DNA of 64,000 nucleotides from Draconibacterium sediminis (lineage in GTDB: Bacteria > Bacteroidota > Bacteroidia > Bacteroidales > Prolixibacteraceae): positions 310,001 through 374,000 of the forward strand of contig NZ_JRHC01000001.1 in the NCBI RefSeq assembly GCF_000949475.1, written 5' to 3'. The notes below the pieces were generated by a model. That model searched no databases. It was not told the DNA's origin and saw only the letters and a list, made by a program, of their open reading frames with translations. Both the position numbers and the translations under genes were made by a program. Shown in pieces: positions 1-64,000 of the stretch (position 1 is the first letter of the stretch; every line of letters starts with the position of its first letter).

Positions 1-97
1 TCAGCCGTGTAAATTCCTCTTCGGTTAACTTCTTAAAAAGTTGAAAACCACTCAAATTTGTTTCTTCGTCCGACGGCCTTTTAATTGCGCTTCTCAT
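1..97 (-). CDS. Start of a Crp/Fnr-like regulator (partial)
   Basis: The first 32 codons of a minus-strand gene run off the left edge, with an ATG at 97-95. The visible peptide ends in FQLFKKLTEEEFTRL, which resembles the helix that opens cyclic-nucleotide-binding regulators of the Crp/Fnr type (the 'LF..L..EEL..L' pattern). Neither the effector domain nor a helix-turn-helix lies in the window, so the family call is an inference from about 15 residues. It is divergent from the OsmC gene across a 159 bp spacer that carries an inverted repeat, which would suit a local regulator. Confidence 0.45.
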   Translation of the reverse strand, partial: MRSAIKRPSDEETNLSGFQLFKKLTEEEFTRL

Positions 98-208
98 TTC
101 CTGAACTGATTATACGTTTAATACTGGAATAACCTTTTTTTATTTTGGCTTAAAAATACAATTATCTGCATTATTCGAAAAACTATTTATATAGATAGTT
201 AGATGTTG

Positions 209-225
209 TATATTTGTGTACAAAT
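209..225 (+). promoter_or_regulatory. Promoter box and inverted repeat upstream of osmC
   Basis: TATATTTG at 209-216 fits the Bacteroidota -7 consensus TAnnTTTG. It overlaps the inverted repeat ATTTGT-GT-ACAAAT at 212-225. The position, between a divergent Crp/Fnr-like gene and osmC, makes it a reasonable operator candidate. No convincing -33 TTTG was found at the right spacing. Confidence 0.4.
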
Positions 226-256
226 TTAATGTAAAGTATTTTAAAATAAGGATGTT

Positions 257-673
257 ATGAAGCATATAATAGATATGGCCTGGACCGACAAGCTGGCTTT
301 TGAAACGGATATGGATGGACATAAGGTAGTTATCGACGCCACAGAAGAAGTGGGTGGCAGCGATTTAGGACCGCGTCCGAAGAAATTAATGTTAACTGCA
401 CTGGCAGGTTGTACGGGTATTGATGTGGTGATGATTTTGAAAAAAATGAAGGTTGAATTGGAAGCTTTTAATGTAATTGTTGAGGGTGAACTAACAGAAG
501 ATCATCCGAAATATTACAACAAAATGACCATCGTTTACCAGTTTAAAGGAAAGGATCTTCCGATGGATAAACTGGAAAAAGCAGTTAAACTTTCAGAGGA
601 GAAATACTGCGGTGTTAGTGCCGTGTATCGTCAGGCTATGGAAATGAAAACAGAGATCAGGATAGTGGAATAA
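257..673 (+). CDS. OsmC/Ohr family thiol peroxidase-like protein
   Basis: A 138-residue cytoplasmic protein of the OsmC/Ohr fold. The two conserved cysteines of the family are visible: Cys52 in ALAGCTGIDV and Cys118 in EEKYCGVSAVY. In characterised members these form the redox pair that reduces organic hydroperoxides. The length is normal for the family. The sequence is closer to the general YhfA/OsmC-like group than to classical Ohr, so the true substrate is open. It is a single gene divergent from a Crp/Fnr-like regulator and is followed by a structured repeat. Confidence 0.85.
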   Translation: MKHIIDMAWTDKLAFETDMDGHKVVIDATEEVGGSDLGPRPKKLMLTALAGCTGIDVVMILKKMKVELEAFNVIVEGELTEDHPKYYNKMTIVYQFKGKDLPMDKLEKAVKLSEEKYCGVSAVYRQAMEMKTEIRIVE

Positions 674-724
674 ATTCTGGTTCGTGAAAATATATGAAAG
701 CAATCTTTTTATGGGTTGCTTTTT

Positions 725-1084
725 GTCTTTATGCCAGACGGGCAGTTCCTTTTCCAATCGATGAAAAGGAACCAAAAATCTTGTCAAAAATAACCTTTGC
801 GTTTTTTCAGTGTTGCCAATTAGCCCGACTGACGGATTTTTGACGGGCCCGCACAAAATTTGCGCTCAGATCCGCCTTCGAGAAAAAGCGTAAAGAAAAT
901 AAATGGAGGGAACGTTAAAAAATCAAGTCTGTTTGACGCTCGTTAGCCCTGAAGTATGAAGGGCTAAAAGGAGGAGTTTCTTGATTTTAGTGAAAGGAGT
1001 TTATTTTTAGCTTTTTATCGTCAGCGGTGGCTTTTTTGAATCCTTTTTCAGCTATAGGAAAAAGGATTTCCTGTCTGGAAAGAC
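725..1084. repeat. Nested-palindrome element, copy 1 (about 360 bp)
   Basis: First of three related elements (others at 32635-33020 and 50164-50544). Imperfect terminal inverted repeats are seen: GTCTTT..CCAGAC at the left and GTCTGGAAAGAC at the right. Inside are a left hairpin (GTTCCTTTTC/GAAAAGGAAC, 749-775 region), a GTCAAAAA/TTTTTGAC stem, paired arms AAAATCAAG/CTTGATTTT around the hairpin TAGCCCT/AGGGCTA, and a right hairpin AATCCTTTTTC/GAAAAAGGATT. This copy lacks the CCCGAT/ATCGGG hairpin present in copies 2 and 3. It fills most of the 590 bp gap after osmC. The rest of that gap (1085-1263) shows nothing recognisable. Confidence 0.85.
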
Positions 1085-1263
1085 GAAATGATTTTCAACT
1101 TGAATTTGTTATGTAATAGAAATAAAGCTGATTACCTATTGCAATATTGAGGGAAGTTTATCAAACAAATTACTTTATAAGAATCATACTTAAATTAAAA
1201 TGTTTTGGGGCTAACGAAGTCCTGAAACTTTTATAATTTTATAGATCAATAAAGAATCTCACT

Positions 1264-2628
1264 ATGTTAAAATCGATTAATCCGGTAACAAACGAAATAG
1301 TAAAAACCTATCAAAAACACTCTGAAGAAGGCGTTGAAAAGATCATTAATTCAGTAGATAAAATATGGCATCACTGGCGAAGTACTTCCTTTCATCATCG
1401 GGGGCAGCTGATGCAAAATGCAGCCAGTATTTTACGCAGCAAAAAAGAAGAGCTGGCTTTGCTGATGGCTCAGGAAATGGGGAAAGTAAAAAGCGAAGGA
1501 ATTGCCGAAATTGAAAAGTGCGCATGGGTTTGCGAGTATTATGCAGCCAACGCCGAGGCGTTTCTCGAAAACGAAACCATAGCCACACAGGCCAGAAAAT
1601 CATACGTTTCGTACCAGCCAATCGGAACTATTTTAGCTGTTATGCCCTGGAATTTTCCGTTTTGGCAGGTGTTTCGTTTTGCAGCTCCAACACTAATGGC
1701 GGGTAACACAGCCGTACTAAAACATGCCAGCAATGTGCCGGGCTGTTCCATGGCAATCGAAGAGATTTTCCGTGAGGCCGGATTCCCTGAAAACGTATTT
1801 CGTTCGCTGTTAATTGGCAGCCCGATGGTTGAAAAAGTGATCAAACATAAAGCCATAAAAGGAGTGAGTCTCACCGGAAGTACACCTGCCGGTAAAAGTG
1901 TTGCAGCCCTGGCCGGAGCAGAATTGAAAAAATGCGTGCTGGAGCTGGGCGGCAGCGATCCGTACCTGATTTTAAAAGATGCCGACCTGGAAATGGCTGC
2001 CAAAAAATGTGCTGCAGGCCGCCTGCTAAATGCCGGACAAAGTTGTATCGGTGCCAAACGTTTTATCGTGGTAGAAGAGGTTTACGCACATTTCCTCGAG
2101 CTTTTTACCTACGAAATGAACGCTGCACACTTTGGCGATCCTTTCGACGAGGAAAGTACAATGGGGCCAATGGCACGTGAAGATCTGCGCGACGAATTGC
2201 ACCAGCAGGTTGTTGATTCGGTAAATAAAGGCGCTGAAATAATTATTGGAGGCGAAATTCCGCATCGTAAAGGGGCTTTTTACCCGCCAACCATTCTTGA
2301 AAATGTGAAGCCGGGAATGCCGGCGTATGAAGAAGAACTGTTTGGTCCGGTGGCTTCGGTAATAAAAGTAAAAGACCAGGAAGAGGCCATTCGCGTAGCA
2401 AACGACACCGATTTTGGTTTAGGAGCAGCCGTGTTTACGCAAAATATTAAAAAGGGCGAACATATCGCCGAAATTGAACTGGAAGCCGGTGCCTGTTTTG
2501 TAAATGATTTTGTGAAATCGGATCCGCGTTTACCTTTTGGCGGAATAAAAACCAGTGGATTTGGCCGCGAACTTTCCGTACAAGGTATCAAGGAATTTAT
2601 GAATGTAAAAACTGTTTTTGTAAAATAA
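1264..2628 (+). CDS. NAD(P)-dependent aldehyde dehydrogenase (succinate-semialdehyde type)
   Basis: A 454-residue soluble enzyme that oxidises an aldehyde to its acid. The catalytic set of the superfamily is complete: oxyanion-hole Asn130 in PWNFP, cofactor Lys153, general base Glu227 in LELGGSDP and nucleophile Cys261 in GQSCIGAKR. The short length (about 455 rather than 480-500) and overall look match the Sad/YneI branch of succinate-semialdehyde dehydrogenases, so that substrate is likely but not proven. The gene lies 18 bp upstream of a GH2 glycosidase, probably co-transcribed. That pairing does not obviously support GABA metabolism, and the physiological aldehyde could instead be sugar-derived. 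Confidence 0.88.
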   Translation: MLKSINPVTNEIVKTYQKHSEEGVEKIINSVDKIWHHWRSTSFHHRGQLMQNAASILRSKKEELALLMAQEMGKVKSEGIAEIEKCAWVCEYYAANAEAFLENETIATQARKSYVSYQPIGTILAVMPWNFPFWQVFRFAAPTLMAGNTAVLKHASNVPGCSMAIEEIFREAGFPENVFRSLLIGSPMVEKVIKHKAIKGVSLTGSTPAGKSVAALAGAELKKCVLELGGSDPYLILKDADLEMAAKKCAAGRLLNAGQSCIGAKRFIVVEEVYAHFLELFTYEMNAAHFGDPFDEESTMGPMAREDLRDELHQQVVDSVNKGAEIIIGGEIPHRKGAFYPPTILENVKPGMPAYEEELFGPVASVIKVKDQEEAIRVANDTDFGLGAAVFTQNIKKGEHIAEIELEAGACFVNDFVKSDPRLPFGGIKTSGFGRELSVQGIKEFMNVKTVFVK

Positions 2629-2646
2629 GCTTTTAAACCTAAACTT

Positions 2647-5118
2647 ATGCTAAAAACCTTTTACGGTGGAGTATTCGCTCTGCTTCTTTTGGTTTCCTGC
2701 ACCCAGAAGGAAACAATCATTAGTCGTGAAGAATCATTTGATAAGGACTGGAAATTTATCAGATCCGATGTTCAAGGTGGACAGAATGTGGATTTTGATG
2801 ATTCCGGTTGGAGAACACTCGATCTGCCGCACGATTACAGTATTGAAGACCTTCCTGAAAAAGAAGGAGTAATACAGATCGGACCATTTTCGGAAGAAAG
2901 TGCAGGAAAGGCTTCCACCGGTCACGTTGTAGGTGGAACGGCCTGGTATCGGAAACATATTACACTCGCACCTGAAGATGAAGGCAAAACGATTAAGATT
3001 CTATTTGATGGCGTTTATATGAATGCCGATTTCTGGATCAATGGTAATCATCTTGGCAACCATCCGTATGGATACACTGCTTTTGCTTACGATTTAACGG
3101 AGTATTTAAATGCATCGGGCGAAGATAATGTTTTGGCTGTTCAGGTGAAAAACGAAGGCAAAAACTCACGATGGTACAGTGGATCAGGAATTTACAGAAA
3201 TGTAAGTTTGTTAAAACTGAATCCGGTTCATATTGATTTGTGGGGCGTTTATGTAACAACTCCGGAAGTTTCTGAGGAAAAAGCTACCGTAAAGATCGAA
3301 ACAAAAATTAAAGCTGACGAATCAGTTGAACGACTGACATTAGAGGGGCAGTTGCTAAACCCTGATGGACAAATCGTGGCAAAATGGAATTCACCTGTTG
3401 ATTTAAATCAGGCAACTGCTGTTTTACAAACTGAATTGGAATTTCCATCGTTGTGGTCTCCTGACAGTCCGGCTTTATATACAGCAAAAATGCAGCTACT
3501 TGATGGCAATATGGTCATCGACGAATACGATGAAAGGTTTGGAATCCGATCTATAGATTTTTCTCCGGGAAAAGGATTTTTGTTGAACGGCAAAAGCGTT
3601 TTACTAAAGGGTGGGTGTTTACACCATGACAACGGCCCGTTGGGATCGGCAGCATTTAAAGCTGCCGAATATCGACGAGTAAAAACCATGAAGGAAAATG
3701 GTTTTAATGCTATCCGTACTTCGCATAATCCACCTTCAAAACATTTCCTAGATGCCTGCGACGAGTTGGGAATTTTAGTAATGGATGAATCATTTGATCA
3801 GTGGCAACGCGGCAAAAACGATCAGGACTATCATCTTTATTTTGACGACTGGTGGGAGCGAGATCTGGAATCGATGATACTGCGCGACCGAAATCATCCG
3901 TCGATTGTAGTATGGAGTGTCGGTAACGAAATTAACGAGCGTGCCGATTCTTCAGGTTTGGAAATATTTAAATTTCTTCGCGAAAAAGTACTCACCATGG
4001 ATAATACGCGTCCGGTAACACAGGCCATTTGTCATTTCTGGGATCATCCGGGATGGGACTGGGACCGCACAATCCCGGCTTTTGCGCAAATGGATATTCA
4101 CAGCTATAATTACCAATGGAAAAACTATGAACCTGATCATGAAAAGCATCCTGAACGTATAATTGTGGGAACGGAATCTTTCCCTAAAGAAGCATTTGAT
4201 AATTGGGATTTGGTTGAAAAACATCCGTATATAATTGGTGATTTTGTATGGACCGGAATGGATTACCTTGGAGAGAGCGGAATAGGACATAATAACCTCG
4301 ATAATGAGAATGTTGGCTTCTTGCCTGACTGGCCATGGTATAATGCATATTGTGGCGATATAAGCATCCTTGGCTACAAGAAACCACAAATGTATTACCG
4401 CGATGTAGTTTGGCGCAACAGCGAGCTTGAAATGCTGGTTCATGAACCTGTTCCTGATGGCAGAACAGAAGTGGTTAGTATGTGGGGATGGCCCGAAGAA
4501 TGGAAAAGCTGGAACTGGGAAGGAAACGAAGGAATACCGCTACAGGTAGCAGTTTATACACGTTGCGATCAGGTACAACTGGAACTGAACGGGGAGGTAA
4601 TTGGAAAAAAAGATGTAGCTCAGAAAAACAGCGGGGCTCAACAAATGGATGTTCCTTCTGAATCGCGCCAAATAGAAGCATTAGCTGCTTATTTTGATGT
4701 GTCTTACCAGGCTGGAGAATTGGTTGCCATTGGAATAAAAGATGGAAAAGAAGTGGTTCGGCAATCTTTAAAAACAGCTGGGAAACCGGCAGCGCTAAAA
4801 GTAGTTGCCGAAAACGAAATTGCAAAAGCATCGGGTAACGACCTGGCGTATTTTAATATTGAAGTTGTTGATGCCAATGGAAATTTAGTTCCAAATGCCG
4901 AACTTCCTGTTGAATTTACGATTGAAGGAAATGGTAGCCTGCAAGCTGTGGCTAACGGAAATCCATCGGATATGAAAAGCTTTCAGCAGCCGAGAGTGAA
5001 TACGTTTCGCGGTAAATGTCAGTTAATCGTTCGTCCGAGAGAGGACGGTGCAGAAATTAAGGTTACTGCTACTTCAGAAGGCTTAGAAAGTGGTCATTCC
5101 ACGGTTATAGTTCAGTAA
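2647..5118 (+). CDS. Glycoside hydrolase family 2 lipoprotein (beta-galactosidase-like)
   Basis: An 823-residue exported enzyme. The N-terminus is a lipoprotein signal with lipobox LLVSC. Domain order is a sugar-binding jelly-roll (about 30-190), an immunoglobulin-like domain (about 200-310), a TIM barrel (about 310-600), then C-terminal Ig-like modules of the DUF4982 and Big type (about 610-823). The acid/base Glu428 sits in VWSVGNEINE and the nucleophile Glu510 in IVGTESFPKE. Activity is most likely beta-galactosidase, but GH2 also holds beta-glucuronidases and related enzymes. It follows the aldehyde dehydrogenase by 18 bp. No SusC/SusD pair lies beside it, so it is not in a classical polysaccharide utilisation locus. 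Confidence 0.9.
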   Translation: MLKTFYGGVFALLLLVSCTQKETIISREESFDKDWKFIRSDVQGGQNVDFDDSGWRTLDLPHDYSIEDLPEKEGVIQIGPFSEESAGKASTGHVVGGTAWYRKHITLAPEDEGKTIKILFDGVYMNADFWINGNHLGNHPYGYTAFAYDLTEYLNASGEDNVLAVQVKNEGKNSRWYSGSGIYRNVSLLKLNPVHIDLWGVYVTTPEVSEEKATVKIETKIKADESVERLTLEGQLLNPDGQIVAKWNSPVDLNQATAVLQTELEFPSLWSPDSPALYTAKMQLLDGNMVIDEYDERFGIRSIDFSPGKGFLLNGKSVLLKGGCLHHDNGPLGSAAFKAAEYRRVKTMKENGFNAIRTSHNPPSKHFLDACDELGILVMDESFDQWQRGKNDQDYHLYFDDWWERDLESMILRDRNHPSIVVWSVGNEINERADSSGLEIFKFLREKVLTMDNTRPVTQAICHFWDHPGWDWDRTIPAFAQMDIHSYNYQWKNYEPDHEKHPERIIVGTESFPKEAFDNWDLVEKHPYIIGDFVWTGMDYLGESGIGHNNLDNENVGFLPDWPWYNAYCGDISILGYKKPQMYYRDVVWRNSELEMLVHEPVPDGRTEVVSMWGWPEEWKSWNWEGNEGIPLQVAVYTRCDQVQLELNGEVIGKKDVAQKNSGAQQMDVPSESRQIEALAAYFDVSYQAGELVAIGIKDGKEVVRQSLKTAGKPAALKVVAENEIAKASGNDLAYFNIEVVDANGNLVPNAELPVEFTIEGNGSLQAVANGNPSDMKSFQQPRVNTFRGKCQLIVRPREDGAEIKVTATSEGLESGHSTVIVQ

Positions 5119-5120
5119 TT

Positions 5121-5399
5121 CTAATTGTCTGTTTTCTTACGCCATGGTTTTAATCCATAGATTTTCCGGCCAACAAACTGGCCAAGGAAAAAACTTCCGA
5201 AAAGAAAAGGAGCGAGGCTCCAGCTTAGTTGTATATCGAAAAACTTCCGGATTAGAATAATCAGCGGAACAGGTGCATGAATGGCAACAAACCACCAAAA
5301 GGATAGCTTACGAAAACCACCGCGCAGGTATCCAAAAGGCAGGTTAACCACAAAAGTGGCCAGGCAGGTATAAAAAAGATGCCATTCGTAAGTGTGCAT
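5121..5399 (-). CDS. Small three-helix membrane protein downstream of hemH
   Basis: A 92-residue hydrophobic protein with three probable membrane segments (about 8-24, 33-50 and 58-76) and a basic C-terminus. I do not recognise the family. It starts 11 bp after hemH on the same strand, so it is probably the last gene of the haem operon. Its stop lies 2 bp from the convergent GH2 stop. A role in haem metabolism is only suggested by position. Confidence 0.7.
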   Translation of the reverse strand: MHTYEWHLFYTCLATFVVNLPFGYLRGGFRKLSFWWFVAIHAPVPLIILIRKFFDIQLSWSLAPFLFGSFFLGQFVGRKIYGLKPWRKKTDN

Positions 5400-5410
5400 T
5401 GTTTCTGTTT

Positions 5411-6427
5411 TTATGAAATGCTTTTGCGAACCAGGTATGCAAGCGTTTCCACCCAGCTTTTTTCAGTGTTTAAACTATCAACCAATTGTAATTTTTCTCC
5501 TCCTTTTTCAAGGAATTCTTCGCCGTATTCCACGCCAAGTTCCAGTGTTGTTTCCAGGCAATCGGTAACAAACGAAGGTGCAGCAATCAGTATTTTCTTT
5601 TTTCCTTCAGCAAGCTTTTCTGCCAGCAGTTCATCGGTAAATGGTGTCAGCCAGTTTTTCGACAAGCGCGACTGAAAACCTACCGAATAATTTTCGGGCT
5701 GCAATTTTAATTTGGTGGCCAACAAACGCGAAGTTTCGTAAACCGTAGCGCGATAACACATAGCACCGTGCTCCGGCATTGCGTTTTGGCAACTGCAATT
5801 TTCCACTTTAATTCCCGGATGGCACTTTTCCAAATGCCGGTTAGGTAAACCGTGGTACGAAAAAATAATATGGTCGTAATCCTGCAAATTGTATTGTTGA
5901 ATCCGTTCGGCAAAAGCATCAATAAATTTTGGATCGTGGTAAAATTGACCAATCTCAAAAACTTCAGATTTTATTCCCAGCTTTTTTATCTCTTTTTGCG
6001 CGGCAACCAGCGACGTTTCAGTGGTTGACATGGCATGATGCGGAAACAGGGGCAGTAAAATCAGCTTTTCAAAACCTTTCTTTTTTATGTCTGCCAGAGC
6101 TGCTTTGTAACCCGGATTTCCGTAACGCATTCCCATAAAAACTTCATAATCCTCACCCAGTTCTTCCTGAAGTTTTTGCTTTAACTCGTCAGAAATATAA
6201 ATCAGCGGCGAACCTTTTTTGGTCCATAACTGCTGATATAATTTGGTTGAATTTTTCACCCTGAACGGGATGATTATCGCATTTACCAAAAATTTCCGAA
6301 GCAGATACGACAGATCGATAACACGTTCATCGTTTAAAAACTCGGTGAGGTATTTTCGAACCGCCGGAACGGTAGGCTCGTCGGGACTACCAACATTCAT
6401 TAACAAAACAGCTATTTTCTCCATCAT
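5411..6427 (-). CDS. hemH: Ferrochelatase
   Basis: A 338-residue enzyme inserting Fe2+ into a porphyrin at the end of haem synthesis. The catalytic His192 is in FSYHGLP and the conserved acidic residue is in the FTDELL segment (about 263-268). Between them is an insertion relative to the E. coli enzyme that carries four cysteines (202, 211, 213, 224), a pattern seen in bacterial ferrochelatases that hold an internal [2Fe-2S] cluster. The start overlaps the hemG stop by 4 bp (ATGA), indicating translational coupling. With hemG and hemN alongside, the substrate should be protoporphyrin IX rather than coproporphyrin. Confidence 0.93.
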   Translation of the reverse strand: MMEKIAVLLMNVGSPDEPTVPAVRKYLTEFLNDERVIDLSYLLRKFLVNAIIIPFRVKNSTKLYQQLWTKKGSPLIYISDELKQKLQEELGEDYEVFMGMRYGNPGYKAALADIKKKGFEKLILLPLFPHHAMSTTETSLVAAQKEIKKLGIKSEVFEIGQFYHDPKFIDAFAERIQQYNLQDYDHIIFSYHGLPNRHLEKCHPGIKVENCSCQNAMPEHGAMCYRATVYETSRLLATKLKLQPENYSVGFQSRLSKNWLTPFTDELLAEKLAEGKKKILIAAPSFVTDCLETTLELGVEYGEEFLEKGGEKLQLVDSLNTEKSWVETLAYLVRKSIS

Positions 6428-7782
6428 TTATAGTCTTCTGCAAATTGGTTCGCAATTGTTCTACCTTGTTTTATCCGGTCGGCCATACCAATTCCGTCGC
6501 GCATGTTTCCGGCAAGCTTGAGCCCTTTAAATTCGGTCTCCAGATCGGAAATGGCCTGTAGTTTTTCTTCGCTTTCGAAACTGTATTGCGGAATAGCATG
6601 CGGATAGCGGAAAATCTCCATCAGATCGGGCTCAAAACTTTCGAGGCCCATCATTTCGCGTACTTCGCGCTCTGCAATTTCTTTTATTTTATCATCGGAA
6701 TACTCAAACATTTCGGGTCTTTTAATACCGCCCATAAACACCGATAGCAACGCGCCGTTTTCAGGCGCCCGGTTTTTTAGGAACGAACCCGGCAACAAAA
6801 TACCCAGCACATCGCGTTTTTCGGCCGAAGGTACCAACCCTCCAAACGATTTGATCGGGATGCCTTTCCAGTTGTTAAAACCAAGCACCACCTGGGTAAC
6901 TTTGGCATAGCTCATCTTTTCAATCGGCTGAAGCTTCTCTTTCGGTAAGAATGGAAACAGACCGGGCAAAGCATGCGATCCGGCTGCCGAAATTACATGG
7001 GTAAAACTTTCTCCATCCAACGAATATTCAAAATCTCCTTCTTTTTTAACCTCAAGGTTTTTGCAGCCCAGCTTAATATTTTCCTTACCAATATTTTTAA
7101 CCAACGCTTTTGTCAGGTTATCCAATCCGTTTTCAACCGAAAATACCTGGCGATTGGCTTTGCGTGGTGGTTCCTTTTTACGTGCCTTTTTTTGTTTGAT
7201 ACTACCGCCGATAAAACTGCCGTAGTTTTGCTCCAACCAGTAAAGTTTGGGCAAAGCAAAACGTGTTACCAGTTTCTCCGGATCGCCCGCATAAACTCCC
7301 GACAGAAAAGGATCGATAGCATTTCGCAGAAAGCTTTTTCCCATTCGGCGGCGTACCATATCGGCAATTGTTTCATTCGGATCGGTGCCCGGTTTACGAA
7401 ATGGCTCACCCAGAATACGAAACTTGTCGTACCATGTAAAAAGGGGAGTGGTGATGGCTTTTAAACCGCCCATTTCCATATCGTGCCACTTGCCGCCCAT
7501 CCAAATCCAGCGTGCTTCGGCGCTTTTGTTGGCGTATTCAATCGTACAATCATCAGCCAGATCTTCAAAAAGCTCAGCAGCTTCTTCCTGTCCCATCGAG
7601 CCGGTATTTGGCCCCGATTCGAATACAAAACCATTTTTTCGGTGGGTTTTAATCACTCCACCAGCTTGGTCATCTTTTTCATAAACCTGTACCTTAAAAC
7701 CAAATTTTTTAAGGTAATAAGCTGTTGTAAGTCCGGTTAGTCCTGCCCCAATAACGGCAATGTTTAGTTGGTTTTTTTGCAT
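6424..7782 (-). CDS. hemG: Protoporphyrinogen oxidase, FAD type
   Basis: A 452-residue flavoprotein that oxidises protoporphyrinogen IX to protoporphyrin IX. The N-terminus has the dinucleotide-binding fold VIGAGLTGLTTAYYL followed by YEKDDQAGG, which binds the FAD ADP moiety. The C-terminus has the matching GNMRDGIGMADRI flavin segment. It is the HemY/PPO-like family (called hemG or hemY in different annotations), not the flavodoxin-like E. coli HemG. It sits 5 bp after hemN and overlaps hemH by 4 bp, so the three late haem genes form a tight operon. Confidence 0.92.
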   Translation of the reverse strand: MQKNQLNIAVIGAGLTGLTTAYYLKKFGFKVQVYEKDDQAGGVIKTHRKNGFVFESGPNTGSMGQEEAAELFEDLADDCTIEYANKSAEARWIWMGGKWHDMEMGGLKAITTPLFTWYDKFRILGEPFRKPGTDPNETIADMVRRRMGKSFLRNAIDPFLSGVYAGDPEKLVTRFALPKLYWLEQNYGSFIGGSIKQKKARKKEPPRKANRQVFSVENGLDNLTKALVKNIGKENIKLGCKNLEVKKEGDFEYSLDGESFTHVISAAGSHALPGLFPFLPKEKLQPIEKMSYAKVTQVVLGFNNWKGIPIKSFGGLVPSAEKRDVLGILLPGSFLKNRAPENGALLSVFMGGIKRPEMFEYSDDKIKEIAEREVREMMGLESFEPDLMEIFRYPHAIPQYSFESEEKLQAISDLETEFKGLKLAGNMRDGIGMADRIKQGRTIANQFAEDYK

Positions 7783-7787
7783 GGTTT

Positions 7788-9164
7788 TTATAGCGCTTTT
7801 GAGAATTTTAAGGTCGCATTCCGCATGTTCGGATCAAGGCTGGCAGCGATGTTTCGTACAAAAAAACGTCCTTGTTTACTAACGTGCAGTTCGTCTTTCG
7901 AAAGCGATAAAAGTCCTTCTTCAACAAAACCGGCAAGGAACGATTCGTCGTAAACTATGCTTTGTTTAATTACATCGGGAGAAGTTTTTAGCATTTGTGC
8001 CGCTTCCTCCCACGAAATATAATAGTTGCACATCACTTCGTTGATGACGTGGCGAATGATCTTCTCCGTTTCATTCAGCTGATAACCTTTTTCAATGGTA
8101 AATTTACCGGCGTTGATCTGGTCAACGTAAGTATTGGTGTCCTTGGCATTTTGTGCGTAAGCATTTTCCAGCTGGCTGATTCCGGTGGCTCCAAAAGCAT
8201 AAACCTGTCCGGTAGTTTCGCGAGTGCAATATCCCTGAAAATTACGGTGCAGCGTTTTGTTTTTAAAGGCAATACTCAATTCGTCATCCGGGCGGGCAAA
8301 ATGGTCGAGACCAATGGCATCGTAACCGTTTTCAGTCAGTAAACGATAACCAACCTCGAACATGGCCAGTTTTTTAGTTGCTGATGGTAATCCACGTGCA
8401 TCCAGTATTTTTTGTGCTTTTTTTACCCAAGGCACGTGTGCATACGAGAAGGTTACCAAACGATCAGGCGACAGATTAATAGCGCGCTCGATGGTTTTTG
8501 CAAACGATTCTTCGTCCTGAAACGGAAGACCATAGATAAAATCGAAATTCACGCTGGTACCCTCGTGGCTGCGGATCATCGCCACCAAATCTTCCTCGGG
8601 AAGAATCGACGGATCGCGGTTTACATTATCCAGCACCTCCTTGTTAAAATCCTGAATACCCAAACTAAAGCGGTTAAACTTTAGTGCTACCAGGCGGTCG
8701 ATGTAATCCTTATCCAGCATCGCCGGATGACATTCCATGGCAATTTCCGGTTTTGGAATAAACTCGAAAAGCTCGTGAATTACATTCATAATGTCTTCCA
8801 CCAACTCGATCGACAACGAGTTGGGTGTTCCGCCTCCCCAGTGCACCTGCGACACTTTACGGTCGTCGCTAAGCAGCTTTTTCACCATGCGGATCTCTTT
8901 TTTCAGCGCATCAACATAAACTTCCATTTTGTTTTTGTCGCGTGTTAGGTGCGTGTTACAGCCGCAGAAATAACAGATCTTTGGGCAAAACGGGATATGA
9001 ATATAAATGGAAATATTCTGTGGATTCTCTGAATTGGATTGTTCCAACACTTTAACGTATTGTTCCGGAGTAAATTCCGGTGAAAAGAAGTTGGCCGGCG
9101 GATAACTTGTATATCGCGGTACCGGGGTGTTGTATTTTTCTATTAGTTTTTGTGATACTTTCAT
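7788..9164 (-). CDS. hemN: Oxygen-independent coproporphyrinogen III oxidase (radical SAM)
   Basis: A 458-residue radical SAM enzyme that decarboxylates coproporphyrinogen III anaerobically. The cluster motif is Cys60-x3-Cys64-x2-Cys67 in FCPKICYFCGC, with the extra Cys69 typical of true HemN. The N-terminal YNTPVPRYTSYPPANFF segment is also HemN-specific and separates it from HemW-like proteins. It is the first gene of hemN-hemG-hemH. Its start codon is predicted to be base-paired in a hairpin (9162-9200), which may control translation. Confidence 0.94.
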   Translation of the reverse strand: MKVSQKLIEKYNTPVPRYTSYPPANFFSPEFTPEQYVKVLEQSNSENPQNISIYIHIPFCPKICYFCGCNTHLTRDKNKMEVYVDALKKEIRMVKKLLSDDRKVSQVHWGGGTPNSLSIELVEDIMNVIHELFEFIPKPEIAMECHPAMLDKDYIDRLVALKFNRFSLGIQDFNKEVLDNVNRDPSILPEEDLVAMIRSHEGTSVNFDFIYGLPFQDEESFAKTIERAINLSPDRLVTFSYAHVPWVKKAQKILDARGLPSATKKLAMFEVGYRLLTENGYDAIGLDHFARPDDELSIAFKNKTLHRNFQGYCTRETTGQVYAFGATGISQLENAYAQNAKDTNTYVDQINAGKFTIEKGYQLNETEKIIRHVINEVMCNYYISWEEAAQMLKTSPDVIKQSIVYDESFLAGFVEEGLLSLSKDELHVSKQGRFFVRNIAASLDPNMRNATLKFSKAL

Positions 9165-9200
9165 ACTATTAAAGTTGTATATTTTTAATGGTATAGTATG
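9162..9200 (-). promoter_or_regulatory. Hairpin burying the hemN start codon
   Basis: Read on the minus strand, CATACT (9200-9195) pairs with AGTATG (9167-9162), whose last three bases are the hemN AUG. The stem continues as ATTAAA/TTTAAT after a 5-nt bulge, with a loop of about 10 nt. Twelve pairs place the start codon at the base of the stem. This is A/T-rich and moderately stable, so it could act as a translational switch or thermometer. No experiment or homologue supports it here. Confidence 0.45.
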
Positions 9201-9278
9201 GAACTCACATATATTTTAATCATAATCTGGGGTTTGAATAATATACATGTTCGTTTCATAATACTAATTTAAAGAGTC

Positions 9279-10502
9279 TTAATCGGTTTCTTGTTCATAC
9301 TTCAGGTAAAAACTTTTTCTGAAGACAAATGGCAACAGGACAAGGATAAGAATTCCGAGCCCTATTTCTATGGCAAACAGCCCGCGGTAGGTAAGCGCAT
9401 CGGCCACTTTTCCGCTCATTATGGCAATAACAAGGCTGCTTAGGTGTGTAATTACTATTTGAATGGTAAAATCGGTTCCTTCGCGCCCTTTTCGAACTAC
9501 GTGCATGCTCATGGTATACACAAATACCGACGACATGGCGTATGCTCCCCAAAGCAGGGCGACACCCAAATAAACCAACCACAAAGCATGGTTGGTATAG
9601 GTTAGTCCGAAAAAGAAAGTGGCCACCAGCACATTAATTACCGGAAAGATCCACACCGCTTTGGTAATCCCTTTTTTACGGAGCAGAAATCCTGCGGGTA
9701 CGGTCATGAGAACACCGCAGGCCGTTCCGAATATTCCGGAGATGATTCCAATTTCTTTAATGTCGTAACCCAGGTCGACGAAGTAGGGTTTTATCATGGT
9801 TAAAATCCCGATAATTCCTGAATAAAACAGGAAGAGTAACAAAAGGTGAGCACCAATTTTTCTTTGCCTGAAAAAGTAGATAAACTCCAGTGGCGATACA
9901 TTTTTTGTTGAACGATCGGGTTCGTTTCCGTTGCGTGCGTTGTACAGCGACACCGGAATGAGTGCAAACAACACAAACAAACCGAGCGAGCGCAACAACC
10001 ATAACCAACCAAAATAATGGTAGATAATGAGTAAAACACCGCTGCCCATCATGGTTCCGATAAAACTACCAGCCGATTGCATGCTGTTTCCAAGGCTGCG
10101 TTCGTTTTTATTCAGAATAAGAATGGCAAAAGCATCAGTGGCAATATCCTGCGTTGCTGATGCGGTAAATGCAATTACCATCAGAATAATAATGGTGGTA
10201 AAATCGGTTTGTAGGTTTAAATAACCAACCGACATGATGATGAGCGCATAAAAAGCCTCCGACATGATGATCCACCTGCGGTAGTGCCGTTTGTTTTTAC
10301 TGGTTTTATCAACCATTGGCGCCCACAGCATTTTCAGAATCCACGGCAGTTTTATCAGCTGGATATAACCGATGGATTCCAGCGAGTAATTCTCCATTCG
10401 CATGATCACGGGGATCACCGTAGAGAAAAAACTCATCGGGATCGACTGTGCCAGGTAGAGGCTCAGCAGCGTATAATATTTTTTTATTTCGCTTTGTTTC
10501 AT
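9279..10502 (-). CDS. MFS permease of the AmpG/PAT type (RhtX/FptX-like)
   Basis: A 407-residue inner-membrane protein with about 12 hydrophobic segments. Typical marks of the peptide/acetyl-CoA/drug (PAT) branch are an early SIPMSFFSTVIPV helix, KMLWAPMVD after helix 2 and SATQDIATDAFA in helix 4. This branch includes AmpG muropeptide permeases and the single-protein siderophore importers RhtX/FptX. Its start lies 1 bp after the stop of an iron-type TonB receptor gene, so uptake of the same ligand across the inner membrane is the best reading. Muropeptide transport is the alternative. Confidence 0.82.
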   Translation of the reverse strand: MKQSEIKKYYTLLSLYLAQSIPMSFFSTVIPVIMRMENYSLESIGYIQLIKLPWILKMLWAPMVDKTSKNKRHYRRWIIMSEAFYALIIMSVGYLNLQTDFTTIIILMVIAFTASATQDIATDAFAILILNKNERSLGNSMQSAGSFIGTMMGSGVLLIIYHYFGWLWLLRSLGLFVLFALIPVSLYNARNGNEPDRSTKNVSPLEFIYFFRQRKIGAHLLLLFLFYSGIIGILTMIKPYFVDLGYDIKEIGIISGIFGTACGVLMTVPAGFLLRKKGITKAVWIFPVINVLVATFFFGLTYTNHALWLVYLGVALLWGAYAMSSVFVYTMSMHVVRKGREGTDFTIQIVITHLSSLVIAIMSGKVADALTYRGLFAIEIGLGILILVLLPFVFRKSFYLKYEQETD

Positions 10503-10503
10503 T

Positions 10504-12597
10504 TTAGAAGTTTACCTTCAAATTTACGCCCATTGTGGCCGGTTTTCCCGATTGGGCATACGAGTTTCCAACAGCCTGAAAATAAAACGAATTGTACTCA
10601 GCATCAAGGATATTTTTACCCCAGAAAGATAACTGAATATTTTTTGTATCGAAACTGATACGTGAATTCAGCAATCCGTAATAATCCTGATAAGCAATAT
10701 TCGTTTCTTTCCAATAATGTTTTCCAAAGCCATTATAAGTCAGGTGCAAGCGAATTTGTTCAAGCCAGCCTGAATTAACTTCAATTGTATAATTTCCGCC
10801 CATGTTAAACGAAAAGCGGGGAACATAAGGCAGGTAGTTTCCGTTGTAAATTTCGTTTTCGTTTTTTTCGTATTCCACAAATTTTGCATCGTTGTAACCA
10901 AAGGCCAGCCAGGTTTCAAGGTTTTTCGCCGGCAGAGCTTTAATTTCAAACTCAACACCTTTACTTTCCGATTTACCGGCGTTGGTTAGCATCGATCCGG
11001 TTCCGCTGGGCACGGTTTGGTAAATTTGCTGGTTATCCCAGTCGATATAAAACAGGGCGAGGTTAGCGTAAATGCGCTGTTTTAGCCACTTTGTTTTAAT
11101 CCCGGCTTCGTAGTTCCACGATCGCTCAGGATCGAACGAACGGTCTTCCTCACGTTCAAAAGTTGAGTTAAAACCACCGGAGTTATACCCTTTTGCAATG
11201 GTTGCATAAGGAACTAAATATTCTGAAATGCTGTATTTTACAGCCAGTTTCGGAAGAATTTCGAAGAAATCCATGTCGCTTTCAAAAGCTTCCTCATTTT
11301 TGAGATTTCCGTTTAACGAACGATCGTAAACATAGTCGAGGGTTGCTTTTTCGTAATCGGCACGAATTCCGGCGGTTAGCGAAAACTCTCCGAATTTAAG
11401 TGTTGACTGGTGGAAAAAGGCAAGGCCCGAATTGCTGTTGTCGTAATATTTGGTGTACGAATATTCGGTAAAAGGCATTTTAGCCAATTGATCTTCACCC
11501 ATTTCCAGGTGCACTTCTTTATCAAGGCCCTGGTGAAAAGCAAACGCGCCAAACAGCCATTCGTACGTTTCGTTTTCATACGACTGGATATTTATCTCCT
11601 GCGAGAACATGTCAATATCCTGATCCTGCGTTACAAAGTATAAATCGGTGGTGGTAAAATCCTGGTCAATTCCCTGTTCGTCGTTTACCGATTGGAAGCT
11701 GCTTACAGCGCGGATTTGAAAGTTATCGGCAGCATAAGCGAGGTTTAATCCTGATGATAAAAGCTTGCGGTCGTAACCACTTTCGCGATTGTAATTTACT
11801 TCGCTGATTTCGTTGGTTTCGTCGTTATAAATTGCGTAGGGATAACCACTTTGGCGGCTGTCTTCGTATTGCACATTTCCTGTTGCTTTAAACCGGTCTC
11901 CCGGAGTAAAAAGTAGTTTCAAACGCCCGGAATAAGAGTCGAGTTCGTCAGCTTTTTTGTTGTTGTATTGGTTGGTAAAAAAGCCATCGTTATGGCGAAG
12001 CCCAAGGTTTCCTAAAACTGCAAATGATTTGCTGATAGGCTGATTGTGAGAAACCTGAGCATTTAACTGGTTGTAATTACCGTAGTCGGTTGTGATTTCG
12101 GTAAAGCGCTCATCTCCCGGTTGGCGCGAAATGATGTTAATCAGTCCGCCCATTGCATTTCTTCCGTACAAAGTTCCCTGGGGGCCACGTAAAACTTCAA
12201 TTTGCTGAATATCAAAAAAATCGAAGTTAAAAGCAGCTTTTTCAAAGTACGGAATACCATCGACATACAAACCTACCGATGGCGTGTTTATGCGGTTTCC
12301 AACCCCGCGAATGTACACCGGCGAAGTAAGTTTCGATCCGTAATCGGGCATAAAAAAGTTGGGAACAATAGCCGATACGCCGGTCAGGTCTTCTACACCG
12401 TTGTTTTCAATAAGCCGTTCGGGGACCATTGTTGCAGCTGCCGGAATATTAAAAATGTTCCGGTTATATTTTGGCGATTTTATTTCAATATCTTCTAACT
12501 GATAATGTTTGATGGAGTCGGTTTTTTCATCTTGTTGGGCATTTACTGTGCTGTTAATCAGCAATGCCATAAAGAGTAAGGCATAAATATTTTTCAT
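10504..12597 (-). CDS. TonB-dependent receptor, iron/siderophore type
   Basis: A 697-residue outer-membrane receptor. It has a signal peptide ending near NAQ (residues 1-21), a plug domain (about 40-160) with the VYIRGVGNRINTPSVGLYVDG and VLRGPQGTLYGRNAMGG stretches, and a 22-strand barrel ending in phenylalanine. There is no carboxypeptidase-like N-terminal domain, unlike SusC proteins. The plug motifs match the iron-complex receptor group. It is transcribed just before, and nearly overlapping, a PAT-family permease, forming a two-gene uptake unit across both membranes. The natural ligand cannot be read from the sequence. Confidence 0.88.
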   Translation of the reverse strand: MKNIYALLFMALLINSTVNAQQDEKTDSIKHYQLEDIEIKSPKYNRNIFNIPAAATMVPERLIENNGVEDLTGVSAIVPNFFMPDYGSKLTSPVYIRGVGNRINTPSVGLYVDGIPYFEKAAFNFDFFDIQQIEVLRGPQGTLYGRNAMGGLINIISRQPGDERFTEITTDYGNYNQLNAQVSHNQPISKSFAVLGNLGLRHNDGFFTNQYNNKKADELDSYSGRLKLLFTPGDRFKATGNVQYEDSRQSGYPYAIYNDETNEISEVNYNRESGYDRKLLSSGLNLAYAADNFQIRAVSSFQSVNDEQGIDQDFTTTDLYFVTQDQDIDMFSQEINIQSYENETYEWLFGAFAFHQGLDKEVHLEMGEDQLAKMPFTEYSYTKYYDNSNSGLAFFHQSTLKFGEFSLTAGIRADYEKATLDYVYDRSLNGNLKNEEAFESDMDFFEILPKLAVKYSISEYLVPYATIAKGYNSGGFNSTFEREEDRSFDPERSWNYEAGIKTKWLKQRIYANLALFYIDWDNQQIYQTVPSGTGSMLTNAGKSESKGVEFEIKALPAKNLETWLAFGYNDAKFVEYEKNENEIYNGNYLPYVPRFSFNMGGNYTIEVNSGWLEQIRLHLTYNGFGKHYWKETNIAYQDYYGLLNSRISFDTKNIQLSFWGKNILDAEYNSFYFQAVGNSYAQSGKPATMGVNLKVNF

Positions 12598-12675
12598 GGA
12601 TTTTCTTTAACAGAATAAATATGATTTGCTTGCAATAAGCAAAGGTTAATGGTATAAATAATAGGTTGAATGCAA

Positions 12676-13011
12676 TCAGGCTATTGCGGGAGGGGGACGA
12701 CAAAATGAACCTTCTAAAAAACAATCCTGACTGGCAAATGGAGTGAAGTAGGTTCTCCATTTTTGTTTGATTATTAAGTTGTTATAGTTTTTGAAACCCG
12801 AGGAGTCGTAGTTTTCGGGCTGGAAAAAATGGTACACACTAACTGACGAAGCTTTTGTTTGATTTACATGGTACTCGATCTGGATCGATTTTTCGGCAAT
12901 CTGTATTTTCCCTTCCTGAACCTGCTCAACGCCAAAAAGCAAAAACCAGGCATAACAGGCAATAAACACCAGGTAGGGGAAATGCGTTGTAAATATGCCG
13001 ACTGTAAACAT
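12676..13011 (-). CDS. Small membrane-anchored protein upstream of the TonB receptor
   Basis: A protein of about 111 residues if it starts at the Met at 13011, the first start followed by a plausible hydrophobic helix (FPYLVFIACYAWFLLFG). A longer frame reaches 13125 but its extra residues look non-coding. The remainder is probably periplasmic and ends in SFCRPPPAIA. I do not recognise the family. It lies 78 bp upstream of the siderophore-type receptor on the same strand and may be the first gene of that operon. Confidence 0.55.
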   Translation of the reverse strand: MFTVGIFTTHFPYLVFIACYAWFLLFGVEQVQEGKIQIAEKSIQIEYHVNQTKASSVSVYHFFQPENYDSSGFKNYNNLIIKQKWRTYFTPFASQDCFLEGSFCRPPPAIA

Positions 13012-13035
13012 TCTTGCCTTTAAGTTTCTGTAAGT

Positions 13036-13050
13036 CGCGCAAATATAATA
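13036..13050 (-). promoter_or_regulatory. Candidate -7 box for the siderophore uptake operon
   Basis: On the minus strand the sequence reads TATATTTG just upstream of the start at 13011, matching TAnnTTTG. On the plus strand, TACATTTG at 13107-13114 is the corresponding box for the divergent amidohydrolase. Neither has a well-spaced -33 TTTG. Confidence 0.35.
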
Positions 13051-13135
13051 ATATATAGTTGGAAAAGGCCCTCGGATTTGCTGTTTTAAAATATGCCCGA
13101 AAAGGCTACATTTGTGGCTAACCAAAAAATAAACT

Positions 13136-14770
13136 ATGAATTTTTTTAAGGCATTAATTCTATTATTTGTAATGACATCGTGTACACAAAAAGAAAAAGC
13201 AGACCTGATTGTTTCAGGAGCTTCGGTTTATACTGTTGATGAGGAATTCACAGTTGCTGAGTCGTTTGCCGTTAAAAACGGGAAAATTGTTGCTGTTGGT
13301 ACCTCACAGGAAATCAATGATAAGTACGATTCGGATAATATTATTAATGCAGAAGGCAAGTTTATTTATCCCGGTTTTAACGATGCGCATTGTCATTTTA
13401 ATGGTTATGCGATAAACTTGCTGCAATATGCCGATTTACGCGGAACAAAAAGTCAGGACGAAATTTATGAGCTTTTAAAAGCACACCACGATAAATTTGG
13501 TGGCGAATGGATTTTAGGCCGCAGCTGGGATCAGAACGATTGGGAAGACACCCGCTTCCCGGACAAAGCAAAACTGGATGAGTTATTCCCTGACATTCCG
13601 GTTTACCTGGTTCGTGTTGACGGACACGCGGGTTGGTGCAATTCAAAAGCGTTGGAACTGGCAGGTATTTCGGCAAATAGCAAAGTTCAGGGCGGGGAAG
13701 TGCTATTGAAAAATGGTGAACCTACCGGAGTTTTAATCGATAACGCCATGGGTTTTGTTGGAAAGCTGATTCCCGAGATGACTGCTGCTCAGCAGGAAAA
13801 GGGCTTGCTTGAAGCACAGAAAAACTGTTTTGCTGCGGGCCTTACATCGGTTACCGATTGCGGACTGGATAAAGCAACCATTTTACTGATGGATGAATTG
13901 CAGGAGGCCGGCACATTAAAAATGCGGGTGAATGCCATGCTGAATCCTACGCAGGAGAACTTCGATTATTTTGTGAAAAAAGGAGAAGCTTACAAAACCG
14001 ACCGTTTGCTGGTGAATACCATAAAAGTTTATGCCGATGGTGCCTTGGGCTCAAGAGGTGCACTGCTGATGGAAGATTATTCGGATGACGAAGGAAACAG
14101 CGGTCTGCAAATTGAAACGCAGGATTATTACGATATGATTTGCCAGCTGGCTTACGATAATAATTTCGTGGTTGCCACACACGCCATTGGCGACGGTGGT
14201 AACCGTTTAATGCTGGATACTTACGGTAGGTTTCTGAAAGGGAAAAACGATCGTCGCTGGCGGATCGAACATTCGCAAATTGTTAATCCTGATGATTTTA
14301 AAAAGTTTGCCGAGTTTTCAATTGTACCTTCTATACAGCCAACGCACTGCACCAGCGATATGCCTTGGGCCGAAGATCGATTGGGGCCGGAGCGCATAAA
14401 AGGTGCTTATGCCTATCAAACCTTGCTGAAGCAGATTGGATGGGTGCCTGCCGGAACCGATTTCCCGGTAGAAGATATTTATCCGCTATATACTTTTTAT
14501 TCAGCGGTATTCCGTGCCGATCATGAAGGTTGGCCTGAAGGCGGCTGGCATAAAGATGAAGGACTTACACGCGAACAAACGCTACGTGCCATGACAAGCT
14601 GGGCGGCCAAATCATCGTTTGAAGAAGATGAAAAAGGACAGCTTGTTCCCGGAATGTGGGCCGACTTCGTTGTATTGGATACCGATTTGATGAAAGCAGA
14701 ACCAAAAGAAGTTTTAAACACTAAAATATTGAGTACCTGGAGTGCCGGGGAAAAAGTGTTTGAGTTATAG
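13136..14770 (+). CDS. Amidohydrolase family 3 lipoprotein (YtcJ-like)
   Basis: A 544-residue metal-dependent hydrolase with a lipoprotein signal (FVMTSC, Cys16). The first metal ligands are His85 and His87 in NDAHCHFNGY. Further ligands of the fold are seen in VATHAIGD and RIEHSQIV, with the terminal Asp in AGTDFPVE. The protein belongs to the YtcJ-like group whose substrates are mostly unknown, and its lipid anchor would place it in the periplasm. A strong terminator follows at 14791. The N-terminal CTQKE resembles that of the GH2 lipoprotein, a common Bacteroidota export context. Confidence 0.88.
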   Translation: MNFFKALILLFVMTSCTQKEKADLIVSGASVYTVDEEFTVAESFAVKNGKIVAVGTSQEINDKYDSDNIINAEGKFIYPGFNDAHCHFNGYAINLLQYADLRGTKSQDEIYELLKAHHDKFGGEWILGRSWDQNDWEDTRFPDKAKLDELFPDIPVYLVRVDGHAGWCNSKALELAGISANSKVQGGEVLLKNGEPTGVLIDNAMGFVGKLIPEMTAAQQEKGLLEAQKNCFAAGLTSVTDCGLDKATILLMDELQEAGTLKMRVNAMLNPTQENFDYFVKKGEAYKTDRLLVNTIKVYADGALGSRGALLMEDYSDDEGNSGLQIETQDYYDMICQLAYDNNFVVATHAIGDGGNRLMLDTYGRFLKGKNDRRWRIEHSQIVNPDDFKKFAEFSIVPSIQPTHCTSDMPWAEDRLGPERIKGAYAYQTLLKQIGWVPAGTDFPVEDIYPLYTFYSAVFRADHEGWPEGGWHKDEGLTREQTLRAMTSWAAKSSFEEDEKGQLVPGMWADFVVLDTDLMKAEPKEVLNTKILSTWSAGEKVFEL

Positions 14771-14790
14771 AAATTACAATACGCTCATGG

Positions 14791-14829
14791 AAAAGGGATA
14801 GGAGCCGGTTGGCTTTTATCCCTTTTTTA
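14791..14829 (+). terminator. Rho-independent terminator of the amidohydrolase gene
   Basis: AAAAGGGATA pairs with TATCCCTTTT around a loop containing GAGCCGGTTGGC, followed by further T residues. It begins 21 bp after the stop codon. Confidence 0.75.
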
Positions 14830-15656
14830 TTGGCTTTTTGATTTGATGGTTGCAATGTACTCTACAGGCTACTTTTGAAAGCTGTTTCCTTTCAGAACGA
14901 TCTTTCTTAAGGGGTTAAATATGCGTCGTGTCTGGTAAAATTAATTTTGCTCTTAATGACCTATTCTGAATCGTTGCAGAAATTCTTTGCACTGCAAATA
15001 GATTCTCCCTCGGCACCTCTTCCCTAAGGGGACTACCTTTTACACACAAATATTTTACGTTTGATTTTTGAAAAAGGGCTTCTATATAAGGCGCATGGCA
15101 CGTTTCATTTTCACTATACTTTCGCATTTGCGCCATTTCTAATGCTTAACATTAACCCCGGGCGACACTTTCCGCCATCCGGCGGTTCGTTTGCCCGGGG
15201 CTAAATTGCTACGGACTTTCAGCCCTATTGTATAATTCTGTTGGATTGTAGTTTAAAAGGAGCGCTGAAAGTGCGTTCTATTATAGCCCAGGGCAAAGTA
15301 ATTCAACGAATTACGTCGCCCTGGGGTAGGATAATTTGATTAAAATCGTCCGGCGAAGAAAAAATGATCGAAGTTAATTGGTTCTTCCGGACGAAATGGA
15401 TGGATAGAAACTATAAACTGATTGCATAAGCAAAAGCCGAAACTTATATCCTCCGACTTCCATATTTCCTTCTATAATCTCCTTTTTAAACTGTGATTAC
15501 CACATCATTTCTTCCAGAAATTGTAATGCTTTTATTGACGTATAAGAAATCCTCATTTCTTTAAACTGCTAAATACTTTTATCGCACTATATTGAGAAAA
15601 AATTGAAGTATATATTACAAATAGATAAGAATATATATTAATAAAAATAAAAGAAT
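14830..15656. repeat. Non-coding stretch with GC-rich palindromic repeats
   Basis: A gap of about 830 bp with no convincing gene. It holds two GC-rich inverted repeats: CCCCGGGC...GCCCGGGG at 15155-15201 and CCCAGGGC...GCCCTGGG at 15287-15325. The same style of element recurs at 39050-39125 and 55395-55480, often next to a short ATCCC...GGGAT palindrome. A 73-codon minus-strand frame at 14915-15136 looks like a chance reading of repeat DNA. Confidence 0.55.
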
Positions 15657-15680
15657 TATATTTGTAATAAATAAATTGTA

Positions 15681-16889
15681 ATGCTTTTAAAATCAGACTT
15701 AAAAATACTAATCGATTCACAAAAAAATTCTTCTGAACTGATTAATTCCTATATAAACAGAGAGTTAGTTGATCAGATAATGAATGAAAAAAGTGAGTTA
15801 GTTATTATAAAGGGTTTAAAACGGACCGGAAAAAAATCGGTGCTGTATCAGTTAAAAAATCACTACTCCGATGCTGCTTTTTACGTTAATTTCAGGCATC
15901 CCGGATTTTATGGTTTTGATCAGAACGATTTTTTTAAGCTCGATGAAATTATTGCATCAGTCGAAAGCAAAATACTGCTGCTTGACGGAGTTACAACAAT
16001 GGAAGGCTGGCAGGATTATATTCGCCAGAAACTGGATGAAGGCTTTCGGGTTATTTTCACCACTTCGAATGCAGGAGTGCTAAATAATGAAAAGGGGAGG
16101 AGTTTGACAGGTAGGTATATCAGCAGAGTGATTACGCCGCTGTCGTACGATGAATTCTGCACCTACCATTCGCTGGAACGGGATGAAAGCTCAGTAAAAG
16201 ATTACATGGAAAAGGGTGGTTTTTTTGTGCCTGAAACCAACCGTGATGAATTTTTAGGTCAGTTGTTTGACGACATTGTTGTGCGCGAGATTGGATTAAC
16301 TAACGGTATTCGCGATTTGAGGGCGTTTAAACGGCTCAGTTTACATTTACTGCGCCACGTTGGGGAAATGATCACCGCCAACCAGCTAAAGAATACATTA
16401 GGCATAAAAACCACAACTACGGTGGTTGACTATCTGAATTTTCTGGAGACCGGCTTTTTAATGTATTATGTTCCAAAATTCAGCTATTCGCTGCGCAAAC
16501 AGCTGGTAAATCCGCGCAAAGTGTATGTGGCCGACACGGGTTTTGTGAGTGCGGCAACTTTTAATATCGCCGATAAAACAGATCAGCTGCTTGAAAATCT
16601 GGTGTTTCTGTATTTACAATCGAAATTCACAGAACTCTTCTATTTCTCGGAAGACGGGTACTGCGATTTTATTGGCTTTGGAAAAGATCAGGCAAAAGTT
16701 GCGGTTCAGGTGTGTGCGAATTTGGAGCAGGATAAGCTGGAGCAGGAATTAAATGGTTTGTTGGAAGCTATGGATTTCTTCGGTTTCAAAGCGGGGACCT
16801 TGGTTACTTTAAACCAAACAGACACTTTTATTCGCGGTGATAAAACTGTTCATGTGGTTCCGTTTCATCAGTTTGCCACTCAGAAATAA
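15681..16889 (+). CDS. ATP-binding protein of the AAA_14/DUF4143 family
   Basis: A 402-residue protein with the AAA_14 ATPase domain (about 25-160) and the DUF4143 domain (about 200-360, including YVADTGF). The Walker A motif is GLKRTGKKS at 45-53. The Walker B is ILLLDGV, with Gly103 where family members usually have Glu (LDE), so ATP hydrolysis may be weak. The family is widespread in bacteria and archaea, is often regarded as mobile or toxin-like, and has no settled function. A TATATTTG box lies at 15657-15664. The gene overlaps the convergent methyltransferase by 10 bp. Confidence 0.85.
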   Translation: MLLKSDLKILIDSQKNSSELINSYINRELVDQIMNEKSELVIIKGLKRTGKKSVLYQLKNHYSDAAFYVNFRHPGFYGFDQNDFFKLDEIIASVESKILLLDGVTTMEGWQDYIRQKLDEGFRVIFTTSNAGVLNNEKGRSLTGRYISRVITPLSYDEFCTYHSLERDESSVKDYMEKGGFFVPETNRDEFLGQLFDDIVVREIGLTNGIRDLRAFKRLSLHLLRHVGEMITANQLKNTLGIKTTTTVVDYLNFLETGFLMYYVPKFSYSLRKQLVNPRKVYVADTGFVSAATFNIADKTDQLLENLVFLYLQSKFTELFYFSEDGYCDFIGFGKDQAKVAVQVCANLEQDKLEQELNGLLEAMDFFGFKAGTLVTLNQTDTFIRGDKTVHVVPFHQFATQK

Positions 16890-17476
16890 CGTCTCACCGT
16901 TTTCGTGTAATCTTTGTATTCGTCGCCGTAATTTTCATGCATAAAACGCTCTTCTTTTAAAATAAAAAGGTGTATTGAGAGCAGTGTTAACAGACTAATC
17001 GCAATAAAGAACGGGGTGGGGAATACCAGCGAAATTCCAATAAATAAACAGTTAATAGCCAGGAAAAAAGGATTGCGCGACCAACCGTAAATTCCGGAAG
17101 TTACCAGTTGGCCCAGATTGCCTTTGTTTAATCCAAAACGCAGCGATTGGTTTAATGCACGCAATGTTAGCAGCATTAACAGGTTACCCAATAAAATAAA
17201 TACGATTCCGCTAACAACGAGAATAATCTTTCCGGTAAGTAAAGGTTGCAAAGTTTCTGGAAGGAAGGAAAAATGAATCAATCCTGCTTTGTAGCCGAGT
17301 TCGTTTAAAAACACCATGAAAAAAGCGATAAGTAAAAACGTGCTAATTCCTTTTGAGGACTGCTTTTTTCCACCAGATAAACGCGTTCCTTTTTGATGCA
17401 AAACGAAAGCCCGGATACCAATCTGTAAACAGAAAAGCAAAAAGCCGATCAGCGGTATCAAACGAATGATTTCCAT
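16880..17476 (-). CDS. Isoprenylcysteine carboxyl methyltransferase-like membrane protein
   Basis: A 198-residue integral membrane protein with about five helices. The C-terminal half has the ICMT/PEMT signature: GIYGWSRNPFF (residues about 129-139) followed by EERFMHENYGDEYKDYTKTVRRY near the end. These residues bind S-adenosylmethionine in characterised members. Bacterial homologues methylate varied lipids or small molecules and the substrate here is unknown. It overlaps the AAA/DUF4143 gene tail-to-tail by 10 bp. The terminator at 17508-17538 separates it from the upstream barrel gene. Confidence 0.85.
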   Translation of the reverse strand: MEIIRLIPLIGFLLFCLQIGIRAFVLHQKGTRLSGGKKQSSKGISTFLLIAFFMVFLNELGYKAGLIHFSFLPETLQPLLTGKIILVVSGIVFILLGNLLMLLTLRALNQSLRFGLNKGNLGQLVTSGIYGWSRNPFFLAINCLFIGISLVFPTPFFIAISLLTLLSIHLFILKEERFMHENYGDEYKDYTKTVRRYF

Positions 17477-17507
17477 GAACTAAAAGTACGCGAAGCAACG
17501 GTTAAAG

Positions 17508-17538
17508 CAAAAAAATCCCCGGCAAAAATTACCGGGGA
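17508..17538 (-). terminator. Terminator of the beta-barrel gene
   Basis: On the minus strand CCCCGG-N9-CCGGGG is followed by a run of seven T residues. It ends the sigma/anti-sigma/barrel operon. Confidence 0.8.
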
Positions 17539-17564
17539 CATGAGTTATATATGTTGTTTGATTT

Positions 17565-18500
17565 CTAGATATTTGGGAACGAAACACCAATCATCAGTGG
17601 GTATGCTTCAGGGCCTCTGCCATCTTTAAACAACGAAGTCATGCTGTAGTTGGCAAAAATACAGAAGTCGCCAAAACCAATACGTCCGGTAAGTTCGTAT
17701 TTCCACTGGTTAACGTTGTAACCACTTTTCGATTTTTCTTTGCCACCCTTGTAATACTTGTATTTGGTGTGCGAGCCCAGGTAAAGACTGCCAATAACAC
17801 CTCCGGCCAGGTACATGCGCGAACTGCCCATACGAAGCGGGGTTTTCACCTCAAGAATTAAGGGAGCAGTGATATAATTTACGTGTAATTTCGATTTTTT
17901 TATTCCGCGGCCCTCGTCGTCGTTAGGCAGGTATACAGGGACTGTCATTCCACCACCATCCAGTTTTTCAATGGTTACCGGATCGTTAAACGTATAGTCG
18001 TTAAAACTCAGCCCAAGACCGGTTACCACACCAAACGTTTTGCGTTCGTTTTTAAATGCGAACTCGGCAAAGTTCAGATTCCAGGATAAGGATTTGCCCG
18101 GATTCAGGTCGAGAAAATCGCCGAAATCGTCATACTGGCCATCGTAGATCGAATAATCTGTGCCGGTCATGATGTTTACACCAACTTCAAGGCCTGCCCA
18201 GTGTGGGTTAAATCTTCCTGACCACTTCTGACGATTTACATCTTTTTCAACTCTAACGTAGGTTCCGTTGTGGCCTTCAATAACTTTAAAGGTACGTCGG
18301 CCAATACGAACATGAGTAGTGTCGCCCCAGTCGTCGGTAATTACTTCAACGCCGTCGCCAACGGCTACCTGTACCTTGTCGTCGTCTTCAATTACTGTTA
18401 CAACGTTCTTTTTTAATACTTTAACCTCGGTGGTGTCGTTTTGTGCGAATACATTTGTGCTTAATACGCAACACAAAATTAAGATCAATAATTGTTTCAT
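17565..18500 (-). CDS. Outer-membrane beta-barrel protein of a sigma-factor operon
   Basis: A 311-residue protein starting at the Met at 18500, which gives a good signal peptide (MKQLLILILCCVLSTNVFAQ). Upstream in-frame codons to 18584 are unlikely to be used. After an N-terminal region rich in Val, Asp and Lys (about 25-100) comes a barrel domain of the OMP_b-brl kind with alternating hydrophobic strands. I cannot name a function. It lies downstream of an ECF sigma factor and its probable anti-sigma factor on the same strand, so it may be a target or partner of that envelope-sensing unit. Confidence 0.75.
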   Translation of the reverse strand: MKQLLILILCCVLSTNVFAQNDTTEVKVLKKNVVTVIEDDDKVQVAVGDGVEVITDDWGDTTHVRIGRRTFKVIEGHNGTYVRVEKDVNRQKWSGRFNPHWAGLEVGVNIMTGTDYSIYDGQYDDFGDFLDLNPGKSLSWNLNFAEFAFKNERKTFGVVTGLGLSFNDYTFNDPVTIEKLDGGGMTVPVYLPNDDEGRGIKKSKLHVNYITAPLILEVKTPLRMGSSRMYLAGGVIGSLYLGSHTKYKYYKGGKEKSKSGYNVNQWKYELTGRIGFGDFCIFANYSMTSLFKDGRGPEAYPLMIGVSFPNI

Positions 18501-18648
18501 TATTTCTACGTTTAAATGTTTCTGATGCTGTGACGGACGTGTGGTTTTAAAAGTTACAGGGAAATTTAAATAAATATTTGGCAAACTGATCTGAGAAAAA
18601 TTTTAGAATGTTTGATGGGAGTCAATTTCAAATTTACACCACTAATAA

Positions 18649-18719
18649 CACCAAGCCACAAAGGTTTTCATAAAGTAGCAAGAATCTTAGTGTACTTTGT
18701 GCCTTCGTGGTTTTTCTTT
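18649..18719. repeat. Solo copy of a CACAAAGG/CCTTTGTG-type repeat
   Basis: The 140 bp gap between the anti-sigma and barrel genes holds a short imperfect palindrome (CCACAAAGG...CTTTGTGCCTTCGTGG). It resembles the ends of the direct repeats around the GxxExxY gene at 30.8-31.5 kb, as a stand-alone remnant. Confidence 0.45.
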
Positions 18720-18724
18720 AAAAA

Positions 18725-19771
18725 TTATTCACCAGCATCATTTCTTCCCGGAATAGAAAAGGCCAATAAGCGTGATTCGTAGGTGTAATTTACCACTTTG
18801 CCGTTGTTGTTGGTTTCGTAATCAAAGCGGTCGTCGGAAATGTTTGCAATTAAATCGAGACCGGCCTGGGATATCTTACGCAAATTGATTTTTTCTTTTA
18901 CACGATCAGCCAGCAACATCTCATCGTCGTAGGTTTCTGCCGGGTAGATAATGTACATCGTTGCCAGTGTTGCACTGGTTTGTTCAACCTCTATTGTAGC
19001 GTTGATGGATTTCAATTCCTCCGGAATAATAAGAGTTTCGCGCATGGCTAGTAACTCATCTGGTGCAGAAGTGACGCTGTTGTCTTCAATAATGTCTTCA
19101 ACGATTGGCTTCTTCGGAGTGATTTGTTCTACCGGAGCCGGAGCTTCCACAGCGGTATTTCTGGCAACTTCAGTGTTTATATCATTATCCGGGATTATTA
19201 CCGGAGTTTCTTCGATTGTTTGTTGAGGTGCTTTTTCCACTTCGGCAATTTGTTGCGATGTGATTTCTTCAACCGTATTGTTATGGTTTACCAGGTTGAA
19301 GATTACGAGGCCAAGAACTAAAACTGCCGCCACACGGCTTGTCCAGAGCAGAATCGTTTTGCCCGGTGCTTTTTTGTACAGCTTTTTCTTATTGGCAAAA
19401 ACAATGCTTTCATCAGCCGTTAATATGGCTTTTTGAAAAGCTGCAGCCTGTTTTTCCTTTTCTGGATCATTGGTCAGGTAGGTTTCAAACTCCTGTTTTT
19501 CATGCTCGTTTAAGTCGCCTTCAAGCAATGCAATAGCAGCATTATCAAATGCTTCGTGATTGTCGTATTTGCTCTTATAAAGTTCTGTTTTATTGTTGAA
19601 CGTTACTTTCTCGGGCTCCAGCGAAATCGGTTCGTAAAGTTCCAGTTCTTGTTTCAGGTCGGGATTCGCTTTCAGAAACGCAATAAAGCTATCGATCATC
19701 CCTTCATCGAGGTTGCCCTCGAGGTAATCGATAAAATAAGCTTCGTAATTTGTTCTGTTAATCTCCTTCAT
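18725..19771 (-). CDS. Probable membrane anti-sigma factor with duplicated N-terminal module
   Basis: A 348-residue single-pass membrane protein. Two similar N-terminal modules are visible at about 9-45 (NYEAYFIDYLEGNLDEG) and 72-110 (NHEAFDNAAIALLEGDLNEHE). Each resembles the short helical segment by which Bacteroidota anti-sigma factors hold their sigma factor. A membrane helix at 139-161 is followed by a Pro/Glu/Ile-rich linker and a periplasmic tail. It starts 15 bp after the ECF sigma gene. The assignment rests on context and layout, since no zinc-binding HxxxCxxC is present. Confidence 0.7.
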   Translation of the reverse strand: MKEINRTNYEAYFIDYLEGNLDEGMIDSFIAFLKANPDLKQELELYEPISLEPEKVTFNNKTELYKSKYDNHEAFDNAAIALLEGDLNEHEKQEFETYLTNDPEKEKQAAAFQKAILTADESIVFANKKKLYKKAPGKTILLWTSRVAAVLVLGLVIFNLVNHNNTVEEITSQQIAEVEKAPQQTIEETPVIIPDNDINTEVARNTAVEAPAPVEQITPKKPIVEDIIEDNSVTSAPDELLAMRETLIIPEELKSINATIEVEQTSATLATMYIIYPAETYDDEMLLADRVKEKINLRKISQAGLDLIANISDDRFDYETNNNGKVVNYTYESRLLAFSIPGRNDAGE

Positions 19772-19786
19772 GTTCTGCCCCTCTTT

Positions 19787-20272
19787 CTATGCCACAGCCT
19801 CGATGCTGCCAATATATTTCTTCAGAAACAACCTTGCCCGGTAAATGTATACTTTCACCTGCGATTCGCTTAAATTCGTCAGCTCGCCAATTTCCTGGTA
19901 GTTGTATCCCTCATAATCGCGCAACAAAACTACCATTCGTTGAATCTCCGGTAGTTTGTTAACGGCCTCTTTCAGTATTTCGCTTAAGTCGGAATAGTTG
20001 CTTTCGTGTCCTTCTTCCGGCAAGCTCATATCCTCGGCAAATGCCGAACGTTTTTCCTTGCGTATGCGGTCGATCATCGTGTGGTAGGCCGTTGTAAAAA
20101 GGTACGATTTTACTTTCGTGCCATCCACATTCTCGCGGTTCTTCCACAATTTCTCGTAGCTGTCCTGCACAATATCCTGCGCGGCATGCACATCTTTTAT
20201 ACTTTTCAGTACAAAGCGGTACAGACGATCTGAGTAATTGTCAACTGCAAGGTTATATTCGGTAATTGTCAT
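19787..20272 (-). CDS. ECF RNA polymerase sigma factor
   Basis: A 161-residue sigma-70 family protein of the ECF type. Region 2 spans about 12-75 (DIVQDSYEKLWKNRENVDG, then YLFTTAYHTMIDRIRKEKR). Region 4 spans about 105-155 with the helix-turn-helix YNYQEIGELTNLSESQVKVYIYRAR. It heads a minus-strand operon with a membrane anti-sigma-like gene and a barrel gene, typical of envelope-stress or surface-signalling units. The stimulus is unknown. Confidence 0.9.
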   Translation of the reverse strand: MTITEYNLAVDNYSDRLYRFVLKSIKDVHAAQDIVQDSYEKLWKNRENVDGTKVKSYLFTTAYHTMIDRIRKEKRSAFAEDMSLPEEGHESNYSDLSEILKEAVNKLPEIQRMVVLLRDYEGYNYQEIGELTNLSESQVKVYIYRARLFLKKYIGSIEAVA

Positions 20273-20363
20273 TTGTTTCTGAACCTCGTTCGTAAAATAC
20301 GACGGACAAGTTACGGGATAGTTACAGTAGAAATAAAAAAAGCTCCGAATTTTTTTTGAATGG

Positions 20364-20530
20364 AATAAGGATAATAAGGTTTGGGTAGGTGGCTGGACGG
20401 ATTTCTACTAAGGTTTAGGTTGAAGAATAAGGTTTTTCGATCATATATATGGGGAATATTTTTTAATATTTCAATTTGATCGGGATGCCTAAAAACCTTA
20501 TTTTTAAAAGAATAAACCTTAGTAGCACTG
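20364..20530. repeat. AAGGTT palindromic element A
   Basis: Left member of a set of three related elements around the Y1 transposase at 20756. Arms TACTAAGGTTT and AAACCTTAGTA, and inner arms AATAAGGTT and AACCTTATT, are inverted repeats. The right outer arm seen in elements B and C is missing here. Confidence 0.75.
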
Positions 20531-20547
20531 TAAATTTTTCGAAATGA

Positions 20548-20751
20548 AATAAGGATAATAAGGTTTGGTTAGGTGGCCGGACGGATTTCTACTAAGGTGA
20601 GGTTGAAGCATAAGGTTATCTTTTGAAACTTTAAAACTAACAGATGTTACGAACTTTTGAATTTGATTGGAATCTATAAAAACCTTATTTTTAGAGGATA
20701 AACCTTAGTAGCACTAAATTTTAAAAGAACTATAACCTTATTAACCTTATC
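20548..20751. repeat. AAGGTT palindromic element B
   Basis: A nested inverted repeat of about 204 bp ending 4 bp before the transposase ATG. Outer arms are ATAAGGATAATAAGGTT and AACCTTATTAACCTTAT. Middle arms are CTACTAAGGT and ACCTTAGTAG. Inner arms are ATAAGGTT and AACCTTAT. The GGACGGATTTC segment near the left arm gives it polarity. Confidence 0.8.
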
Positions 20752-20755
20752 AAAC

Positions 20756-21196
20756 ATGAAAATTGAGTATAACAACCTCTACACACATTTTATCCTGACC
20801 ACTTACAAACGAGTGGCAATTATCTCTGAAAAAAATAGAGAACGGATTGAAAAGTATATTACAGGAATTGTGTCGCATCAACATTCAAAATTATATGCCA
20901 TTTATGCCAATCCTGAACATGTTCATTTTTTGGTTTCGCGTTCGCCGCATATTTCGGAAGAAGAGTTACTCGAAATTGTTTCCAGTAGTACGGAAAGGTT
21001 TATCAATTCGAATAAACTTGTAGCCGGAAAATTTGCATGGCAGCAATCAGCTTCGGCATTTTCAGTTTCAAAATCGGATGTAGACCGGGTTTGCAAATAC
21101 ATTTTGAATCAACCGGAGCACCACAAGAAAACTACGTTTGAGGAAGAGTATCAGAAGTTTATTGAGCATTATCAGACTGGGATTAATAATCAGTAA
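20756..21196 (+). CDS. IS200/IS605-like Y1 transposase
   Basis: A 146-residue HUH-type single-strand transposase. The metal-binding HUH pair is His55/His57 in NPEHVHFLVS, and the catalytic tyrosine is Tyr115 in VCKYILNQPEHH. This matches IS200/IS605 TnpA length and motif order better than the longer REP-associated proteins elsewhere in the window. It is intact. It stands between two nearly identical palindromic elements (B ending 4 bp before it, C starting 19 bp after it), which are likely its substrates. No tnpB is present. Confidence 0.88.
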   Translation: MKIEYNNLYTHFILTTYKRVAIISEKNRERIEKYITGIVSHQHSKLYAIYANPEHVHFLVSRSPHISEEELLEIVSSSTERFINSNKLVAGKFAWQQSASAFSVSKSDVDRVCKYILNQPEHHKKTTFEEEYQKFIEHYQTGINNQ

Positions 21197-21214
21197 GATT
21201 TTATTTCAATTATA

Positions 21215-21421
21215 AAATAAGGTTAATAAGGTTCGGGTGCGTGGCTGGAAGGATTTCTACTAAGGTTGAGGTTGAAGAATAAGGTTATTTATTGCTTCTG
21301 AAAAGCCTTTGAGAATTTCATAAGCCATTTCAAATTGTTTCGCATTCGAAAACCTTATTTTTAAAATATAAACCTTAGTAGTATAAAGTGTAAAATAGAA
21401 ATCAAACCTTATTAACCTTAT
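21215..21421. repeat. AAGGTT palindromic element C
   Basis: Right-hand partner of element B, about 207 bp, in the same orientation. The outer arms ATAAGGTTAATAAGGTT and AACCTTATTAACCTTAT are a perfect 17 bp inverted repeat. Middle CTACTAAGGTT/AACCTTAGTAG and inner AATAAGGTT/AACCTTATT arms are retained. The unique loop differs from that of B. Confidence 0.8.
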
Positions 21422-21434
21422 CGGTTTATAAAAC

Positions 21435-21466
21435 AAAAAACCGCTCCTTCAAAAAAGGAACGGTTC
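21435..21466 (-). terminator. Terminator of the branched-chain aminotransferase gene
   Basis: On the minus strand AACCGTTCCTT pairs with AAGGAGCGGTT (one G-U pair) around a T-rich loop, followed by TTTTTTG. It lies 23 bp past the stop codon. Confidence 0.8.
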
Positions 21467-21488
21467 TGATATACTTTGTTAATAGATC

Positions 21489-22508
21489 TTACTCAATTAT
21501 CTCTACCCAACCATGTGTGTCGGGCTCGTCGCCGTATTGAATAGCGCGTAGTTTATTGTATAATTTTGTCGACCATTCGCCGGCTTCTTCCTGGTTGCCG
21601 TACTTAAACCACTTGTCGTTGTCGTTGTCGTAAATACCTTTAATTGGCGAAATTACGGCAGCAGTTCCACAGGCTCCCACTTCGTCAAACTCGGCCAGTT
21701 CTTCGTACGGAACTTTGCGGCGCTCAACATTCAATCCCATTTCTTCGGCCAAAACGATAAGGCTTTTGTTGGTAATCGATGGAAGGATGGAAGCCGATTC
21801 CGGCGTAATGTAAGTATTGTTTTTTATGCCAAAGAAGTTAGCTGGTCCGCACTCGTCGATGTATTTTTTCTCTTTACTGTCGAGATAAAGCACAGCCGAA
21901 AAACCATTCTGTTTGGCTTTTTTGCCTTCGTACATACTGGCAGCATAGTTTCCGCCAACTTTATATTTTCCCGTTCCTTGCGGAGCAGCACGGTCGAATT
22001 CGCGGTAAATTACCAGGTTGGTAGGTTTAAATCCTTCAGGGAAATACGGTCCAACAGGCATTACAAATACCATAAACAGGTACTCTTCGGCCGGAGCAAC
22101 ACCAATTTGTGGTCCGGTACCAATTAACAACGGACGAATGTACAGCGCAGCACCCGATTCGTAAGGCGGAACAAAACGTTCGTTCATTTTTACAGCCATT
22201 CGAACGGCTTCCTGAAATTTCTCAACCGGAAGTTTCTGCATCAGAATACCATCGGCAGAATTTTGCATACGTTTGGCATTTTCATCCATGCGAAAAACCC
22301 TGACCTTGCCATCTTTTCCTTTAAAGGCTTTTAGTCCTTCAAAAGCTTCCTGCCCATAGTGCAATGCCGTTGCCGACATATGAATATTAATGACGTTTGA
22401 TGAGCTGATTTCAAGTTCTCCCCACTTGCCGTTGCGATAGTAGCAACGAACATTATAGTCGGTATCGCGGTATCCAAACCCAAGGTTTTTCCAATCGAGA
22501 TTTTCCAT
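21489..22508 (-). CDS. ilvE: Branched-chain amino acid aminotransferase
   Basis: A 339-residue PLP enzyme of fold type IV that interconverts Leu, Ile and Val with their 2-oxo acids, using glutamate/2-oxoglutarate. The PLP lysine is Lys183 in YKVGGNYAAS. The substrate loop ALHYGQEAFEGLKAF (about 48-62) and YIDECGPANFFGI (about 216-228) fit the class IIa/eukaryote-like branched-chain enzymes of about 340-360 residues. It is monocistronic with its own terminator. A 7 bp inverted repeat lies 37 bp upstream of the start. Confidence 0.93.
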   Translation of the reverse strand: MENLDWKNLGFGYRDTDYNVRCYYRNGKWGELEISSSNVINIHMSATALHYGQEAFEGLKAFKGKDGKVRVFRMDENAKRMQNSADGILMQKLPVEKFQEAVRMAVKMNERFVPPYESGAALYIRPLLIGTGPQIGVAPAEEYLFMVFVMPVGPYFPEGFKPTNLVIYREFDRAAPQGTGKYKVGGNYAASMYEGKKAKQNGFSAVLYLDSKEKKYIDECGPANFFGIKNNTYITPESASILPSITNKSLIVLAEEMGLNVERRKVPYEELAEFDEVGACGTAAVISPIKGIYDNDNDKWFKYGNQEEAGEWSTKLYNKLRAIQYGDEPDTHGWVEIIE

Positions 22509-22544
22509 TGTTTACGTTTTAAGTCTGCTTGTAATGTATTCTAT

Positions 22545-22562
22545 ATGCAACTTTTGTTGCAT
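22545..22562. promoter_or_regulatory. Perfect inverted repeat upstream of ilvE
   Basis: ATGCAAC-TTTT-GTTGCAT is a perfect 7 bp inverted repeat with a 4-base spacer, 37 bp upstream of the ilvE ATG. It could be an operator or a short leader hairpin. No regulator gene is adjacent. Confidence 0.4.
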
Positions 22563-22753
22563 TAGCAAAGTAAGCGATTTTTCTTTAATGAAAGCAGGAA
22601 ATTAGTCATGAAACCCGTTTGTAGTAAATGTTTTATAACGTACAGGTAATTTCTGATATTTTTAAATGAATAAGATTTTGCTGTTTTTTCTTAAAATTTT
22701 ATCCGGATGGCCGGATTTTGATTTCAAAATAACAAAAGTGCAGTTTTACAGGC

Positions 22754-23092
22754 TTATTTCAATTTCTCATTGTTTTTATGTCGCTCCCCGTCACGTTTGT
22801 TTTTCTTCTCCATGTTTTTCTGAAATGCCTCATTCAGATCAACTCCGGTTTGATTGGCCAGGCAAATCAATACCCAAAGAACATCGGCCATTTCATCTGC
22901 CAGGTTATATTCTTCATCCGACTTCTTAAACGACTGATCGCCGTATTTCCGGGCCATAATGCGCGCCAATTCTCCCACTTCTTCGGTAAGAATTGTCATA
23001 TTCGTCAGTTCGCTAAAGTAGCGCACGCCAATGGTTTTTATCCATTCGTCAACCCGTTTTTGAGCTTCGGATATTGTAAGTTCGTTTTTCAT
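22754..23092 (-). CDS. MazG-like nucleotide pyrophosphohydrolase
   Basis: A 112-residue all-alpha NTP pyrophosphohydrolase. The metal-binding motifs are EEVGE at 37-41 and DEMAD at 66-70, as in the single-domain MazG/YpjD-like group. Such enzymes hydrolyse dNTPs or modified nucleotides to the monophosphate and PPi. The C-terminal tail is rich in Lys and Asn. It starts 26 bp after dtd on the same strand, so the two quality-control enzymes are likely co-transcribed. Confidence 0.87.
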   Translation of the reverse strand: MKNELTISEAQKRVDEWIKTIGVRYFSELTNMTILTEEVGELARIMARKYGDQSFKKSDEEYNLADEMADVLWVLICLANQTGVDLNEAFQKNMEKKNKRDGERHKNNEKLK

Positions 23093-23118
23093 TTTGCTTG
23101 TTTAACTGATGAAACAGG

Positions 23119-23574
23119 TTAAAAATCTTTCTGTTTCGAATCGATGATAATGGTTACCGGACCGTCGTTAATCAGCGCCACATCCATCATGGCTCCGAAT
23201 TTTCCGGTTCCTACTTTTTTGCCGAGAGCCGTTTCCATGGCGACTACAAATTTTTCATACATCGGAATGGAAATATCAGGTTTGGCAGCGCGAATATAAG
23301 ATGGTCGGTTACCCTTTTTTGTGTTGGCCTGCAGTGTAAACTGGCTCACCACAATAATTTCGCCGTCAACATCCATAACCGAGCGGTTCATCACGCCGTT
23401 TTCATCGTCGAAAACCCGCAACTGTGTCGACTTTTTTACCAGGTAATCAATGTCTTCCTGTGTGTCTTCGTTTTCAATGCCTACCAAAATCAACAGTCCA
23501 TTTTTTATGGCCGATATTTTTTCGCCTTCAACCGTTACCGAGGCTTCTTTTACTTTTTGAATGACAACACGCAT
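23119..23574 (-). CDS. dtd: D-aminoacyl-tRNA deacylase
   Basis: A 151-residue cytosolic enzyme that removes D-amino acids from tRNA. The two family motifs that shape the active site are present: SQFTL (residues 77-81) and the cross-subunit GPVT (138-141). Length is typical. It is followed by a MazG-like gene and is divergent from a TonB-dependent receptor. Confidence 0.95.
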   Translation of the reverse strand: MRVVIQKVKEASVTVEGEKISAIKNGLLILVGIENEDTQEDIDYLVKKSTQLRVFDDENGVMNRSVMDVDGEIIVVSQFTLQANTKKGNRPSYIRAAKPDISIPMYEKFVVAMETALGKKVGTGKFGAMMDVALINDGPVTIIIDSKQKDF

Positions 23575-23680
23575 TTGCTTTTCAATTTTTCGAGGACTAA
23601 TTTATAAAAACAATAAAGCTTTCTCAACTTTTATTCATTAGTTTTGTTTGGGTTTTTGACGGAAAAATTAAACAGAATCA

Positions 23681-26062
23681 ATGAGGAAAGTCGGATTAAT
23701 TTTGCTTTTATTTGGATTGCCAATATGCATACTTGCACAAAACGCAGCAGTTACCGGAAAAGTGGTAGATGCAGTGAGTAACGAGCCCTTACCTTTTGTA
23801 AATGTGCTGGTTTCGGGAACTTCAAACGGAACAGTAACAGACGAGACAGGCCATTTCGAGTTTAGAAACCTGACCCCGGGTTTTATTCGTATCGAAGCCA
23901 GTTTTGTTGGGTATAAAAAGGCCATTTCGTCAGAGGTGGAGGTAAATAATTCGAGCGCTCCTTTTGTTGAAATTCTGTTGGAAAAATCAGTATCAGAGCT
24001 GGATGAGGTTACGGTTACAGCTTCGCCATTTAGAAAAACAATTGAAAGCCCTGTTTCTTTGCGAAGTATTGGTATTGGCGAAATTGAGAAAAGCCCCGGT
24101 GCCAACCGCGATATTTCTAAGATCATTCAGTCGTTTCCGGGGGTGCAGTCAACACCGGCTTTCCGAAACGATATTATCATCCGCGGCGGAGGCCCGTCGG
24201 AAAGTCGTTTTTACCTCGATGGTGTTGAGGTGCCGTTTATCAACCACTTTGCCACGCAGGGAGCTTCCGGAGGCCCGGTTGGTATTTTAAATGCCGATTT
24301 TATTCGCGAGGTAAATTATTACTCCGGCGCTTTCCCGGCCAACCGTGGAAATGCCTTAAGTGGTGTGATGGAATTTTACCAGATCGATGGGAACGAGGAG
24401 AAACTAAATTTTCATGGAACGCTTGGCGCATCGGAAATTGCAGCAACTTTGGATGGCCCCATTGGAGAAAAGACAAACTTTGTTGTTTCTATACGTCAGT
24501 CGTATCTGCAGTTTTTGTTTAGCGCGCTGGAATTACCGTTTTTACCCACATTTACGGATATGCAGTTTAAGGTACGCACCCGTTTCGATAAAAAGAATGA
24601 GTTGACCCTGATTGGTTTGGGAGCCAACGATTTGTTTGAGTTAAATGAAGATATTGAAGATCCCGACGACGAGCAAAAGTATATTCTTAGTGAGATTCCG
24701 GTGAACAAACAATGGTCGTATACGGTGGGTGCCGTATACAAACATTACCGCGATAACAGCTACCAGACTTTTGTGGCAAGTCGCAGTCATTTAGACAATA
24801 ACGCCTATAAATACCTTGATAATGATGAGAGTTCGGAAGAGAATAAAATTCTGGATTACGATTCGCAGGAGGCCGAAAATAAGTTTCGTTTCGAGAACAC
24901 TTCGCGTATGGAGGGTTTTAAACTGAATTTTGGTGCCAACCTCGATTTTGTGAGTTACAAAAACAGTTCGCAATTCCGCCGTTTTTACGAGGGCCAGCCG
25001 GTTGATGTGAGTTACAACACCAATCTTAACCTCGTGAAATATGGATTATTTGCACAGCTCAGCAAGTCGGTTTTTAGCGAGCGTTTGGCACTTTCGCTGG
25101 GCGTGCGCGCTGATGCGAATAATTACTCGTCGAGCATGAAGAACTTGTTGGATCAGTTCTCGCCACGTTTTTCGGCATCGTATTCCTTAAGCGATCAGTG
25201 GAGCCTGAATTTTAATACCGGACGTTATTACCAATTGCCGGCCTATACAACGCTGGGTTATAAGGAGAATGATGTTTTGGTGAATAAGGCCAATAACCTG
25301 AAATACATTGCAGTAGATCACCTAATTGGCGGGTTGGAGTATCGTCCAAGACCTACCTTACAGTTGTCTGGCGAGGCATTCTGGAAAGGTTATTCACAAT
25401 ATCCGTTTTCGGTGAACGACCAGGTAAGTCTGGCGAATCTGGGGGCTGATTATGGTGTGGTTGGCGACGAAGAAGTAACCTCAACTTCGGAAGGAAGAGC
25501 TTACGGAGCCGAGTTTCAGGCGCGTATTAATTCAACCGACGGATTTAATTTTAACTTGTCGTATACCTTGGTACGTAGTGAGTTTAATGACGGAGAAGGC
25601 GCTTACATCCCTTCAAGTTGGGATGCGAAACACCTAATTACACTCACTACCACAAAAGACCTGAAACGTAACTGGCGCGTAGGTGCACGCTGGCGTTTTG
25701 TGGGTGGTTTGCCTTACACGCCGTGGGATATAGAAAAATCGTCGATGGTGGAAGCCTGGAACCTGCAAGGCGGACCGTATTACGATTATACGCAGCTTAA
25801 TGCCAAACGCTTTGACCCTTTTCATCAGCTCGATATTCGCGTAGATAAATCCTACTATTTCGAAAAACTCACCGCTAAATTTTATATCGACATTCAAAAC
25901 CTTTATAATTTCCAGGCGCAGGAAAACGATATTGTTGTTCGTGCCGAGGATGCCAACGGGAATTTTCTAACAACCGACAATGGAACGCGTTATGTGCTGA
26001 ATGAAATTGAAAGCAAGTCGGGAACGGTTTTACCAACCATCGGAATTATTATTGAATTTTAA
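23681..26062 (+). CDS. TonB-dependent receptor with carboxypeptidase-like N-terminal domain
   Basis: A 793-residue outer-membrane receptor. A signal peptide (ending LAQ) is followed by a CarboxypepD_reg-like beta-sandwich (about 22-110, TGKVVDAVSNEPLPFVNV), a plug (about 120-235, with IIIRGGGPSESRFYLDGVEVP) and a barrel to the end (IGIIIEF). No SusD partner is adjacent, so it is unlikely to be a glycan transporter of the SusCD type. The ligand cannot be inferred. It stands alone, divergent from dtd. Confidence 0.88.
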   Translation: MRKVGLILLLFGLPICILAQNAAVTGKVVDAVSNEPLPFVNVLVSGTSNGTVTDETGHFEFRNLTPGFIRIEASFVGYKKAISSEVEVNNSSAPFVEILLEKSVSELDEVTVTASPFRKTIESPVSLRSIGIGEIEKSPGANRDISKIIQSFPGVQSTPAFRNDIIIRGGGPSESRFYLDGVEVPFINHFATQGASGGPVGILNADFIREVNYYSGAFPANRGNALSGVMEFYQIDGNEEKLNFHGTLGASEIAATLDGPIGEKTNFVVSIRQSYLQFLFSALELPFLPTFTDMQFKVRTRFDKKNELTLIGLGANDLFELNEDIEDPDDEQKYILSEIPVNKQWSYTVGAVYKHYRDNSYQTFVASRSHLDNNAYKYLDNDESSEENKILDYDSQEAENKFRFENTSRMEGFKLNFGANLDFVSYKNSSQFRRFYEGQPVDVSYNTNLNLVKYGLFAQLSKSVFSERLALSLGVRADANNYSSSMKNLLDQFSPRFSASYSLSDQWSLNFNTGRYYQLPAYTTLGYKENDVLVNKANNLKYIAVDHLIGGLEYRPRPTLQLSGEAFWKGYSQYPFSVNDQVSLANLGADYGVVGDEEVTSTSEGRAYGAEFQARINSTDGFNFNLSYTLVRSEFNDGEGAYIPSSWDAKHLITLTTTKDLKRNWRVGARWRFVGGLPYTPWDIEKSSMVEAWNLQGGPYYDYTQLNAKRFDPFHQLDIRVDKSYYFEKLTAKFYIDIQNLYNFQAQENDIVVRAEDANGNFLTTDNGTRYVLNEIESKSGTVLPTIGIIIEF

Positions 26063-26501
26063 TTCTGTGAGACGCTAATTTCAGAAACAAAGTGCCCTTA
26101 AATTATAAAGTCGAGCTTATCCCGATGCCAAGCCGTCGGGAACTAATGGGTTTAAACTTGCCTATCGAGAATCTGATAACCAGTTCCCTGAGGCAAGTTG
26201 ATAAACATCATACCCTAAGGATACCTGCATATTCTGCGGTGGTACAGTTCATTCTCACAAGCTGTTGATTCTAGTAAAATAAATCAATACGACTAGGTAT
26301 AAAACAGTGTTTGGTGAATCCTTATGAATGGGAGTTCATAACAATACAATATGGTTCTTTAAAATCCGTACCAAAAATTTTTATGTGAGTACCGGAAGTA
26401 AACAGAATAGAACAGAAAGAAGTAGATGTATTTTATTGCATCCTTAAAAAGAGTTCTTAATTTTATGAAATAATACTGAATCAATATAAACTAAATAGAT
26501 C
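26063..26501. other. Intergenic stretch without recognised gene
   Basis: About 440 bp with no convincing frame. It holds one short inverted repeat, TCCCGA...TCGGGA near 26118-26139, and ACTTGCCT...AGGCAAGT at 26156-26200. Both may be parts of dispersed repeats. The promoter of the downstream oxidoreductase operon must lie here but is not obvious. Confidence 0.4.
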
Positions 26502-27671
26502 ATGATGAATCGAAAACTTCGTATGGGAATGGTTGGTGGAGGCACCGACGCGTTTATTGGAGCAATACACCGGTTGGCAGCTTTTATGGACAACCAAATT
26601 GAGCTTGTTTGCGGTTGTTTTAGTGTAAACCCTGAAATATCAAAACAATCGGGAAAATTATACTATTTACCAGAAAACAGAGTCTATGAAACCTATCAGG
26701 AAATGTTTGAAAAGGAAGCCAAACTTCCGGAAGGCGAACGAATGGATTTTGTTTCGATAGTAACGCCCAATTTTGTGCATTTTGCACCGGCCATGATGGC
26801 ACTTGAACATGGTTTTAATGTGGTGCTGGATAAACCGATAACTTTTACCTTGGATGAGGCATATCAACTAAAAGAACAAATCAACAAAACAGGTTTAACT
26901 TTTGCCTTAACGCATACTTATTCGGGCTACCCGGCTGTAAAACAGGCAAAACATATGGTTGCCGAAGGACGATTGGGAAAAATCAGAAAAGTATATGTTG
27001 AATATCCGCAGGGATGGCTTTCATCGAAAGTGGAAGATGCAGGAAATGCCCAGGCAAGTTGGCGTACCGACCCAAAAAAATCGGGGAAAGCCGGTTGTAT
27101 GGGCGATATTGGAACACATGCACATCAGCTGGCCGAATATATTACAGGATTAAAAGTTACAGAGCTTTGTGCTGAAATTAATGTTTTTGTTCCTAATCGT
27201 TTATTGGATGATGATGGTGCCGCTTTGTTGCATTTCGATAACGGAGCCAAAGGTGTTCTTATGGCCAGTCAGGTTGCTGCCGGCGAAGAAAACGCAGTTA
27301 AAATTAGGGTTTACGGCGAAAAAGGTGGGCTGGAATGGAACCAGCACGAACCCAATACTTTAATTTTAAAATGGATCGACCAACCGGTACAGATCTTACG
27401 GACCGGAACCAGTTTGGATGCTCCGGCAGCCTTGCATAATACACGAACTCCGGGTGGACACCCTGAAGGTTACCTGGAAGCTTTTGCCAATATCTACCGC
27501 AATTTTGCACTTACCGTTCGTGCAAAAGCCAACGGCGAAGAACCTACACCTGAAATGCTGGATTTCCCGGGCGTTGAAGACGGTATTCGCGGCATGCAGT
27601 TTATCGATACCGTTGTTAGTGCCGGCTACAACGACGAGGTGAAATGGGTAAAATTTGGCGATATAATTTGA
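26502..27671 (+). CDS. Gfo/Idh/MocA family sugar oxidoreductase
   Basis: A 389-residue NAD(P)-dependent dehydrogenase. The N-terminal Rossmann motif is MVGGGTDAFIGAIHR (about 9-23), and the substrate-domain signature GDIGTHAHQLAEYITG lies near 204-219. The usual EKP motif reads DKPIT. There is no signal peptide, so it acts in the cytoplasm. The second Met (26505) is an equally good start. It is followed 68 bp later by a sugar isomerase/epimerase, a pairing common in inositol or unusual-sugar catabolism. An intercistronic hairpin separates them. Confidence 0.9.
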   Translation: MMNRKLRMGMVGGGTDAFIGAIHRLAAFMDNQIELVCGCFSVNPEISKQSGKLYYLPENRVYETYQEMFEKEAKLPEGERMDFVSIVTPNFVHFAPAMMALEHGFNVVLDKPITFTLDEAYQLKEQINKTGLTFALTHTYSGYPAVKQAKHMVAEGRLGKIRKVYVEYPQGWLSSKVEDAGNAQASWRTDPKKSGKAGCMGDIGTHAHQLAEYITGLKVTELCAEINVFVPNRLLDDDGAALLHFDNGAKGVLMASQVAAGEENAVKIRVYGEKGGLEWNQHEPNTLILKWIDQPVQILRTGTSLDAPAALHNTRTPGGHPEGYLEAFANIYRNFALTVRAKANGEEPTPEMLDFPGVEDGIRGMQFIDTVVSAGYNDEVKWVKFGDII

Positions 27672-27675
27672 AATG

Positions 27676-27708
27676 AATGAGCAGGTGATTACAAGTCACC
27701 TGCTCATT
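27676..27708 (+). promoter_or_regulatory. Intercistronic hairpin in the oxidoreductase-isomerase operon
   Basis: AATGAGCAGGTGA pairs perfectly with TCACCTGCTCATT over 13 bp with a 7-base loop, starting 5 bp after the stop codon. It is followed by A-rich rather than T-rich sequence, so it is not a classical terminator in the sense direction. It may stabilise the upstream mRNA 3' end or attenuate expression of the next gene. Confidence 0.6.
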
Positions 27709-27739
27709 AAAAATATATGAACTTAAAACTACAACAATA

Positions 27740-28735
27740 ATGGCAAGACCAGTAACACTTTTTACCGGACAATGGGCCGATTTGCCTATTGAAACCATGT
27801 GTCAGAAAGCAAAACAATTTGGCTACGATGGTTTGGAACTATGTACCTGGGGCGATCACATGGAAATTGCAAAAGCCGACCAGGCATACTGCGATAACAG
27901 AAAAGAATTACTCAATAAATATGATTTACAGCTATTTACTATTTCCACGCACCTTGATGGACAATGTGTTTGCGATCCTATCGATAGGCGGCACAAAAGT
28001 ATTGCCAGCCCACATGTTTGGGGCGATGGCGATCCGGAAGGTGTACGTCAGCGGGCAGCCGAAGAAATGGTAAAAACGGCCGAAGTTGCTAAACGCCTGG
28101 GAGTGGATACCGTGGCTGGATTTACCGGAAGCCCGATTTGGCACCTTCTTTATTCGTTTCCACCGGTATCGCCCGAAATGATTGAAGAAGGTTATGCCGA
28201 TTTTGCACGGCGCTGGAAACCGATTCTCGATGAATACCAAAGCCTTGGGGTAAAATTTGCGTTAGAAGCACATCCTACCGAAATAGCTTTTGATATTCAC
28301 ACTGCACACCTGGCACTAAAGGCATTGGATTATCATCCGGCATTCGGATTTAACTACGATCCCAGCCATTTTGGCTATCAGCATGTGGATTATGTGCGTT
28401 TTATCTACGAGTTTGCCGATCGTATTTTCCATGTTCATATGAAAGATGTTTACTGGAGCGATGTACCTACCGGAGTTGGTGTTTTTGGTGGTCATATGGA
28501 ATTTGGCGACAACCGACGTTACTGGAATTTCCGCAGTTTGGGACGGGGTAAAATTCAGTTCGAGAACATCGTACGGGCGCTGAATGATATCGGTTATAAC
28601 GGACCGCTCTCCGTAGAGTGGGAAGACAGCGGAATGAACCGTGAAGCAGGGGCGGCAGAAGCCTGTGAGTTTGTTAAAAAGATTGATTTTGCACCATCAG
28701 ACGTCGCGTTTGATGATGCCATGCAGAAAGAATAA
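27740..28735 (+). CDS. Sugar phosphate isomerase/epimerase family protein
   Basis: A 331-residue TIM-barrel protein of the xylose isomerase-like (AP endonuclease 2) superfamily. Probable metal ligands are Glu in FALEAHPTE, Asp/His in YDPSHFGYQ, His in HVHMKD and Glu in LSVEWEDSG. Such proteins isomerise or epimerise keto-sugars or inositol derivatives. It is cytoplasmic and co-transcribed with the upstream Gfo/Idh/MocA enzyme. A good terminator follows. The exact sugar is unknown. Confidence 0.88.
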
Positions 28736-28760
28736 AAAGAATAATAAGAAGACTATTCAG

Positions 28761-28794
28761 GCCGGAAGCAAATCGTTTCCGGCTTTCTTTTTTT
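28761..28794 (+). terminator. Terminator of the oxidoreductase-isomerase operon
   Basis: GCCGGAA pairs with TTCCGGC around an 8-9 base loop and is followed by TTTCTTTTTTT. Confidence 0.85.
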
Positions 28795-28825
28795 CGTACT
28801 TTCACGAAAATCAAATACTAAAAGA

Positions 28826-29233
28826 ATGACCGAATCAAAATATCACAAAACATTTGAGAAAGATGTGTTTGCCGCCAAAAACGGGATAAAACTGGTGGAA
28901 GCTAAACCCGGCTATGCAAAATCCAGGATGAAAATTAAACCGGATCATTATAATTCAATAGGAATTGTGCATGGTGGTGCTTTGTTCACATTGGCTGATT
29001 TTACTTTTGCCGTAGCCTCCAATTCGCATGGCAGGGTGGCACTGGCTATCGATGCTGAGATTTCGTTTTTTAAAGCCACATCATCAGGTACTTTAACTGC
29101 CGAGGCAAAGGAGATTTCGCTAAATGGTAAACTCGGAACATACCTGGTGGAGATTACCAACGAAGCAAACGAGCATATTGCTCATTTTAAAGGAACTGTT
29201 TACCGAAAAAAGGACGAAATAGCGTTTGGATAA
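28826..29233 (+). CDS. PaaI-like hotdog thioesterase
   Basis: A 135-residue hotdog-fold thioesterase. The family motif GIVHGGALFTLADFT (about 46-60) holds the HGG turn and the catalytic acidic residue Asp58. Bacterial PaaI-like proteins hydrolyse acyl- or aryl-CoA esters. It stands alone between two terminated sugar-oxidoreductase units, so the context gives no substrate. Confidence 0.87.
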   Translation: MTESKYHKTFEKDVFAAKNGIKLVEAKPGYAKSRMKIKPDHYNSIGIVHGGALFTLADFTFAVASNSHGRVALAIDAEISFFKATSSGTLTAEAKEISLNGKLGTYLVEITNEANEHIAHFKGTVYRKKDEIAFG

Positions 29234-29421
29234 ATGTTTTGTTTTAGATATTGTGTTGTAAAATAGGTTAATAAGTGATAGTGAAAGGGCAAAAAAACGG
29301 CATTAAAAATGGATAACTTAAAATTATTCTACAAATTTGGGGTCGGTTACGCGATGGAAGGTCTTCCTGAACGAATTACAAATGAATTAAGATTTATTTT
29401 CTAATACCAACTAAAAATAAA

Positions 29422-30735
29422 ATGACTAATAGAAGAGACTTTATCAAAACATCGGCAATGGCAACAGCTGGCGTAGGGATTGCGTCAGGAATGCCTTTAG
29501 CGATGGAATCGTGCTCGGGAGCAAACGATAAACTGGTTTGTGCTTTGATTGGGGCAAAAGGAATGGGATTTAGTGATTTGCAAGCCTTTTTAAAGCAAAA
29601 AAATACCGAGTGTGGCGCCATTTGCGATGTTGATGAAAACGTTTTGAATCAGCGTATTGCCGACGTTGAAAAAATTCAGGGAACAAAACCAAAAGGATTT
29701 AAGGATTTCAGAAAATTACTGGAAGAACCCGGCATTGATGTGATCATTATTGGTACGCCCGACCATTGGCACTGTTTGCCGTTTGTTTATGCGGCGCAGG
29801 AAGGAAAACACATTTACTGTGAAAAACCGCTTGCAAACTACATCGAAGAAATCAACATCATGGAACGTGCGTGGAAACGTTACGGAACAATTGCCCAGGT
29901 AGGGCAGTGGCAGCGTAGCGATAAGCACTGGAAAGAAGCCGTTGATTTTGTATATACCGGCGCGCTGGGTAAAATTCGTACCGTACGTTGCTGGTCGTAC
30001 CAGGGATGGATGAAATCGATTCCGGTAATGCCCGACGGACCTGTTCCTGAAGGTGTTGATTACGATATGTGGTTAGGACCGGCAAAAGCACGTCCGTTTA
30101 ACCCGAACCGTTTTCACTTTAATTTCCGCTGGTTCTGGGATTATGCCGGTGGATTAATGACCGACTGGGGAGTACACATTATCGACTACGGTTTATTTGG
30201 AATGAAAGCCAAAGCACCTAAATCGGTTATGGCAATGGGTGGCAAATTCGCTTATCCTGAGGATGCTTGCGAAACTCCTGACAGCATGCAGGCTTTATAC
30301 GAATTCGACGACTATACTTTACTTTGGGATCATGGTCTGGGAATCGATGGTGGTTACTATGGCCGCAGCCACGGTGTAGGTTTTGTTGGTAACAACGGAA
30401 CTTTGGTGGTTGACCGTAACGGATGGGAAGTTATTCCGGAAGGTGGAAGAAACCCCAAAATGGATCGCGTGGAATTGAAAAAAGGCGATGGACAGGGGTT
30501 GAACAACCACATGGCTAACTTTATCGATTGTATCAAAGATGGCGATCAGAATACAAACTGTAACGTTGGTATTGCTGCCAATACCGCTCGTGTGGCTCAC
30601 CTGGGTAACCTGGCCTTAAAAACCGGTCAGCGCCTGTACTGGGATGCCGATAACAGCAAATTTATTGGTAACGATGCGGCTAACGAACTATTGGTGCCAA
30701 CTTACCGCGCACCATGGGAGTTGCCTAAAGTATAA
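29422..30735 (+). CDS. Tat-exported Gfo/Idh/MocA family oxidoreductase
   Basis: A 437-residue dehydrogenase with a twin-arginine signal (NRRDFIKTSAMATAGVG). It is folded with its NAD(P) cofactor in the cytoplasm and then exported to the periplasm. The Rossmann segment is CALIGAKGMGFSDL (about 41-54), the nicotinamide-binding EKP motif is YCEKPLAN (about 133-140), and GGLMTDWGVHIIDY (about 238-251) matches the substrate domain. The family includes periplasmic sugar oxidoreductases working on glycosides. It is close to, but separately terminated from, the cytoplasmic oxidoreductase/isomerase pair. Confidence 0.9.
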   Translation: MTNRRDFIKTSAMATAGVGIASGMPLAMESCSGANDKLVCALIGAKGMGFSDLQAFLKQKNTECGAICDVDENVLNQRIADVEKIQGTKPKGFKDFRKLLEEPGIDVIIIGTPDHWHCLPFVYAAQEGKHIYCEKPLANYIEEINIMERAWKRYGTIAQVGQWQRSDKHWKEAVDFVYTGALGKIRTVRCWSYQGWMKSIPVMPDGPVPEGVDYDMWLGPAKARPFNPNRFHFNFRWFWDYAGGLMTDWGVHIIDYGLFGMKAKAPKSVMAMGGKFAYPEDACETPDSMQALYEFDDYTLLWDHGLGIDGGYYGRSHGVGFVGNNGTLVVDRNGWEVIPEGGRNPKMDRVELKKGDGQGLNNHMANFIDCIKDGDQNTNCNVGIAANTARVAHLGNLALKTGQRLYWDADNSKFIGNDAANELLVPTYRAPWELPKV

Positions 30736-30757
30736 AAAGACAAAAACCAGATATTTT

Positions 30758-30791
30758 GAAAAAGCAGGCTCATTTCGGGTCTGCTTTTTTG
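30758..30791 (+). terminator. Terminator of the Tat oxidoreductase gene
   Basis: AAAAAGCAG pairs with CTGCTTTTTT around a 13-base loop, 22 bp after the stop. Confidence 0.8.
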
Positions 30792-30826
30792 TTTCAAATA
30801 GTCTCTCCGTTCATTTTAAACTATTA

Positions 30827-30920
30827 CACAGAGTTACACGGAGAATCCACAAAGGTTCACAGAGATAATTTTATTGTCTTTGTGTTTCTCTGTGTCTCCT
30901 TTTAGAAGCTCTGTGGAATA
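30827..30920. repeat. Left direct repeat flanking the GxxExxY gene
   Basis: A 94 bp segment starting CACAGAGTTACACGGAGA and ending AGCTCTGTGGAATA. It matches, in the same orientation and with substitutions, the 92 bp segment at 31395-31486. It is itself imperfectly palindromic (CTTTGTG/CACAAAG, CTCTGTG/CACAGAG). Confidence 0.8.
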
Positions 30921-30932
30921 GCTTCTAAAAGT

Positions 30933-31304
30933 TTAATTTATAATTCTTTTTATCCCGTTTTTAAGAATTGAAACATTAAAATTCAAAAGCAATCCAAGAC
31001 GATAATGGCCTAATTTTAAATAAGTGAGTACCTGTGCTGTGTGAACATCATTGAGTTCTTCAACTGTTTTTAACTCAATAACGACTTTATTTTCCACCAG
31101 CAGGTCAATTCTGTAGCCATGATTTAGCTTTACTTCCTTATAAACAATCGGCATAGGTACTTCTTTTTTTACGTTTAGTCCTTTTTGCTGTAATTCGTAG
31201 AATAAACATTCCTGATATGCAGACTCAAGTAGTCCCGGGCCTAATTGTTTATGCACATCTATTGCACAACCGATAATTGTTTTGGAGATTTCATTTTCTA
31301 TCAT
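30933..31304 (-). CDS. GxxExxY family protein (PD-(D/E)XK-like)
   Basis: A 123-residue protein of the GxxExxY family, with the name-giving motif in LGPGLLESAYQECL (about 20-33). A downstream RIDLLVENKVVIELK stretch (about 65-79) has the Asp...Glu-x-Lys arrangement of PD-(D/E)XK nucleases, so a nuclease fold is likely. No activity has been established to my knowledge. It is enclosed by two roughly 93 bp direct repeats, which suggests the gene and repeats spread as a unit. There is no partner gene. Confidence 0.88.
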   Translation of the reverse strand: MIENEISKTIIGCAIDVHKQLGPGLLESAYQECLFYELQQKGLNVKKEVPMPIVYKEVKLNHGYRIDLLVENKVVIELKTVEELNDVHTAQVLTYLKLGHYRLGLLLNFNVSILKNGIKRIIN

Positions 31305-31394
31305 GTTATATAATTTAAGTTTATTGAGAGTCTGGTTTATGCTTGGATTACACTATTCAATTTACAAATTTTTTAAATTAATACCCAACTATCC

Positions 31395-31486
31395 CACAGT
31401 GTTACACTTAGAGTGCGCAGTTTCACAGAGTAATTATTTCATCTTTGTGGTTCTCCGTGTTTTCTTTGAGAAGCTTTGTGGAATAA
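31395..31486. repeat. Right direct repeat flanking the GxxExxY gene
   Basis: A 92 bp segment (CACAGTGTTACACTTAGAG ... GAAGCTTTGTGGAATA) matching 30827-30920 in the same orientation. It ends 10 bp before the promoter of the adenine deaminase gene. Confidence 0.8.
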
Positions 31487-31496
31487 CATATCTTCA

Positions 31497-31529
31497 TTTG
31501 TAAAATAGCTTGCTCTATCCGTATATTTG
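31497..31529 (+). promoter_or_regulatory. Bacteroidota-type promoter of the adenine deaminase gene
   Basis: TTTG at 31497-31500 and TATATTTG at 31522-31529 are 21 bp apart, matching the TTTG-N19-23-TAnnTTTG consensus of the phylum. The ATG follows 17 bp later, so the leader must be very short. Confidence 0.65.
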
Positions 31530-31546
31530 AAAGAAAGTAGAAAAGC

Positions 31547-32560
31547 ATGACACCGAGAAAACAGACTGAGTTGATAAATAAGATTCCTAAAGCCGAATTG
31601 CATGTACATATTGAAGGCACTTTTGAGCCGGAACTGATGTTTACCATTGCCGAAAGGAATGATATTCGGTTAAAATATAAATCAGTTGATGAGCTGCATG
31701 CGGCCTATCAATTCAATAACCTCCAGGAATTTTTGGATCTTTATTATGCAGGTGCGTATGTTTTGCTTTACGAGCGGGATTTCTACGACCTTACTAAGGC
31801 CTACTTGAAAAAGTGCTACGAAGATAAGGTGGTACATACCGAAATCTTTTTCGATCCGCAAACACACACACAGCGCGGCGTTCCGTTTGAAAATGTAATT
31901 AACGGCATTTTACAGGCCTGTATCGATGCCCGTAATGAATGGGGCATAACTTACCGCCTTATTCCAAATTTTTTGCGTCACCTGAGTGAGGAGGATGCCA
32001 TCAAGACGTTTAAAGAGTCGTTGCAGTTTGGCGAATTATTCACCGCTTATGGTCTCGATTCAAGCGAAAAAGGTCATCCACCGGCCAAGTTTGAAAAGGT
32101 GTTCGAAATGGTACGTGCCGAAGGATTCTTAACAGTTGCACATGCCGGCGAAGAAGGTCCGGCACAAAACGTTTGGGATGCAATAAATATGCTAAAGGTA
32201 GCGCGTATCGACCATGGAGTACGTTCGATCGATGATCCCGAATTACTGAATGAACTGGCGCGTATTAAAATGCCGTTAACCGTTTGTCCGCTGTCGAACC
32301 TAAAGCTGAAAGTGGTGAATGATATGGTTGATCACCCTTTAAAAAAGCTGCTGGATCATAACATTGTTGCTACTGTTAATTCTGACGATCCGGCCTATTT
32401 TGGTGGTTATATGAATGCTAATTTCCATGCTGTAAACGAGGCGCTTGACTTAACAAAAGAGGATATCGTAAAACTTGCAGCCAATTCGTTTACAGCCAGT
32501 TTCCTTGCAGATGAGGAGAAACAAAAGTGGCTGGATGAGATTGCTAAGTTTCTTGCTTAA
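31547..32560 (+). CDS. Adenine deaminase, adenosine deaminase-like family
   Basis: A 337-residue metal-dependent deaminase of the adenosine deaminase fold. Zinc ligands His19/His21 are in [10 protein letters not shown]. The catalytic HAGEEG, IDHGVRS and [10 protein letters not shown] segments follow. The [14 protein letters not shown] and [13 protein letters not shown] stretches resemble bacterial and yeast adenine deaminases of this family more than true adenosine deaminases, so adenine to hypoxanthine is favoured. Adenosine deamination is the alternative. It belongs to purine salvage, is monocistronic, and is followed by a structured repeat. Confidence 0.85.
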
Positions 32561-32634
32561 AAACGGATGATTCGTTTGATGTTTTTTAGATGTTGCCAGT
32601 TGAATTGTATTGTTTGATTATTTAAGTAGCTTAT

Positions 32635-33020
32635 GTCTTCAAGCCAGACGGGCTCTTTCTTTTGCAGTCGATCAAAAGAAAGCAAGAATCTTGTCAAAAA
32701 TAACCTCTTCGTTTTTTCAATGTGACTAATTAGCCCGACTGACGGATTTTTGACGTGCCCGCACAAGATTTGCCTTTTGGACCGCCTTCGAGAAAAAGCG
32801 TTAAGAAAATAAATGGAGAGAACGTTAAAAAATCAAGTCTGTTTGACGCTCGTTAGCCCTGAAGTATGAAGGGCTAAAAGGAGAGCCTGTCCCGATCGGT
32901 AGCATCGGGAAGTTTCTTGATTTTAGTGAAAGGAGTTTATTTTTAGCTTTTTATCGTCAGCGGTGGCTTTTTTGAATCCTTTTTCAGCTATAAGAAAAAG
33001 GATTTCCTGTCTGGAAAGAC
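32635..33020. repeat. Nested-palindrome element, copy 2 (about 386 bp)
   Basis: Second copy of the element at 725-1084. The left hairpin reads CTTTCTTTTG/CAAAAGAAAG: three pairs differ from copy 1 yet remain complementary. It carries the additional CCCGAT/ATCGGG hairpin missing from copy 1. The arms AAAATCAAG/CTTGATTTT and hairpin TAGCCCT/AGGGCTA are identical to copy 1. It fills most of the 554 bp between the adenine deaminase and queF. Confidence 0.85.
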
Positions 33021-33114
33021 ATGGTTAGAGTAGACTTTAATTGAAAATAGCTATCAGGTTAATTCACTCTTATTCCAGCATATGAATCCTTGAAGTCAAG
33101 ATTATTATAAACTT

Positions 33115-33585
33115 CTAGCGATTATCAATCTTCTCAGGATTCAAATCATGGTTTTGCATACGAAACCAGGCCATCTCTTCATATTTCGTCCCCGGTTTTC
33201 CGTAATTTGAAAACGGATCGATGCTGAGGCCTCCACGTGGCAAAAATTTTCCCCACACTTCAATGTACTTTGGATTCATCAAAGCAATCAGATCCTTCAT
33301 TATAATGTTGATACAATCTTCGTGAAAAGCACCATGGTTGCGGAAACTGAACAGATAAAGTTTAAGGCTTTTGCTTTCCACCAACTTCTCATCAGGAATG
33401 TAACTAAGGTAGATGGTAGCAAAATCGGGCTGCCCGGTAATGGGGCACAAACTGGTAAACTCAGGACAGTTAAATTTTACCCAATAATCATTTTCAGGAT
33501 GTTTATTATCAAACGATTCCAGCACATCAGGACGATAGTTAAAATCGTAATTCGTTTCGTTTCCCAGGTGTTTTAATTCGCTCAT
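33115..33585 (-). CDS. queF: NADPH-dependent 7-cyano-7-deazaguanine reductase
   Basis: A 156-residue enzyme of the tunnelling fold that reduces preQ0 to preQ1 in queuosine synthesis. It is the short, single-domain type. The thioimide-forming Cys47 and Asp54 are in [14 protein letters not shown], and the NADPH-binding signature is [15 protein letters not shown] (about 70-84). It is last in the minus-strand order precursor transporter, queC, queF, with a 53 bp gap after queC. Confidence 0.95.
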
Positions 33586-33638
33586 TGTTCTGTCTAGTAA
33601 TAAATGTTCTAAAAATCCTCAATTACTCATTCACTCAA

Positions 33639-34310
33639 TTACGTATTCTCCTTCTTTTCCAAATATTTTTCCAGCCCTTTATTCCGCAACTCACAAGCCG
33701 GACATTCACCACACCCTACGCCCTTAATGCCATTGTAGCAGGTAACGGTTTCGTTTTGTACCAAATCAAAAACTCCAAGCTCATCGGCCAGTTGCCATAT
33801 TTCGCTTTTGTTCTTCCACATCAGCGGTGTATGAATCTGATACGGATAATCCATCGACAGGTTCAGCGTTTCGTTCAGCGACACGATAAAATCGTTGCGG
33901 CAATCGGGGTAGCCGCTAAAATCGGCCTGGCCTACACCTGTTACCAGATGGTGTATATTATGCACCTTGGCAAAAATAGCGGCGTAGGTTAAAAACAACA
34001 TATTCCGGCCTTCCACCAGCGTATTGGGTGGCGTGTCTTCCGGTTTATTGCGATCTACCTGCATGCTATGGTACGTTAACGAATTCCGGCTGAGTTGCGA
34101 GATCAGATCCATCGGAAAAACCTGCAAAGGCACACCGGCTGTTTCGGCGATTGTTTTTGCCGATTCCAGCTCAACAGCATGGCGCTGACCGTAGTTAAAT
34201 GCAATGGCATAAACCTCTTCGAATTCGCGTTTAGCCCAAAACAGGCAGGTGGTAGAATCCTGTCCGCCCGAAAAAACCACCAGTGCTTTTTTCTTGTCTA
34301 TAAAAGTCAT
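33639..34310 (-). CDS. queC: 7-cyano-7-deazaguanine synthase
   Basis: A 223-residue ATP-dependent enzyme converting carboxy-deazaguanine to preQ0. The PP-loop SGGQDS is at 14-19. The C-terminal zinc site is formed by cysteines in [16 protein letters not shown]. It lies between the precursor transporter gene (55 bp upstream) and queF (53 bp downstream). queD and queE are not in the window. Confidence 0.95.
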
Positions 34311-34365
34311 TTTGCCTAAAGTGTATTAAAGCATTCTTGCAATGAAGCATTTCTGCATTCATAAA

Positions 34366-35058
34366 TCAATACCTCAGTCCTTCAAACTTCAATTTGAATG
34401 GGTTATACGAAACGTGGTAGTCATAGGTATCAATACCTTCCACTTTTTTCACTTTGCCAACCACCCAAATGGTAAGCGGAAGAACGGCAATTTCGTAAAC
34501 GGTTTTGATAATTGCCTGTGTTACGATCATGGTTAGCAGCGCATTTACAGGGAATATTCCGGCAAATGCAATGGTAATAAAAATGGCCGAATCAGCTCCT
34601 TCACCAGCAAGTGTTGAAACCACTGCACGCAGCGAAAAGCCTTTTCCTTTGGTAAGTACCTTAAATTTACTCATAACATACGCATTCAGGAACGAGCCCA
34701 TCAGGTAGGCGAGCATACTGGCCGCTACAATGCGCGGGGTACTGCCCAAAACGGTTGCAAAGGCATTCTGGTTTTCCCAAAAAGGTGCGGCATTTACCGA
34801 AATTGCAAGCGTAAAGAAAATTACGGCGAGCACATTTACTCCAAATCCTGCCCAAATAATGAGGCGGGTTTTCTGGTAACCCCACACTTCAACCAGCACA
34901 TCGTTAATAATATATGCCAATGGGAAAATCAATACTCCGGCCGGGGCTGACCACGGACCGATCATCATAATTTTTGAAGCAAGAATGTTGGAAATCAATA
35001 AGCAGGTGGCGAAAAGAATACCTGCAAGCATAAACAGAACGGATACTTTATTCTTCAT
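34366..35058 (-). CDS. Queuosine precursor transporter (YhhQ/QPTR family)
   Basis: A 230-residue membrane protein with about six helices, belonging to the vitamin-uptake-like YhhQ family that imports preQ0 or preQ1. Family marks are LISNILASKIM near the N-terminus, YIINDVLVEVWGYQ (about 48-61) and GEGADSAIFITIAF (about 152-165). It is first in an operon with queC and queF. A preQ1-I riboswitch ends 2 nt before its ATG, giving direct support for deazapurine-controlled translation. Confidence 0.93.
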   Translation of the reverse strand: MKNKVSVLFMLAGILFATCLLISNILASKIMMIGPWSAPAGVLIFPLAYIINDVLVEVWGYQKTRLIIWAGFGVNVLAVIFFTLAISVNAAPFWENQNAFATVLGSTPRIVAASMLAYLMGSFLNAYVMSKFKVLTKGKGFSLRAVVSTLAGEGADSAIFITIAFAGIFPVNALLTMIVTQAIIKTVYEIAVLPLTIWVVGKVKKVEGIDTYDYHVSYNPFKLKFEGLRY

Positions 35059-35060
35059 TT

Positions 35061-35093
35061 CTCTTGTTTTTTACGTGGTTATCAAGAACACGT
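35061..35093 (-). promoter_or_regulatory. preQ1-I riboswitch
   Basis: Read on the minus strand the 33 nt form an H-type pseudoknot. P1 is ACGUG/CACGU (5 bp). The loop UUCUUG pairs with the 3' end CAAGAG to make P2 (5 Watson-Crick pairs and one G-U). The linker ends in UAAC, whose C matches the specificity cytosine of the class, and the tail is AAAAAACAAG. The layout and several bases match the known B. subtilis and T. tengcongensis preQ1-I aptamers. P2 ends two bases before the transporter AUG, so ligand binding should block translation initiation. Confidence 0.87.
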
Positions 35094-35158
35094 GGTTAAT
35101 ACGCCGCGAAGATATAAAAATTTCAATATCAGTAAACAAGGGTTTTTTATTTTGGGAA

Positions 35159-35395
35159 TAATGAAGCTCTTACAGATGGGGTAGAAGCAGATCCTTTACC
35201 CCTTTGGCTGTCACCATTTCCCCTCGGAAGGGGAAACAGCTTTGAAAAGCCAAAGCGGATTATGTTGCAGGTCCGGCTCAGAGCATGCTTCCCTTGCAAG
35301 GGGAGCTCCCGTTGGCTGACGGGTGAGGGGTAGGGGAAGAATGGCCTAAGTAATCCCCAAAAGAGAATAGTTACCCTATTCACGAACCAAACACT
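35159..35395. repeat. Palindromic repeat DNA between the que operon and the lipocalin gene
   Basis: This gap contains CCCCTCGGAAGGGG (35220-35234), CCCTTGCAAGGGG (35290-35302) and the CCCGTTGGCTGACGGG palindrome (35307-35322). Similar GGAGG/CCTCC and CCGTCAGC-type palindromes recur at 47.3-47.5 and 59.5-59.8 kb. No gene is seen. Confidence 0.5.
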
Positions 35396-35431
35396 TTGTT
35401 TATTGTTTTGATGTATATGATTAAACAAAAA

Positions 35432-36004
35432 ATGAATAAAAAAACAATAGTACAACACAGCGCCTATGTTTCGCTAATTCTGCTTAGCTTTATAACAAGC
35501 TGTTCGTTAACAGGCTGTTCAGGGCAAAAGCAAATGATAGACAATAGTGTGGTGAAGGAACTGGACCTCGAAAAGTACCTGGGAACATGGTACGAAATTG
35601 CCCGTTACGATCATCGCTTTGAGCGCGGAATGGTGGGCGTTACTGCTAATTACTCTTTGCGCTCCGACGGCAAAATAAAGGTAGTAAACAGTGGCTACCA
35701 AAATACGCTTGATGGTGAATATTCCGAAGCGATAGGAAAAGCCAAAATTCCGGATCCGGAAAATGAACCGGCTAAACTAAAGGTCTCCTTTTTCTGGATA
35801 TTCTATGGCGATTATTACGTGCTGGAGCTGGATGAGGATTACCAGTGGGCCGTGATTGGCAGTAGTTCAGATAAATATTTGTGGATATTAAACCGTACTC
35901 CGCAAATGGCACCTGCAGTGTACAACGATTTGTTGAAGCGAATTGCAGATCGGGGATACGATACTTCAGCATTAATAAAAGTAAAACAAAAAGTAAACAG
36001 TTAA
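35432..36004 (+). CDS. Lipocalin family lipoprotein (Blc-like)
   Basis: A 190-residue protein when started at the Met at 35432, which puts a signal peptide and lipobox at the N-terminus (FITSC or SLTGC). The lipocalin signature is LGTWYEIARYDHRFERG (about 49-65), and the later YLWILNRTPQM segment fits bacterial Blc. These outer-membrane lipocalins bind fatty acids or lysophospholipids and are linked to envelope maintenance. An SRPBCC gene follows after 4 bp, so the two are co-transcribed. Confidence 0.9.
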   Translation: MNKKTIVQHSAYVSLILLSFITSCSLTGCSGQKQMIDNSVVKELDLEKYLGTWYEIARYDHRFERGMVGVTANYSLRSDGKIKVVNSGYQNTLDGEYSEAIGKAKIPDPENEPAKLKVSFFWIFYGDYYVLELDEDYQWAVIGSSSDKYLWILNRTPQMAPAVYNDLLKRIADRGYDTSALIKVKQKVNS

Positions 36005-36008
36005 AGAG

Positions 36009-36470
36009 ATGGCATTCTATCAATTTAAACGCGAACAATTTATAAAAAGCAACATCAGCGAGGTGTGGGATTTTATATCCAGGCCACAAAATCTGAAGCG
36101 CATTACACCAATTTACATGGGTTTCGATATACGCACACCCGATTTGCCCGATGAAGCTTACGAAGGGATGATCATCGCCTACACGGTGCGGCCATTACTG
36201 GGAATTCCTACCACCTGGGTAACCGAAATTACACATGTGGAACCGCAAAAATATTTTGTTGATGAGCAACGTGTTGGGCCATATAAACTCTGGCATCACG
36301 AACATCATATCGAGGAAGTAAAGGATGGCGTGTTAATGAAAGACATTGTGAGCTACAGTCCGCCATTGGGTGTTCTGGGGCAAATTGCCAACGCATTGGT
36401 TATTCGCAAAAAGCTGGAGGAGATTTTTGATTACCGAACAAAGGCTTTTGAGGAGATATTTCCGGGATAG
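36009..36470 (+). CDS. SRPBCC family ligand-binding protein
   Basis: A 153-residue cytoplasmic protein of the START/Bet v 1-like SRPBCC superfamily. It opens with the usual FIKSNISEVWDFISRPQNLKRITP (about 11-34, family pattern), followed by seven-strand sheet residues and a long C-terminal helix ending FDYRTKAFEEIF. Such proteins bind hydrophobic ligands. It follows the lipocalin gene by 4 bp, so a shared lipid or hydrophobic-ligand role is a fair guess. Confidence 0.85.
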   Translation: MAFYQFKREQFIKSNISEVWDFISRPQNLKRITPIYMGFDIRTPDLPDEAYEGMIIAYTVRPLLGIPTTWVTEITHVEPQKYFVDEQRVGPYKLWHHEHHIEEVKDGVLMKDIVSYSPPLGVLGQIANALVIRKKLEEIFDYRTKAFEEIFPG

Positions 36471-36688
36471 ATTGTGTTAAGAACCGAAATCTTCCAGGTT
36501 ACAATCCGTTTTGCACTCCGCCAATAATTCCTTAAATTATACCAATTGTTTTGAGAGTGAGCCTAAAGCGAAACTCTGAGATTACAATGGTTGATGTCGA
36601 TAGTAAAGAGAAGAATCTTTGGGAATAAATGAAGCAAGGGTTTAGTTCGATTTCTAATCGGTATTATTCATCAGAAAATGTGTTGCTG

Positions 36689-37876
36689 ATGCAGAAATTT
36701 TACATTCTAACCACTTTTATTTTCCTGTTTTTCACCTCGCCTTTGCTTGCCGGTGCGACATTTGTGCAACAGGATACCACACATACCGACACTACGCTGG
36801 TCGACCAGTTTCTGGGTTTGTTTCAGGAAAGCGATCTCGACCGGATTCCTGAAATCAAACGTTCGCGGAGGCAGCAGGTGGATGCACTGTTAAAATCCAT
36901 ACTGGAAGAACCCGGCAAACTGCAGTTTAGCGGAGTGGCAACAGCATCGGTTCAGGTACCGCTTGAAAATGATCAGGTATGGAAAGGGGTTGGCACGTTT
37001 GATATTTTTGCTTTTGTAAGTTTTGGGCCGTCGGCGCTATTGTTTTTCGACCTGGAAGCCGGAGGAGGACAAGGCCCTGATGCTCTTATTCCGAATGTTT
37101 CGGTGTTGAATGCTGATGCGGGTGGTGGCGATGGTAAAGGCGAGAACCTCATCGTATTGGAAGCCTGGACCGAATTTAAAATGTTGAAAGATATTTTCAC
37201 AGTTACTTTTGGGAAGCTGGATCCAACAAACTATTTCGATAATAACCTGCATGCCAACGATGAAACCTCCCAGTTTATAAGCGGAGTGTTTGTTAATAAC
37301 CCGGTTTTGCCGGTGGGAGTCAACAGTCCGGGAATTCGTTTTCGTACCACATTTGTAAAACGTTTTTACATTCAATACGGGCAGTTTATGGCCAACCCGC
37401 AGGAAGAGAATATTATGAAAAATCACCTGAAACTATTGGAAACCGGTATTAAACTTTTCGCAGAAAGCGGATGGGAGGCCAATTTCAGAGTGTTCGGTCA
37501 TGAACAACCTCTGGCCGGCGATAGTCGGGGATTTGGTATTTCTTTCGACCAGTTGATTGCCAACCACTTCACCATTTTTGGGCGTTATGGTGCAAACAGT
37601 AAGGAACTGGCCCAATGGCAAGGCATAAAAAATGCCTGGAGTGGAGGTGTTGGTTTCCGGCAATATATCCTGAATCGTGAGCTCAAAGTCGGGCTGGCCT
37701 ATGCCGAAACGCAAACAACAGCTTACGAAAATCCCGAGCAAATGGCCGAATTCTATTTCAGTACCCAACTCAATCGGTGGGTATTTATCTCGCCTCATGT
37801 GCAGTGGATTAAAACCTGGCGCTCCGAAGATTCTGAGCATTTTCTTGCAGGGCTACGAATTAATTTGAGCTACTAA
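36689..37876 (+). CDS. OprB-like carbohydrate-selective porin
   Basis: A protein of about 395 residues when started at the Met at 36689, giving the signal peptide MQKFYILTTFIFLFFTSPL. An upstream Met at 36629 adds 20 residues without signal character. After a helical stretch (about 35-70) the sequence alternates like a barrel, with FGKLDPTNYFDNN and FRTTFVKRFYIQYGQF typical of OprB-type porins. It probably lets sugars or other small solutes cross the outer membrane. It is a single gene with no transport partner nearby. Confidence 0.75.
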   Translation: MQKFYILTTFIFLFFTSPLLAGATFVQQDTTHTDTTLVDQFLGLFQESDLDRIPEIKRSRRQQVDALLKSILEEPGKLQFSGVATASVQVPLENDQVWKGVGTFDIFAFVSFGPSALLFFDLEAGGGQGPDALIPNVSVLNADAGGGDGKGENLIVLEAWTEFKMLKDIFTVTFGKLDPTNYFDNNLHANDETSQFISGVFVNNPVLPVGVNSPGIRFRTTFVKRFYIQYGQFMANPQEENIMKNHLKLLETGIKLFAESGWEANFRVFGHEQPLAGDSRGFGISFDQLIANHFTIFGRYGANSKELAQWQGIKNAWSGGVGFRQYILNRELKVGLAYAETQTTAYENPEQMAEFYFSTQLNRWVFISPHVQWIKTWRSEDSEHFLAGLRINLSY

Positions 37877-37996
37877 AATTGTAAGCAGGAAAATATTTCA
37901 CCGGCCGGTAAACAAAAAGAAACTAAAAGGTCTTAAAATATATTAAGAAGGTTTACGTTTTGTAATTACACAACGGTCATAATAAAATTACTACTT

Positions 37997-38791
37997 ATGA
38001 AAACAGAAAAGAAATTTTTAGTTGCACTGGCCCTGATGACGGCCATTTTTATATCCTGTAGCGATGATGGGGATATGATGAACGACGGCGAATCGTTATT
38101 TGGTGTGCGTATTGAAGCACTGAATACAGAATTTAGTTTACCGGTTCAGACTTCAATGAAATCTGTAACAATAGACGCTGAATCCATTGCCTGGGATTCG
38201 GCACATCTTGTGGTTTCCAGCATTAAGTTCGAGGCGGAATTAAAAAGTGTGGTTACCGGCGAAGACTCGATTGAAATTGAATACAAATGGTATGGCCCCC
38301 AAATGGTTGACTTGCTGAACAACGAACTTACCATGGGTAACTTTGTGCTTCAGCCGGGGTATTACGACGAAATTGAACTAAAAGTAAGCGGATTACAGGA
38401 AAATGCCGGCGACAACCCCGTGTTCTACCTTGCAGGAACTTATACCAACGACACCGGAACGACGCCTATTGTAGTGATGGTGAATCACGATGTATATTTT
38501 AAAACCGAAAAAGAAAATGTGGAAGTCACCGAAGAGGAAATCGATTTTACCTCAATCATTCAGCTTTATTTGGATGAACTGATGGCTGATGTAGATGTGG
38601 CCGATCTTGATAATGCAGAGTTGGTAGATGGTGTGTTGCTGATATCATCTGATCACAATACCGGAATTTATCAAACCATTATCGGTAACCTGGAGCACGA
38701 TCATCGCACGCATTACAAACACAAACATCACGACGATGACGATGAGCATGATGGTTATGATGATGATCACGACGGTCATGACGATGATTAA
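37997..38791 (+). CDS. DUF4382-like lipoprotein with His/Asp-rich tail
   Basis: A 264-residue lipoprotein (lipobox FISC, Cys21). The central region has the VDLLNNELTMGNFVLQPGYY pattern seen in DUF4382-type beta-sandwich proteins, so that family is tentative. The last 31 residues (234-264) contain nine histidines and thirteen aspartates, an obvious metal-binding tail, perhaps for Zn, Ni, Cu or Ca. It ends at a strong bidirectional terminator. It lies between a porin and a convergent DUF5777/cupredoxin unit, which makes a role in metal handling plausible but unproven. Confidence 0.75.
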   Translation: MKTEKKFLVALALMTAIFISCSDDGDMMNDGESLFGVRIEALNTEFSLPVQTSMKSVTIDAESIAWDSAHLVVSSIKFEAELKSVVTGEDSIEIEYKWYGPQMVDLLNNELTMGNFVLQPGYYDEIELKVSGLQENAGDNPVFYLAGTYTNDTGTTPIVVMVNHDVYFKTEKENVEVTEEEIDFTSIIQLYLDELMADVDVADLDNAELVDGVLLISSDHNTGIYQTIIGNLEHDHRTHYKHKHHDDDDEHDGYDDDHDGHDDD

Positions 38792-38807
38792 GGAATACTA
38801 TATCAAA

Positions 38808-38855
38808 TAAAAAAAAGACGCCTGAAGAAATTTCCGCTTCAGGCGTCTTTTTTTC
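38808..38855. terminator. Bidirectional rho-independent terminator
   Basis: AGACGCCTGAAG pairs perfectly with CTTCAGGCGTCT (12 bp, 9-base loop), with an A run on the left and a T run on the right. It ends the His/Asp-tailed lipoprotein gene and could also stop transcription from the right. Confidence 0.9.
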
Positions 38856-38879
38856 TGAAAGTCCTCATCTTTTTATATG

Positions 38880-39190
38880 TATTGCCGTTTGAGTTTCGTC
38901 CGGGAGCACCATCTGGCTTCGATCTGCTTTCTTTGCCGGACGATTTCCCTTTGGTCATTTCATCCCGGCGCTACACACCGGGTTATTCTCATTCGACGCT
39001 TCCAGCGTCATAAAAAACTTGCAATTCCTACATTGCAGGTCTAAAACTCGCCTTAATTTTGTGATTCAGTTCAATATCCCGAAGGGATAAAATGTGACTA
39101 ACCTCGGGTGAAACCCGGGGTTGGTGTGCGGTAGTTTAAAGGCGCAATCAGTAAGCGATTCAACGCACAATCGTTATATGCGCCTTGTAA
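38880..39190. repeat. Dispersed palindromic repeat region
   Basis: This gap holds CCCGGCGCTACACACCGGG (38967-38985), GACGCTTCCAGCGTC (38996-39010), TATCCCGAAGGGATA (39076-39090) and CCTCGGGTGAAACCCGGGG (39102-39120). The same styles occur at 15.15-15.33 and 55.4-55.6 kb. No gene is visible. Confidence 0.55.
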
Positions 39191-39271
39191 TCTGTCCATT
39201 TCTATGAAATGCAGTCAACAGGACTCACTTCCATCTCTGTTGGTGAGAATTGGGAATCATGCATGTTCATT

Positions 39272-40114
39272 TTATTCTGTCCACCCCGGATCGTATTTCA
39301 ATTTGAATTCGCGAATCAGGTTAAAACCAAAATACAGGTTTCCATCGCCCCAACTACCTGTACTGTTGGTATAAACAGCCTGGTGAAACATCCTGTTGTT
39401 GTTCGACAAAACCAGTTGAAACAGGTGTCCTCCGGTGTCGATGTCAACACCTAAAGAAAGCGCATTGTCTCCCATAATATCAGAATTAAACGGAGCCAGA
39501 TATTCCAGGTTTGCGGATACTTTTTTAGAGATTCGGACCGCGGCAGCCGTTCCAAGAGTAAATACCGAAAGGTTTTCCCCAACATCATAGAGATACCCGG
39601 TTTCTAAAAACCCCGGCGAAAGATGCAAGGCAAATTTACCAATGGTTTTCGATAGGTGAAGTTGTGCATTCCACGACAATTTATCCGAGAAGTTGTCTGA
39701 AGCTTCAGGGAAATAATCGCGAATTGTAGGTATAGAACTTCCAACGCTTAACACAGCCGAAAAAGGAAAATCGCTCTTTTGCTGAACAAGCCGGTATTTC
39801 GCAAAAGCGTCGTAAGTTTTTAACCAGGTACTACGCCCCACGCCAAGGTTAAAGTTATCGCCAAAGCCATACTCAAAACCCAGTCGCATTGAGGCATCAT
39901 CAAGGCCAAATAATTCGTAAAGGCCGCCGCTGATGTCGCCAAAACGGTGTTGGATCAGCAGTCGTAATTCGCCATCGCCCGCCAGGTTGGCCGATTGACC
40001 ATTTACAATACGCGTTCCCTGGAAAGCATTTTCAATCCCATTCTCTTCTTCCTGTCCCGAAGCTGCACACGTAAGAATTACATGAAGCAGTAAAAACAAA
40101 CTAATTCTTTTCAT
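39272..40114 (-). CDS. DUF5777 family beta-barrel protein
   Basis: A 280-residue exported protein with signal peptide (about 1-20) and a barrel-like body. The segments TRIVNGQSANLAGDGELRLL and IQHRFGDISGGLYELFGLD match the DUF5777 family, which is common in Bacteroidota and often encoded with copper, haem or YceI-like proteins. It starts 9 bp after the cupredoxin/T9SS gene and is presumably translated from the same message. Molecular function is unknown. Confidence 0.82.
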   Translation of the reverse strand: MKRISLFLLLHVILTCAASGQEEENGIENAFQGTRIVNGQSANLAGDGELRLLIQHRFGDISGGLYELFGLDDASMRLGFEYGFGDNFNLGVGRSTWLKTYDAFAKYRLVQQKSDFPFSAVLSVGSSIPTIRDYFPEASDNFSDKLSWNAQLHLSKTIGKFALHLSPGFLETGYLYDVGENLSVFTLGTAAAVRISKKVSANLEYLAPFNSDIMGDNALSLGVDIDTGGHLFQLVLSNNNRMFHQAVYTNSTGSWGDGNLYFGFNLIREFKLKYDPGWTE

Positions 40115-40123
40115 ATTATTCGT

Positions 40124-41389
40124 TTAGCGTTTAATTAATTTTCTGATTTGCAATTCGTCGCCATCCTGTACGTGAACAAAGTACAATCCTTGAGGTAAGT
40201 CAGAAATATCAAGTTCAGTTCTGTTACTCCTATTTGTTTGGCGAACCGAGCGTGTTTTTCCACTGATATCGATCATCCGAACCTCTACGTTTGTAATAAA
40301 TTCCTGGAATTCGAGTGTTACTCTATCGCTTGCAGGATTTGGATACAGGATAAATGAACTAAGTTGCTGTTCACGAACACTGGTAACATTAAAAATGTCG
40401 GTGAAATTTGTATTATGACTGAAATTCAGAATGGTATCGCCAAGTACCTCATTGAGCTCCAAACGCCAGGCGTGGTCGGTTGGAGGAGCGTCATAACTGC
40501 CGCTGCTGTTGTGGTCAGCATAAAAATCAATGGTATACGACTGGCCTGTTTCAATTCCGTATGCCACAATTTCAAAATCGGCTTCAACTGTAACTTCGGT
40601 TTTGTATAACTCTGTGCCGTCACTTTTATCGATTACCCAAAGATGAAGACTTTGGCCCTCGTGAGGATTCATTCCCGAGAACTGCACCGTAAGTTTATTT
40701 TGCCACATAATGTCGGTAAAGTTTGTATTGTGGGCAAAGTTAAGCGTGGCATCGCCCGTTACATTGTTCAGCTCCATTTGGTAAGCGTGGTCGGTTGGCG
40801 GAGCGTCGTAGGTGCCGTTTCCATTGTGGTCGGCAAAGAAATTTACAAAGTACGAATGATCTGTCTCCAATCCTGAAACCTGTACCTGAAATTCAGCATT
40901 TATAGTTTCTGTGGTTCTGGCAACCTCTTTCCCTGAATCCTTTTCAACTACCGATAAGTAAAGCATTTGCCCAACATGAGGATTCATGCCCGAGAACTGA
41001 ACGGTTAGCATATGTTTGCCGGTGTTGTTTGCCGGTTGTACTACTATTGTACCACGCATTCCCTGTCCTGCGTGCGGATCGCATTGGTAATTGTTCGTTC
41101 CGGCAGTAGTAAAAGTATGCGAAAAGGTCCATCCCGTTCCAACTGAGTTTCCAAACGATTCCGGATTGTCGGGATACGTGGATGTAGTGCCATTTACATT
41201 GTGCGAGCCGTCGGTGTTTCGCCATTCAACAACATCGCCAACATTTATGGTTAGTTCACTGGGAGTAAAAACATTGCTCGTAACCTGCACAACGTGCGTG
41301 GTTTGTGCGTTGCTCACCGCGGCCGAAATTAGCACAAGAACTACTAATAATCCGCTAAGTTTTCCGTGTAAAGTAAAATTTGTTTTCAT
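40124..41389 (-). CDS. Secreted cupredoxin with tandem repeat modules and T9SS sorting domain
   Basis: A 421-residue secreted protein (421 from the second Met at 41389, 424 from 41398; the second gives a tidier signal peptide). Counting from the longer form, a plastocyanin-like domain (about 33-118) carries a full type 1 copper set: His66, Cys106, His109 and Met114 (GSHNV and YQCDPHAGQGMRG). Two similar modules follow at about 131-230 and 235-335, each opening with LTVQFSGMNPH and holding an Asp-rich FADHNGNGTYDAPPTDHA-type segment. The C-terminus (about 348-424, YPNPASDRV ... RKLIKR) is a type IX secretion type A sorting domain. The protein is thus exported to the cell surface or medium, probably as an electron carrier or copper binder. 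Confidence 0.88.
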   Translation of the reverse strand: MKTNFTLHGKLSGLLVVLVLISAAVSNAQTTHVVQVTSNVFTPSELTINVGDVVEWRNTDGSHNVNGTTSTYPDNPESFGNSVGTGWTFSHTFTTAGTNNYQCDPHAGQGMRGTIVVQPANNTGKHMLTVQFSGMNPHVGQMLYLSVVEKDSGKEVARTTETINAEFQVQVSGLETDHSYFVNFFADHNGNGTYDAPPTDHAYQMELNNVTGDATLNFAHNTNFTDIMWQNKLTVQFSGMNPHEGQSLHLWVIDKSDGTELYKTEVTVEADFEIVAYGIETGQSYTIDFYADHNSSGSYDAPPTDHAWRLELNEVLGDTILNFSHNTNFTDIFNVTSVREQQLSSFILYPNPASDRVTLEFQEFITNVEVRMIDISGKTRSVRQTNRSNRTELDISDLPQGLYFVHVQDGDELQIRKLIKR

Positions 41390-41466
41390 AGGCCTCAATT
41401 TTAGATTTTAATGGAATAGAAGATGATTATATCTATAATCGGCAGAAAAAAGAGGCAAATCTGTTG

Positions 41467-41670
41467 TTAATTGTCCTTATTTGTTTTTAACCCAAGTGGC
41501 AAATACATTGGACAAACACTAAAAATACTGGTCAGTAAAAAGACGATTGCAACCACCAGTAAAATGATTCCCAGCGTTCCACTTACAGTTCCTGTAAAAT
41601 AGAGTACAGCAAGCACTGCGGCCACAATAATTCTTAAAACCCTGTCAACGATTCCCATGTTTTTCTTCAT
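41467..41670 (-). CDS. DUF2892 family inner-membrane protein
   Basis: A 67-residue protein with two membrane helices (about 11-28 and 30-50). The pattern NMGIVDRVLRIIVAAVLA followed by SVCPMYLPLGLKT is typical of DUF2892 (YgaP C-terminal-like) proteins, which are often found with sulfur or redox proteins. It lies 69 bp upstream of the cupredoxin gene on the same strand. Confidence 0.88.
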   Translation of the reverse strand: MKKNMGIVDRVLRIIVAAVLAVLYFTGTVSGTLGIILLVVAIVFLLTSIFSVCPMYLPLGLKTNKDN

Positions 41671-41811
41671 CTCTTATATTTTAATTTTGTTAACGATCTA
41701 ATTGTCAATTTTATACATTGTTGTTGATACATCTGTTGTCCCTGAACCTTTCCTGCCATTGTAAACAAGTGAAAGGTATAAAGTGTTGAGAGTTATCATT
41801 TCTAGTTAACA

Positions 41812-43101
41812 CTATTCTTGTTTTTCAAGCTTATCTTTCAACCATTTATTGGTCACACTTTTAGGCCGTATAATTGGTTGGTTCAATCCCAGGGCAAGAA
41901 CACTTTGGGCACAAAATCCAAGAACCCGGGAAAGGCCGAATAATACAGTATAAAAACCGTATTTTTTAATTCCGTAATGATAAAGCAGTGAACCGGAAAT
42001 AGCATCTACGTTGGGATATGGATTGGCTACTTTTCCTCCTTTATAATCTTTTAAAATGTTGGGTACCACATAGTATAGTTTTTTTACGGTTTGCAGGTAA
42101 GCAGAATTGGGGCAGTACTTATTTCCAAATTCCATAAATGCTGAGAAGCGCGGATCGGTAATCCGAAGCACAGCATGTCCGTAACCAGGGATAACTCTTC
42201 CGTTTTCCAGTTCATTATTGATGTAGGCGGTAATATCGTCGGTTGTTGGCGAATCGCCCAATTGAGCGTGAATACCCTGAATAAACTGCAGACATACCTG
42301 GTTTGCCAGTCCGTGTAATGGTCCGGCCAGTCCGTTAAGCCCGGCCGATGCCGCATAATAAATATTTGAAAGTGCAGAGTTCACTACCCTCGAGGTAAAG
42401 GCACTTACGTTTCCGCCCTCGTGGTCGCAGTGCAAAACCAAATAAAGCCTTAACAGCTCCGAAAATGAACGCTCGGAATTTACTCCTAACATTTGAGCAA
42501 GGTTGTTGCTCCAGTCGAGTCTCGGGCTGTAATCTATAGGCTGCTTTCCCAACAAATGAATACGATAAATAGCAGCGGCAATTGTTGGTAGTTTTGATAA
42601 AAGATTCAACGAATCTTCAAGGGTATATTCCCAGTACTGCGCTTTGGTCATTTCCGGTGTGCCATAGTTTTGTTTAAATACCGACCGCCCTTCCATGGAC
42701 AGAATACACATGCTAAATAGGGTCATGGGGTGCATTTTTTTTGGCAGGCTGCGAATAAACGACCACATAAACTTCGGAAGTTTCGATCTGGCGTTGATTT
42801 CTTCCCGCAATTCCGCCATTTCATCGTCATCGGGAAATTTTCCGGCACAGAGCAAATAAAATATTTCTTCAGGAAGACGGTCTTCAAATTCCGGAATTGA
42901 ATATTCGCTGATAAACAATCCTTTGTAAGGATCAACAAAAGATGTATTACACACCAGTGAAGTCATTCCCCGCATGCCACCCAGCAACTGTTTTACTTTA
43001 ATTTCTCCAACGGTTGTATCGGCATGGTTCTTCAGAATATCGGCAATTTCCCCGCCCAGAATCTCCTTTCGCTTGTTTACATTCTTTTTTAATAGTTCCA
43101 T
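41812..43101 (-). CDS. gltA: Citrate synthase, eukaryote-like type
   Basis: A 429-residue enzyme that condenses oxaloacetate with acetyl-CoA. Active-site segments are HCDHEGGN, GPLHGLANQ (first catalytic His) and PGYGHAVLRITDPR (second His and the region leading to the catalytic Asp). Sequence style (LLGGMRGMTSLVCNTSFVDP) resembles mitochondrial citrate synthase rather than the NADH-regulated E. coli enzyme, a known feature of some Bacteroidota. It is monocistronic. The enzyme type is secure; the symbol follows common usage. Confidence 0.93.
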   Translation of the reverse strand: MELLKKNVNKRKEILGGEIADILKNHADTTVGEIKVKQLLGGMRGMTSLVCNTSFVDPYKGLFISEYSIPEFEDRLPEEIFYLLCAGKFPDDDEMAELREEINARSKLPKFMWSFIRSLPKKMHPMTLFSMCILSMEGRSVFKQNYGTPEMTKAQYWEYTLEDSLNLLSKLPTIAAAIYRIHLLGKQPIDYSPRLDWSNNLAQMLGVNSERSFSELLRLYLVLHCDHEGGNVSAFTSRVVNSALSNIYYAASAGLNGLAGPLHGLANQVCLQFIQGIHAQLGDSPTTDDITAYINNELENGRVIPGYGHAVLRITDPRFSAFMEFGNKYCPNSAYLQTVKKLYYVVPNILKDYKGGKVANPYPNVDAISGSLLYHYGIKKYGFYTVLFGLSRVLGFCAQSVLALGLNQPIIRPKSVTNKWLKDKLEKQE

Positions 43102-43304
43102 GGCTTACAATTTATCGACGAAAGTTTAGGCCACTTTATGAGCAGCCTAATCTTGCTGTCCGTTACATATTTATTTACTGCGATTTAAACGATATGGTTT
43201 CACATCCTGGCTTACTTGTAATCGTATACTCTTACATTAAAATCGGATAGAAATAGGAGCCTGCTTCAGATGAAGAAACGCTGTAGTAAAAAATTAAATA
43301 AAAA

Positions 43305-43339
43305 GGCCGGGGCTGTGTATTTTAAATCAATACAGCCCC
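43305..43339. repeat. GGCCGGGGCTGT REP palindrome, copy 1
   Basis: GGGGCTGT pairs with the distal TACAGCCCC around an A/T-rich loop. It lies just past the end of the broken REP-associated transposase. Confidence 0.8.
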
Positions 43340-43357
43340 AGTATATAGAGATTCAAT

Positions 43358-43989
43358 CTATTCAATAATAACTTGTTTCACTTCACTATGCATTCCATTG
43401 TGGAAATCCAGAAATTCTTCCTGACCGCCATAAATTTCCCATACTAACTTCCGATTAAGTTTTGTCTTTTTTTGACCGGATAAAGCATTATAGGAACTGA
43501 AGAAATAGGTTTTGAAATTATTGGAAAGACCATGTTTTTCAGGATTATAATGAGTATAAATATCAAGTATTCCAAGTATTCATGTTGGTCAATTTCTAAT
43601 CTTTTGAATTTTGGGTCAAATAGGTTACTAACTCCGTTTTCCTGTTTATTTATAGCCATTGCATAGCTTGTAAATAATCGTCCTAGTTGTTTACTGGCAA
43701 GTTTCCCAATCTCCTCTTCATTTTGAAGTAAAGGCCGGGGCTGTATTTTCGATTCAGATACAGCCCCGGCCTCTACCTCATCTTTAATTTTTACTATTAG
43801 GTGAAAATGGTTGGGCAACAAGCAGTATGCAAGAATATCCATATAGTGCATTAGGTATCTTTCAATTAGCAAGAGGAAATAATGATAATTTGGAGTTGTG
43901 AAAAAGATCTTTTCCCGATTGATACCGCGGTTAAACAGATGGTAATAACCACCTCCCAAAAGTGGTGTCTTTGTTTTTATTGAAGGCAT
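43358..43989 (-). pseudogene. REP-associated tyrosine transposase (RAYT), frameshifted
   Basis: A Y1 transposase gene starting at 43989 with HUH pair His61/His63 in LLPNHFHLIV. The frame stops at 43444, but a one-base shift near 43555-43565 restores the expected C-terminus (THYNPEKHGLSNNFKTYFF ...) up to a stop at 43358, so a single-base deletion is likely. The catalytic tyrosine region lies at or beyond the break. A GGCCGGGGCTGT palindrome is embedded in the coding region (43733-43771, residues about 73-86), in frame. Two more copies flank the gene. Confidence 0.82.
43733..43771. repeat. GGCCGGGGCTGT REP palindrome, copy 2, inside the RAYT gene
   Basis: GGCCGGGGCTGTAT pairs with ATACAGCCCCGGCC, a perfect 14 bp stem. 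It lies within the transposase reading frame and adds about 13 in-frame residues (about 73-86) between the HUH motif and the KLASKQLGRLF helix. Confidence 0.85.
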
Positions 43990-44044
43990 AATGCCATCAA
44001 GATAAGCATTATATAAATTTTTGAAAGAGATTGGAGATAAACTT

Positions 44045-44089
44045 AACGGCCGGGACTGTGTATTTTAAATGAATACAGCCCCGGCCGTT
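44045..44089. repeat. GGCCGGGGCTGT REP palindrome, copy 3
   Basis: AACGGCCGGGACTGTGTATT pairs with AATACAGCCCCGGCCGTT. It lies upstream of the RAYT start, completing a flanking pair with the copy at 43305. Confidence 0.8.
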
Positions 44090-44126
44090 ATTTCAGAGTA
44101 GTGGTGGAATTACCAAATTTGCTTGG

Positions 44127-44891
44127 TTATTGCTCAAAATTAAGCGACCAATCGGGAAGGAACCAACCCGTTACCACCTCTGTTTTGCGAAGATGTGGTT
44201 GTATATTCCCCCATAACTCGCTTAGTTTTTCCGAATAGTTTTCCTGAAGAGATGCTTCCAGTTTGCGCATCGACAACGGATTTTCCGCCCGGTCCATAAC
44301 GATCCAGCATGGCGAGTCGTAACCCAAGGTAACGGTATACAAATCCCAGCCCCAGTTTGCGTCTGTGCTCTTGCTAAATTCAATATATTTTTTCACAGCT
44401 TCTGCCATTTCTTTATCGTGGCCGGCTTTTAAATAGAAAAAGGTCCATTCGCAATACCGGTTGTCTCTTGTCTGGCCGGCATAATCGTCGGTATGGTACG
44501 ACAGGTCTTTATTCCAGTGAATAATTGTTTCGCGCGTTGTAGATAGATCCCTGATTTTTTTGTTGGAATCAAAACCATCATCTTTCATTTTTTCGCCTAA
44601 TTCGCCAGCTTTTGCAAACACCTGGTCTAAAGCTGCAAAATTCTCGAAAGGCACTACCCAGTAAAACGAACTTACATCGGTTCTGTAGGTATACACTGGC
44701 ACTTCGAATTCAAATTTTTTCCAAAGATCAATCGCCTCTTGCTGCATTTTGTTAAACGATGGCAGATCGGCAGGTTGTACAAACTCTTCAAATACTAAAA
44801 AGTTCTCGGGCATGGCAGGTGCCTCTTGTGCCTGTAGCGAAACAATTCCCATAAAAAGGAAAAGACAAATAATAATTCCTGTTGTTTTCAT
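44127..44891 (-). CDS. Secreted protein with two dimeric alpha/beta-barrel-like halves
   Basis: A 254-residue exported protein with signal peptide ending near LQAQ (residues 1-21). The body looks duplicated: about 30-130 (FLVFEEFVQPADLPSFNKM ... FYWVVPFENFAALD) and about 145-250 (CEWTFFYLKAGHDKEM ... PCWIVMDRAENP) share a strand-helix-strand rhythm seen in NIPSNAP/ABM-like dimeric barrels. I do not recognise a named family. Its operon context is not informative, as it stands alone downstream of repeat DNA. Confidence 0.7.
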   Translation of the reverse strand: MKTTGIIICLFLFMGIVSLQAQEAPAMPENFLVFEEFVQPADLPSFNKMQQEAIDLWKKFEFEVPVYTYRTDVSSFYWVVPFENFAALDQVFAKAGELGEKMKDDGFDSNKKIRDLSTTRETIIHWNKDLSYHTDDYAGQTRDNRYCEWTFFYLKAGHDKEMAEAVKKYIEFSKSTDANWGWDLYTVTLGYDSPCWIVMDRAENPLSMRKLEASLQENYSEKLSELWGNIQPHLRKTEVVTGWFLPDWSLNFEQ

Positions 44892-45003
44892 TTGGTTAAT
44901 TTTTTTGATTTACTCTTGTCTTTACGAAATCAGATTGAATTGGTTATCAATGTGTTTTGTGGTCAGTTTACCTTCTTCTAAAACATTTAATGCCATTTCC
45001 AAT

Positions 45004-45045
45004 AATCCTTCATCGTTAATCCTTCATCGTTAGTCCTTCATTCGT
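45004..45045. repeat. Short tandem repeat, three 14-bp units
   Basis: AATCCTTCATCGTT occurs twice exactly and a third time with changes (AGTCCTTCATTCGT). It lies in the 284 bp gap between the secreted protein and the acyltransferase. Confidence 0.75.
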
Positions 45046-45175
45046 AGTTGTTTATCGAAATCATTTCGTAAAACCGATGATACGTGTAATTTTTGCAAAG
45101 AATTATGGGAAACTTGTTTAATGAGGATTCCGTTAAAGCCAAAATGAAGTTAACAGACTAAAAACTACCGCTGCC

Positions 45176-46288
45176 ATGTCATCAACATCTCGCTTATTTT
45201 ACATCGATAACCTTCGCATTTTTCTAATCTGTTTGGTTGTATTGTTACATTTTAACATCACCTACGGAGCGCCAGGCGACTGGTACTACAATGAATCGGA
45301 AGCCGGTATGCCGGAAATGATACTTCAGGCCATGTTTAATATTACCAACCAGGCCTTTTTTATGGGTATGTTCTTTTTTATATCGGCCTATTTTACGGCC
45401 GCTTCCATAAAACGAAAAACAACGGGACGGTTTTTAAAAGACCGCCTGGTACGCCTGGGAATTCCTTTGGTGGTTTTTTATTTTTTCCTGAATCCGTTAA
45501 CCAATTTTATTCGCGATTATTTTATCAACCACCATGCGATAACTTTTACTGATTATCTCACCAATCCGCGTGCCTGGGGTTTTGGTCCCTTATGGTTTGT
45601 TGAAACCCTTTTTATTTTCACCCTGCTTTACCTGCCATTCAGTAAGCTGAAATGGAACATTAAAATGAGTTTTCCCGGTACAGGAATGTTGGTGTTGGGA
45701 GCATTTATTGTTGGCTTAAGCCAGTATATTATACGGCTGTGGTTACCGGTGGGATGGAGCATGCCTTATACCAATTTACAGTTCCCGTTTTTTGTGCAGT
45801 ACATTGTTATGCTGGTTTTTGGGGTTATCGCCTACAACAACAACTGGCTCGAAGCCATTAGCTTTAAAAGTGCCAAACGCTGGTTTATTTTTGCGCAGGT
45901 AATGATCTGGGTAGCGCTGCCTGTAGTGCTGTATGTTGGTGGAAAGGAAAAAGGTATTGAGGCTTTTGTGGGAGGTGCAACCTGGCAGAGTTTTGTATGG
46001 GCTATTTGGGAGCAACTGGTTTGTGTGGCAATGATCATCGGACTGTTTGGCCTGGCAAAAAGATATTTCAATAAACAAGGTATTTTGGCGCAGCAATTAT
46101 CCGGTAGTGCATACGGCGTTTTTATTTTTCATGCACCCATAATTGTGGCATTAAGTGCCCTTTTTGTGGGTTGGCAAAACATCAATCAATTGCTTAAGTT
46201 AGTAGTGCTGGCACCGCTGGCCTTGGTGGTTTGTTTTGCACTGGCCTGGCTCATCCGGCAAGTGCCGGGAGTGAAAAAAGTGGTGTAA
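45176..46288 (+). CDS. Acyltransferase 3 family membrane protein
   Basis: A 370-residue protein with about ten membrane helices. The N-terminal FYIDNLRIFLICLVVLLHF carries the conserved His of the acyltransferase 3 family, and FLKDRLVRLGIPL matches the next conserved block. Members move acetyl or other acyl groups onto sugars of the envelope (OPG, LPS or peptidoglycan types). The following gene is a hydrolase-like lipoprotein 63 bp downstream, possibly in the same unit. Confidence 0.88.
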   Translation: MSSTSRLFYIDNLRIFLICLVVLLHFNITYGAPGDWYYNESEAGMPEMILQAMFNITNQAFFMGMFFFISAYFTAASIKRKTTGRFLKDRLVRLGIPLVVFYFFLNPLTNFIRDYFINHHAITFTDYLTNPRAWGFGPLWFVETLFIFTLLYLPFSKLKWNIKMSFPGTGMLVLGAFIVGLSQYIIRLWLPVGWSMPYTNLQFPFFVQYIVMLVFGVIAYNNNWLEAISFKSAKRWFIFAQVMIWVALPVVLYVGGKEKGIEAFVGGATWQSFVWAIWEQLVCVAMIIGLFGLAKRYFNKQGILAQQLSGSAYGVFIFHAPIIVALSALFVGWQNINQLLKLVVLAPLALVVCFALAWLIRQVPGVKKVV

Positions 46289-46351
46289 ATTCACGTAATA
46301 AAACCAGAATTACTAAGACGAATAAGCTTACTTTTTTAACGAATACAAACT

Positions 46352-47323
46352 ATGCTGAAACGCCTGCTTTACTTTGTACTGTTGGGTTTTATTGCCGGAT
46401 GCAGTAATCCCGGCGGAGAACTTCTTTTTATCGAACCCAAAGAAACAGATGCTTTTCAATACCCCTATTTCCTGTTTATACCGAAGGGGGTGTCAACGGA
46501 TGAAAAGGCTTTTGTGTTAATAGAACCCAATAATTCGGGATTTGCCGACGATGATCTGCAAAATCATATTGAAAAAGCTAAACGTACCGCAACGAAAGAC
46601 TTCTATCTCGGAAATTATGTAGCCCGAAAGCTCAACTGTCCGCTTCTGGTTCCGGTGTTTCCCCGCTCAAAAACAAACTGGAAGATTTATACGCATGCCC
46701 TCGACCGCGATGTGATGTTGCAGGAGGAACAACCCTTAAAACGAATTGATCTGCAGCTTATCGAAATGTATAAACACGCACAAAACCTGCTAACCGATAA
46801 AGGAATTCCGTCGCACTATCAGTTTCTGCTAAGCGGATTTTCTGCCTCAGGAACGTTTGCCAACCGCTTTACCCTGCTTCATCCCGACCGTGTTCGTGCT
46901 GTGGCCGCCGGAGGACTCAATGGCTTATTAATGCTTCCTGAAAACAGCCTTGATGAGGAAATACTAAACTATCCGATTGGCACCAACGACATGAAAGAAT
47001 TAACCGGTAGTGCTTTTCAGAAAGAAACCTTTTTAAAAACACCACAGTTTTATTTTATGGGGCAGCTCGACGATAATGATGCCGTGCCCTACGACGATGC
47101 TTTTTCGCAAGCAGAACGGGAACAGATCTTTAAACTGCTGGGCGAACAGATGCTTCCCAAACGATGGAAAACGTGTAGCCGGATGTATCAGAATGCAGGT
47201 GTAAATGCCGACATCAGGCTTTACGAAAACATCGGGCATGAACACCCACAGGAAGTAAAGGAAGATGTTGTTGCGTTTTTTGAGGAGGTCGTGAATGAAA
47301 ATCAAACACCACCTCCCCTCTGA
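46352..47323 (+). CDS. Alpha/beta hydrolase-like lipoprotein
   Basis: A 323-residue lipoprotein (lipobox FIAGC, Cys17). The central LSGFSASGTFANRF segment gives a nucleophile elbow with Ser164. A likely acid lies in MGQLDDNDAVPYDD and the catalytic His is in ENIGHEHPQEV. It probably hydrolyses an ester or peptide in the periplasm. No closer family is recognised. Confidence 0.75.
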   Translation: MLKRLLYFVLLGFIAGCSNPGGELLFIEPKETDAFQYPYFLFIPKGVSTDEKAFVLIEPNNSGFADDDLQNHIEKAKRTATKDFYLGNYVARKLNCPLLVPVFPRSKTNWKIYTHALDRDVMLQEEQPLKRIDLQLIEMYKHAQNLLTDKGIPSHYQFLLSGFSASGTFANRFTLLHPDRVRAVAAGGLNGLLMLPENSLDEEILNYPIGTNDMKELTGSAFQKETFLKTPQFYFMGQLDDNDAVPYDDAFSQAEREQIFKLLGEQMLPKRWKTCSRMYQNAGVNADIRLYENIGHEHPQEVKEDVVAFFEEVVNENQTPPPL

Positions 47324-47735
47324 TTCCGTTGCACTACATCAGCGGTACTCCTCCTCAAAGGAGGAGAAACTATTTGCATTTCAATTCGATTTTGAACTAA
47401 AAATAAGCATGGAGCACGAAAATTTAGCTACGCTGATTTTCAATTCCCCACTTGTCAGGAGGGGGTATCCGTCAGCCGACGGATGGGGTGGTAGTACTAT
47501 CGCATTTTTTACCCCTTGTTTTTATATAAGAGTGATTAAGATTGCTTCTCCCGATTCGTTTTACTCATCGGGATCGCAATGACACCCGGTTTAGGGTTAT
47601 TGGGCAGCGGAAAGGATAGAATCGTGCAGGGATGAACATGTTTATTGTCCGCTGCCTACTTAAACTTGAATCCCTGTCATTGCTAGGAGGGACGACGAAG
47701 CAATCTTCCTTAACAACCTATTAACCTCACACCCA
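47324..47735. repeat. Intergenic palindromic repeats
   Basis: No gene is seen. The stretch holds CTCCTCAAAGGAGGAG (47351-47366), CCGTCAGCCGACGG (47469-47482), and GCAGCGGA...TCCGCTGC (about 47604-47660), which recurs at 54551-54606. Inverted copies of an AGATTGCTTC/GAAGCAATCT repeat sit at 47540 and 47697. Confidence 0.55.
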
Positions 47736-47765
47736 TTTGCGCCAACTACTTTTTTGTTATTTTTG
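47736..47765 (+). promoter_or_regulatory. Bacteroidota-type promoter of the PQQ-like protein gene
   Basis: TTTG at 47736-47739 and TATTTTTG at 47758-47765 are 18 bp apart and match TTTG...TAnnTTTG, 25 bp upstream of the ATG. Confidence 0.55.
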
Positions 47766-47790
47766 AGAAAAACCATTTTAAAATCTCATC

Positions 47791-49080
47791 ATGAAGAATC
47801 GACTACTTCTAGCCGTATTTACATTTATTTTAGTAAGCTGTTCGCAGCAAAAAGGAAACAACTGGCCGCAATACCTTGGCCCCGACAGAAATGCCACAAT
47901 CACCGATGCAGGAATACTGCGCCAGTGGCCCGAGAATGGCCCAGATAAAGCCTGGGAATTCCCGCTGGGACCCGGTTATGGCGGAGCTGCAGTATATAAC
48001 AACGAGGTGTTTGTCCTCGACCGCATTAAAGGTGAAAGCGATGTGTTACGCTGCATCGATCTGGAAACAGGAACCGAAAAGTGGAACTTTACCTACAAAG
48101 CTGAGGGCGAATTGCCCTACCCGGGTTCACGGGCCGTGCCGGTGGTTGACGATAACTATGTGTGGAGTGTTGGGCCGCACGGGCACTTTCATTGTATCGA
48201 CAAAAAAACACAACAATCCGTTTGGTCGCATAACCTGCTGACAGATTATGGTGGCGAACTCGACAACTGGGGGTTTTCGGCATCGCCAATCGTTACCGGC
48301 GATTTGGTAATTGTAGCTCCGCAAGGCGAAAAAGCCGGGGTGGTAGCCTACAACAAACTCAGTGGCGAGGTGGTTTGGGAAAGCCGTCGTTTAACAGGCT
48401 ACCGTTTTCATGTGTCGCCGATTTTGGGCAACTATGGCGGTGTTGAGCAGGTGATTATGACCAGCTCGTGTGTTAAAGGCGATGGATTTACCACCGACGA
48501 GGTAGTGTCCTTCGAAGTACAAACCGGTAAAGAACTGTGGAGTTACAAAGGCTTCGATTCGTTTGCCTGTATTGCGCCTCCGGTTGCGGTTGATGATACC
48601 CATTTACTACTCACCTCGTGTGCCTACAAAGACGCGTACGATCCGGTAACCATAATGCTGCAAGTAAATAAGGAGGATGAAACATTCAGCTTTAATGAAC
48701 TTTTCCGCACCGAAGAGGCCGGATGTAAAATGCATCCTCCGGTGGTGATCGGCGAGCATATTTACCTGAACAACAATCACCGTGTAAATGAAATGTCGTG
48801 TTTAAACTGGCAGGGCGAAAGCTGCTGGCCCGAAAAATCGGCACCGGGTTTCGAGTTGGGAGCCATCATCATGATCGACGGAATGATTATCAACCAAAAC
48901 GGTAAAAACGGCGATCTGCACCTGATCGAGCCCACACCCGAAGGCTACAAAGAAGTGGGCAAAGCCTCGTTTTTTACCATGAAAGGGTCGCAAGCCTGGT
49001 CGCCAATGGCCTATGCCAACGGAAAACTATTGGCCCGCGACAACGAGAAGCTTGTTTGTGTGCAGTTGAAGGAAAGTTAG
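47791..49080 (+). CDS. PQQ-like beta-propeller lipoprotein
   Basis: A 429-residue lipoprotein (lipobox ILVSC, Cys17). Repeated Trp-docking blades are visible, e.g. GTEKWNFTYKAEGE, KQSVWSHNLL, GEVVWESRRLTG and GKELWSYKGF, as in PQQ-binding-like (YncE/BamB-type) propellers. There is no dehydrogenase catalytic set, so it is probably a binding or scaffolding protein in the periplasm. It is monocistronic. Confidence 0.85.
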   Translation: MKNRLLLAVFTFILVSCSQQKGNNWPQYLGPDRNATITDAGILRQWPENGPDKAWEFPLGPGYGGAAVYNNEVFVLDRIKGESDVLRCIDLETGTEKWNFTYKAEGELPYPGSRAVPVVDDNYVWSVGPHGHFHCIDKKTQQSVWSHNLLTDYGGELDNWGFSASPIVTGDLVIVAPQGEKAGVVAYNKLSGEVVWESRRLTGYRFHVSPILGNYGGVEQVIMTSSCVKGDGFTTDEVVSFEVQTGKELWSYKGFDSFACIAPPVAVDDTHLLLTSCAYKDAYDPVTIMLQVNKEDETFSFNELFRTEEAGCKMHPPVVIGEHIYLNNNHRVNEMSCLNWQGESCWPEKSAPGFELGAIIMIDGMIINQNGKNGDLHLIEPTPEGYKEVGKASFFTMKGSQAWSPMAYANGKLLARDNEKLVCVQLKES

Positions 49081-49097
49081 GTTTGTAACCACAAAAT

Positions 49098-49270
49098 CAA
49101 ATCCGGAGGATTTAAACGTTTATAGAAAATATGGATGGCATGAAGGTACGACTCCAGCCGGAGTCGCATCTCTTCACCGGGGTATTTTCTATAAACGTTT
49201 GATGTCGCCGACATCAATCATCCAGCCATTCATATAAATATTCATTTTTAATTTCAATATCGAAGGCTTT
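49098..49270. repeat. CCGGAGG/ACTCCAGCCGGAGT composite repeat, copy 1
   Basis: A set of short palindromes in fixed order: AAATCCGGAGGATTT, CGACTCCAGCCGGAGTCG, and GATGTCGCCGACATC, with TTTATAGAAAATA answered by TATTTTCTATAAA. Related copies are at 56808-56935, 57273-57400 and 58670-58790. Nothing coding is seen between 49081 and 49538. A GTCGATACAATCGAC hairpin also lies at 49372-49386. Confidence 0.7.
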
Positions 49271-49538
49271 CAAAAACGCCCGATATTCTTCTTGAAAAGA
49301 TTTCTTTCCATCGCTGCCGCGCGAATCCTTTCGCGTGGTCTAACTTACCAGCTGAGTATATATTTTCAGGTGTCGATACAATCGACGGTGAGTTAACCCA
49401 TCGTTGCAAACGAGTGGCAGAGTTAGACCGAATTAATCTCATTCCCATCTTCCCAATTTTTCACTACCTTAGTAAGGATAACAAATGGTTTACGGACATT
49501 TAGGGCAACCGATCGTTCGTAACACAAATCCCTGCAAA

Positions 49539-50069
49539 ATGTTAGTATTCATTTTAATCGCTTTTTTGCAAATGAACACCGAGGTATTGTATGATTTTAC
49601 AAAAACTGCCACACTCGATGGCTGGTACACCGTTAACGACGATGTAATGGGTGGGCGTTCTACCTGTTCTTTTGAAATTGACCCGCAAGGTAATGCCGTT
49701 TTTCAGGGGCAGGTATCGCTCGAAAACAATGGAGGATTTTCATCGGTGCACTACCGCTTTCCGGCTATTGAAACCACCGGCTATAACTTTCTTTCGTTGC
49801 GGGTGAAAGGCGATGGAAAACGTTACCAGGTACGCATTAAAAACTGGGCTGACGACTACTACTCGTACATTGCCTATTTTTCCACCAATGGCGACTGGCA
49901 GGATATCAAAGTTCCTTTAAGGGATATGTACCCGTCATTCCGGGGCCGTACCCTCGATATGCCCAATTTTGCGGGAGGGAAAATTGAAGAATTCGCCCTG
50001 TTAATCGGCAATAAAAAGGAAGAAGCCTTTCGTTTAACCATCGATAAAATTGAGCTTCTGAAGGAATAG
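49539..50069 (+). CDS. CIA30 family protein
   Basis: A 176-residue protein when started at the Met at 49539 (an upstream Met at 49485 adds non-conserved residues). It belongs to the CIA30/NDUFAF1-like beta-sandwich family: DFTKTATLDGWYTVNDDVMGG (about 20-40), GFSSVHYRF, and the C-terminal FRLTIDKIELL. A short hydrophobic N-terminus (MLVFILIAFLQ) may be a signal peptide. Bacterial members are not known to assemble complex I, and their role is open. Confidence 0.87.
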   Translation: MLVFILIAFLQMNTEVLYDFTKTATLDGWYTVNDDVMGGRSTCSFEIDPQGNAVFQGQVSLENNGGFSSVHYRFPAIETTGYNFLSLRVKGDGKRYQVRIKNWADDYYSYIAYFSTNGDWQDIKVPLRDMYPSFRGRTLDMPNFAGGKIEEFALLIGNKKEEAFRLTIDKIELLKE

Positions 50070-50163
50070 AGCAATAGACTTCTGAAAGTCAATCCGAATA
50101 TCTTAATTATTACCATCTTCTTTTCTGTCTTCTACATAAAGCTGGTTCATTTCTGTAGCTTTT

Positions 50164-50544
50164 GTCTTCATGCCAGACGGGCAGTTCCTTTTGCATTCGA
50201 TCAAAAGGAACCAAAAATCTTGTCAAAAAATAACCTTTGCGTTTTTTCAATGTTACGGGTTAGCCCGATTGACGGATTTTTGACGAGCCCGCACCAAGTT
50301 TGCTCTCAGGTCCGCTTTCGAGATAAAGCGTGAAGAATATAAATGGAGAAAGCGTTAAAAAATCAAGTCTGTTCGACGCTCGTTAGCCCATAGGGAGGAA
50401 GGGCTAAAAGGAGAGCCTGTCCCGATCATTAGCATCGGGAAGTTTCTTGATTTTAATGAAAGGAATTTATTTTTAGTTTTTTATCGTCAGCGGTGGCATT
50501 TTTGAATCCTTTTCAGCTATAGGAAAAAGGATTTCCTGTCCGGA
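50164..50544. repeat. Nested-palindrome element, copy 3 (about 381 bp)
   Basis: Third copy of the element at 725-1084. The left hairpin reads GTTCCTTTTG/CAAAAGGAAC, with one base pair swapped (C-G to G-C) relative to copy 1. The internal TAGCCC/GGGCTA hairpin has a different loop, and the CCCGAT/ATCGGG hairpin is present. One extra A relative to copy 1 breaks the minus-strand frame found in copies 1 and 2. The element fills most of the gap between the CIA30 and tocopherol cyclase-like genes. Confidence 0.85.
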
Positions 50545-50557
50545 AGGAACTCCTCTA

Positions 50558-50578
50558 CCCCTCGTTTGCAACGAGGGG
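50558..50578. repeat. CCCCTCG-CGAGGGG REP palindrome (isolated copy)
   Basis: CCCCTCGTTTGCAACGAGGGG, the signature palindrome of the repeats clustered at 56.3-59.5 kb, followed by a CGTTTGTAACGAAG half-element. Confidence 0.8.
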
Positions 50579-50668
50579 TAAGTAATTTTTTCGTTTGTAA
50601 CGAAGCCATCCTTTTCTTGTAATCACGAACACCGAAAACAAAGTACCAGAATATTCTTTCTATCTTTA

Positions 50669-51655
50669 ATGAATATGCATCCAATAAAACAAATAAAAGC
50701 ATTGTTTCACCCCGAACGTTACCACGGCTGGGGGCGCAGCAAACGATATTTCGAAGGCTGGTACTATAAAATTTTGTCGGCGGGAGGGAAGGAGGCTTTT
50801 GCCTTTATCCCCGGTATTGCCATGGACGATCAGGGCAATCAGCATGCTTTTATACAGGTGCTTGACGGAAAGGCGCAAACAGCCGAATACCTTCAGTTTC
50901 CGGCCGAAGCCTTTACTGCCGATTCCGGTTCCTTCTCTGTTGGTATCGACGGGAGTAAATTTACAGGCAACAGCATGCAACTGGAACTCAACAACTATTA
51001 CGGAACGCTGCAGTTTAAAAACATGGTTCCCTGGCCCAATAAGTGGTATTCGCCGGGGATAATGGGGCCCTATACTTTTGTGCCTTTTATGGAGTGCTAC
51101 CACGGTATTGTAAGTATGGATCACGAGTTGGAGGGCACTTTAACCATTCACGGGCGGGCAGTCGATTTTAGCGGCGGACGCGGTTATATCGAAAAAGACT
51201 GGGGCCATTCCTTTCCATCGGCGTATTTCTGGATGCAGTCGAACCACTTTGCCCAGGCGGAAATTTCCTTTAAAGCTTCGGTGGCAAAAATTCCGTGGTT
51301 GCGAAGTTCTTTTGTGGGCTTTATTGCCGGTTTGTATGTCAACGGAAAGCTGTATCAGTTTACCACCTATAACGGCACCAAACTGTTGCGCTCGCTGGCC
51401 GACAAAAAGCAGGTAGAATTGCTGATGGAAAACAAAAAATACCGCCTCGAAGTACTGGCACACCGCCATTTGGCTACCGAATTGGCTTCTCCCATAGCCG
51501 GTTTTATGGACGGGCGCATCAGCGAAAGTATGACCGCTGAACTCGACATTACCCTTACCGATAAAAAAAGCGGGAAAGTTATCTTCCACGATACCGGCCG
51601 TAATGCTGCCCTCGAAGTAGCCGGAAAAATTAAAGAAATTACCCTGGAAGATTGA
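50669..51655 (+). CDS. Tocopherol cyclase-like protein
   Basis: A 328-residue protein of the tocopherol cyclase family (plant VTE1, Pfam Tocopherol_cycl), a lipocalin-like double barrel. Recognisable segments are RYFEGWYYKIL (26-36), WYSPGIMGPYTFVPFMECYHG (126-146 region) and GGRGYIEKDWGHSFPSAYFW (169-188), the most conserved block. There is no signal peptide. The start may be Met1 or Met3. In plants the enzyme closes the chromanol ring of prenylquinols, while the reaction of bacterial homologues is unknown. The next gene encodes a fused phytol kinase/phytyl-phosphate kinase-like protein, which strengthens a prenyl-lipid role. Confidence 0.87.
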   Translation: MNMHPIKQIKALFHPERYHGWGRSKRYFEGWYYKILSAGGKEAFAFIPGIAMDDQGNQHAFIQVLDGKAQTAEYLQFPAEAFTADSGSFSVGIDGSKFTGNSMQLELNNYYGTLQFKNMVPWPNKWYSPGIMGPYTFVPFMECYHGIVSMDHELEGTLTIHGRAVDFSGGRGYIEKDWGHSFPSAYFWMQSNHFAQAEISFKASVAKIPWLRSSFVGFIAGLYVNGKLYQFTTYNGTKLLRSLADKKQVELLMENKKYRLEVLAHRHLATELASPIAGFMDGRISESMTAELDITLTDKKSGKVIFHDTGRNAALEVAGKIKEITLED

Positions 51656-51773
51656 AAAGGGAACAAACCAGGCACAAACAGAAATCTGAGATGCTGGAAT
51701 TCAGTTCCAACGATCTTCCTTATATTTAGAAAATAAAGCAATAGCAGGGATACTTAAAGCTTAAACAAACGCA

Positions 51774-53141
51774 TTGGAAACCGAAATTCATGAAAGAAAT
51801 AAGACCACTTCCCTGACAAAAAGAAGAAACGCTTTAACGGTCAGAAAACTGGTACATCTGGTAACCGGGCTGCTTATTCTGTTTTTAACCTTCACCATAA
51901 GTCGCCAGCTTTTGTTGATCCTGATTATTGCCGGTTCTGTTTTTTCGTTTGCCACTTTCCGGCATAAGTGGCTGCAGCTTGTTCATAAAACCGATAACAA
52001 GAGCCTGGGTACCCTGTTTTATCCGCTGGGTATACTGCTGTCGTTCCTGTTATTGGGCGGTTTGCCCGTCTATTATTTCCAAACTGCACTTATGGTGTTG
52101 ACACTTTCCGATCCGCTGGCCAACCTTTTCGGAAGAATCCGTGCCGGCAATATCCTGTTCCGGATAGGCCAGGATAAAAAAAGCCTGTACGGACTAATGG
52201 CTTATTCGCTTGCAAACCTGTTTGTGTTTGCCGTTTTTTTGCCTCAGGCTCTATTCGCCAATGTGTATTTTGTTGTTGCATTACTATTGCTTGCCGCCTG
52301 TTTTGAACTTGTTTCGTGGCGCGGCTCCGATAATTTATCGATACCCGTTGGACTGACATTGTTTTTTATATTTCAGTACACCCAACAGCCCGATTTTCTT
52401 TTTGTAAGTGTGGTATTGATAATCGTATTTGTGGGTACCTACCTGCTGAATTCATTAAAACTGCTCACCCGCTACGGAAGTTTGGCAGCCGGAGCACTGG
52501 GATTTTATTTACTGGTTGTTGCCGGATGGAATTGGTTGTTGCCGGTATTGTTTTTCTTCGTGAGTTCGGTGATTTTTACACTGCTAAATCCAATGCGCAA
52601 AAGGAAGAACAGGCCATCGGGCGGAAGAAATAGTTGGCAGGTAATGGCCAATATTTTATGGGCACTGCTGAGTTCGGTGTTGTATCTTGCGACCGCGAAT
52701 GAGCTGTTTATTTTCTTTTTTATTGCCAGTGTTGCCGCCGTTACTGCCGACACATGGGCCAGCGAGGCGGGTCCGCTTTTTAATAAAAGAAGTTTTTCGG
52801 TGGCCGATTGGAAGATGCACAAAGCAGGCGTAACAGGTGGAATTTCTTTGGGCGGAACAATGGCGGCACTGGCAGGAGCTTTCCTGGTCTCAGCCGGGGG
52901 CTATTATTTGTTTTTTGATATGTGGAACCTGCCTGATATTGGAATACTGACCTTGTCCGCATTTCTGGCCTGTTTTGCCGATACCTTTTTAGGGGCTTTT
53001 GTCGAGGAGAAACTCTATAAGTCAGCTTTCTTTAAAAAGCTGCAAAAACCTGAATCTTTCACGCCAAACGACCTGGTAAACCTGGGAGGATCATTTACGG
53101 CCTTGGTGTTTTTCCTGCTGTTACATTTCCTGTTTTTGTAG
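51774..53141 (+). CDS. Fused phytol kinase-like (VTE5) and DUF92 (VTE6-like) membrane protein
   Basis: A 455-residue protein with about 12-14 membrane helices. Residues about 15-220 match the dolichol kinase/phytol kinase/CDP-DAG synthase-like group: RKLVHLVTG, DPLANLFGRIRAG, KKSLYGLMAYS and GSDNLSIPVG. Residues about 235-455 match DUF92, the family of plant phytyl-phosphate kinase VTE6: RNSWQVMANILWALL, ADTWASEAGPLF and GVTGGISLGGTMAALAGA. A single protein could thus convert a prenyl alcohol to its diphosphate in two CTP/NTP-dependent steps. It is downstream of a tocopherol cyclase-like gene and convergent with a UbiA gene. Confidence 0.88.
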   Translation: METEIHERNKTTSLTKRRNALTVRKLVHLVTGLLILFLTFTISRQLLLILIIAGSVFSFATFRHKWLQLVHKTDNKSLGTLFYPLGILLSFLLLGGLPVYYFQTALMVLTLSDPLANLFGRIRAGNILFRIGQDKKSLYGLMAYSLANLFVFAVFLPQALFANVYFVVALLLLAACFELVSWRGSDNLSIPVGLTLFFIFQYTQQPDFLFVSVVLIIVFVGTYLLNSLKLLTRYGSLAAGALGFYLLVVAGWNWLLPVLFFFVSSVIFTLLNPMRKRKNRPSGGRNSWQVMANILWALLSSVLYLATANELFIFFFIASVAAVTADTWASEAGPLFNKRSFSVADWKMHKAGVTGGISLGGTMAALAGAFLVSAGGYYLFFDMWNLPDIGILTLSAFLACFADTFLGAFVEEKLYKSAFFKKLQKPESFTPNDLVNLGGSFTALVFFLLLHFLFL

Positions 53142-53161
53142 ATTGACCCAAAAGAGTTTTA

Positions 53162-54094
53162 TCAATTCAAAAAATTATAGATAACAAACCCAGCTATAAA
53201 CATCACCGAGAAAACAAGGTGGATAAGCACGGTTAGTTTTGCACCGGCCTTTAACTGGTCCGGGTTATCATGTTGTTTCAGAACGATACCTGCGGCTTTT
53301 GGAAACAACAAAATATATGGAAGCAATGCCAGTAAGAGCGGCCATGTATTGCCCGGATATTGCGTAAACAGCAAAACGATATTTGCGGCCAGAGCCAGCT
53401 GCACCAATACATACAAAACCGATGTAAAGCGTGTTCCCAAACGCGATGCCACTCCGTGTTTTCCTCCTTTCCGGTCGGCGTCCAGATCGATCATTTGTCC
53501 GACCAGTAATATCGACGAAGTGCTGAGCCCTGTGGTGGGCAGTAACCAAAGCAGTTGCGGATGAAAGACCAGGTTTTGACTTACCGCCGCTATAAGAATG
53601 GCCATGGGACCAAAGGCCAGCCACACCGACACTTCGCCCCAACCACGGTAAGCAAGTTTAAACGGCGGAGCTGTGTAATATTTGCTAAAAAAAGCCGACA
53701 CCAGAAATAATATCCACAGTAGCATACGCAATTCCTCTTCTATCAGGAAAGTGAGTGCGACGGTTCCCATCAGGGCAATAACAAGGGCTGTGCGCGCCAA
53801 AAAGTACATCTTTCCCATCAGATCAGGATTGTCGAGCAGCACCCCCGAACCTCCACTTGATTCATTACGGTGTACATTCACTTTATCGGTGCCCTGCAGT
53901 GTATCGTAAATATCGTTATACACATTGGTGGCCACGTGCAGACCAAGCCCGATAAGCAGTACAACAATAAAATTCAGCACATCAAAACTTTCTTTTACGC
54001 CGACACTCCATAATGTACCAATTACTATGGGCGCAATAATACTGCTCAGGAATGGTGCCCGAATCATTTTCAAAATACCGGGATTCTCGTTCAT
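53162..54094 (-). CDS. UbiA family prenyltransferase (MenA-like)
   Basis: A 310-residue membrane enzyme with about nine helices that transfers a prenyl group onto an aromatic acceptor. The first Asp motif is NVYNDIYD (57-64), the second MIDLDADRKGGKHG (201-214), and FSKYYTAPPFKLAYRGWGE (136-154) resembles the MenA (dihydroxynaphthoate prenyltransferase) signature. Menaquinone synthesis is therefore the default reading. Its stop lies 21 bp from that of the VTE5-VTE6-like fusion, so a link to that prenyl-lipid cluster is possible. Confidence 0.87.
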   Translation of the reverse strand: MNENPGILKMIRAPFLSSIIAPIVIGTLWSVGVKESFDVLNFIVVLLIGLGLHVATNVYNDIYDTLQGTDKVNVHRNESSGGSGVLLDNPDLMGKMYFLARTALVIALMGTVALTFLIEEELRMLLWILFLVSAFFSKYYTAPPFKLAYRGWGEVSVWLAFGPMAILIAAVSQNLVFHPQLLWLLPTTGLSTSSILLVGQMIDLDADRKGGKHGVASRLGTRFTSVLYVLVQLALAANIVLLFTQYPGNTWPLLLALLPYILLFPKAAGIVLKQHDNPDQLKAGAKLTVLIHLVFSVMFIAGFVIYNFLN

Positions 54095-54325
54095 GTTTTT
54101 TGTTTTAGGTCGTGTATAGTTTCTATCAACAGGCTGTAAATTACAAAGAAATACGGCAAATGAAGAACCATTTTATTTTTATTCTTGCAGGCGGTAGATT
54201 TCCGTTTTGTAATAAAACCATAGTAAACTGTATTTATTTAGCAGCGAGCGAGATAGCCGAAAAATTCTTGTACACAAAGAAGATAAAGGCATTATTCGTC
54301 CAGACGATCAAAAAAAACCAATACG

Positions 54326-54521
54326 ATGAAAAACAACCGCATGCGAAACCAGATCATTATCATTCTTACCACCTTTTGTTGTTGGATTGTTTAATACCCT
54401 TTTATTGAAACCGGAAGATACAGGAACCTGGAAAAACTATGTGGGTTATGGTTTTCTGCTTATCTGTCTGATAAACGTTTGTTGGTTTTTGATACTCATC
54501 GGTAAAAAAAGCACTAAATAA
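54326..54521 (+). pseudogene. Small two-helix membrane protein, frameshifted
   Basis: An ATG at 54326 opens MKNNRMRNQIIIILTT and then stops at codon 23. A one-base shift at about 54373-54380 (T-rich ACCTTTTGTTG) continues as FVVGLFNTLLLKPEDTGTW, then a second hydrophobic stretch (YGFLLICLINVCWFLILIG) ending KKSTK at 54521. One extra T would explain it. The intact product would be 64 residues with two membrane helices. Whether this is decay, a sequencing error or recoding cannot be told. Confidence 0.5.
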
Positions 54522-54550
54522 GTCTGCACTCATTGGGGGGTATGTCAAGC

Positions 54551-54606
54551 AGCGGACAGAAGACCATCGTGCCGGGATAAACTAACTCATTGTCCGCTGC
54601 CTTGTT
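54551..54606. repeat. GCAGCGGAC hairpin repeat
   Basis: GCAGCGGACA near the left answers TGTCCGCTGC on the right, with CATCGTGCCGGGATAAAC in the loop. It is related to the element at about 47604-47660. Confidence 0.65.
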
Positions 54607-54743
54607 GGCAATCTCTGTTTCACCCGCAGCCCATTCATCCCCAAAAGCCCCACATTTGTCGAAAAATATTTTGCGTACAACGGGCCGGGGGTATATTCAT
54701 GGGTAGAATAAAAAACAAGTATTACTAACCATTTATCAATCTC

Positions 54744-55319
54744 ATGAAACTCGATTTTAAAAAGGAGCTAAATCTCTGGGGGGTGTATTTTCTGACCATT
54801 TTTCTAAGTATTTATGTGCACGAACTGGGGCACTGTATTCCGGTTTGGGTAAAAGGGATCGGGGCCATTCCCACGCCGGCAAAAGAGTATATTTTACAAA
54901 CCATACCGGAGGCTTTACAACAGCAGGTATCACTGGGAGGTATTTTAGGAACTGTGTTGGTTACTCTTGGAATAATGGTGTTGTATGGGCTGAAAAAATT
55001 CAGGTACGATTCGGCTGTACTGGCCGGTGTATTGGCCATGCCCGGTATGTATACGCTTCGGTTTATAGTGGTGGGACGCGGGCACGATGCCACCGAGTTT
55101 CAGGAAGCACAGGCAGCGCTGGGGGCAGCTTACAACGGCCATTTTATTGATTGGCTTTTTCTTGCGCTTTTTGTGACGGGTACAGCTTTATGGGTGCTGA
55201 AAGCACAACCCCAACTCCGCATTGCCGGGCGTTTACTTATTGGTTTTGTACTCACCGTACTCTTTGTAATTGCCCACCAGGTGGTAAACAACGCGGTTTT
55301 CGATCCGATGTTTTTGTAA
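54744..55319 (+). CDS. Membrane protein with HExxH motif, family not recognised
   Basis: A 191-residue protein with five or six hydrophobic segments. The first helix ends in YVHELGHCIPVW, giving an HExxH zinc motif (His26, Glu27, His30) as in membrane-embedded M50-type proteases. The second M50 motif (NPDG or similar) is not found, although Asp and Glu residues near 115-119 (HDATEFQEAQ) could be a third ligand. It is monocistronic between repeats. It could be a minimal intramembrane metallopeptidase, or a membrane protein with a chance match. Confidence 0.75.
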   Translation: MKLDFKKELNLWGVYFLTIFLSIYVHELGHCIPVWVKGIGAIPTPAKEYILQTIPEALQQQVSLGGILGTVLVTLGIMVLYGLKKFRYDSAVLAGVLAMPGMYTLRFIVVGRGHDATEFQEAQAALGAAYNGHFIDWLFLALFVTGTALWVLKAQPQLRIAGRLLIGFVLTVLFVIAHQVVNNAVFDPMFL

Positions 55320-55738
55320 GATGTATTTTCAATCCCCCCTTTTAGTTCCCTCTTCGCCAAGGGGGACTGGAACGAACTTGCAACCAAAACGATTTCACTC
55401 CATTATCCCAAAGGGATTAAATACGCATAACCCCGGGCGAGGACGATAGTCCGCTGCCCGGGGAAAGAAACACTGTATCGTTACATCCCTGAAAGGGGTG
55501 AATCATACTCTTCCCAATTAATGGTTTACATTCAACCACTCCATGGCTGTTTCGTGTTAGGCATTCTTTCACGGGTTGCACCCGCGGTTATTCGGATTTT
55601 ACCACTTCGTGGTATTTTGTTGTTCCCAACCCTCACCCAAAAACCGTAAATTAGCCAAAACATTCGCTGTTGTTTGATGAACAAAACGGGTTTTGCAACC
55701 TTTTTCAAAAAGATCGTCTACTTAGTATAGAATGAACA
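55320..55738. repeat. Palindromic repeat region before sigZ
   Basis: No gene is seen. Repeats include ATCCCAAAGGGAT (55403-55415), CCCCGGGC...GCCCGGGG (55425-55463) and further hairpins related to those at 15.15 and 39.05 kb. Confidence 0.5.
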
Positions 55739-55741
55739 ACA

Positions 55742-56311
55742 ATGGAAAATAAAGATTACATCCACATCGAGACTGTCTGGAATGAGTATTACGATCAGCT
55801 ATTGCGCTTTATACGCAAAAGTGTGACGGACAAGGCAACGGCAGAAGACCTGCTTCAGAATGTTTTTCTTAAGATGCTCACCAACATCGAGTCTTTAAAA
55901 GACAGTACCAAAATTAAAAGCTGGTTGTTTCAGATCACCCGGAATACCATGGTCGATCATTTCCGGAAAGCACAAAAGGAGGGAGACATCGCCTCGTTAC
56001 CGCTCGAAGAAGATGACGAGATAAGCGACGATGTTATGGACGAAGTAGAAAGCTGGGTAGCACCCTTTATCAACCGGCTTCCCGAAAAATACCGCGAAGC
56101 ACTCATCTTATCCGAAATAAAGGGAATGTCGCAAAAAGAGCTGGCCCTTCACCTGGGTATTTCGTATTCGGCAGCAAAAACCAGGGTACACAGGGGCCGC
56201 CTGCTGCTCAAACAAAAACTCACCGAATGCTGTATTTTCTACACCGATAAATATGGCAATATCATGAATTACGAATCCAATCCGAACTATTGCAAATCAT
56301 GCAATAATTAG
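55742..56311 (+). CDS. sigZ: ECF sigma factor SigZ
   Basis: A 189-residue ECF sigma factor. Region 2 (about 12-80) includes AEDLLQNVFLKMLTNIESL and IKSWLFQITRNTMVDHFRK. Region 4 (about 105-160) has SQKELALHLGISYSAAKTRVHRGR. A Cys-rich C-terminal tail (CCIFYTDKYG ... NYCKSCNN) is characteristic of SigZ and may sense metals or redox state. In other Bacteroidota sigZ is often next to arsM, and arsM is the next gene here, separated by about 1.3 kb of repeats. No anti-sigma factor is adjacent. Confidence 0.87.
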   Translation: MENKDYIHIETVWNEYYDQLLRFIRKSVTDKATAEDLLQNVFLKMLTNIESLKDSTKIKSWLFQITRNTMVDHFRKAQKEGDIASLPLEEDDEISDDVMDEVESWVAPFINRLPEKYREALILSEIKGMSQKELALHLGISYSAAKTRVHRGRLLLKQKLTECCIFYTDKYGNIMNYESNPNYCKSCNN

Positions 56312-57540
56312 TGCTGCTTTTACCCCTCGTTTGTAACGAGGGGTAGAGGATGATTAAAAAAATCAATCTGTTTTACCCTAAGCCCTAAAGGGAACCAGAT
56401 TGATTTTTAGGATTTCACCCTTTAGGGCTGGGGTAAAAAATCCTAAAAATCATATTGAAACGATATTCTGTTAAAAGTTTCTTTTTTCGTCATCCTGAAC
56501 TTGTTTCAGGATCTTTAATTGCTGAATATCGTTCCGGTAAGATTCTGAAATGAATTCAGAAGGACGTCTTTTCGGACTTTCTACCCCTCGTTTGTAACGA
56601 GGGGTGTATTGTTTTTCGTTTGTAATTAAACAATCGATTATCTTTTCATTTTTGGCGCAAGTAGTAAGACTCGTTTCAAGTGAGTACATATTTCCTGTTG
56701 TCGATACAATCGACAGTAAGTTTGCCCCTCGTTACAAACGAGGGGCAGAGGGCAGAGGGGCTGGTTTGTGCGGAGCAGAATGAAATCTGGGTTCATAAGA
56801 AAAAATCAAATCCGGAGGATTTTAATGTTTATAGCAAATATGGATGGAATGAAGGTACGACTCCAGCCGGAGTCGAATGTTTTACCATTGCTAATGGCTA
56901 TATACATTTGATGCCTCTGGCATCTCTTCTATCCCTGGGTTGTAACGAGGGGCAGAGGGTGGTTAAAAAAATCAATCTGTTTTACCCTAAGCCCTAAAGG
57001 GAACCAGATTGATTTTTAGGATTTCACCCTTCAGGGTTGGGGTAAAAAATACTAAAAATCATATTGAAACGAAACATTTGACCTTCTTTCCAAATACAGT
57101 GCAAGCAGATTTCCTTCTCTGGTCTATTCAATAGCCGAACCAGATAAATAGTGGTACGATTGAATCTCCTATAGACTTTATGTTGTCGATACAATCGACA
57201 GGATGTTGGCCCCTCGTTACAAACGAGGGGCAGAGGCAGACAGAAGGAAATCCGGGTTCATAGGAAAAAATTAAATCCGGAGGATTTAAATGTTTATAGC
57301 AAATATGGATCGAATGAAGGTACGACTCCAGCCGGAGTCGAATGTTTTACCTCGCTAATGGCTATATACATTTGATGCCTCTGGCATCTTTTCTATCCCT
57401 GGGTTGTAACGAGGCGCAGAGGGTGATTAAAAAAATCAATCTGTTTTACCCTAAGCTCTAAAGGGAACCAGATTGATTTTTAGGATTTCACCCTTCAGGG
57501 ATGGGGTAAAAATCCTAAAAATCATATTGATATATAAGCT
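56312..57540. repeat. Satellite-like repeat block between sigZ and arsM
   Basis: About 1.2 kb with no gene. It contains CCCCTCG-type REP palindromes (56323, 56584, 56724, 57209). A structured unit with AAAATCAATCTG/CAGATTGATTTT and TTTTAGGATTT/AAATCCTAAAA arms occurs three times (about 56350-56460, 56960-57070, 57425-57530). The CCGGAGG/ACTCCAGCCGGAGT composite occurs twice (56808-56935, 57273-57400). The last two sets repeat with a period of about 464 bp, indicating a segmental tandem duplication. Confidence 0.85.
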
Positions 57541-57629
57541 GTTCAGGGGGAAGAGGCAGGTCGTACAACAGAATGTTTGCAACCTTTTTTTTATTCTCCG
57601 TCTACCCAATAGACATTAAAACAATTACA

Positions 57630-58439
57630 ATGAAAAAGAATCACGACGAGATCAGAGAGGCTGTGCGCGAAAATTACAGCCGGGTAGCCGAAAAGAATGC
57701 GGCAAACAGTTGCGGATGTCTTACCGAAGACGGAAAAACTTGTTGTGCACCCGAACCCGCCGAATCGTTTTACCACATATCGGCACAACTGGGCTATTCT
57801 GAAAGCGAGTTACAAAACATTCCCGAAGGGGCCAACCTGGGACTGGGCTGCGGAAATCCACAGGCCATTGCGGCCATAAAAAAGGGCGAAACGGTTTTAG
57901 ACCTGGGCAGCGGTGCCGGCTTCGATGTGTTTTTGGCAGCCAACCAGCTGGGAAATACCGGCCTCGCTATTGGTGTCGACATGACTCCGAAAATGATTTC
58001 CACAGCACGCGAAAATGCCCGTAAAGGAGGGTACACCAACGTGGAGTTCCGCCTTGGCGAGATCGAATATCTTCCGGTGGCCGACAAAAGTGTGGATGTG
58101 GCCATCTCAAATTGTGTGATCAACCTCTCGCCCGAAAAACAAAAGGTTTTTAACGAGGTGATCCGCGTGTTAAAACCCGGCGGGCGAATTGCCGTTTCCG
58201 ATGTTATTGCCACCACCGTTTTACCCGAAAAGGTGCTGGAAGATATGGCCCTGTATTCCAGTTGTATCTCGGGAGCCTCTACCACCGACGAACTGGAGAC
58301 GATGCTTACCCAATCCGGATTTACCGACATAAAGATCAGCCCCAAAGACGAAAGCCGTGAGTTTATCCGCGAATGGGCACCGGGCACTTCCATTCACGAT
58401 TATATCGTTTCGGCAGCTATTGAAGCCCGTAAACCTTAA
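57630..58439 (+). CDS. arsM: Arsenite methyltransferase
   Basis: A 269-residue SAM-dependent methyltransferase, started at the Met at 57630 (an upstream frame to 57573 is not family-like). The SAM motif is VLDLGSGAGFDV (89-100). Arsenic-binding cysteines typical of ArsM are present: Cys74 in GLGCGNP, Cys162 in ISNCVINLSP and Cys212 in YSSCISGAS. An additional N-terminal CGC/CC cluster lies at 28-39. It methylates As(III) to volatile or less retained species. Probably regulated by sigZ upstream, though now separated by repeats. Confidence 0.93.
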   Translation: MKKNHDEIREAVRENYSRVAEKNAANSCGCLTEDGKTCCAPEPAESFYHISAQLGYSESELQNIPEGANLGLGCGNPQAIAAIKKGETVLDLGSGAGFDVFLAANQLGNTGLAIGVDMTPKMISTARENARKGGYTNVEFRLGEIEYLPVADKSVDVAISNCVINLSPEKQKVFNEVIRVLKPGGRIAVSDVIATTVLPEKVLEDMALYSSCISGASTTDELETMLTQSGFTDIKISPKDESREFIREWAPGTSIHDYIVSAAIEARKP

Positions 58440-58853
58440 GGTTTTTGTTTTTTCTACCCCTCGTTTGCAACGAGGGGTAAGTAATTTTTTCGTTTGTAAC
58501 GAAGCGGTTGATTTTCTTTCTGATTGCAGAGCACCTAGGCATCATTCTCCAGCATAATCCATAGCCTAACTAAATAACTATTGGTGCGATTGTGTCACTG
58601 TTAAAGCCTATTACCGTGTCGATACAATCGACAGAGAATTGGCCCCTCGTTACAAACGAGGGGCAGAGGATACGACTCCAGCCGGAGTCGCATTTCTTCA
58701 CCGGGGTATTTTCTATAAACGTTTGATGTCGCCGACATCAATCATCCAGCCATTCAAATAAATATTCATTTTTAAATTCAATATCGAAGGCTCCTACTAC
58801 CCCTCGTTTGCAACGAGGGGTAAACGGTTTTTCGTTTGTAACGAAGCAATCGA
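58440..58853. repeat. REP and composite repeats between arsM and the RAYT gene
   Basis: CCCCTCG palindromes at 58457, 58642 and 58800, a CGATACAATCGACA hairpin at about 58621, and a partial copy of the CCGGAGT composite at 58670-58790 that continues the same way as the copy at 49.1-49.27 kb. No gene is present. Confidence 0.8.
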
Positions 58854-59405
58854 TTAATAGTCTGTTTGTACGGAAACCAGTCCTTGTTCTCCGGCATAAT
58901 CAACAGCCGAACTAAACAAATATTCGTGTGGATGAGCTACAATTAAAGCTTTTACAGGATTTTCATGGATATAATTAATGCGTTGATCTATCTTATCTGT
59001 TGTGTCAAGAAGTATGGCATGATTTGTTTCCTGCCAGAATTTGTATTTTTTGATTCTGTTATCAAACTTACCTGCCAGTTCAAAACGATAGAGTAACCAG
59101 TCTCTTCTGCTTTCGGGTATTTCCTGAATCAGCTTTACAATTGTCTTCGAAGTAAATTTTTTAAAATCCCGGATTATATCACTAATTCTGAATCCTTCTT
59201 GTGCACTACACACCAAATGCAGATGATTAGACATAAGTACCCAGGCATATACGGTCAGGCCTTTATTAGCAACACAGTAATTTAGAGAATTAACGATTTC
59301 CAGTTTATATTCTTTTCGTGAAAATATATCTACCCAATCGGTAACAGTAAAGGTTAGAAAATAAGGCGCATTTTGGTCTTCAATGAAATAATTGTCTGCA
59401 GGCAT
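58854..59405 (-). CDS. REP-associated tyrosine transposase (RAYT)
   Basis: An intact 183-residue Y1 transposase. The HUH pair is His61/His63 in VLMSNHLHLVC, and the catalytic Tyr145 is in RINYIHENPVKA. The C-terminus continues with HPHEYLFSSAVDYAG, a RAYT-type ending. CCCCTCG...CGAGGGG palindromes lie on both sides (58800-58820 and 59458-59480), and seven more of the same family are within 9 kb. This is the likely source of that repeat family. Confidence 0.9.
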   Translation of the reverse strand: MPADNYFIEDQNAPYFLTFTVTDWVDIFSRKEYKLEIVNSLNYCVANKGLTVYAWVLMSNHLHLVCSAQEGFRISDIIRDFKKFTSKTIVKLIQEIPESRRDWLLYRFELAGKFDNRIKKYKFWQETNHAILLDTTDKIDQRINYIHENPVKALIVAHPHEYLFSSAVDYAGEQGLVSVQTDY

Positions 59406-59429
59406 TTTTGTTTAAAGGTACATATTTCC

Positions 59430-59480
59430 TTGTGTCGATACAATCAACGGTGAGTTAGCCCCTCGTTGCAAACGAGGGGC
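59430..59480. repeat. REP doublet upstream of the RAYT gene
   Basis: TGTGTCGATACAATCAACG followed by GCCCCTCGTTGCAAACGAGGGGC, the two-hairpin (BIME-like) arrangement seen at 56.7, 57.2 and 58.6 kb. Confidence 0.8.
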
Positions 59481-59512
59481 AGGCCGGAGTCGAATGTGTT
59501 TCCTCCTTTCGA

Positions 59513-59536
59513 ATAGCTATTGAAGCACGCAAGCCG
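59513..59536 (+). pseudogene. Echo of the arsM 3' end
   Basis: GCTATTGAAGCACGCAAGCC then TAA encodes AIEARKP and a stop, exactly the last residues of ArsM (58416-58439). The four base differences are all at third codon positions. It may be the tail of a lost arsM paralogue or a recombination scar. The match is short, so chance is not excluded. Confidence 0.35.
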
Positions 59537-59539
59537 TAA

Positions 59540-59880
59540 CGGATTGCATGGCTATGTAGCACGAACGTTTCCCCTCCTCCAAGGAGGGGGGTACCGCGTT
59601 TACGGGGGTGGGGTGGTAGATGAAAATATTATAAATGGTCACCACCTCGACCTTTTACTCCTTTGTCGCAAAAGCCCACTCCTCCTCAAAGGAGGAGAAA
59701 TTTCTTATTTCATTCATGACTTGAGCATAAAATCAAGCCAGAAGCACGAATATTTCCCCTCCTCTCAGGAGGGGTGGCAGCGATGCAATATTTGCTATGG
59801 AATACCAGAAACGAATTCGCTGACGGGGTGGTTGGATTCACTTACCATCCCCAAAAATTACTACATTTAAACGCTGTTTA
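59540..59880. repeat. GGAGG palindrome-rich intergenic stretch
   Basis: CTCCTCCAAGGAGGGG (59572-59588), CTCCTCCTCAAAGGAGGAG (59680-59698) and a CTCCTCTCAGGAGGGG palindrome (59758-59773). A 116-codon plus-strand frame through here reads these repeats and is not a plausible gene. Confidence 0.5.
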
Positions 59881-59906
59881 ATCATAATATTCATAAATCC
59901 GTTCGT

Positions 59907-61271
59907 ATGACAAACCAAAAATCTGCCCTTACGCTATTGTTGTTGTTTCTTTTTTGTTTTCCGGTAGTGGCACAAAATCCGTATTTCCCCAAAACGCTTG
60001 ATATGCAACAACGTGCCGAGGTGGTAAATGCCTGGCTCGAAGAACGCGTGGAAACCGTATTGCCCGAAGTAATGCGCCGGGCCGGTGTTGATATGTGGCT
60101 GGTAATGGCCCGCGAATACAACGAAGATCCGGTGATAAAAACACTGTTGCCCGCCACCTGGCAATCGGCGCGCCGAACCACCATGTTAATCGCCTACGAT
60201 CCGGGCGACGGAAAACCGCTGGAAACCTTTGGTGTGTCGCGCTACGACACCGGCAAAACCTTTAAAACCATCTGGAACAAAGAAGAGCAGCCCGATCAGT
60301 GGAAAGCACTGGCGGAGATCATCGCCGCCAAAGATCCGGCAAAAATAGGTATCAACAAATCGGAGACTTTTGCCCTGGCCGACGGACTGTCCTCCACACT
60401 GTACGACAAGCTGATGGAGGTGCTGCCCGGCAACTACCGCTCGCGGGTGGTAAGTGCCGAAAACGTGGCCATTGGATGGCTCGAAACCCGCACCCCCTCC
60501 GAAATAATCGTTTACCCGAATATTGTACGCATGGCCCACCAGATCATTGCCGAAGGATTTTCTGAAAAAGTCATTCAGCCGGGCGTTACCACTACCAACG
60601 ATGTGGTGTGGTGGTACCGCAATCGCATTCGCGAACTGGGGTTTACCGCCTGGTTTCATCCCTCGGTGGAAATTCAGCGTGCCGACACCAAAAAGTTCGA
60701 TCATTTGCAGGCCTTCTCCGAAAATCCCGACGAGCAGGTGATTCTGCCGGGCGATCTTTTACATGTCGATTTTGGCATTACCTATCTGCGCCTGAATACC
60801 GACACGCAGCAACATGCCTATGTGCTTCAGCCGGGCGAAACTGCCGCACCCCCTTATCTGAAGGCCGCCTTTAAAACCGCCAACCGCGTGCAGGATATTT
60901 TTACCTCCAACTTTAAAGCCGGTTTATCGGGTAACGACATACTTAAAGCCGCGCTCGCACAATTTAAGGCCGAGGGCTTAAAAGCAAGTATTTATACCCA
61001 TCCGCTGGGTTTTCACGGGCATGCTGCCGGGCCAACCATTGGGTTGTGGGATCAGCAGGACGGCGTTCCCGGGGCCGGCGACTACCCGCTTTATGCCAAT
61101 ACCGCCTATGCCATTGAGCTAAACGCTGCGGTAACCATCAGCGAGTGGAACAAGGAGATTCGTATTATGCTCGAAGAAGATGCCTTTTTCGATGGCGATA
61201 CCGTACGTTATATCGATGGACGCCAAACCGAACTGTTCACCATTCCGCGGGCGCTGCCGGGTGTGGAGTGA
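59907..61271 (+). CDS. M24 family metallopeptidase (Xaa-Pro aminopeptidase-like), exported
   Basis: A 454-residue exported protein with signal peptide ending VVAQ (about 22). The pita-bread catalytic domain has the M24 ligand set: Asp in LLHVDFGITYL, Asp in LNTDTQQHAY, His in HPLGFHGHAAGP, Glu in AIELNAAV and Glu in MLEEDAFF. The N-terminal domain (about 30-220) is creatinase-like. It probably removes N-terminal residues before proline in the periplasm. It is a single gene. Its codon usage is more GC-rich than neighbouring island genes. Confidence 0.87.
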   Translation: MTNQKSALTLLLLFLFCFPVVAQNPYFPKTLDMQQRAEVVNAWLEERVETVLPEVMRRAGVDMWLVMAREYNEDPVIKTLLPATWQSARRTTMLIAYDPGDGKPLETFGVSRYDTGKTFKTIWNKEEQPDQWKALAEIIAAKDPAKIGINKSETFALADGLSSTLYDKLMEVLPGNYRSRVVSAENVAIGWLETRTPSEIIVYPNIVRMAHQIIAEGFSEKVIQPGVTTTNDVVWWYRNRIRELGFTAWFHPSVEIQRADTKKFDHLQAFSENPDEQVILPGDLLHVDFGITYLRLNTDTQQHAYVLQPGETAAPPYLKAAFKTANRVQDIFTSNFKAGLSGNDILKAALAQFKAEGLKASIYTHPLGFHGHAAGPTIGLWDQQDGVPGAGDYPLYANTAYAIELNAAVTISEWNKEIRIMLEEDAFFDGDTVRYIDGRQTELFTIPRALPGVE

Positions 61272-61444
61272 GTTGGTGAATCAGCTGCAAGTCACAAGTT
61301 GCAAGACAACTACCAGTGACTGTTGACCAGTGACTAACTCTCTCTTTCCCCCGACGCTTCGGTCGGGATTTGGCTACGGCCGATTTTCAATTCGCTTCGC
61401 TCAATTTTTGCCTTTCCACTTTTGCCTTTTACCTTTACAGTATT

Positions 61445-61585
61445 ATGGCCGATGTACACAACAAAACAACCCGCTCGTATAATATGAGCCGCATTAAAGG
61501 CAAAAACACAAAGCCTGAGATGCTGGTGCGGAAGTTTTTATTAAATTGTGAGAGTGATCTTTGGATATTGTTAAACAAAATCTAA
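61445..61585 (+). pseudogene. vsr: Truncated very-short-patch repair endonuclease
   Basis: The first 33 residues (MADVHNKTTRSYNMSRIKGK, then NTKPEMLVRKFLL) match the N-terminus of Vsr DNA mismatch endonucleases, which nick at T:G mismatches made by cytosine methylation. The match then breaks into unrelated sequence and a stop, so about 110 residues are missing, including the catalytic part. It lies 40 bp upstream of an mcrB-like gene. Vsr genes normally accompany cytosine-5 methyltransferases, none of which is in the window. Confidence 0.8.
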
Positions 61586-61625
61586 CTTTAAACAAAGATT
61601 AAAATTCAATCTAACCAATATTCTA

Positions 61626-63500
61626 ATGGAAAATTTTACCCGCGAAAGCATATTACAAGCCATTAAAAGAATTGATGAAAGTCCTGCGTTAATTAATGGT
61701 AGAGAATCAGTTATGTATGATCTCGTTCATGATGGGAAGAAATATCCACCAATACTAGTTTTATCAGAAGCCAATAAATTGTTAGGGGGGGAAGAAATCA
61801 CAATACGTGATTTTTATAATTCAACAAGAAGAGCATTTAAGTATTTGACAGATTTAGGTTTTACTATTATGGAGAAAGATAGATTCACGCAGGAGTTATA
61901 TAAATTCTTGGAGCAGTCCAAAACCAATGACCTGACCTATTCACATTACAAAAAAAAGTTCTTGGAATTAAAGGTTAGAGTAAGCTTTGGAAAGGGAAAC
62001 GCTGCCCGGATTCCATGGATATCATTCCTTGGGGAAGATCAAAAAACAGATAATGGAATTTACCCAGTCTATCTTTTGTATAAATCAAGTCATAAGTTAA
62101 TTCTTGCATACGGAATAAGCGAAACAAATCCACCTCTGTTAAACTGGAATTTCGATGACGAAAAAATAACCATCAAAAATTATTTTAAAGAGAAGGATTT
62201 AGGAATTCCTGAAAGATACGGGGATTCTTTTATTTTTAAGGTTTATGATGTTGAATCACTTCCTTCACAAGAAATTCTTGAAAAAGATTTACGAGAAATA
62301 ATTCATGAATATAAAGCAAGATTAGGAAACAAACCAACGACTCCGACTAAGCCTATTGAACCCCGTCCTTCAATGTCTGAAAAAAAATTTGAAATAAACT
62401 TATTTTTGAACCATTTAATGAATGCCGGTTTGCTCTTTGAGAACAAACTTGTGACTCGTTACTGTTCTTCGTTATTAACAAAACCCTTCCTAATTCTCTC
62501 CGGCCTTGCCGGTTCAGGAAAAACGAAATTAGCGCAAGCTTTTGTTCAGTGGATTTGTGGTGAAGAGGAACAATATAAAATTGTGCCGGTTGGTGCAGAC
62601 TGGACGAACCGTGAGCCTTTATTGGGTTACGCTAATGCTTTGGATCAAACAAAGTATATTAAACCTGATAACGGTGTTGTAGATTTAATTCTTCATGCAC
62701 GAGATAAAGATCATTTACCTCATTTCCTGATTCTCGACGAAATGAATCTAAGCCATGTGGAGCGTTATTTTGCCGATTTTCTAAGTGTGATGGAGTCAAA
62801 TGGAAAAGTCAGTTTTCATTCAGGTGATGAAGAAAAAAGCGGTGTGCCTGCTTACGTAACTATGCCTTCTAATCTGTTTATAATTGGAACTATAAATGTG
62901 GATGAAACAACATATATGTTTAGTCCGAAGGTATTGGATCGCGCTAATGTTATTGAATTCAGGATTTCAGAAAAAGAGATTACAGATTTTCTTAAGAATC
63001 CATCAAAACCCGATCTGGGTCAGTTAAAAGGCGAAGGTGCAGACATGGCGCAAAGCTTTATGCAAATGGCGCAAACTAACGTGTTTGAAAATCCGGCCAA
63101 CGGAGATTTGAACGATACTCTGATTAAGTTCTTTAGTGAGCTAAAGAAGACAGGCGCAGAATTTGGTTACCGGAGTGCATACGAAATTCATCGTTTAATC
63201 AATCAACTTACTGTTATAGATCCGCAGTTAAAAGATGAGGAAAAGCTGGATATTGCAATCATGCAAAAGTTGCTTCCAAAACTTCACGGCTCACGCCGTA
63301 AACTTTGCCCTGTTTTGGTTACGCTGGGCGGATTCTGTGTTGAGGAAGATTTAATTAAAGATGTAGAAAAGGAAGTCTTTGAAAAAGAAGAATTTGATTA
63401 TGAAACAGAAGGCGTAAAATATCCCTTATCGCTCGAAAAAATTACGCGCATGCACAAAGGAGCGGTTGACAATGGTTTTGCCAGTTATGCAGAAGCTTAA
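61626..63500 (+). CDS. McrB-like AAA+ restriction protein (LlaJI/McrB type)
   Basis: A 624-residue protein. N-terminal segments look like a ScoMcrA-type head domain (about 5-80, GKKYPPILVLSEANKLLGG) and a MrcB-N/DUF3578 domain (about 88-230). The AAA+ motor is of the McrB type: Walker A GLAGSGKT (293-300), Walker B FLILDEMNLSHVE (367-379) and GTINVDETTYMFSPKVLDRA (421-440), where McrB has its GTP-recognition loop. It would recognise modified or specific DNA and translocate it with the following McrC-like nuclease subunit. The DNA is more A/T-rich than the peptidase gene before it, consistent with a transferred defence island. Confidence 0.88.
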   Translation: MENFTRESILQAIKRIDESPALINGRESVMYDLVHDGKKYPPILVLSEANKLLGGEEITIRDFYNSTRRAFKYLTDLGFTIMEKDRFTQELYKFLEQSKTNDLTYSHYKKKFLELKVRVSFGKGNAARIPWISFLGEDQKTDNGIYPVYLLYKSSHKLILAYGISETNPPLLNWNFDDEKITIKNYFKEKDLGIPERYGDSFIFKVYDVESLPSQEILEKDLREIIHEYKARLGNKPTTPTKPIEPRPSMSEKKFEINLFLNHLMNAGLLFENKLVTRYCSSLLTKPFLILSGLAGSGKTKLAQAFVQWICGEEEQYKIVPVGADWTNREPLLGYANALDQTKYIKPDNGVVDLILHARDKDHLPHFLILDEMNLSHVERYFADFLSVMESNGKVSFHSGDEEKSGVPAYVTMPSNLFIIGTINVDETTYMFSPKVLDRANVIEFRISEKEITDFLKNPSKPDLGQLKGEGADMAQSFMQMAQTNVFENPANGDLNDTLIKFFSELKKTGAEFGYRSAYEIHRLINQLTVIDPQLKDEEKLDIAIMQKLLPKLHGSRRKLCPVLVTLGGFCVEEDLIKDVEKEVFEKEEFDYETEGVKYPLSLEKITRMHKGAVDNGFASYAEA

Positions 63501-64000
63501 AACGGAAACAACTTGGCTTACCTGAAAAAAATAGAAATTCCCTTAGCATTTGATGACGAAGTAAAATTTTGCTTGTTTGCCGAACAGGAGAACAGAAATT
63601 CACTTTTTGTCATTGATCCAAACGAAGCTGCCGATTATGGAGAAGCTTGTCACCAGTTGGTTGAAGGCTGTAGCTATGAATATTCTTTTAACACCGATAG
63701 ATACAAATTGCAAGCCGATGATGTTGTTTCTGTATCAAAAAGAGATAATTCAGGTGGTCGCATAGTTCCAAATATATTTGTTGGCCGTTTATCATTGAGG
63801 GTGTTTGATGTTAAAACATCGGAGTTTGTAGGGAATATTGATTTAGAGGTGAGATCGGTAAAATCAAATTACCGCGACGACTATCGGTACATGTTGGAGT
63901 ACATTACTGAAAAATGCACCGAACTATTGTTGCAAGCCAGTTCTCCGGTAAAACAGTATTTAACTCCTGACTATTTAAATAATCCGAAAACTCTTTATCA
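63487..64000 (+). CDS. McrC-like (DUF2357) protein, partial, with apparent frameshift near its start
   Basis: The frame from about 63513 to the window end encodes a DUF2357-type N-terminal domain, with GRIVPNIFVGRLS, NIDLEVRSVKSNYRDDYRYM and LEYITEKCTELLLQASSPVK. This family supplies the McrC/LlaJI R2 nuclease partner of McrB. No ATG opens this frame. An ATG at 63487 overlaps the mcrB end by 14 bp and reads MQKLKTETTWLT before a TGA at 63523. One extra C in ACCTG (63520-63524) would fuse it to LKKIEIPLAF. A TTG start at 63513 is the alternative. The nuclease domain is beyond the window. Confidence 0.75.

Follow-up and report, generated by a model that had tools for sequence, protein, structure and literature searches.

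Draconibacterium sediminis, a non-photosynthetic marine bacterium, carries a conserved locus in which a tocopherol-cyclase-family gene, a gene fusing two kinase-type domains and a gene for an accessory MenA-like prenyltransferase lie side by side, and this locus may serve to salvage a prenyl alcohol, attach it to a naphthoquinol precursor and possibly cyclise the product. The window, by which we mean the whole 64,000-nucleotide stretch analyzed, holds all three reading frames open and intact. The cyclase gene (50669..51655, plus strand, 328 aa) is followed by the fusion gene (51774-53141, plus strand, TTG start), which encodes two domains in one protein: an N-terminal prenol-kinase-like membrane domain of the CTP_transf_1 / VTE5-dolichol kinase type (51774..52412), recognized through its relatives, and a C-terminal DUF92 / COG1836 membrane domain of the VTE6 phytyl-phosphate kinase family (52413..53141). 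The UbiA gene (53162..54094, minus strand, 310 aa) converges on the fusion across a gap of 20 nt (53142-53161), which an earlier, sequence-only reading of this DNA had put at 21 bp. The grouping that this reading had picked out, a VTE1-like cyclase, a VTE5/VTE6-like fusion and a MenA-like UbiA, is a conserved association across relatives.

VTE5 is the phytol kinase and VTE6 (DUF92/COG1836) the phytyl-phosphate kinase of plant and cyanobacterial phytol salvage. By homology, the fusion would phosphorylate a scavenged prenyl alcohol twice within one polypeptide, its N-terminal half (VTE5/dolichol-kinase type) yielding the monophosphate and its DUF92 half (VTE6 type) the diphosphate. The second MenA-like UbiA would then move the prenyl group to a naphthoate/naphthoquinol head, for which DHNA made by the resident men pathway is the simplest candidate. 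Once that product is reduced, the tocopherol-cyclase-family enzyme may form a chromanol ring on it, giving a naphthochromanol, a vitamin K/E hybrid. All of these reactions and substrates are ones that we infer. The first two steps, double phosphorylation and UbiA attachment, are moderately supported; cyclisation is plausible but separable, because most genomes with a cyclase do not have the fusion-UbiA pair, and there the cyclase must have another substrate. As a whole, the three-step route is proposed tentatively, with a probability that we place a little short of even.

The arrangement goes beyond chance, because the fusion and convergent UbiA recur in 10 genomes of four families, each with a cyclase; this disposes of the doubt, raised in the sequence-only reading, that the gene order might be unique to the strain. 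Fusion relatives (46-79% identity) and window-type UbiAs occur together, adjacent and convergent, in all 10 genomes of the order in which either was found. The pair is found in 7 of 61 near relatives and, order-wide, in 4 of 295 genomes (own genome included in both counts), the same four being recovered from the fusion and UbiA searches; the order-wide survey adds the pair in three further families. True window-type UbiAs share 67-91% identity over 300 residues with the window protein. Weak UbiA places in G001, G011, G026, G047, G050 (twice) and G058 include none of the window type and nothing below E 0.04, in a check that left out three places (G037, G045 and G060). Loss is also joint: Draconibacterium mangrovi retains the cyclase and has neither fusion nor UbiA, with a stretch of about 0.3 kb taking the place of some 4 kb between flanks that are 92-97% identical, and no significant remnant of either gene was detected at this locus.

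Co-occurrence ties the cyclase to the pair. It is present in 10/10 pair genomes against a background of 30/295 (about 10%) in the order, an excess with a hypergeometric p of 8.7e-4 (3/3, own genome left out), or 1.6e-3 when counted by genus, both values being made optimistic by kinship. It is linked to the pair in 8 of the 10 genomes, and two separate cyclase clades accompany the pair in the cyclase tree, from which 7 of 48 rows (5 duplicates, 2 fragments) had been removed beforehand. These three observations weigh against an account in which the fusion and UbiA form a salvage and prenylation pair, the cyclase merely shares the locus and acts independently, for instance on menaquinol or another prenylated lipid, and the pathway ends, with no ring closure, in a naphthoquinone bearing a short or phytyl chain. 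That account draws on the persistence of the cyclase in D. mangrovi after loss of the pair, on the 26 of 30 cyclase genomes of the order that are without the pair, and on two of the 10 pair genomes, G586 and G574, in which cyclase and pair lie on separate contigs. It is also favored by the plant enzyme, since the available text of PMC4963081 reports the Arabidopsis cyclase to be inactive in vitro on menaquinol-4, naphthoquinol-4 and phylloquinol. We regard an independent cyclase as unlikely, though credible.

The two halves of the fusion differ in how they are assigned. The C-terminal half passes PF01940 (DUF92) with 152.7 bits against a cut-off of 27.5, scores 109.5 bits with TIGR00297, under its cut-off of 205.85, and belongs to an alignment of 27 sequences with 23 invariant columns. 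The window N-terminal half matches no Pfam family at E up to 0.05, giving chance-level matches only, and its kinase-like assignment comes from relatives: PF01148 is matched by 4 of the 28 aligned fusion N halves, the window protein not among them, and by a homologous paralogue (L164, 26.5 bits, cut-off 24). The kinase-like assignment also draws on the pattern RKxxH, SDxxA..G, KS..G, E...RGSDN. CDP-DAG synthases, the only family to which the sequence-only reading feared this half might be assigned, have the C-terminal signature KD....HGG..DR.D; in that form it occurs in 0/28 fusions, which speaks against the concern. Searches of PDB sequences with the fusion and with profiles of both halves found no relative, only three chance-level matches, and an AlphaFold2 model of the fusion, built from a two-sequence alignment (mean pLDDT 37.6), was left out of the evidence. 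L183, cut by a contig end, was removed from alignments A3 and A4, and alignment A1 omits L041, whose match is split in two, and the broken L056.

The window UbiA passes PF01040 (67.3 bits, cut-off 34.2) and keeps both aspartate-rich motifs, NDIYD and DLDADRKGGKHG. In agreement with the MenA-like appearance reported earlier, its best NCBIfam matches are all MenA-type, though all under cut-off: TIGR02235 (phytyl-MenA; 102.7 bits, cut-off 225), NF004751 (100.5 bits, cut-off 264) and TIGR00751 (72.5 bits, cut-off 102.15). Because it lies below every MenA cut-off, profile score does not establish the head group. The TIGR02235 score exceeds that of the resident MenA (72.9 bits), and this cyanobacterial/plant model ranks best or second best in the three window-subtype UbiAs scanned (second in G586). 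The nearest solved chain is UBIAD1 (E 3.8e-5). The window UbiA and those of the nine other pair genomes form one clade with support of 100/99; the tree has long branches, and only the unity of this clade, not its placement, is relied on. Elsewhere in the genome stands a men cluster in which a canonical menA accompanies menD, menB and menC, with menF and menE as probable members; this makes the window UbiA an extra enzyme. The search for a second menA that the earlier reading had suggested was thus positive, and its simpler option, that the window enzyme may just make menaquinone, gives way to an accessory role. It may act as a MenA-like accessory prenyltransferase.

Outside the order the fusion architecture has a different setting. 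In other classes of the phylum, fusions of more distant relationship are frequent, and some fusion match occurs in 229 of 395 genomes. Neighbors were read for part of a set of 20 loci there (18 with a fusion and 2 with a stand-alone DUF92), and the loci read show no UbiA or cyclase neighbor and no recurring isoprenoid partner; the fusion alone therefore does not imply the proposed pathway. Nine other cyclase genomes of the phylum have a full-length fusion (6), a weaker match (1) or none (2), a co-occurrence that is uninformative because fusion matches are so frequent. This wide distribution fits a second account, in which the substrates recycled by the fusion are long-chain polyprenols (undecaprenol-like compounds or alcohols of menaquinone side chains) and the UbiA is a menaquinone synthase that is redundant or needed under certain conditions, as its MenA-like character would allow; the available text of a 2022 review (PMC9782597) also notes modest similarity of VTE5 and FOLK to dolichol kinase. 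Polyprenol recycling alone would leave unexplained both why a second MenA-like UbiA is strictly paired with the fusion and why cyclases are in excess, and a pair found in only 4 of 295 genomes is rare and dispensable; we judge this account improbable.

The window cyclase passes PF14249 with 95.4 bits against a cut-off of 26.6. Its motif reads YIEKDWG..FPSAYFWMQSNHF and so does not match the YxEKNWG of photosynthetic cyclases exactly, the N being replaced by the D that the Bacteroidota cyclases compared have at this position. The form YxEK[ND]WG is kept in 47 of 48 cyclase rows (5 of them duplicates), the sole exception being a fragment. No PDB relative was found by sequence search. An AlphaFold2 model (mean pLDDT 86.8) superimposes on CghA (6kaw) with a VIA-align Z of 23.7 and an rmsd of 3.3 over 285 aligned residues, and a double-lipocalin fold of the AttH/CghA type, of the pericyclase/hydratase kind, is predicted. 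No entry titled tocopherol cyclase appears among the fold matches listed, an absence that excludes nothing. Diels-Alderases, kievitone hydratase and a phosphosteroid lyase are among the fold neighbors, so the cyclase could instead be a lipocalin-like enzyme with no relation to quinols, for example a hydratase or a lyase, with the three genes serving another terpenoid product, but the specific PF14249 match and a proposed catalytic motif kept except for N to D make this very improbable. At 28 cyclase loci, the most recurrent neighbors include no gene read as isoprenoid-related. A 417-aa cluster (cl15) adjoining the cyclase was considered as a geranylgeranyl (GG) reductase and rejected, its four scanned members being DEAD-box helicases.

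To return to the proposed salvage, prenylation and possible cyclisation, tocopherol itself is an unlikely product. No homogentisate dioxygenase/HPPD or GG reductase reaches cut-off in the genome; HPPD, which the sequence-only reading had advised seeking elsewhere, scores at best 35.5 bits against 277, so that a tocopherol-synthesis reading of the cluster is not supported, and GG reductase at best 47.3 against 158.8. Our best guess for the alcohol is phytol from chlorophyll, with farnesol and geranylgeraniol as alternatives, because no GG reductase reaches cut-off and the phytyl-MenA model ranks so high among the scanned UbiAs. A methyltransferase encoded at 57573-58439, whose profile matches include a UbiE-type domain (64.9 bits), was dropped as a candidate quinone methyltransferase, since it resembles arsenite methyltransferase. 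In Chitinophagaceae loci, a homologue of it adjoins a gene read by eye as ArsR. In its fullest form, which we consider doubtful, algal-chlorophyll phytol would be scavenged, activated by a one-protein double kinase, joined to a naphthoquinol precursor by a dedicated second MenA and cyclised to a naphthochromanol, a previously undescribed lipid antioxidant, without photosynthesis or homogentisate.

If true, this would be vitamin E/K-type chemistry fed by chlorophyll side chains that non-photosynthetic bacteria scavenge. No description was found in the literature of a tocopherol-cyclase-like gene whose genomic context links it to prenyl-diphosphate and prenyltransferase genes. The accessible part of PMC4963081 notes cyclase-like proteins in heterotrophic bacteria, of unknown function and with the motif "more or less preserved", and that of PMC9782597 counts few identified polyprenol or polyprenyl-phosphate kinases, from plants and cyanobacteria only. 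The conserved locus, with its cyclase, kinase-type fusion and spare MenA-like transferase, offers a concrete, testable substrate set for both.

The locus compares with known systems gene by gene. It shares with VTE5 and VTE6 the same two families by homology, kinase-like then DUF92, as membrane proteins in both; here they are fused in one protein, the N half is too divergent for a direct profile match, and the organism is heterotrophic, its genome giving no GG reductase above cut-off. A non-photosynthetic lineage with VTE5 and VTE6 has a parallel in Euglena longa, whose colorless plastid, according to the available text of PMC7580956, keeps both enzymes; tocopherol, made from homogentisate, and phylloquinone-type products were measured there, and VTE5/VTE6 are placed by the authors in de novo synthesis rather than chlorophyll-phytol salvage. 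That system differs in being a eukaryotic plastid. With VTE1 and the heterotroph cyclase-like proteins in the accessible part of PMC4963081, the window cyclase shares PF14249, the YxEK.WG motif and then an FP.....W.Q.N.F stretch; it differs from VTE1 in the D for N within the motif and in a host without a detected homogentisate route. The window UbiA shares the UbiA family and aspartate motifs with MenA, phytyl-MenA (TIGR02235) and UBIAD1, its best NCBIfam and PDB sequence matches, and differs from MenA in being an additional copy encoded away from the men cluster, in scoring under all MenA cut-offs and in forming a clade of its own.

The cyclase, fusion and UbiA genes are three intact reading frames within 50669-54094 of the window (G000:C1:310001-374000 of a 6.0 Mb genome). 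The cyclase (50669-51655, +) matches PF14249 at 95.4 bits. The fusion (51774-53141, +), 118 nt downstream, has a TTG start and encodes a 455-aa membrane protein with a DUF92 C-terminal half (152.7 bits); the UbiA gene (53162-54094, -; UbiA family, 67.3 bits) converges on it across a 20-nt gap. Further along, 54744-55319 (+) encodes a 191-aa membrane protein with a HELGH motif and no Pfam match. This frame is close to the fusion-UbiA pair both in the window and in G024. In the pair-less genome G020 it instead adjoins the cyclase, and it therefore falls outside the set. Short intergenic stretches (47539-47706, 54539-54606, 56681-56927, 57170-57388, 58616-58792 and 59419-59482) recur at several other places in relatives' loci, in matches of 40-170 nt with 70-100% identity. 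Interspersed repeat elements therefore seem to be a feature of the genus, including the region downstream of the UbiA gene. A 183-aa frame at 58854-59405 (-) resembles, by eye from its translation, a REP-associated (IS200-type) transposase.

Across 61 related genomes, the present one included, the cyclase occurs in 17. Fusion matches occur in 27, covering both halves in 7 and the N-terminal half in the other 20. The 7 with both halves also have a window-type UbiA beside the fusion (86-91% identity in the six others). None of seven weak UbiA hits checked elsewhere among the relatives belongs to this type. Among 295 genomes of the order, at E up to 1e-20, UbiA and fusion were found in the same four: the present genome and G481, G574 and G586, which represent three further families and in which the two genes again lie side by side and convergent (fusion 46-58%, UbiA 67-73% identity).

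All 10 genomes with the pair also carry the cyclase, a positive outcome for the search for co-occurrence suggested in the sequence-only reading. The gene order is not peculiar to this strain: cyclase and fusion are direct neighbours in all 7 near relatives, and a single small ORF separates them in G481. In G586 and G574 the cyclase lies on a separate contig from the pair, the G574 fusion contig being only 4.5 kb. Against a background of 30/295 genomes in the order, the cyclase excess gives hypergeometric p-values of 8.9e-5 with the present genome, 8.7e-4 without it and 1.6e-3 counted by genus, and 1.6e-4 among the relatives without the present genome, all uncorrected for kinship. Five other g1 genomes searched (G005, G007, G008, G012 and G019) yielded no cyclase.

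Draconibacterium mangrovi has a cyclase 92% identical to that of the window, with an open reading frame, and both flanks of the locus retain 92-97% DNA identity. About 0.3 kb replaces window 51641-55624, and the fusion, the UbiA gene and the 54744-55319 ORF are all gone; tblastn found no significant remnant of them at the locus (matches only at E above 0.1). In G004 and G034 the cyclase likewise stands next to a CIA30 gene without the pair. Thus, fusion and UbiA behave as a unit, and the cyclase does not rely on them.

Searched against Pfam and NCBIfam at E up to 0.05, the N-terminal half of the window fusion matched no family, any hits being at chance level. The genome also encodes a 224-aa paralogue, 27% identical to this half in alignment, which exceeds the PF01148 cut-off (26.5 vs 24), and 4 of the 28 aligned N-terminal halves (27 fusions plus this paralogue) match that family. 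Residues G79, G120, K136, G140, D186 and N187 are invariant across 28 fusions, and R24, H28, D113, A116, E178 and G184 are kept in at least 93%. The alternative of a CDP-DAG synthase only is not favoured, as the signature, in the pattern we take to define it, occurs in 0/28 fusions. Relatives and residue pattern, rather than a direct profile, therefore indicate a probable prenol-kinase-like half. The architecture by itself is not new, because other classes of the phylum often have full-length fusions, at about 30% identity; some fusion match occurs in 229 of 395 genomes surveyed, and the distant fusions among the loci listed have unrelated neighbours. The phytyl-phosphate kinase assignment of DUF92/COG1836 derives from plant VTE6 (PMC9782597), and COG1836 is listed in that role as a prediction (PMC3223725).

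The genome holds three further UbiA genes. A canonical menA among them (353.4 bits, cut-off 346), the kind of second menA that the sequence-only reading proposed looking for, is clustered with isochorismate synthase-, MenD-, MenB-, MenC- and MenE-type genes (MenD, MenB and MenC over cut-off, the other two below); the window UbiA thus appears to be an accessory enzyme. Another is of the heme O synthase type, below cut-off (173.1 vs 210.3). The last, of unclear type (L163, G000:C13:174000-183000), scores at best 48 bits with a GGGP geranylgeranyltransferase model (cut-off 353) and sits with a DAGK-like kinase, an aminotransferase, a short-chain dehydrogenase, a radical SAM protein and an AIRS-like protein, possibly an unusual lipid cluster.

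The best model for the window UbiA is the cyanobacterial/plant phytyl-MenA (102.7 bits, below the cut-off of 225), with which the resident MenA scores 72.9. In the three of 10 pair UbiA proteins scanned, this model is also best for G481 (109.1 bits) and second for G586 (87.3 vs 95.5 for bacterial MenA). Among solved structures, UBIAD1 is closest (E 3.8e-5). Together, these matches suggest that the head may be naphthalenoid and the chain perhaps of phytyl type, with every model score below cut-off.

The simplest account of the strict pairing would be that the fusion makes a prenyl diphosphate which UbiA then uses. Given the cyclase excess, the UbiA product may in turn be a cyclase substrate, at least in genomes with all three genes; elsewhere the cyclase must have another role. 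The best genomic matches to HPPD (35.5 bits, cut-off 277) and GG reductase (47.3 bits, cut-off 158.8) fall far short, so the HPPD sought beyond the window did not materialise, tocopherol proper is an unlikely product, and any phytol used as substrate would need an external source. No paper on this kind of gene set in Bacteroidota turned up in a search of open-licence PMC papers.

In the cyclase tree (41 sequences), the 10 from three-gene genomes fall in two distant clades and require 4 label changes, a number as low in 0/500 shuffles. Cyclases of a second clade, sharing 41-42% identity with the window protein, occur in G026 (L158, 6657-9967) and G025 (L165, 128-3563). In both genomes the cyclase is flanked by a DEAD-box helicase gene on one side and an AmmeMemoRadiSam-type radical SAM gene on the other, the L165 neighbours being assigned by clustering only. 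An AlphaFold2 model of the window cyclase (27 sequences, mean pLDDT 86.8) resembles a group of double-lipocalin enzymes: the pericyclases CghA (6kaw; Z 23.7, rmsd 3.3, 285 aligned), 7dmn, Fsa2 and Phm7, together with AttH-like 2ich (Z 19.2), kievitone hydratase (Z 18.4) and 25-phosphosteroid lyase (Z 17.2). Most matches of this predicted structure are enzymes acting on hydrophobic molecules, and fold alone is no proof of function.

Heterotroph cyclase homologues of unknown function had already been noted (PMC4963081). In the same paper the Arabidopsis cyclase did not act on menaquinol-4, naphthoquinol-4 or phylloquinol, a result that argues against taking naphthochromanol formation for granted. 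The same source gives YxEKNWG for photosynthetic tocopherol cyclases, whereas 47 of the 48 sequences compared here (5 duplicates) carry YxEKDWG, with D in place of N; the remaining one is a fragment. VTE5 and VTE6 are also known together with phytyl lipids in a non-photosynthetic lineage, Euglena longa, for which the authors of PMC7580956 favour de novo use over salvage.
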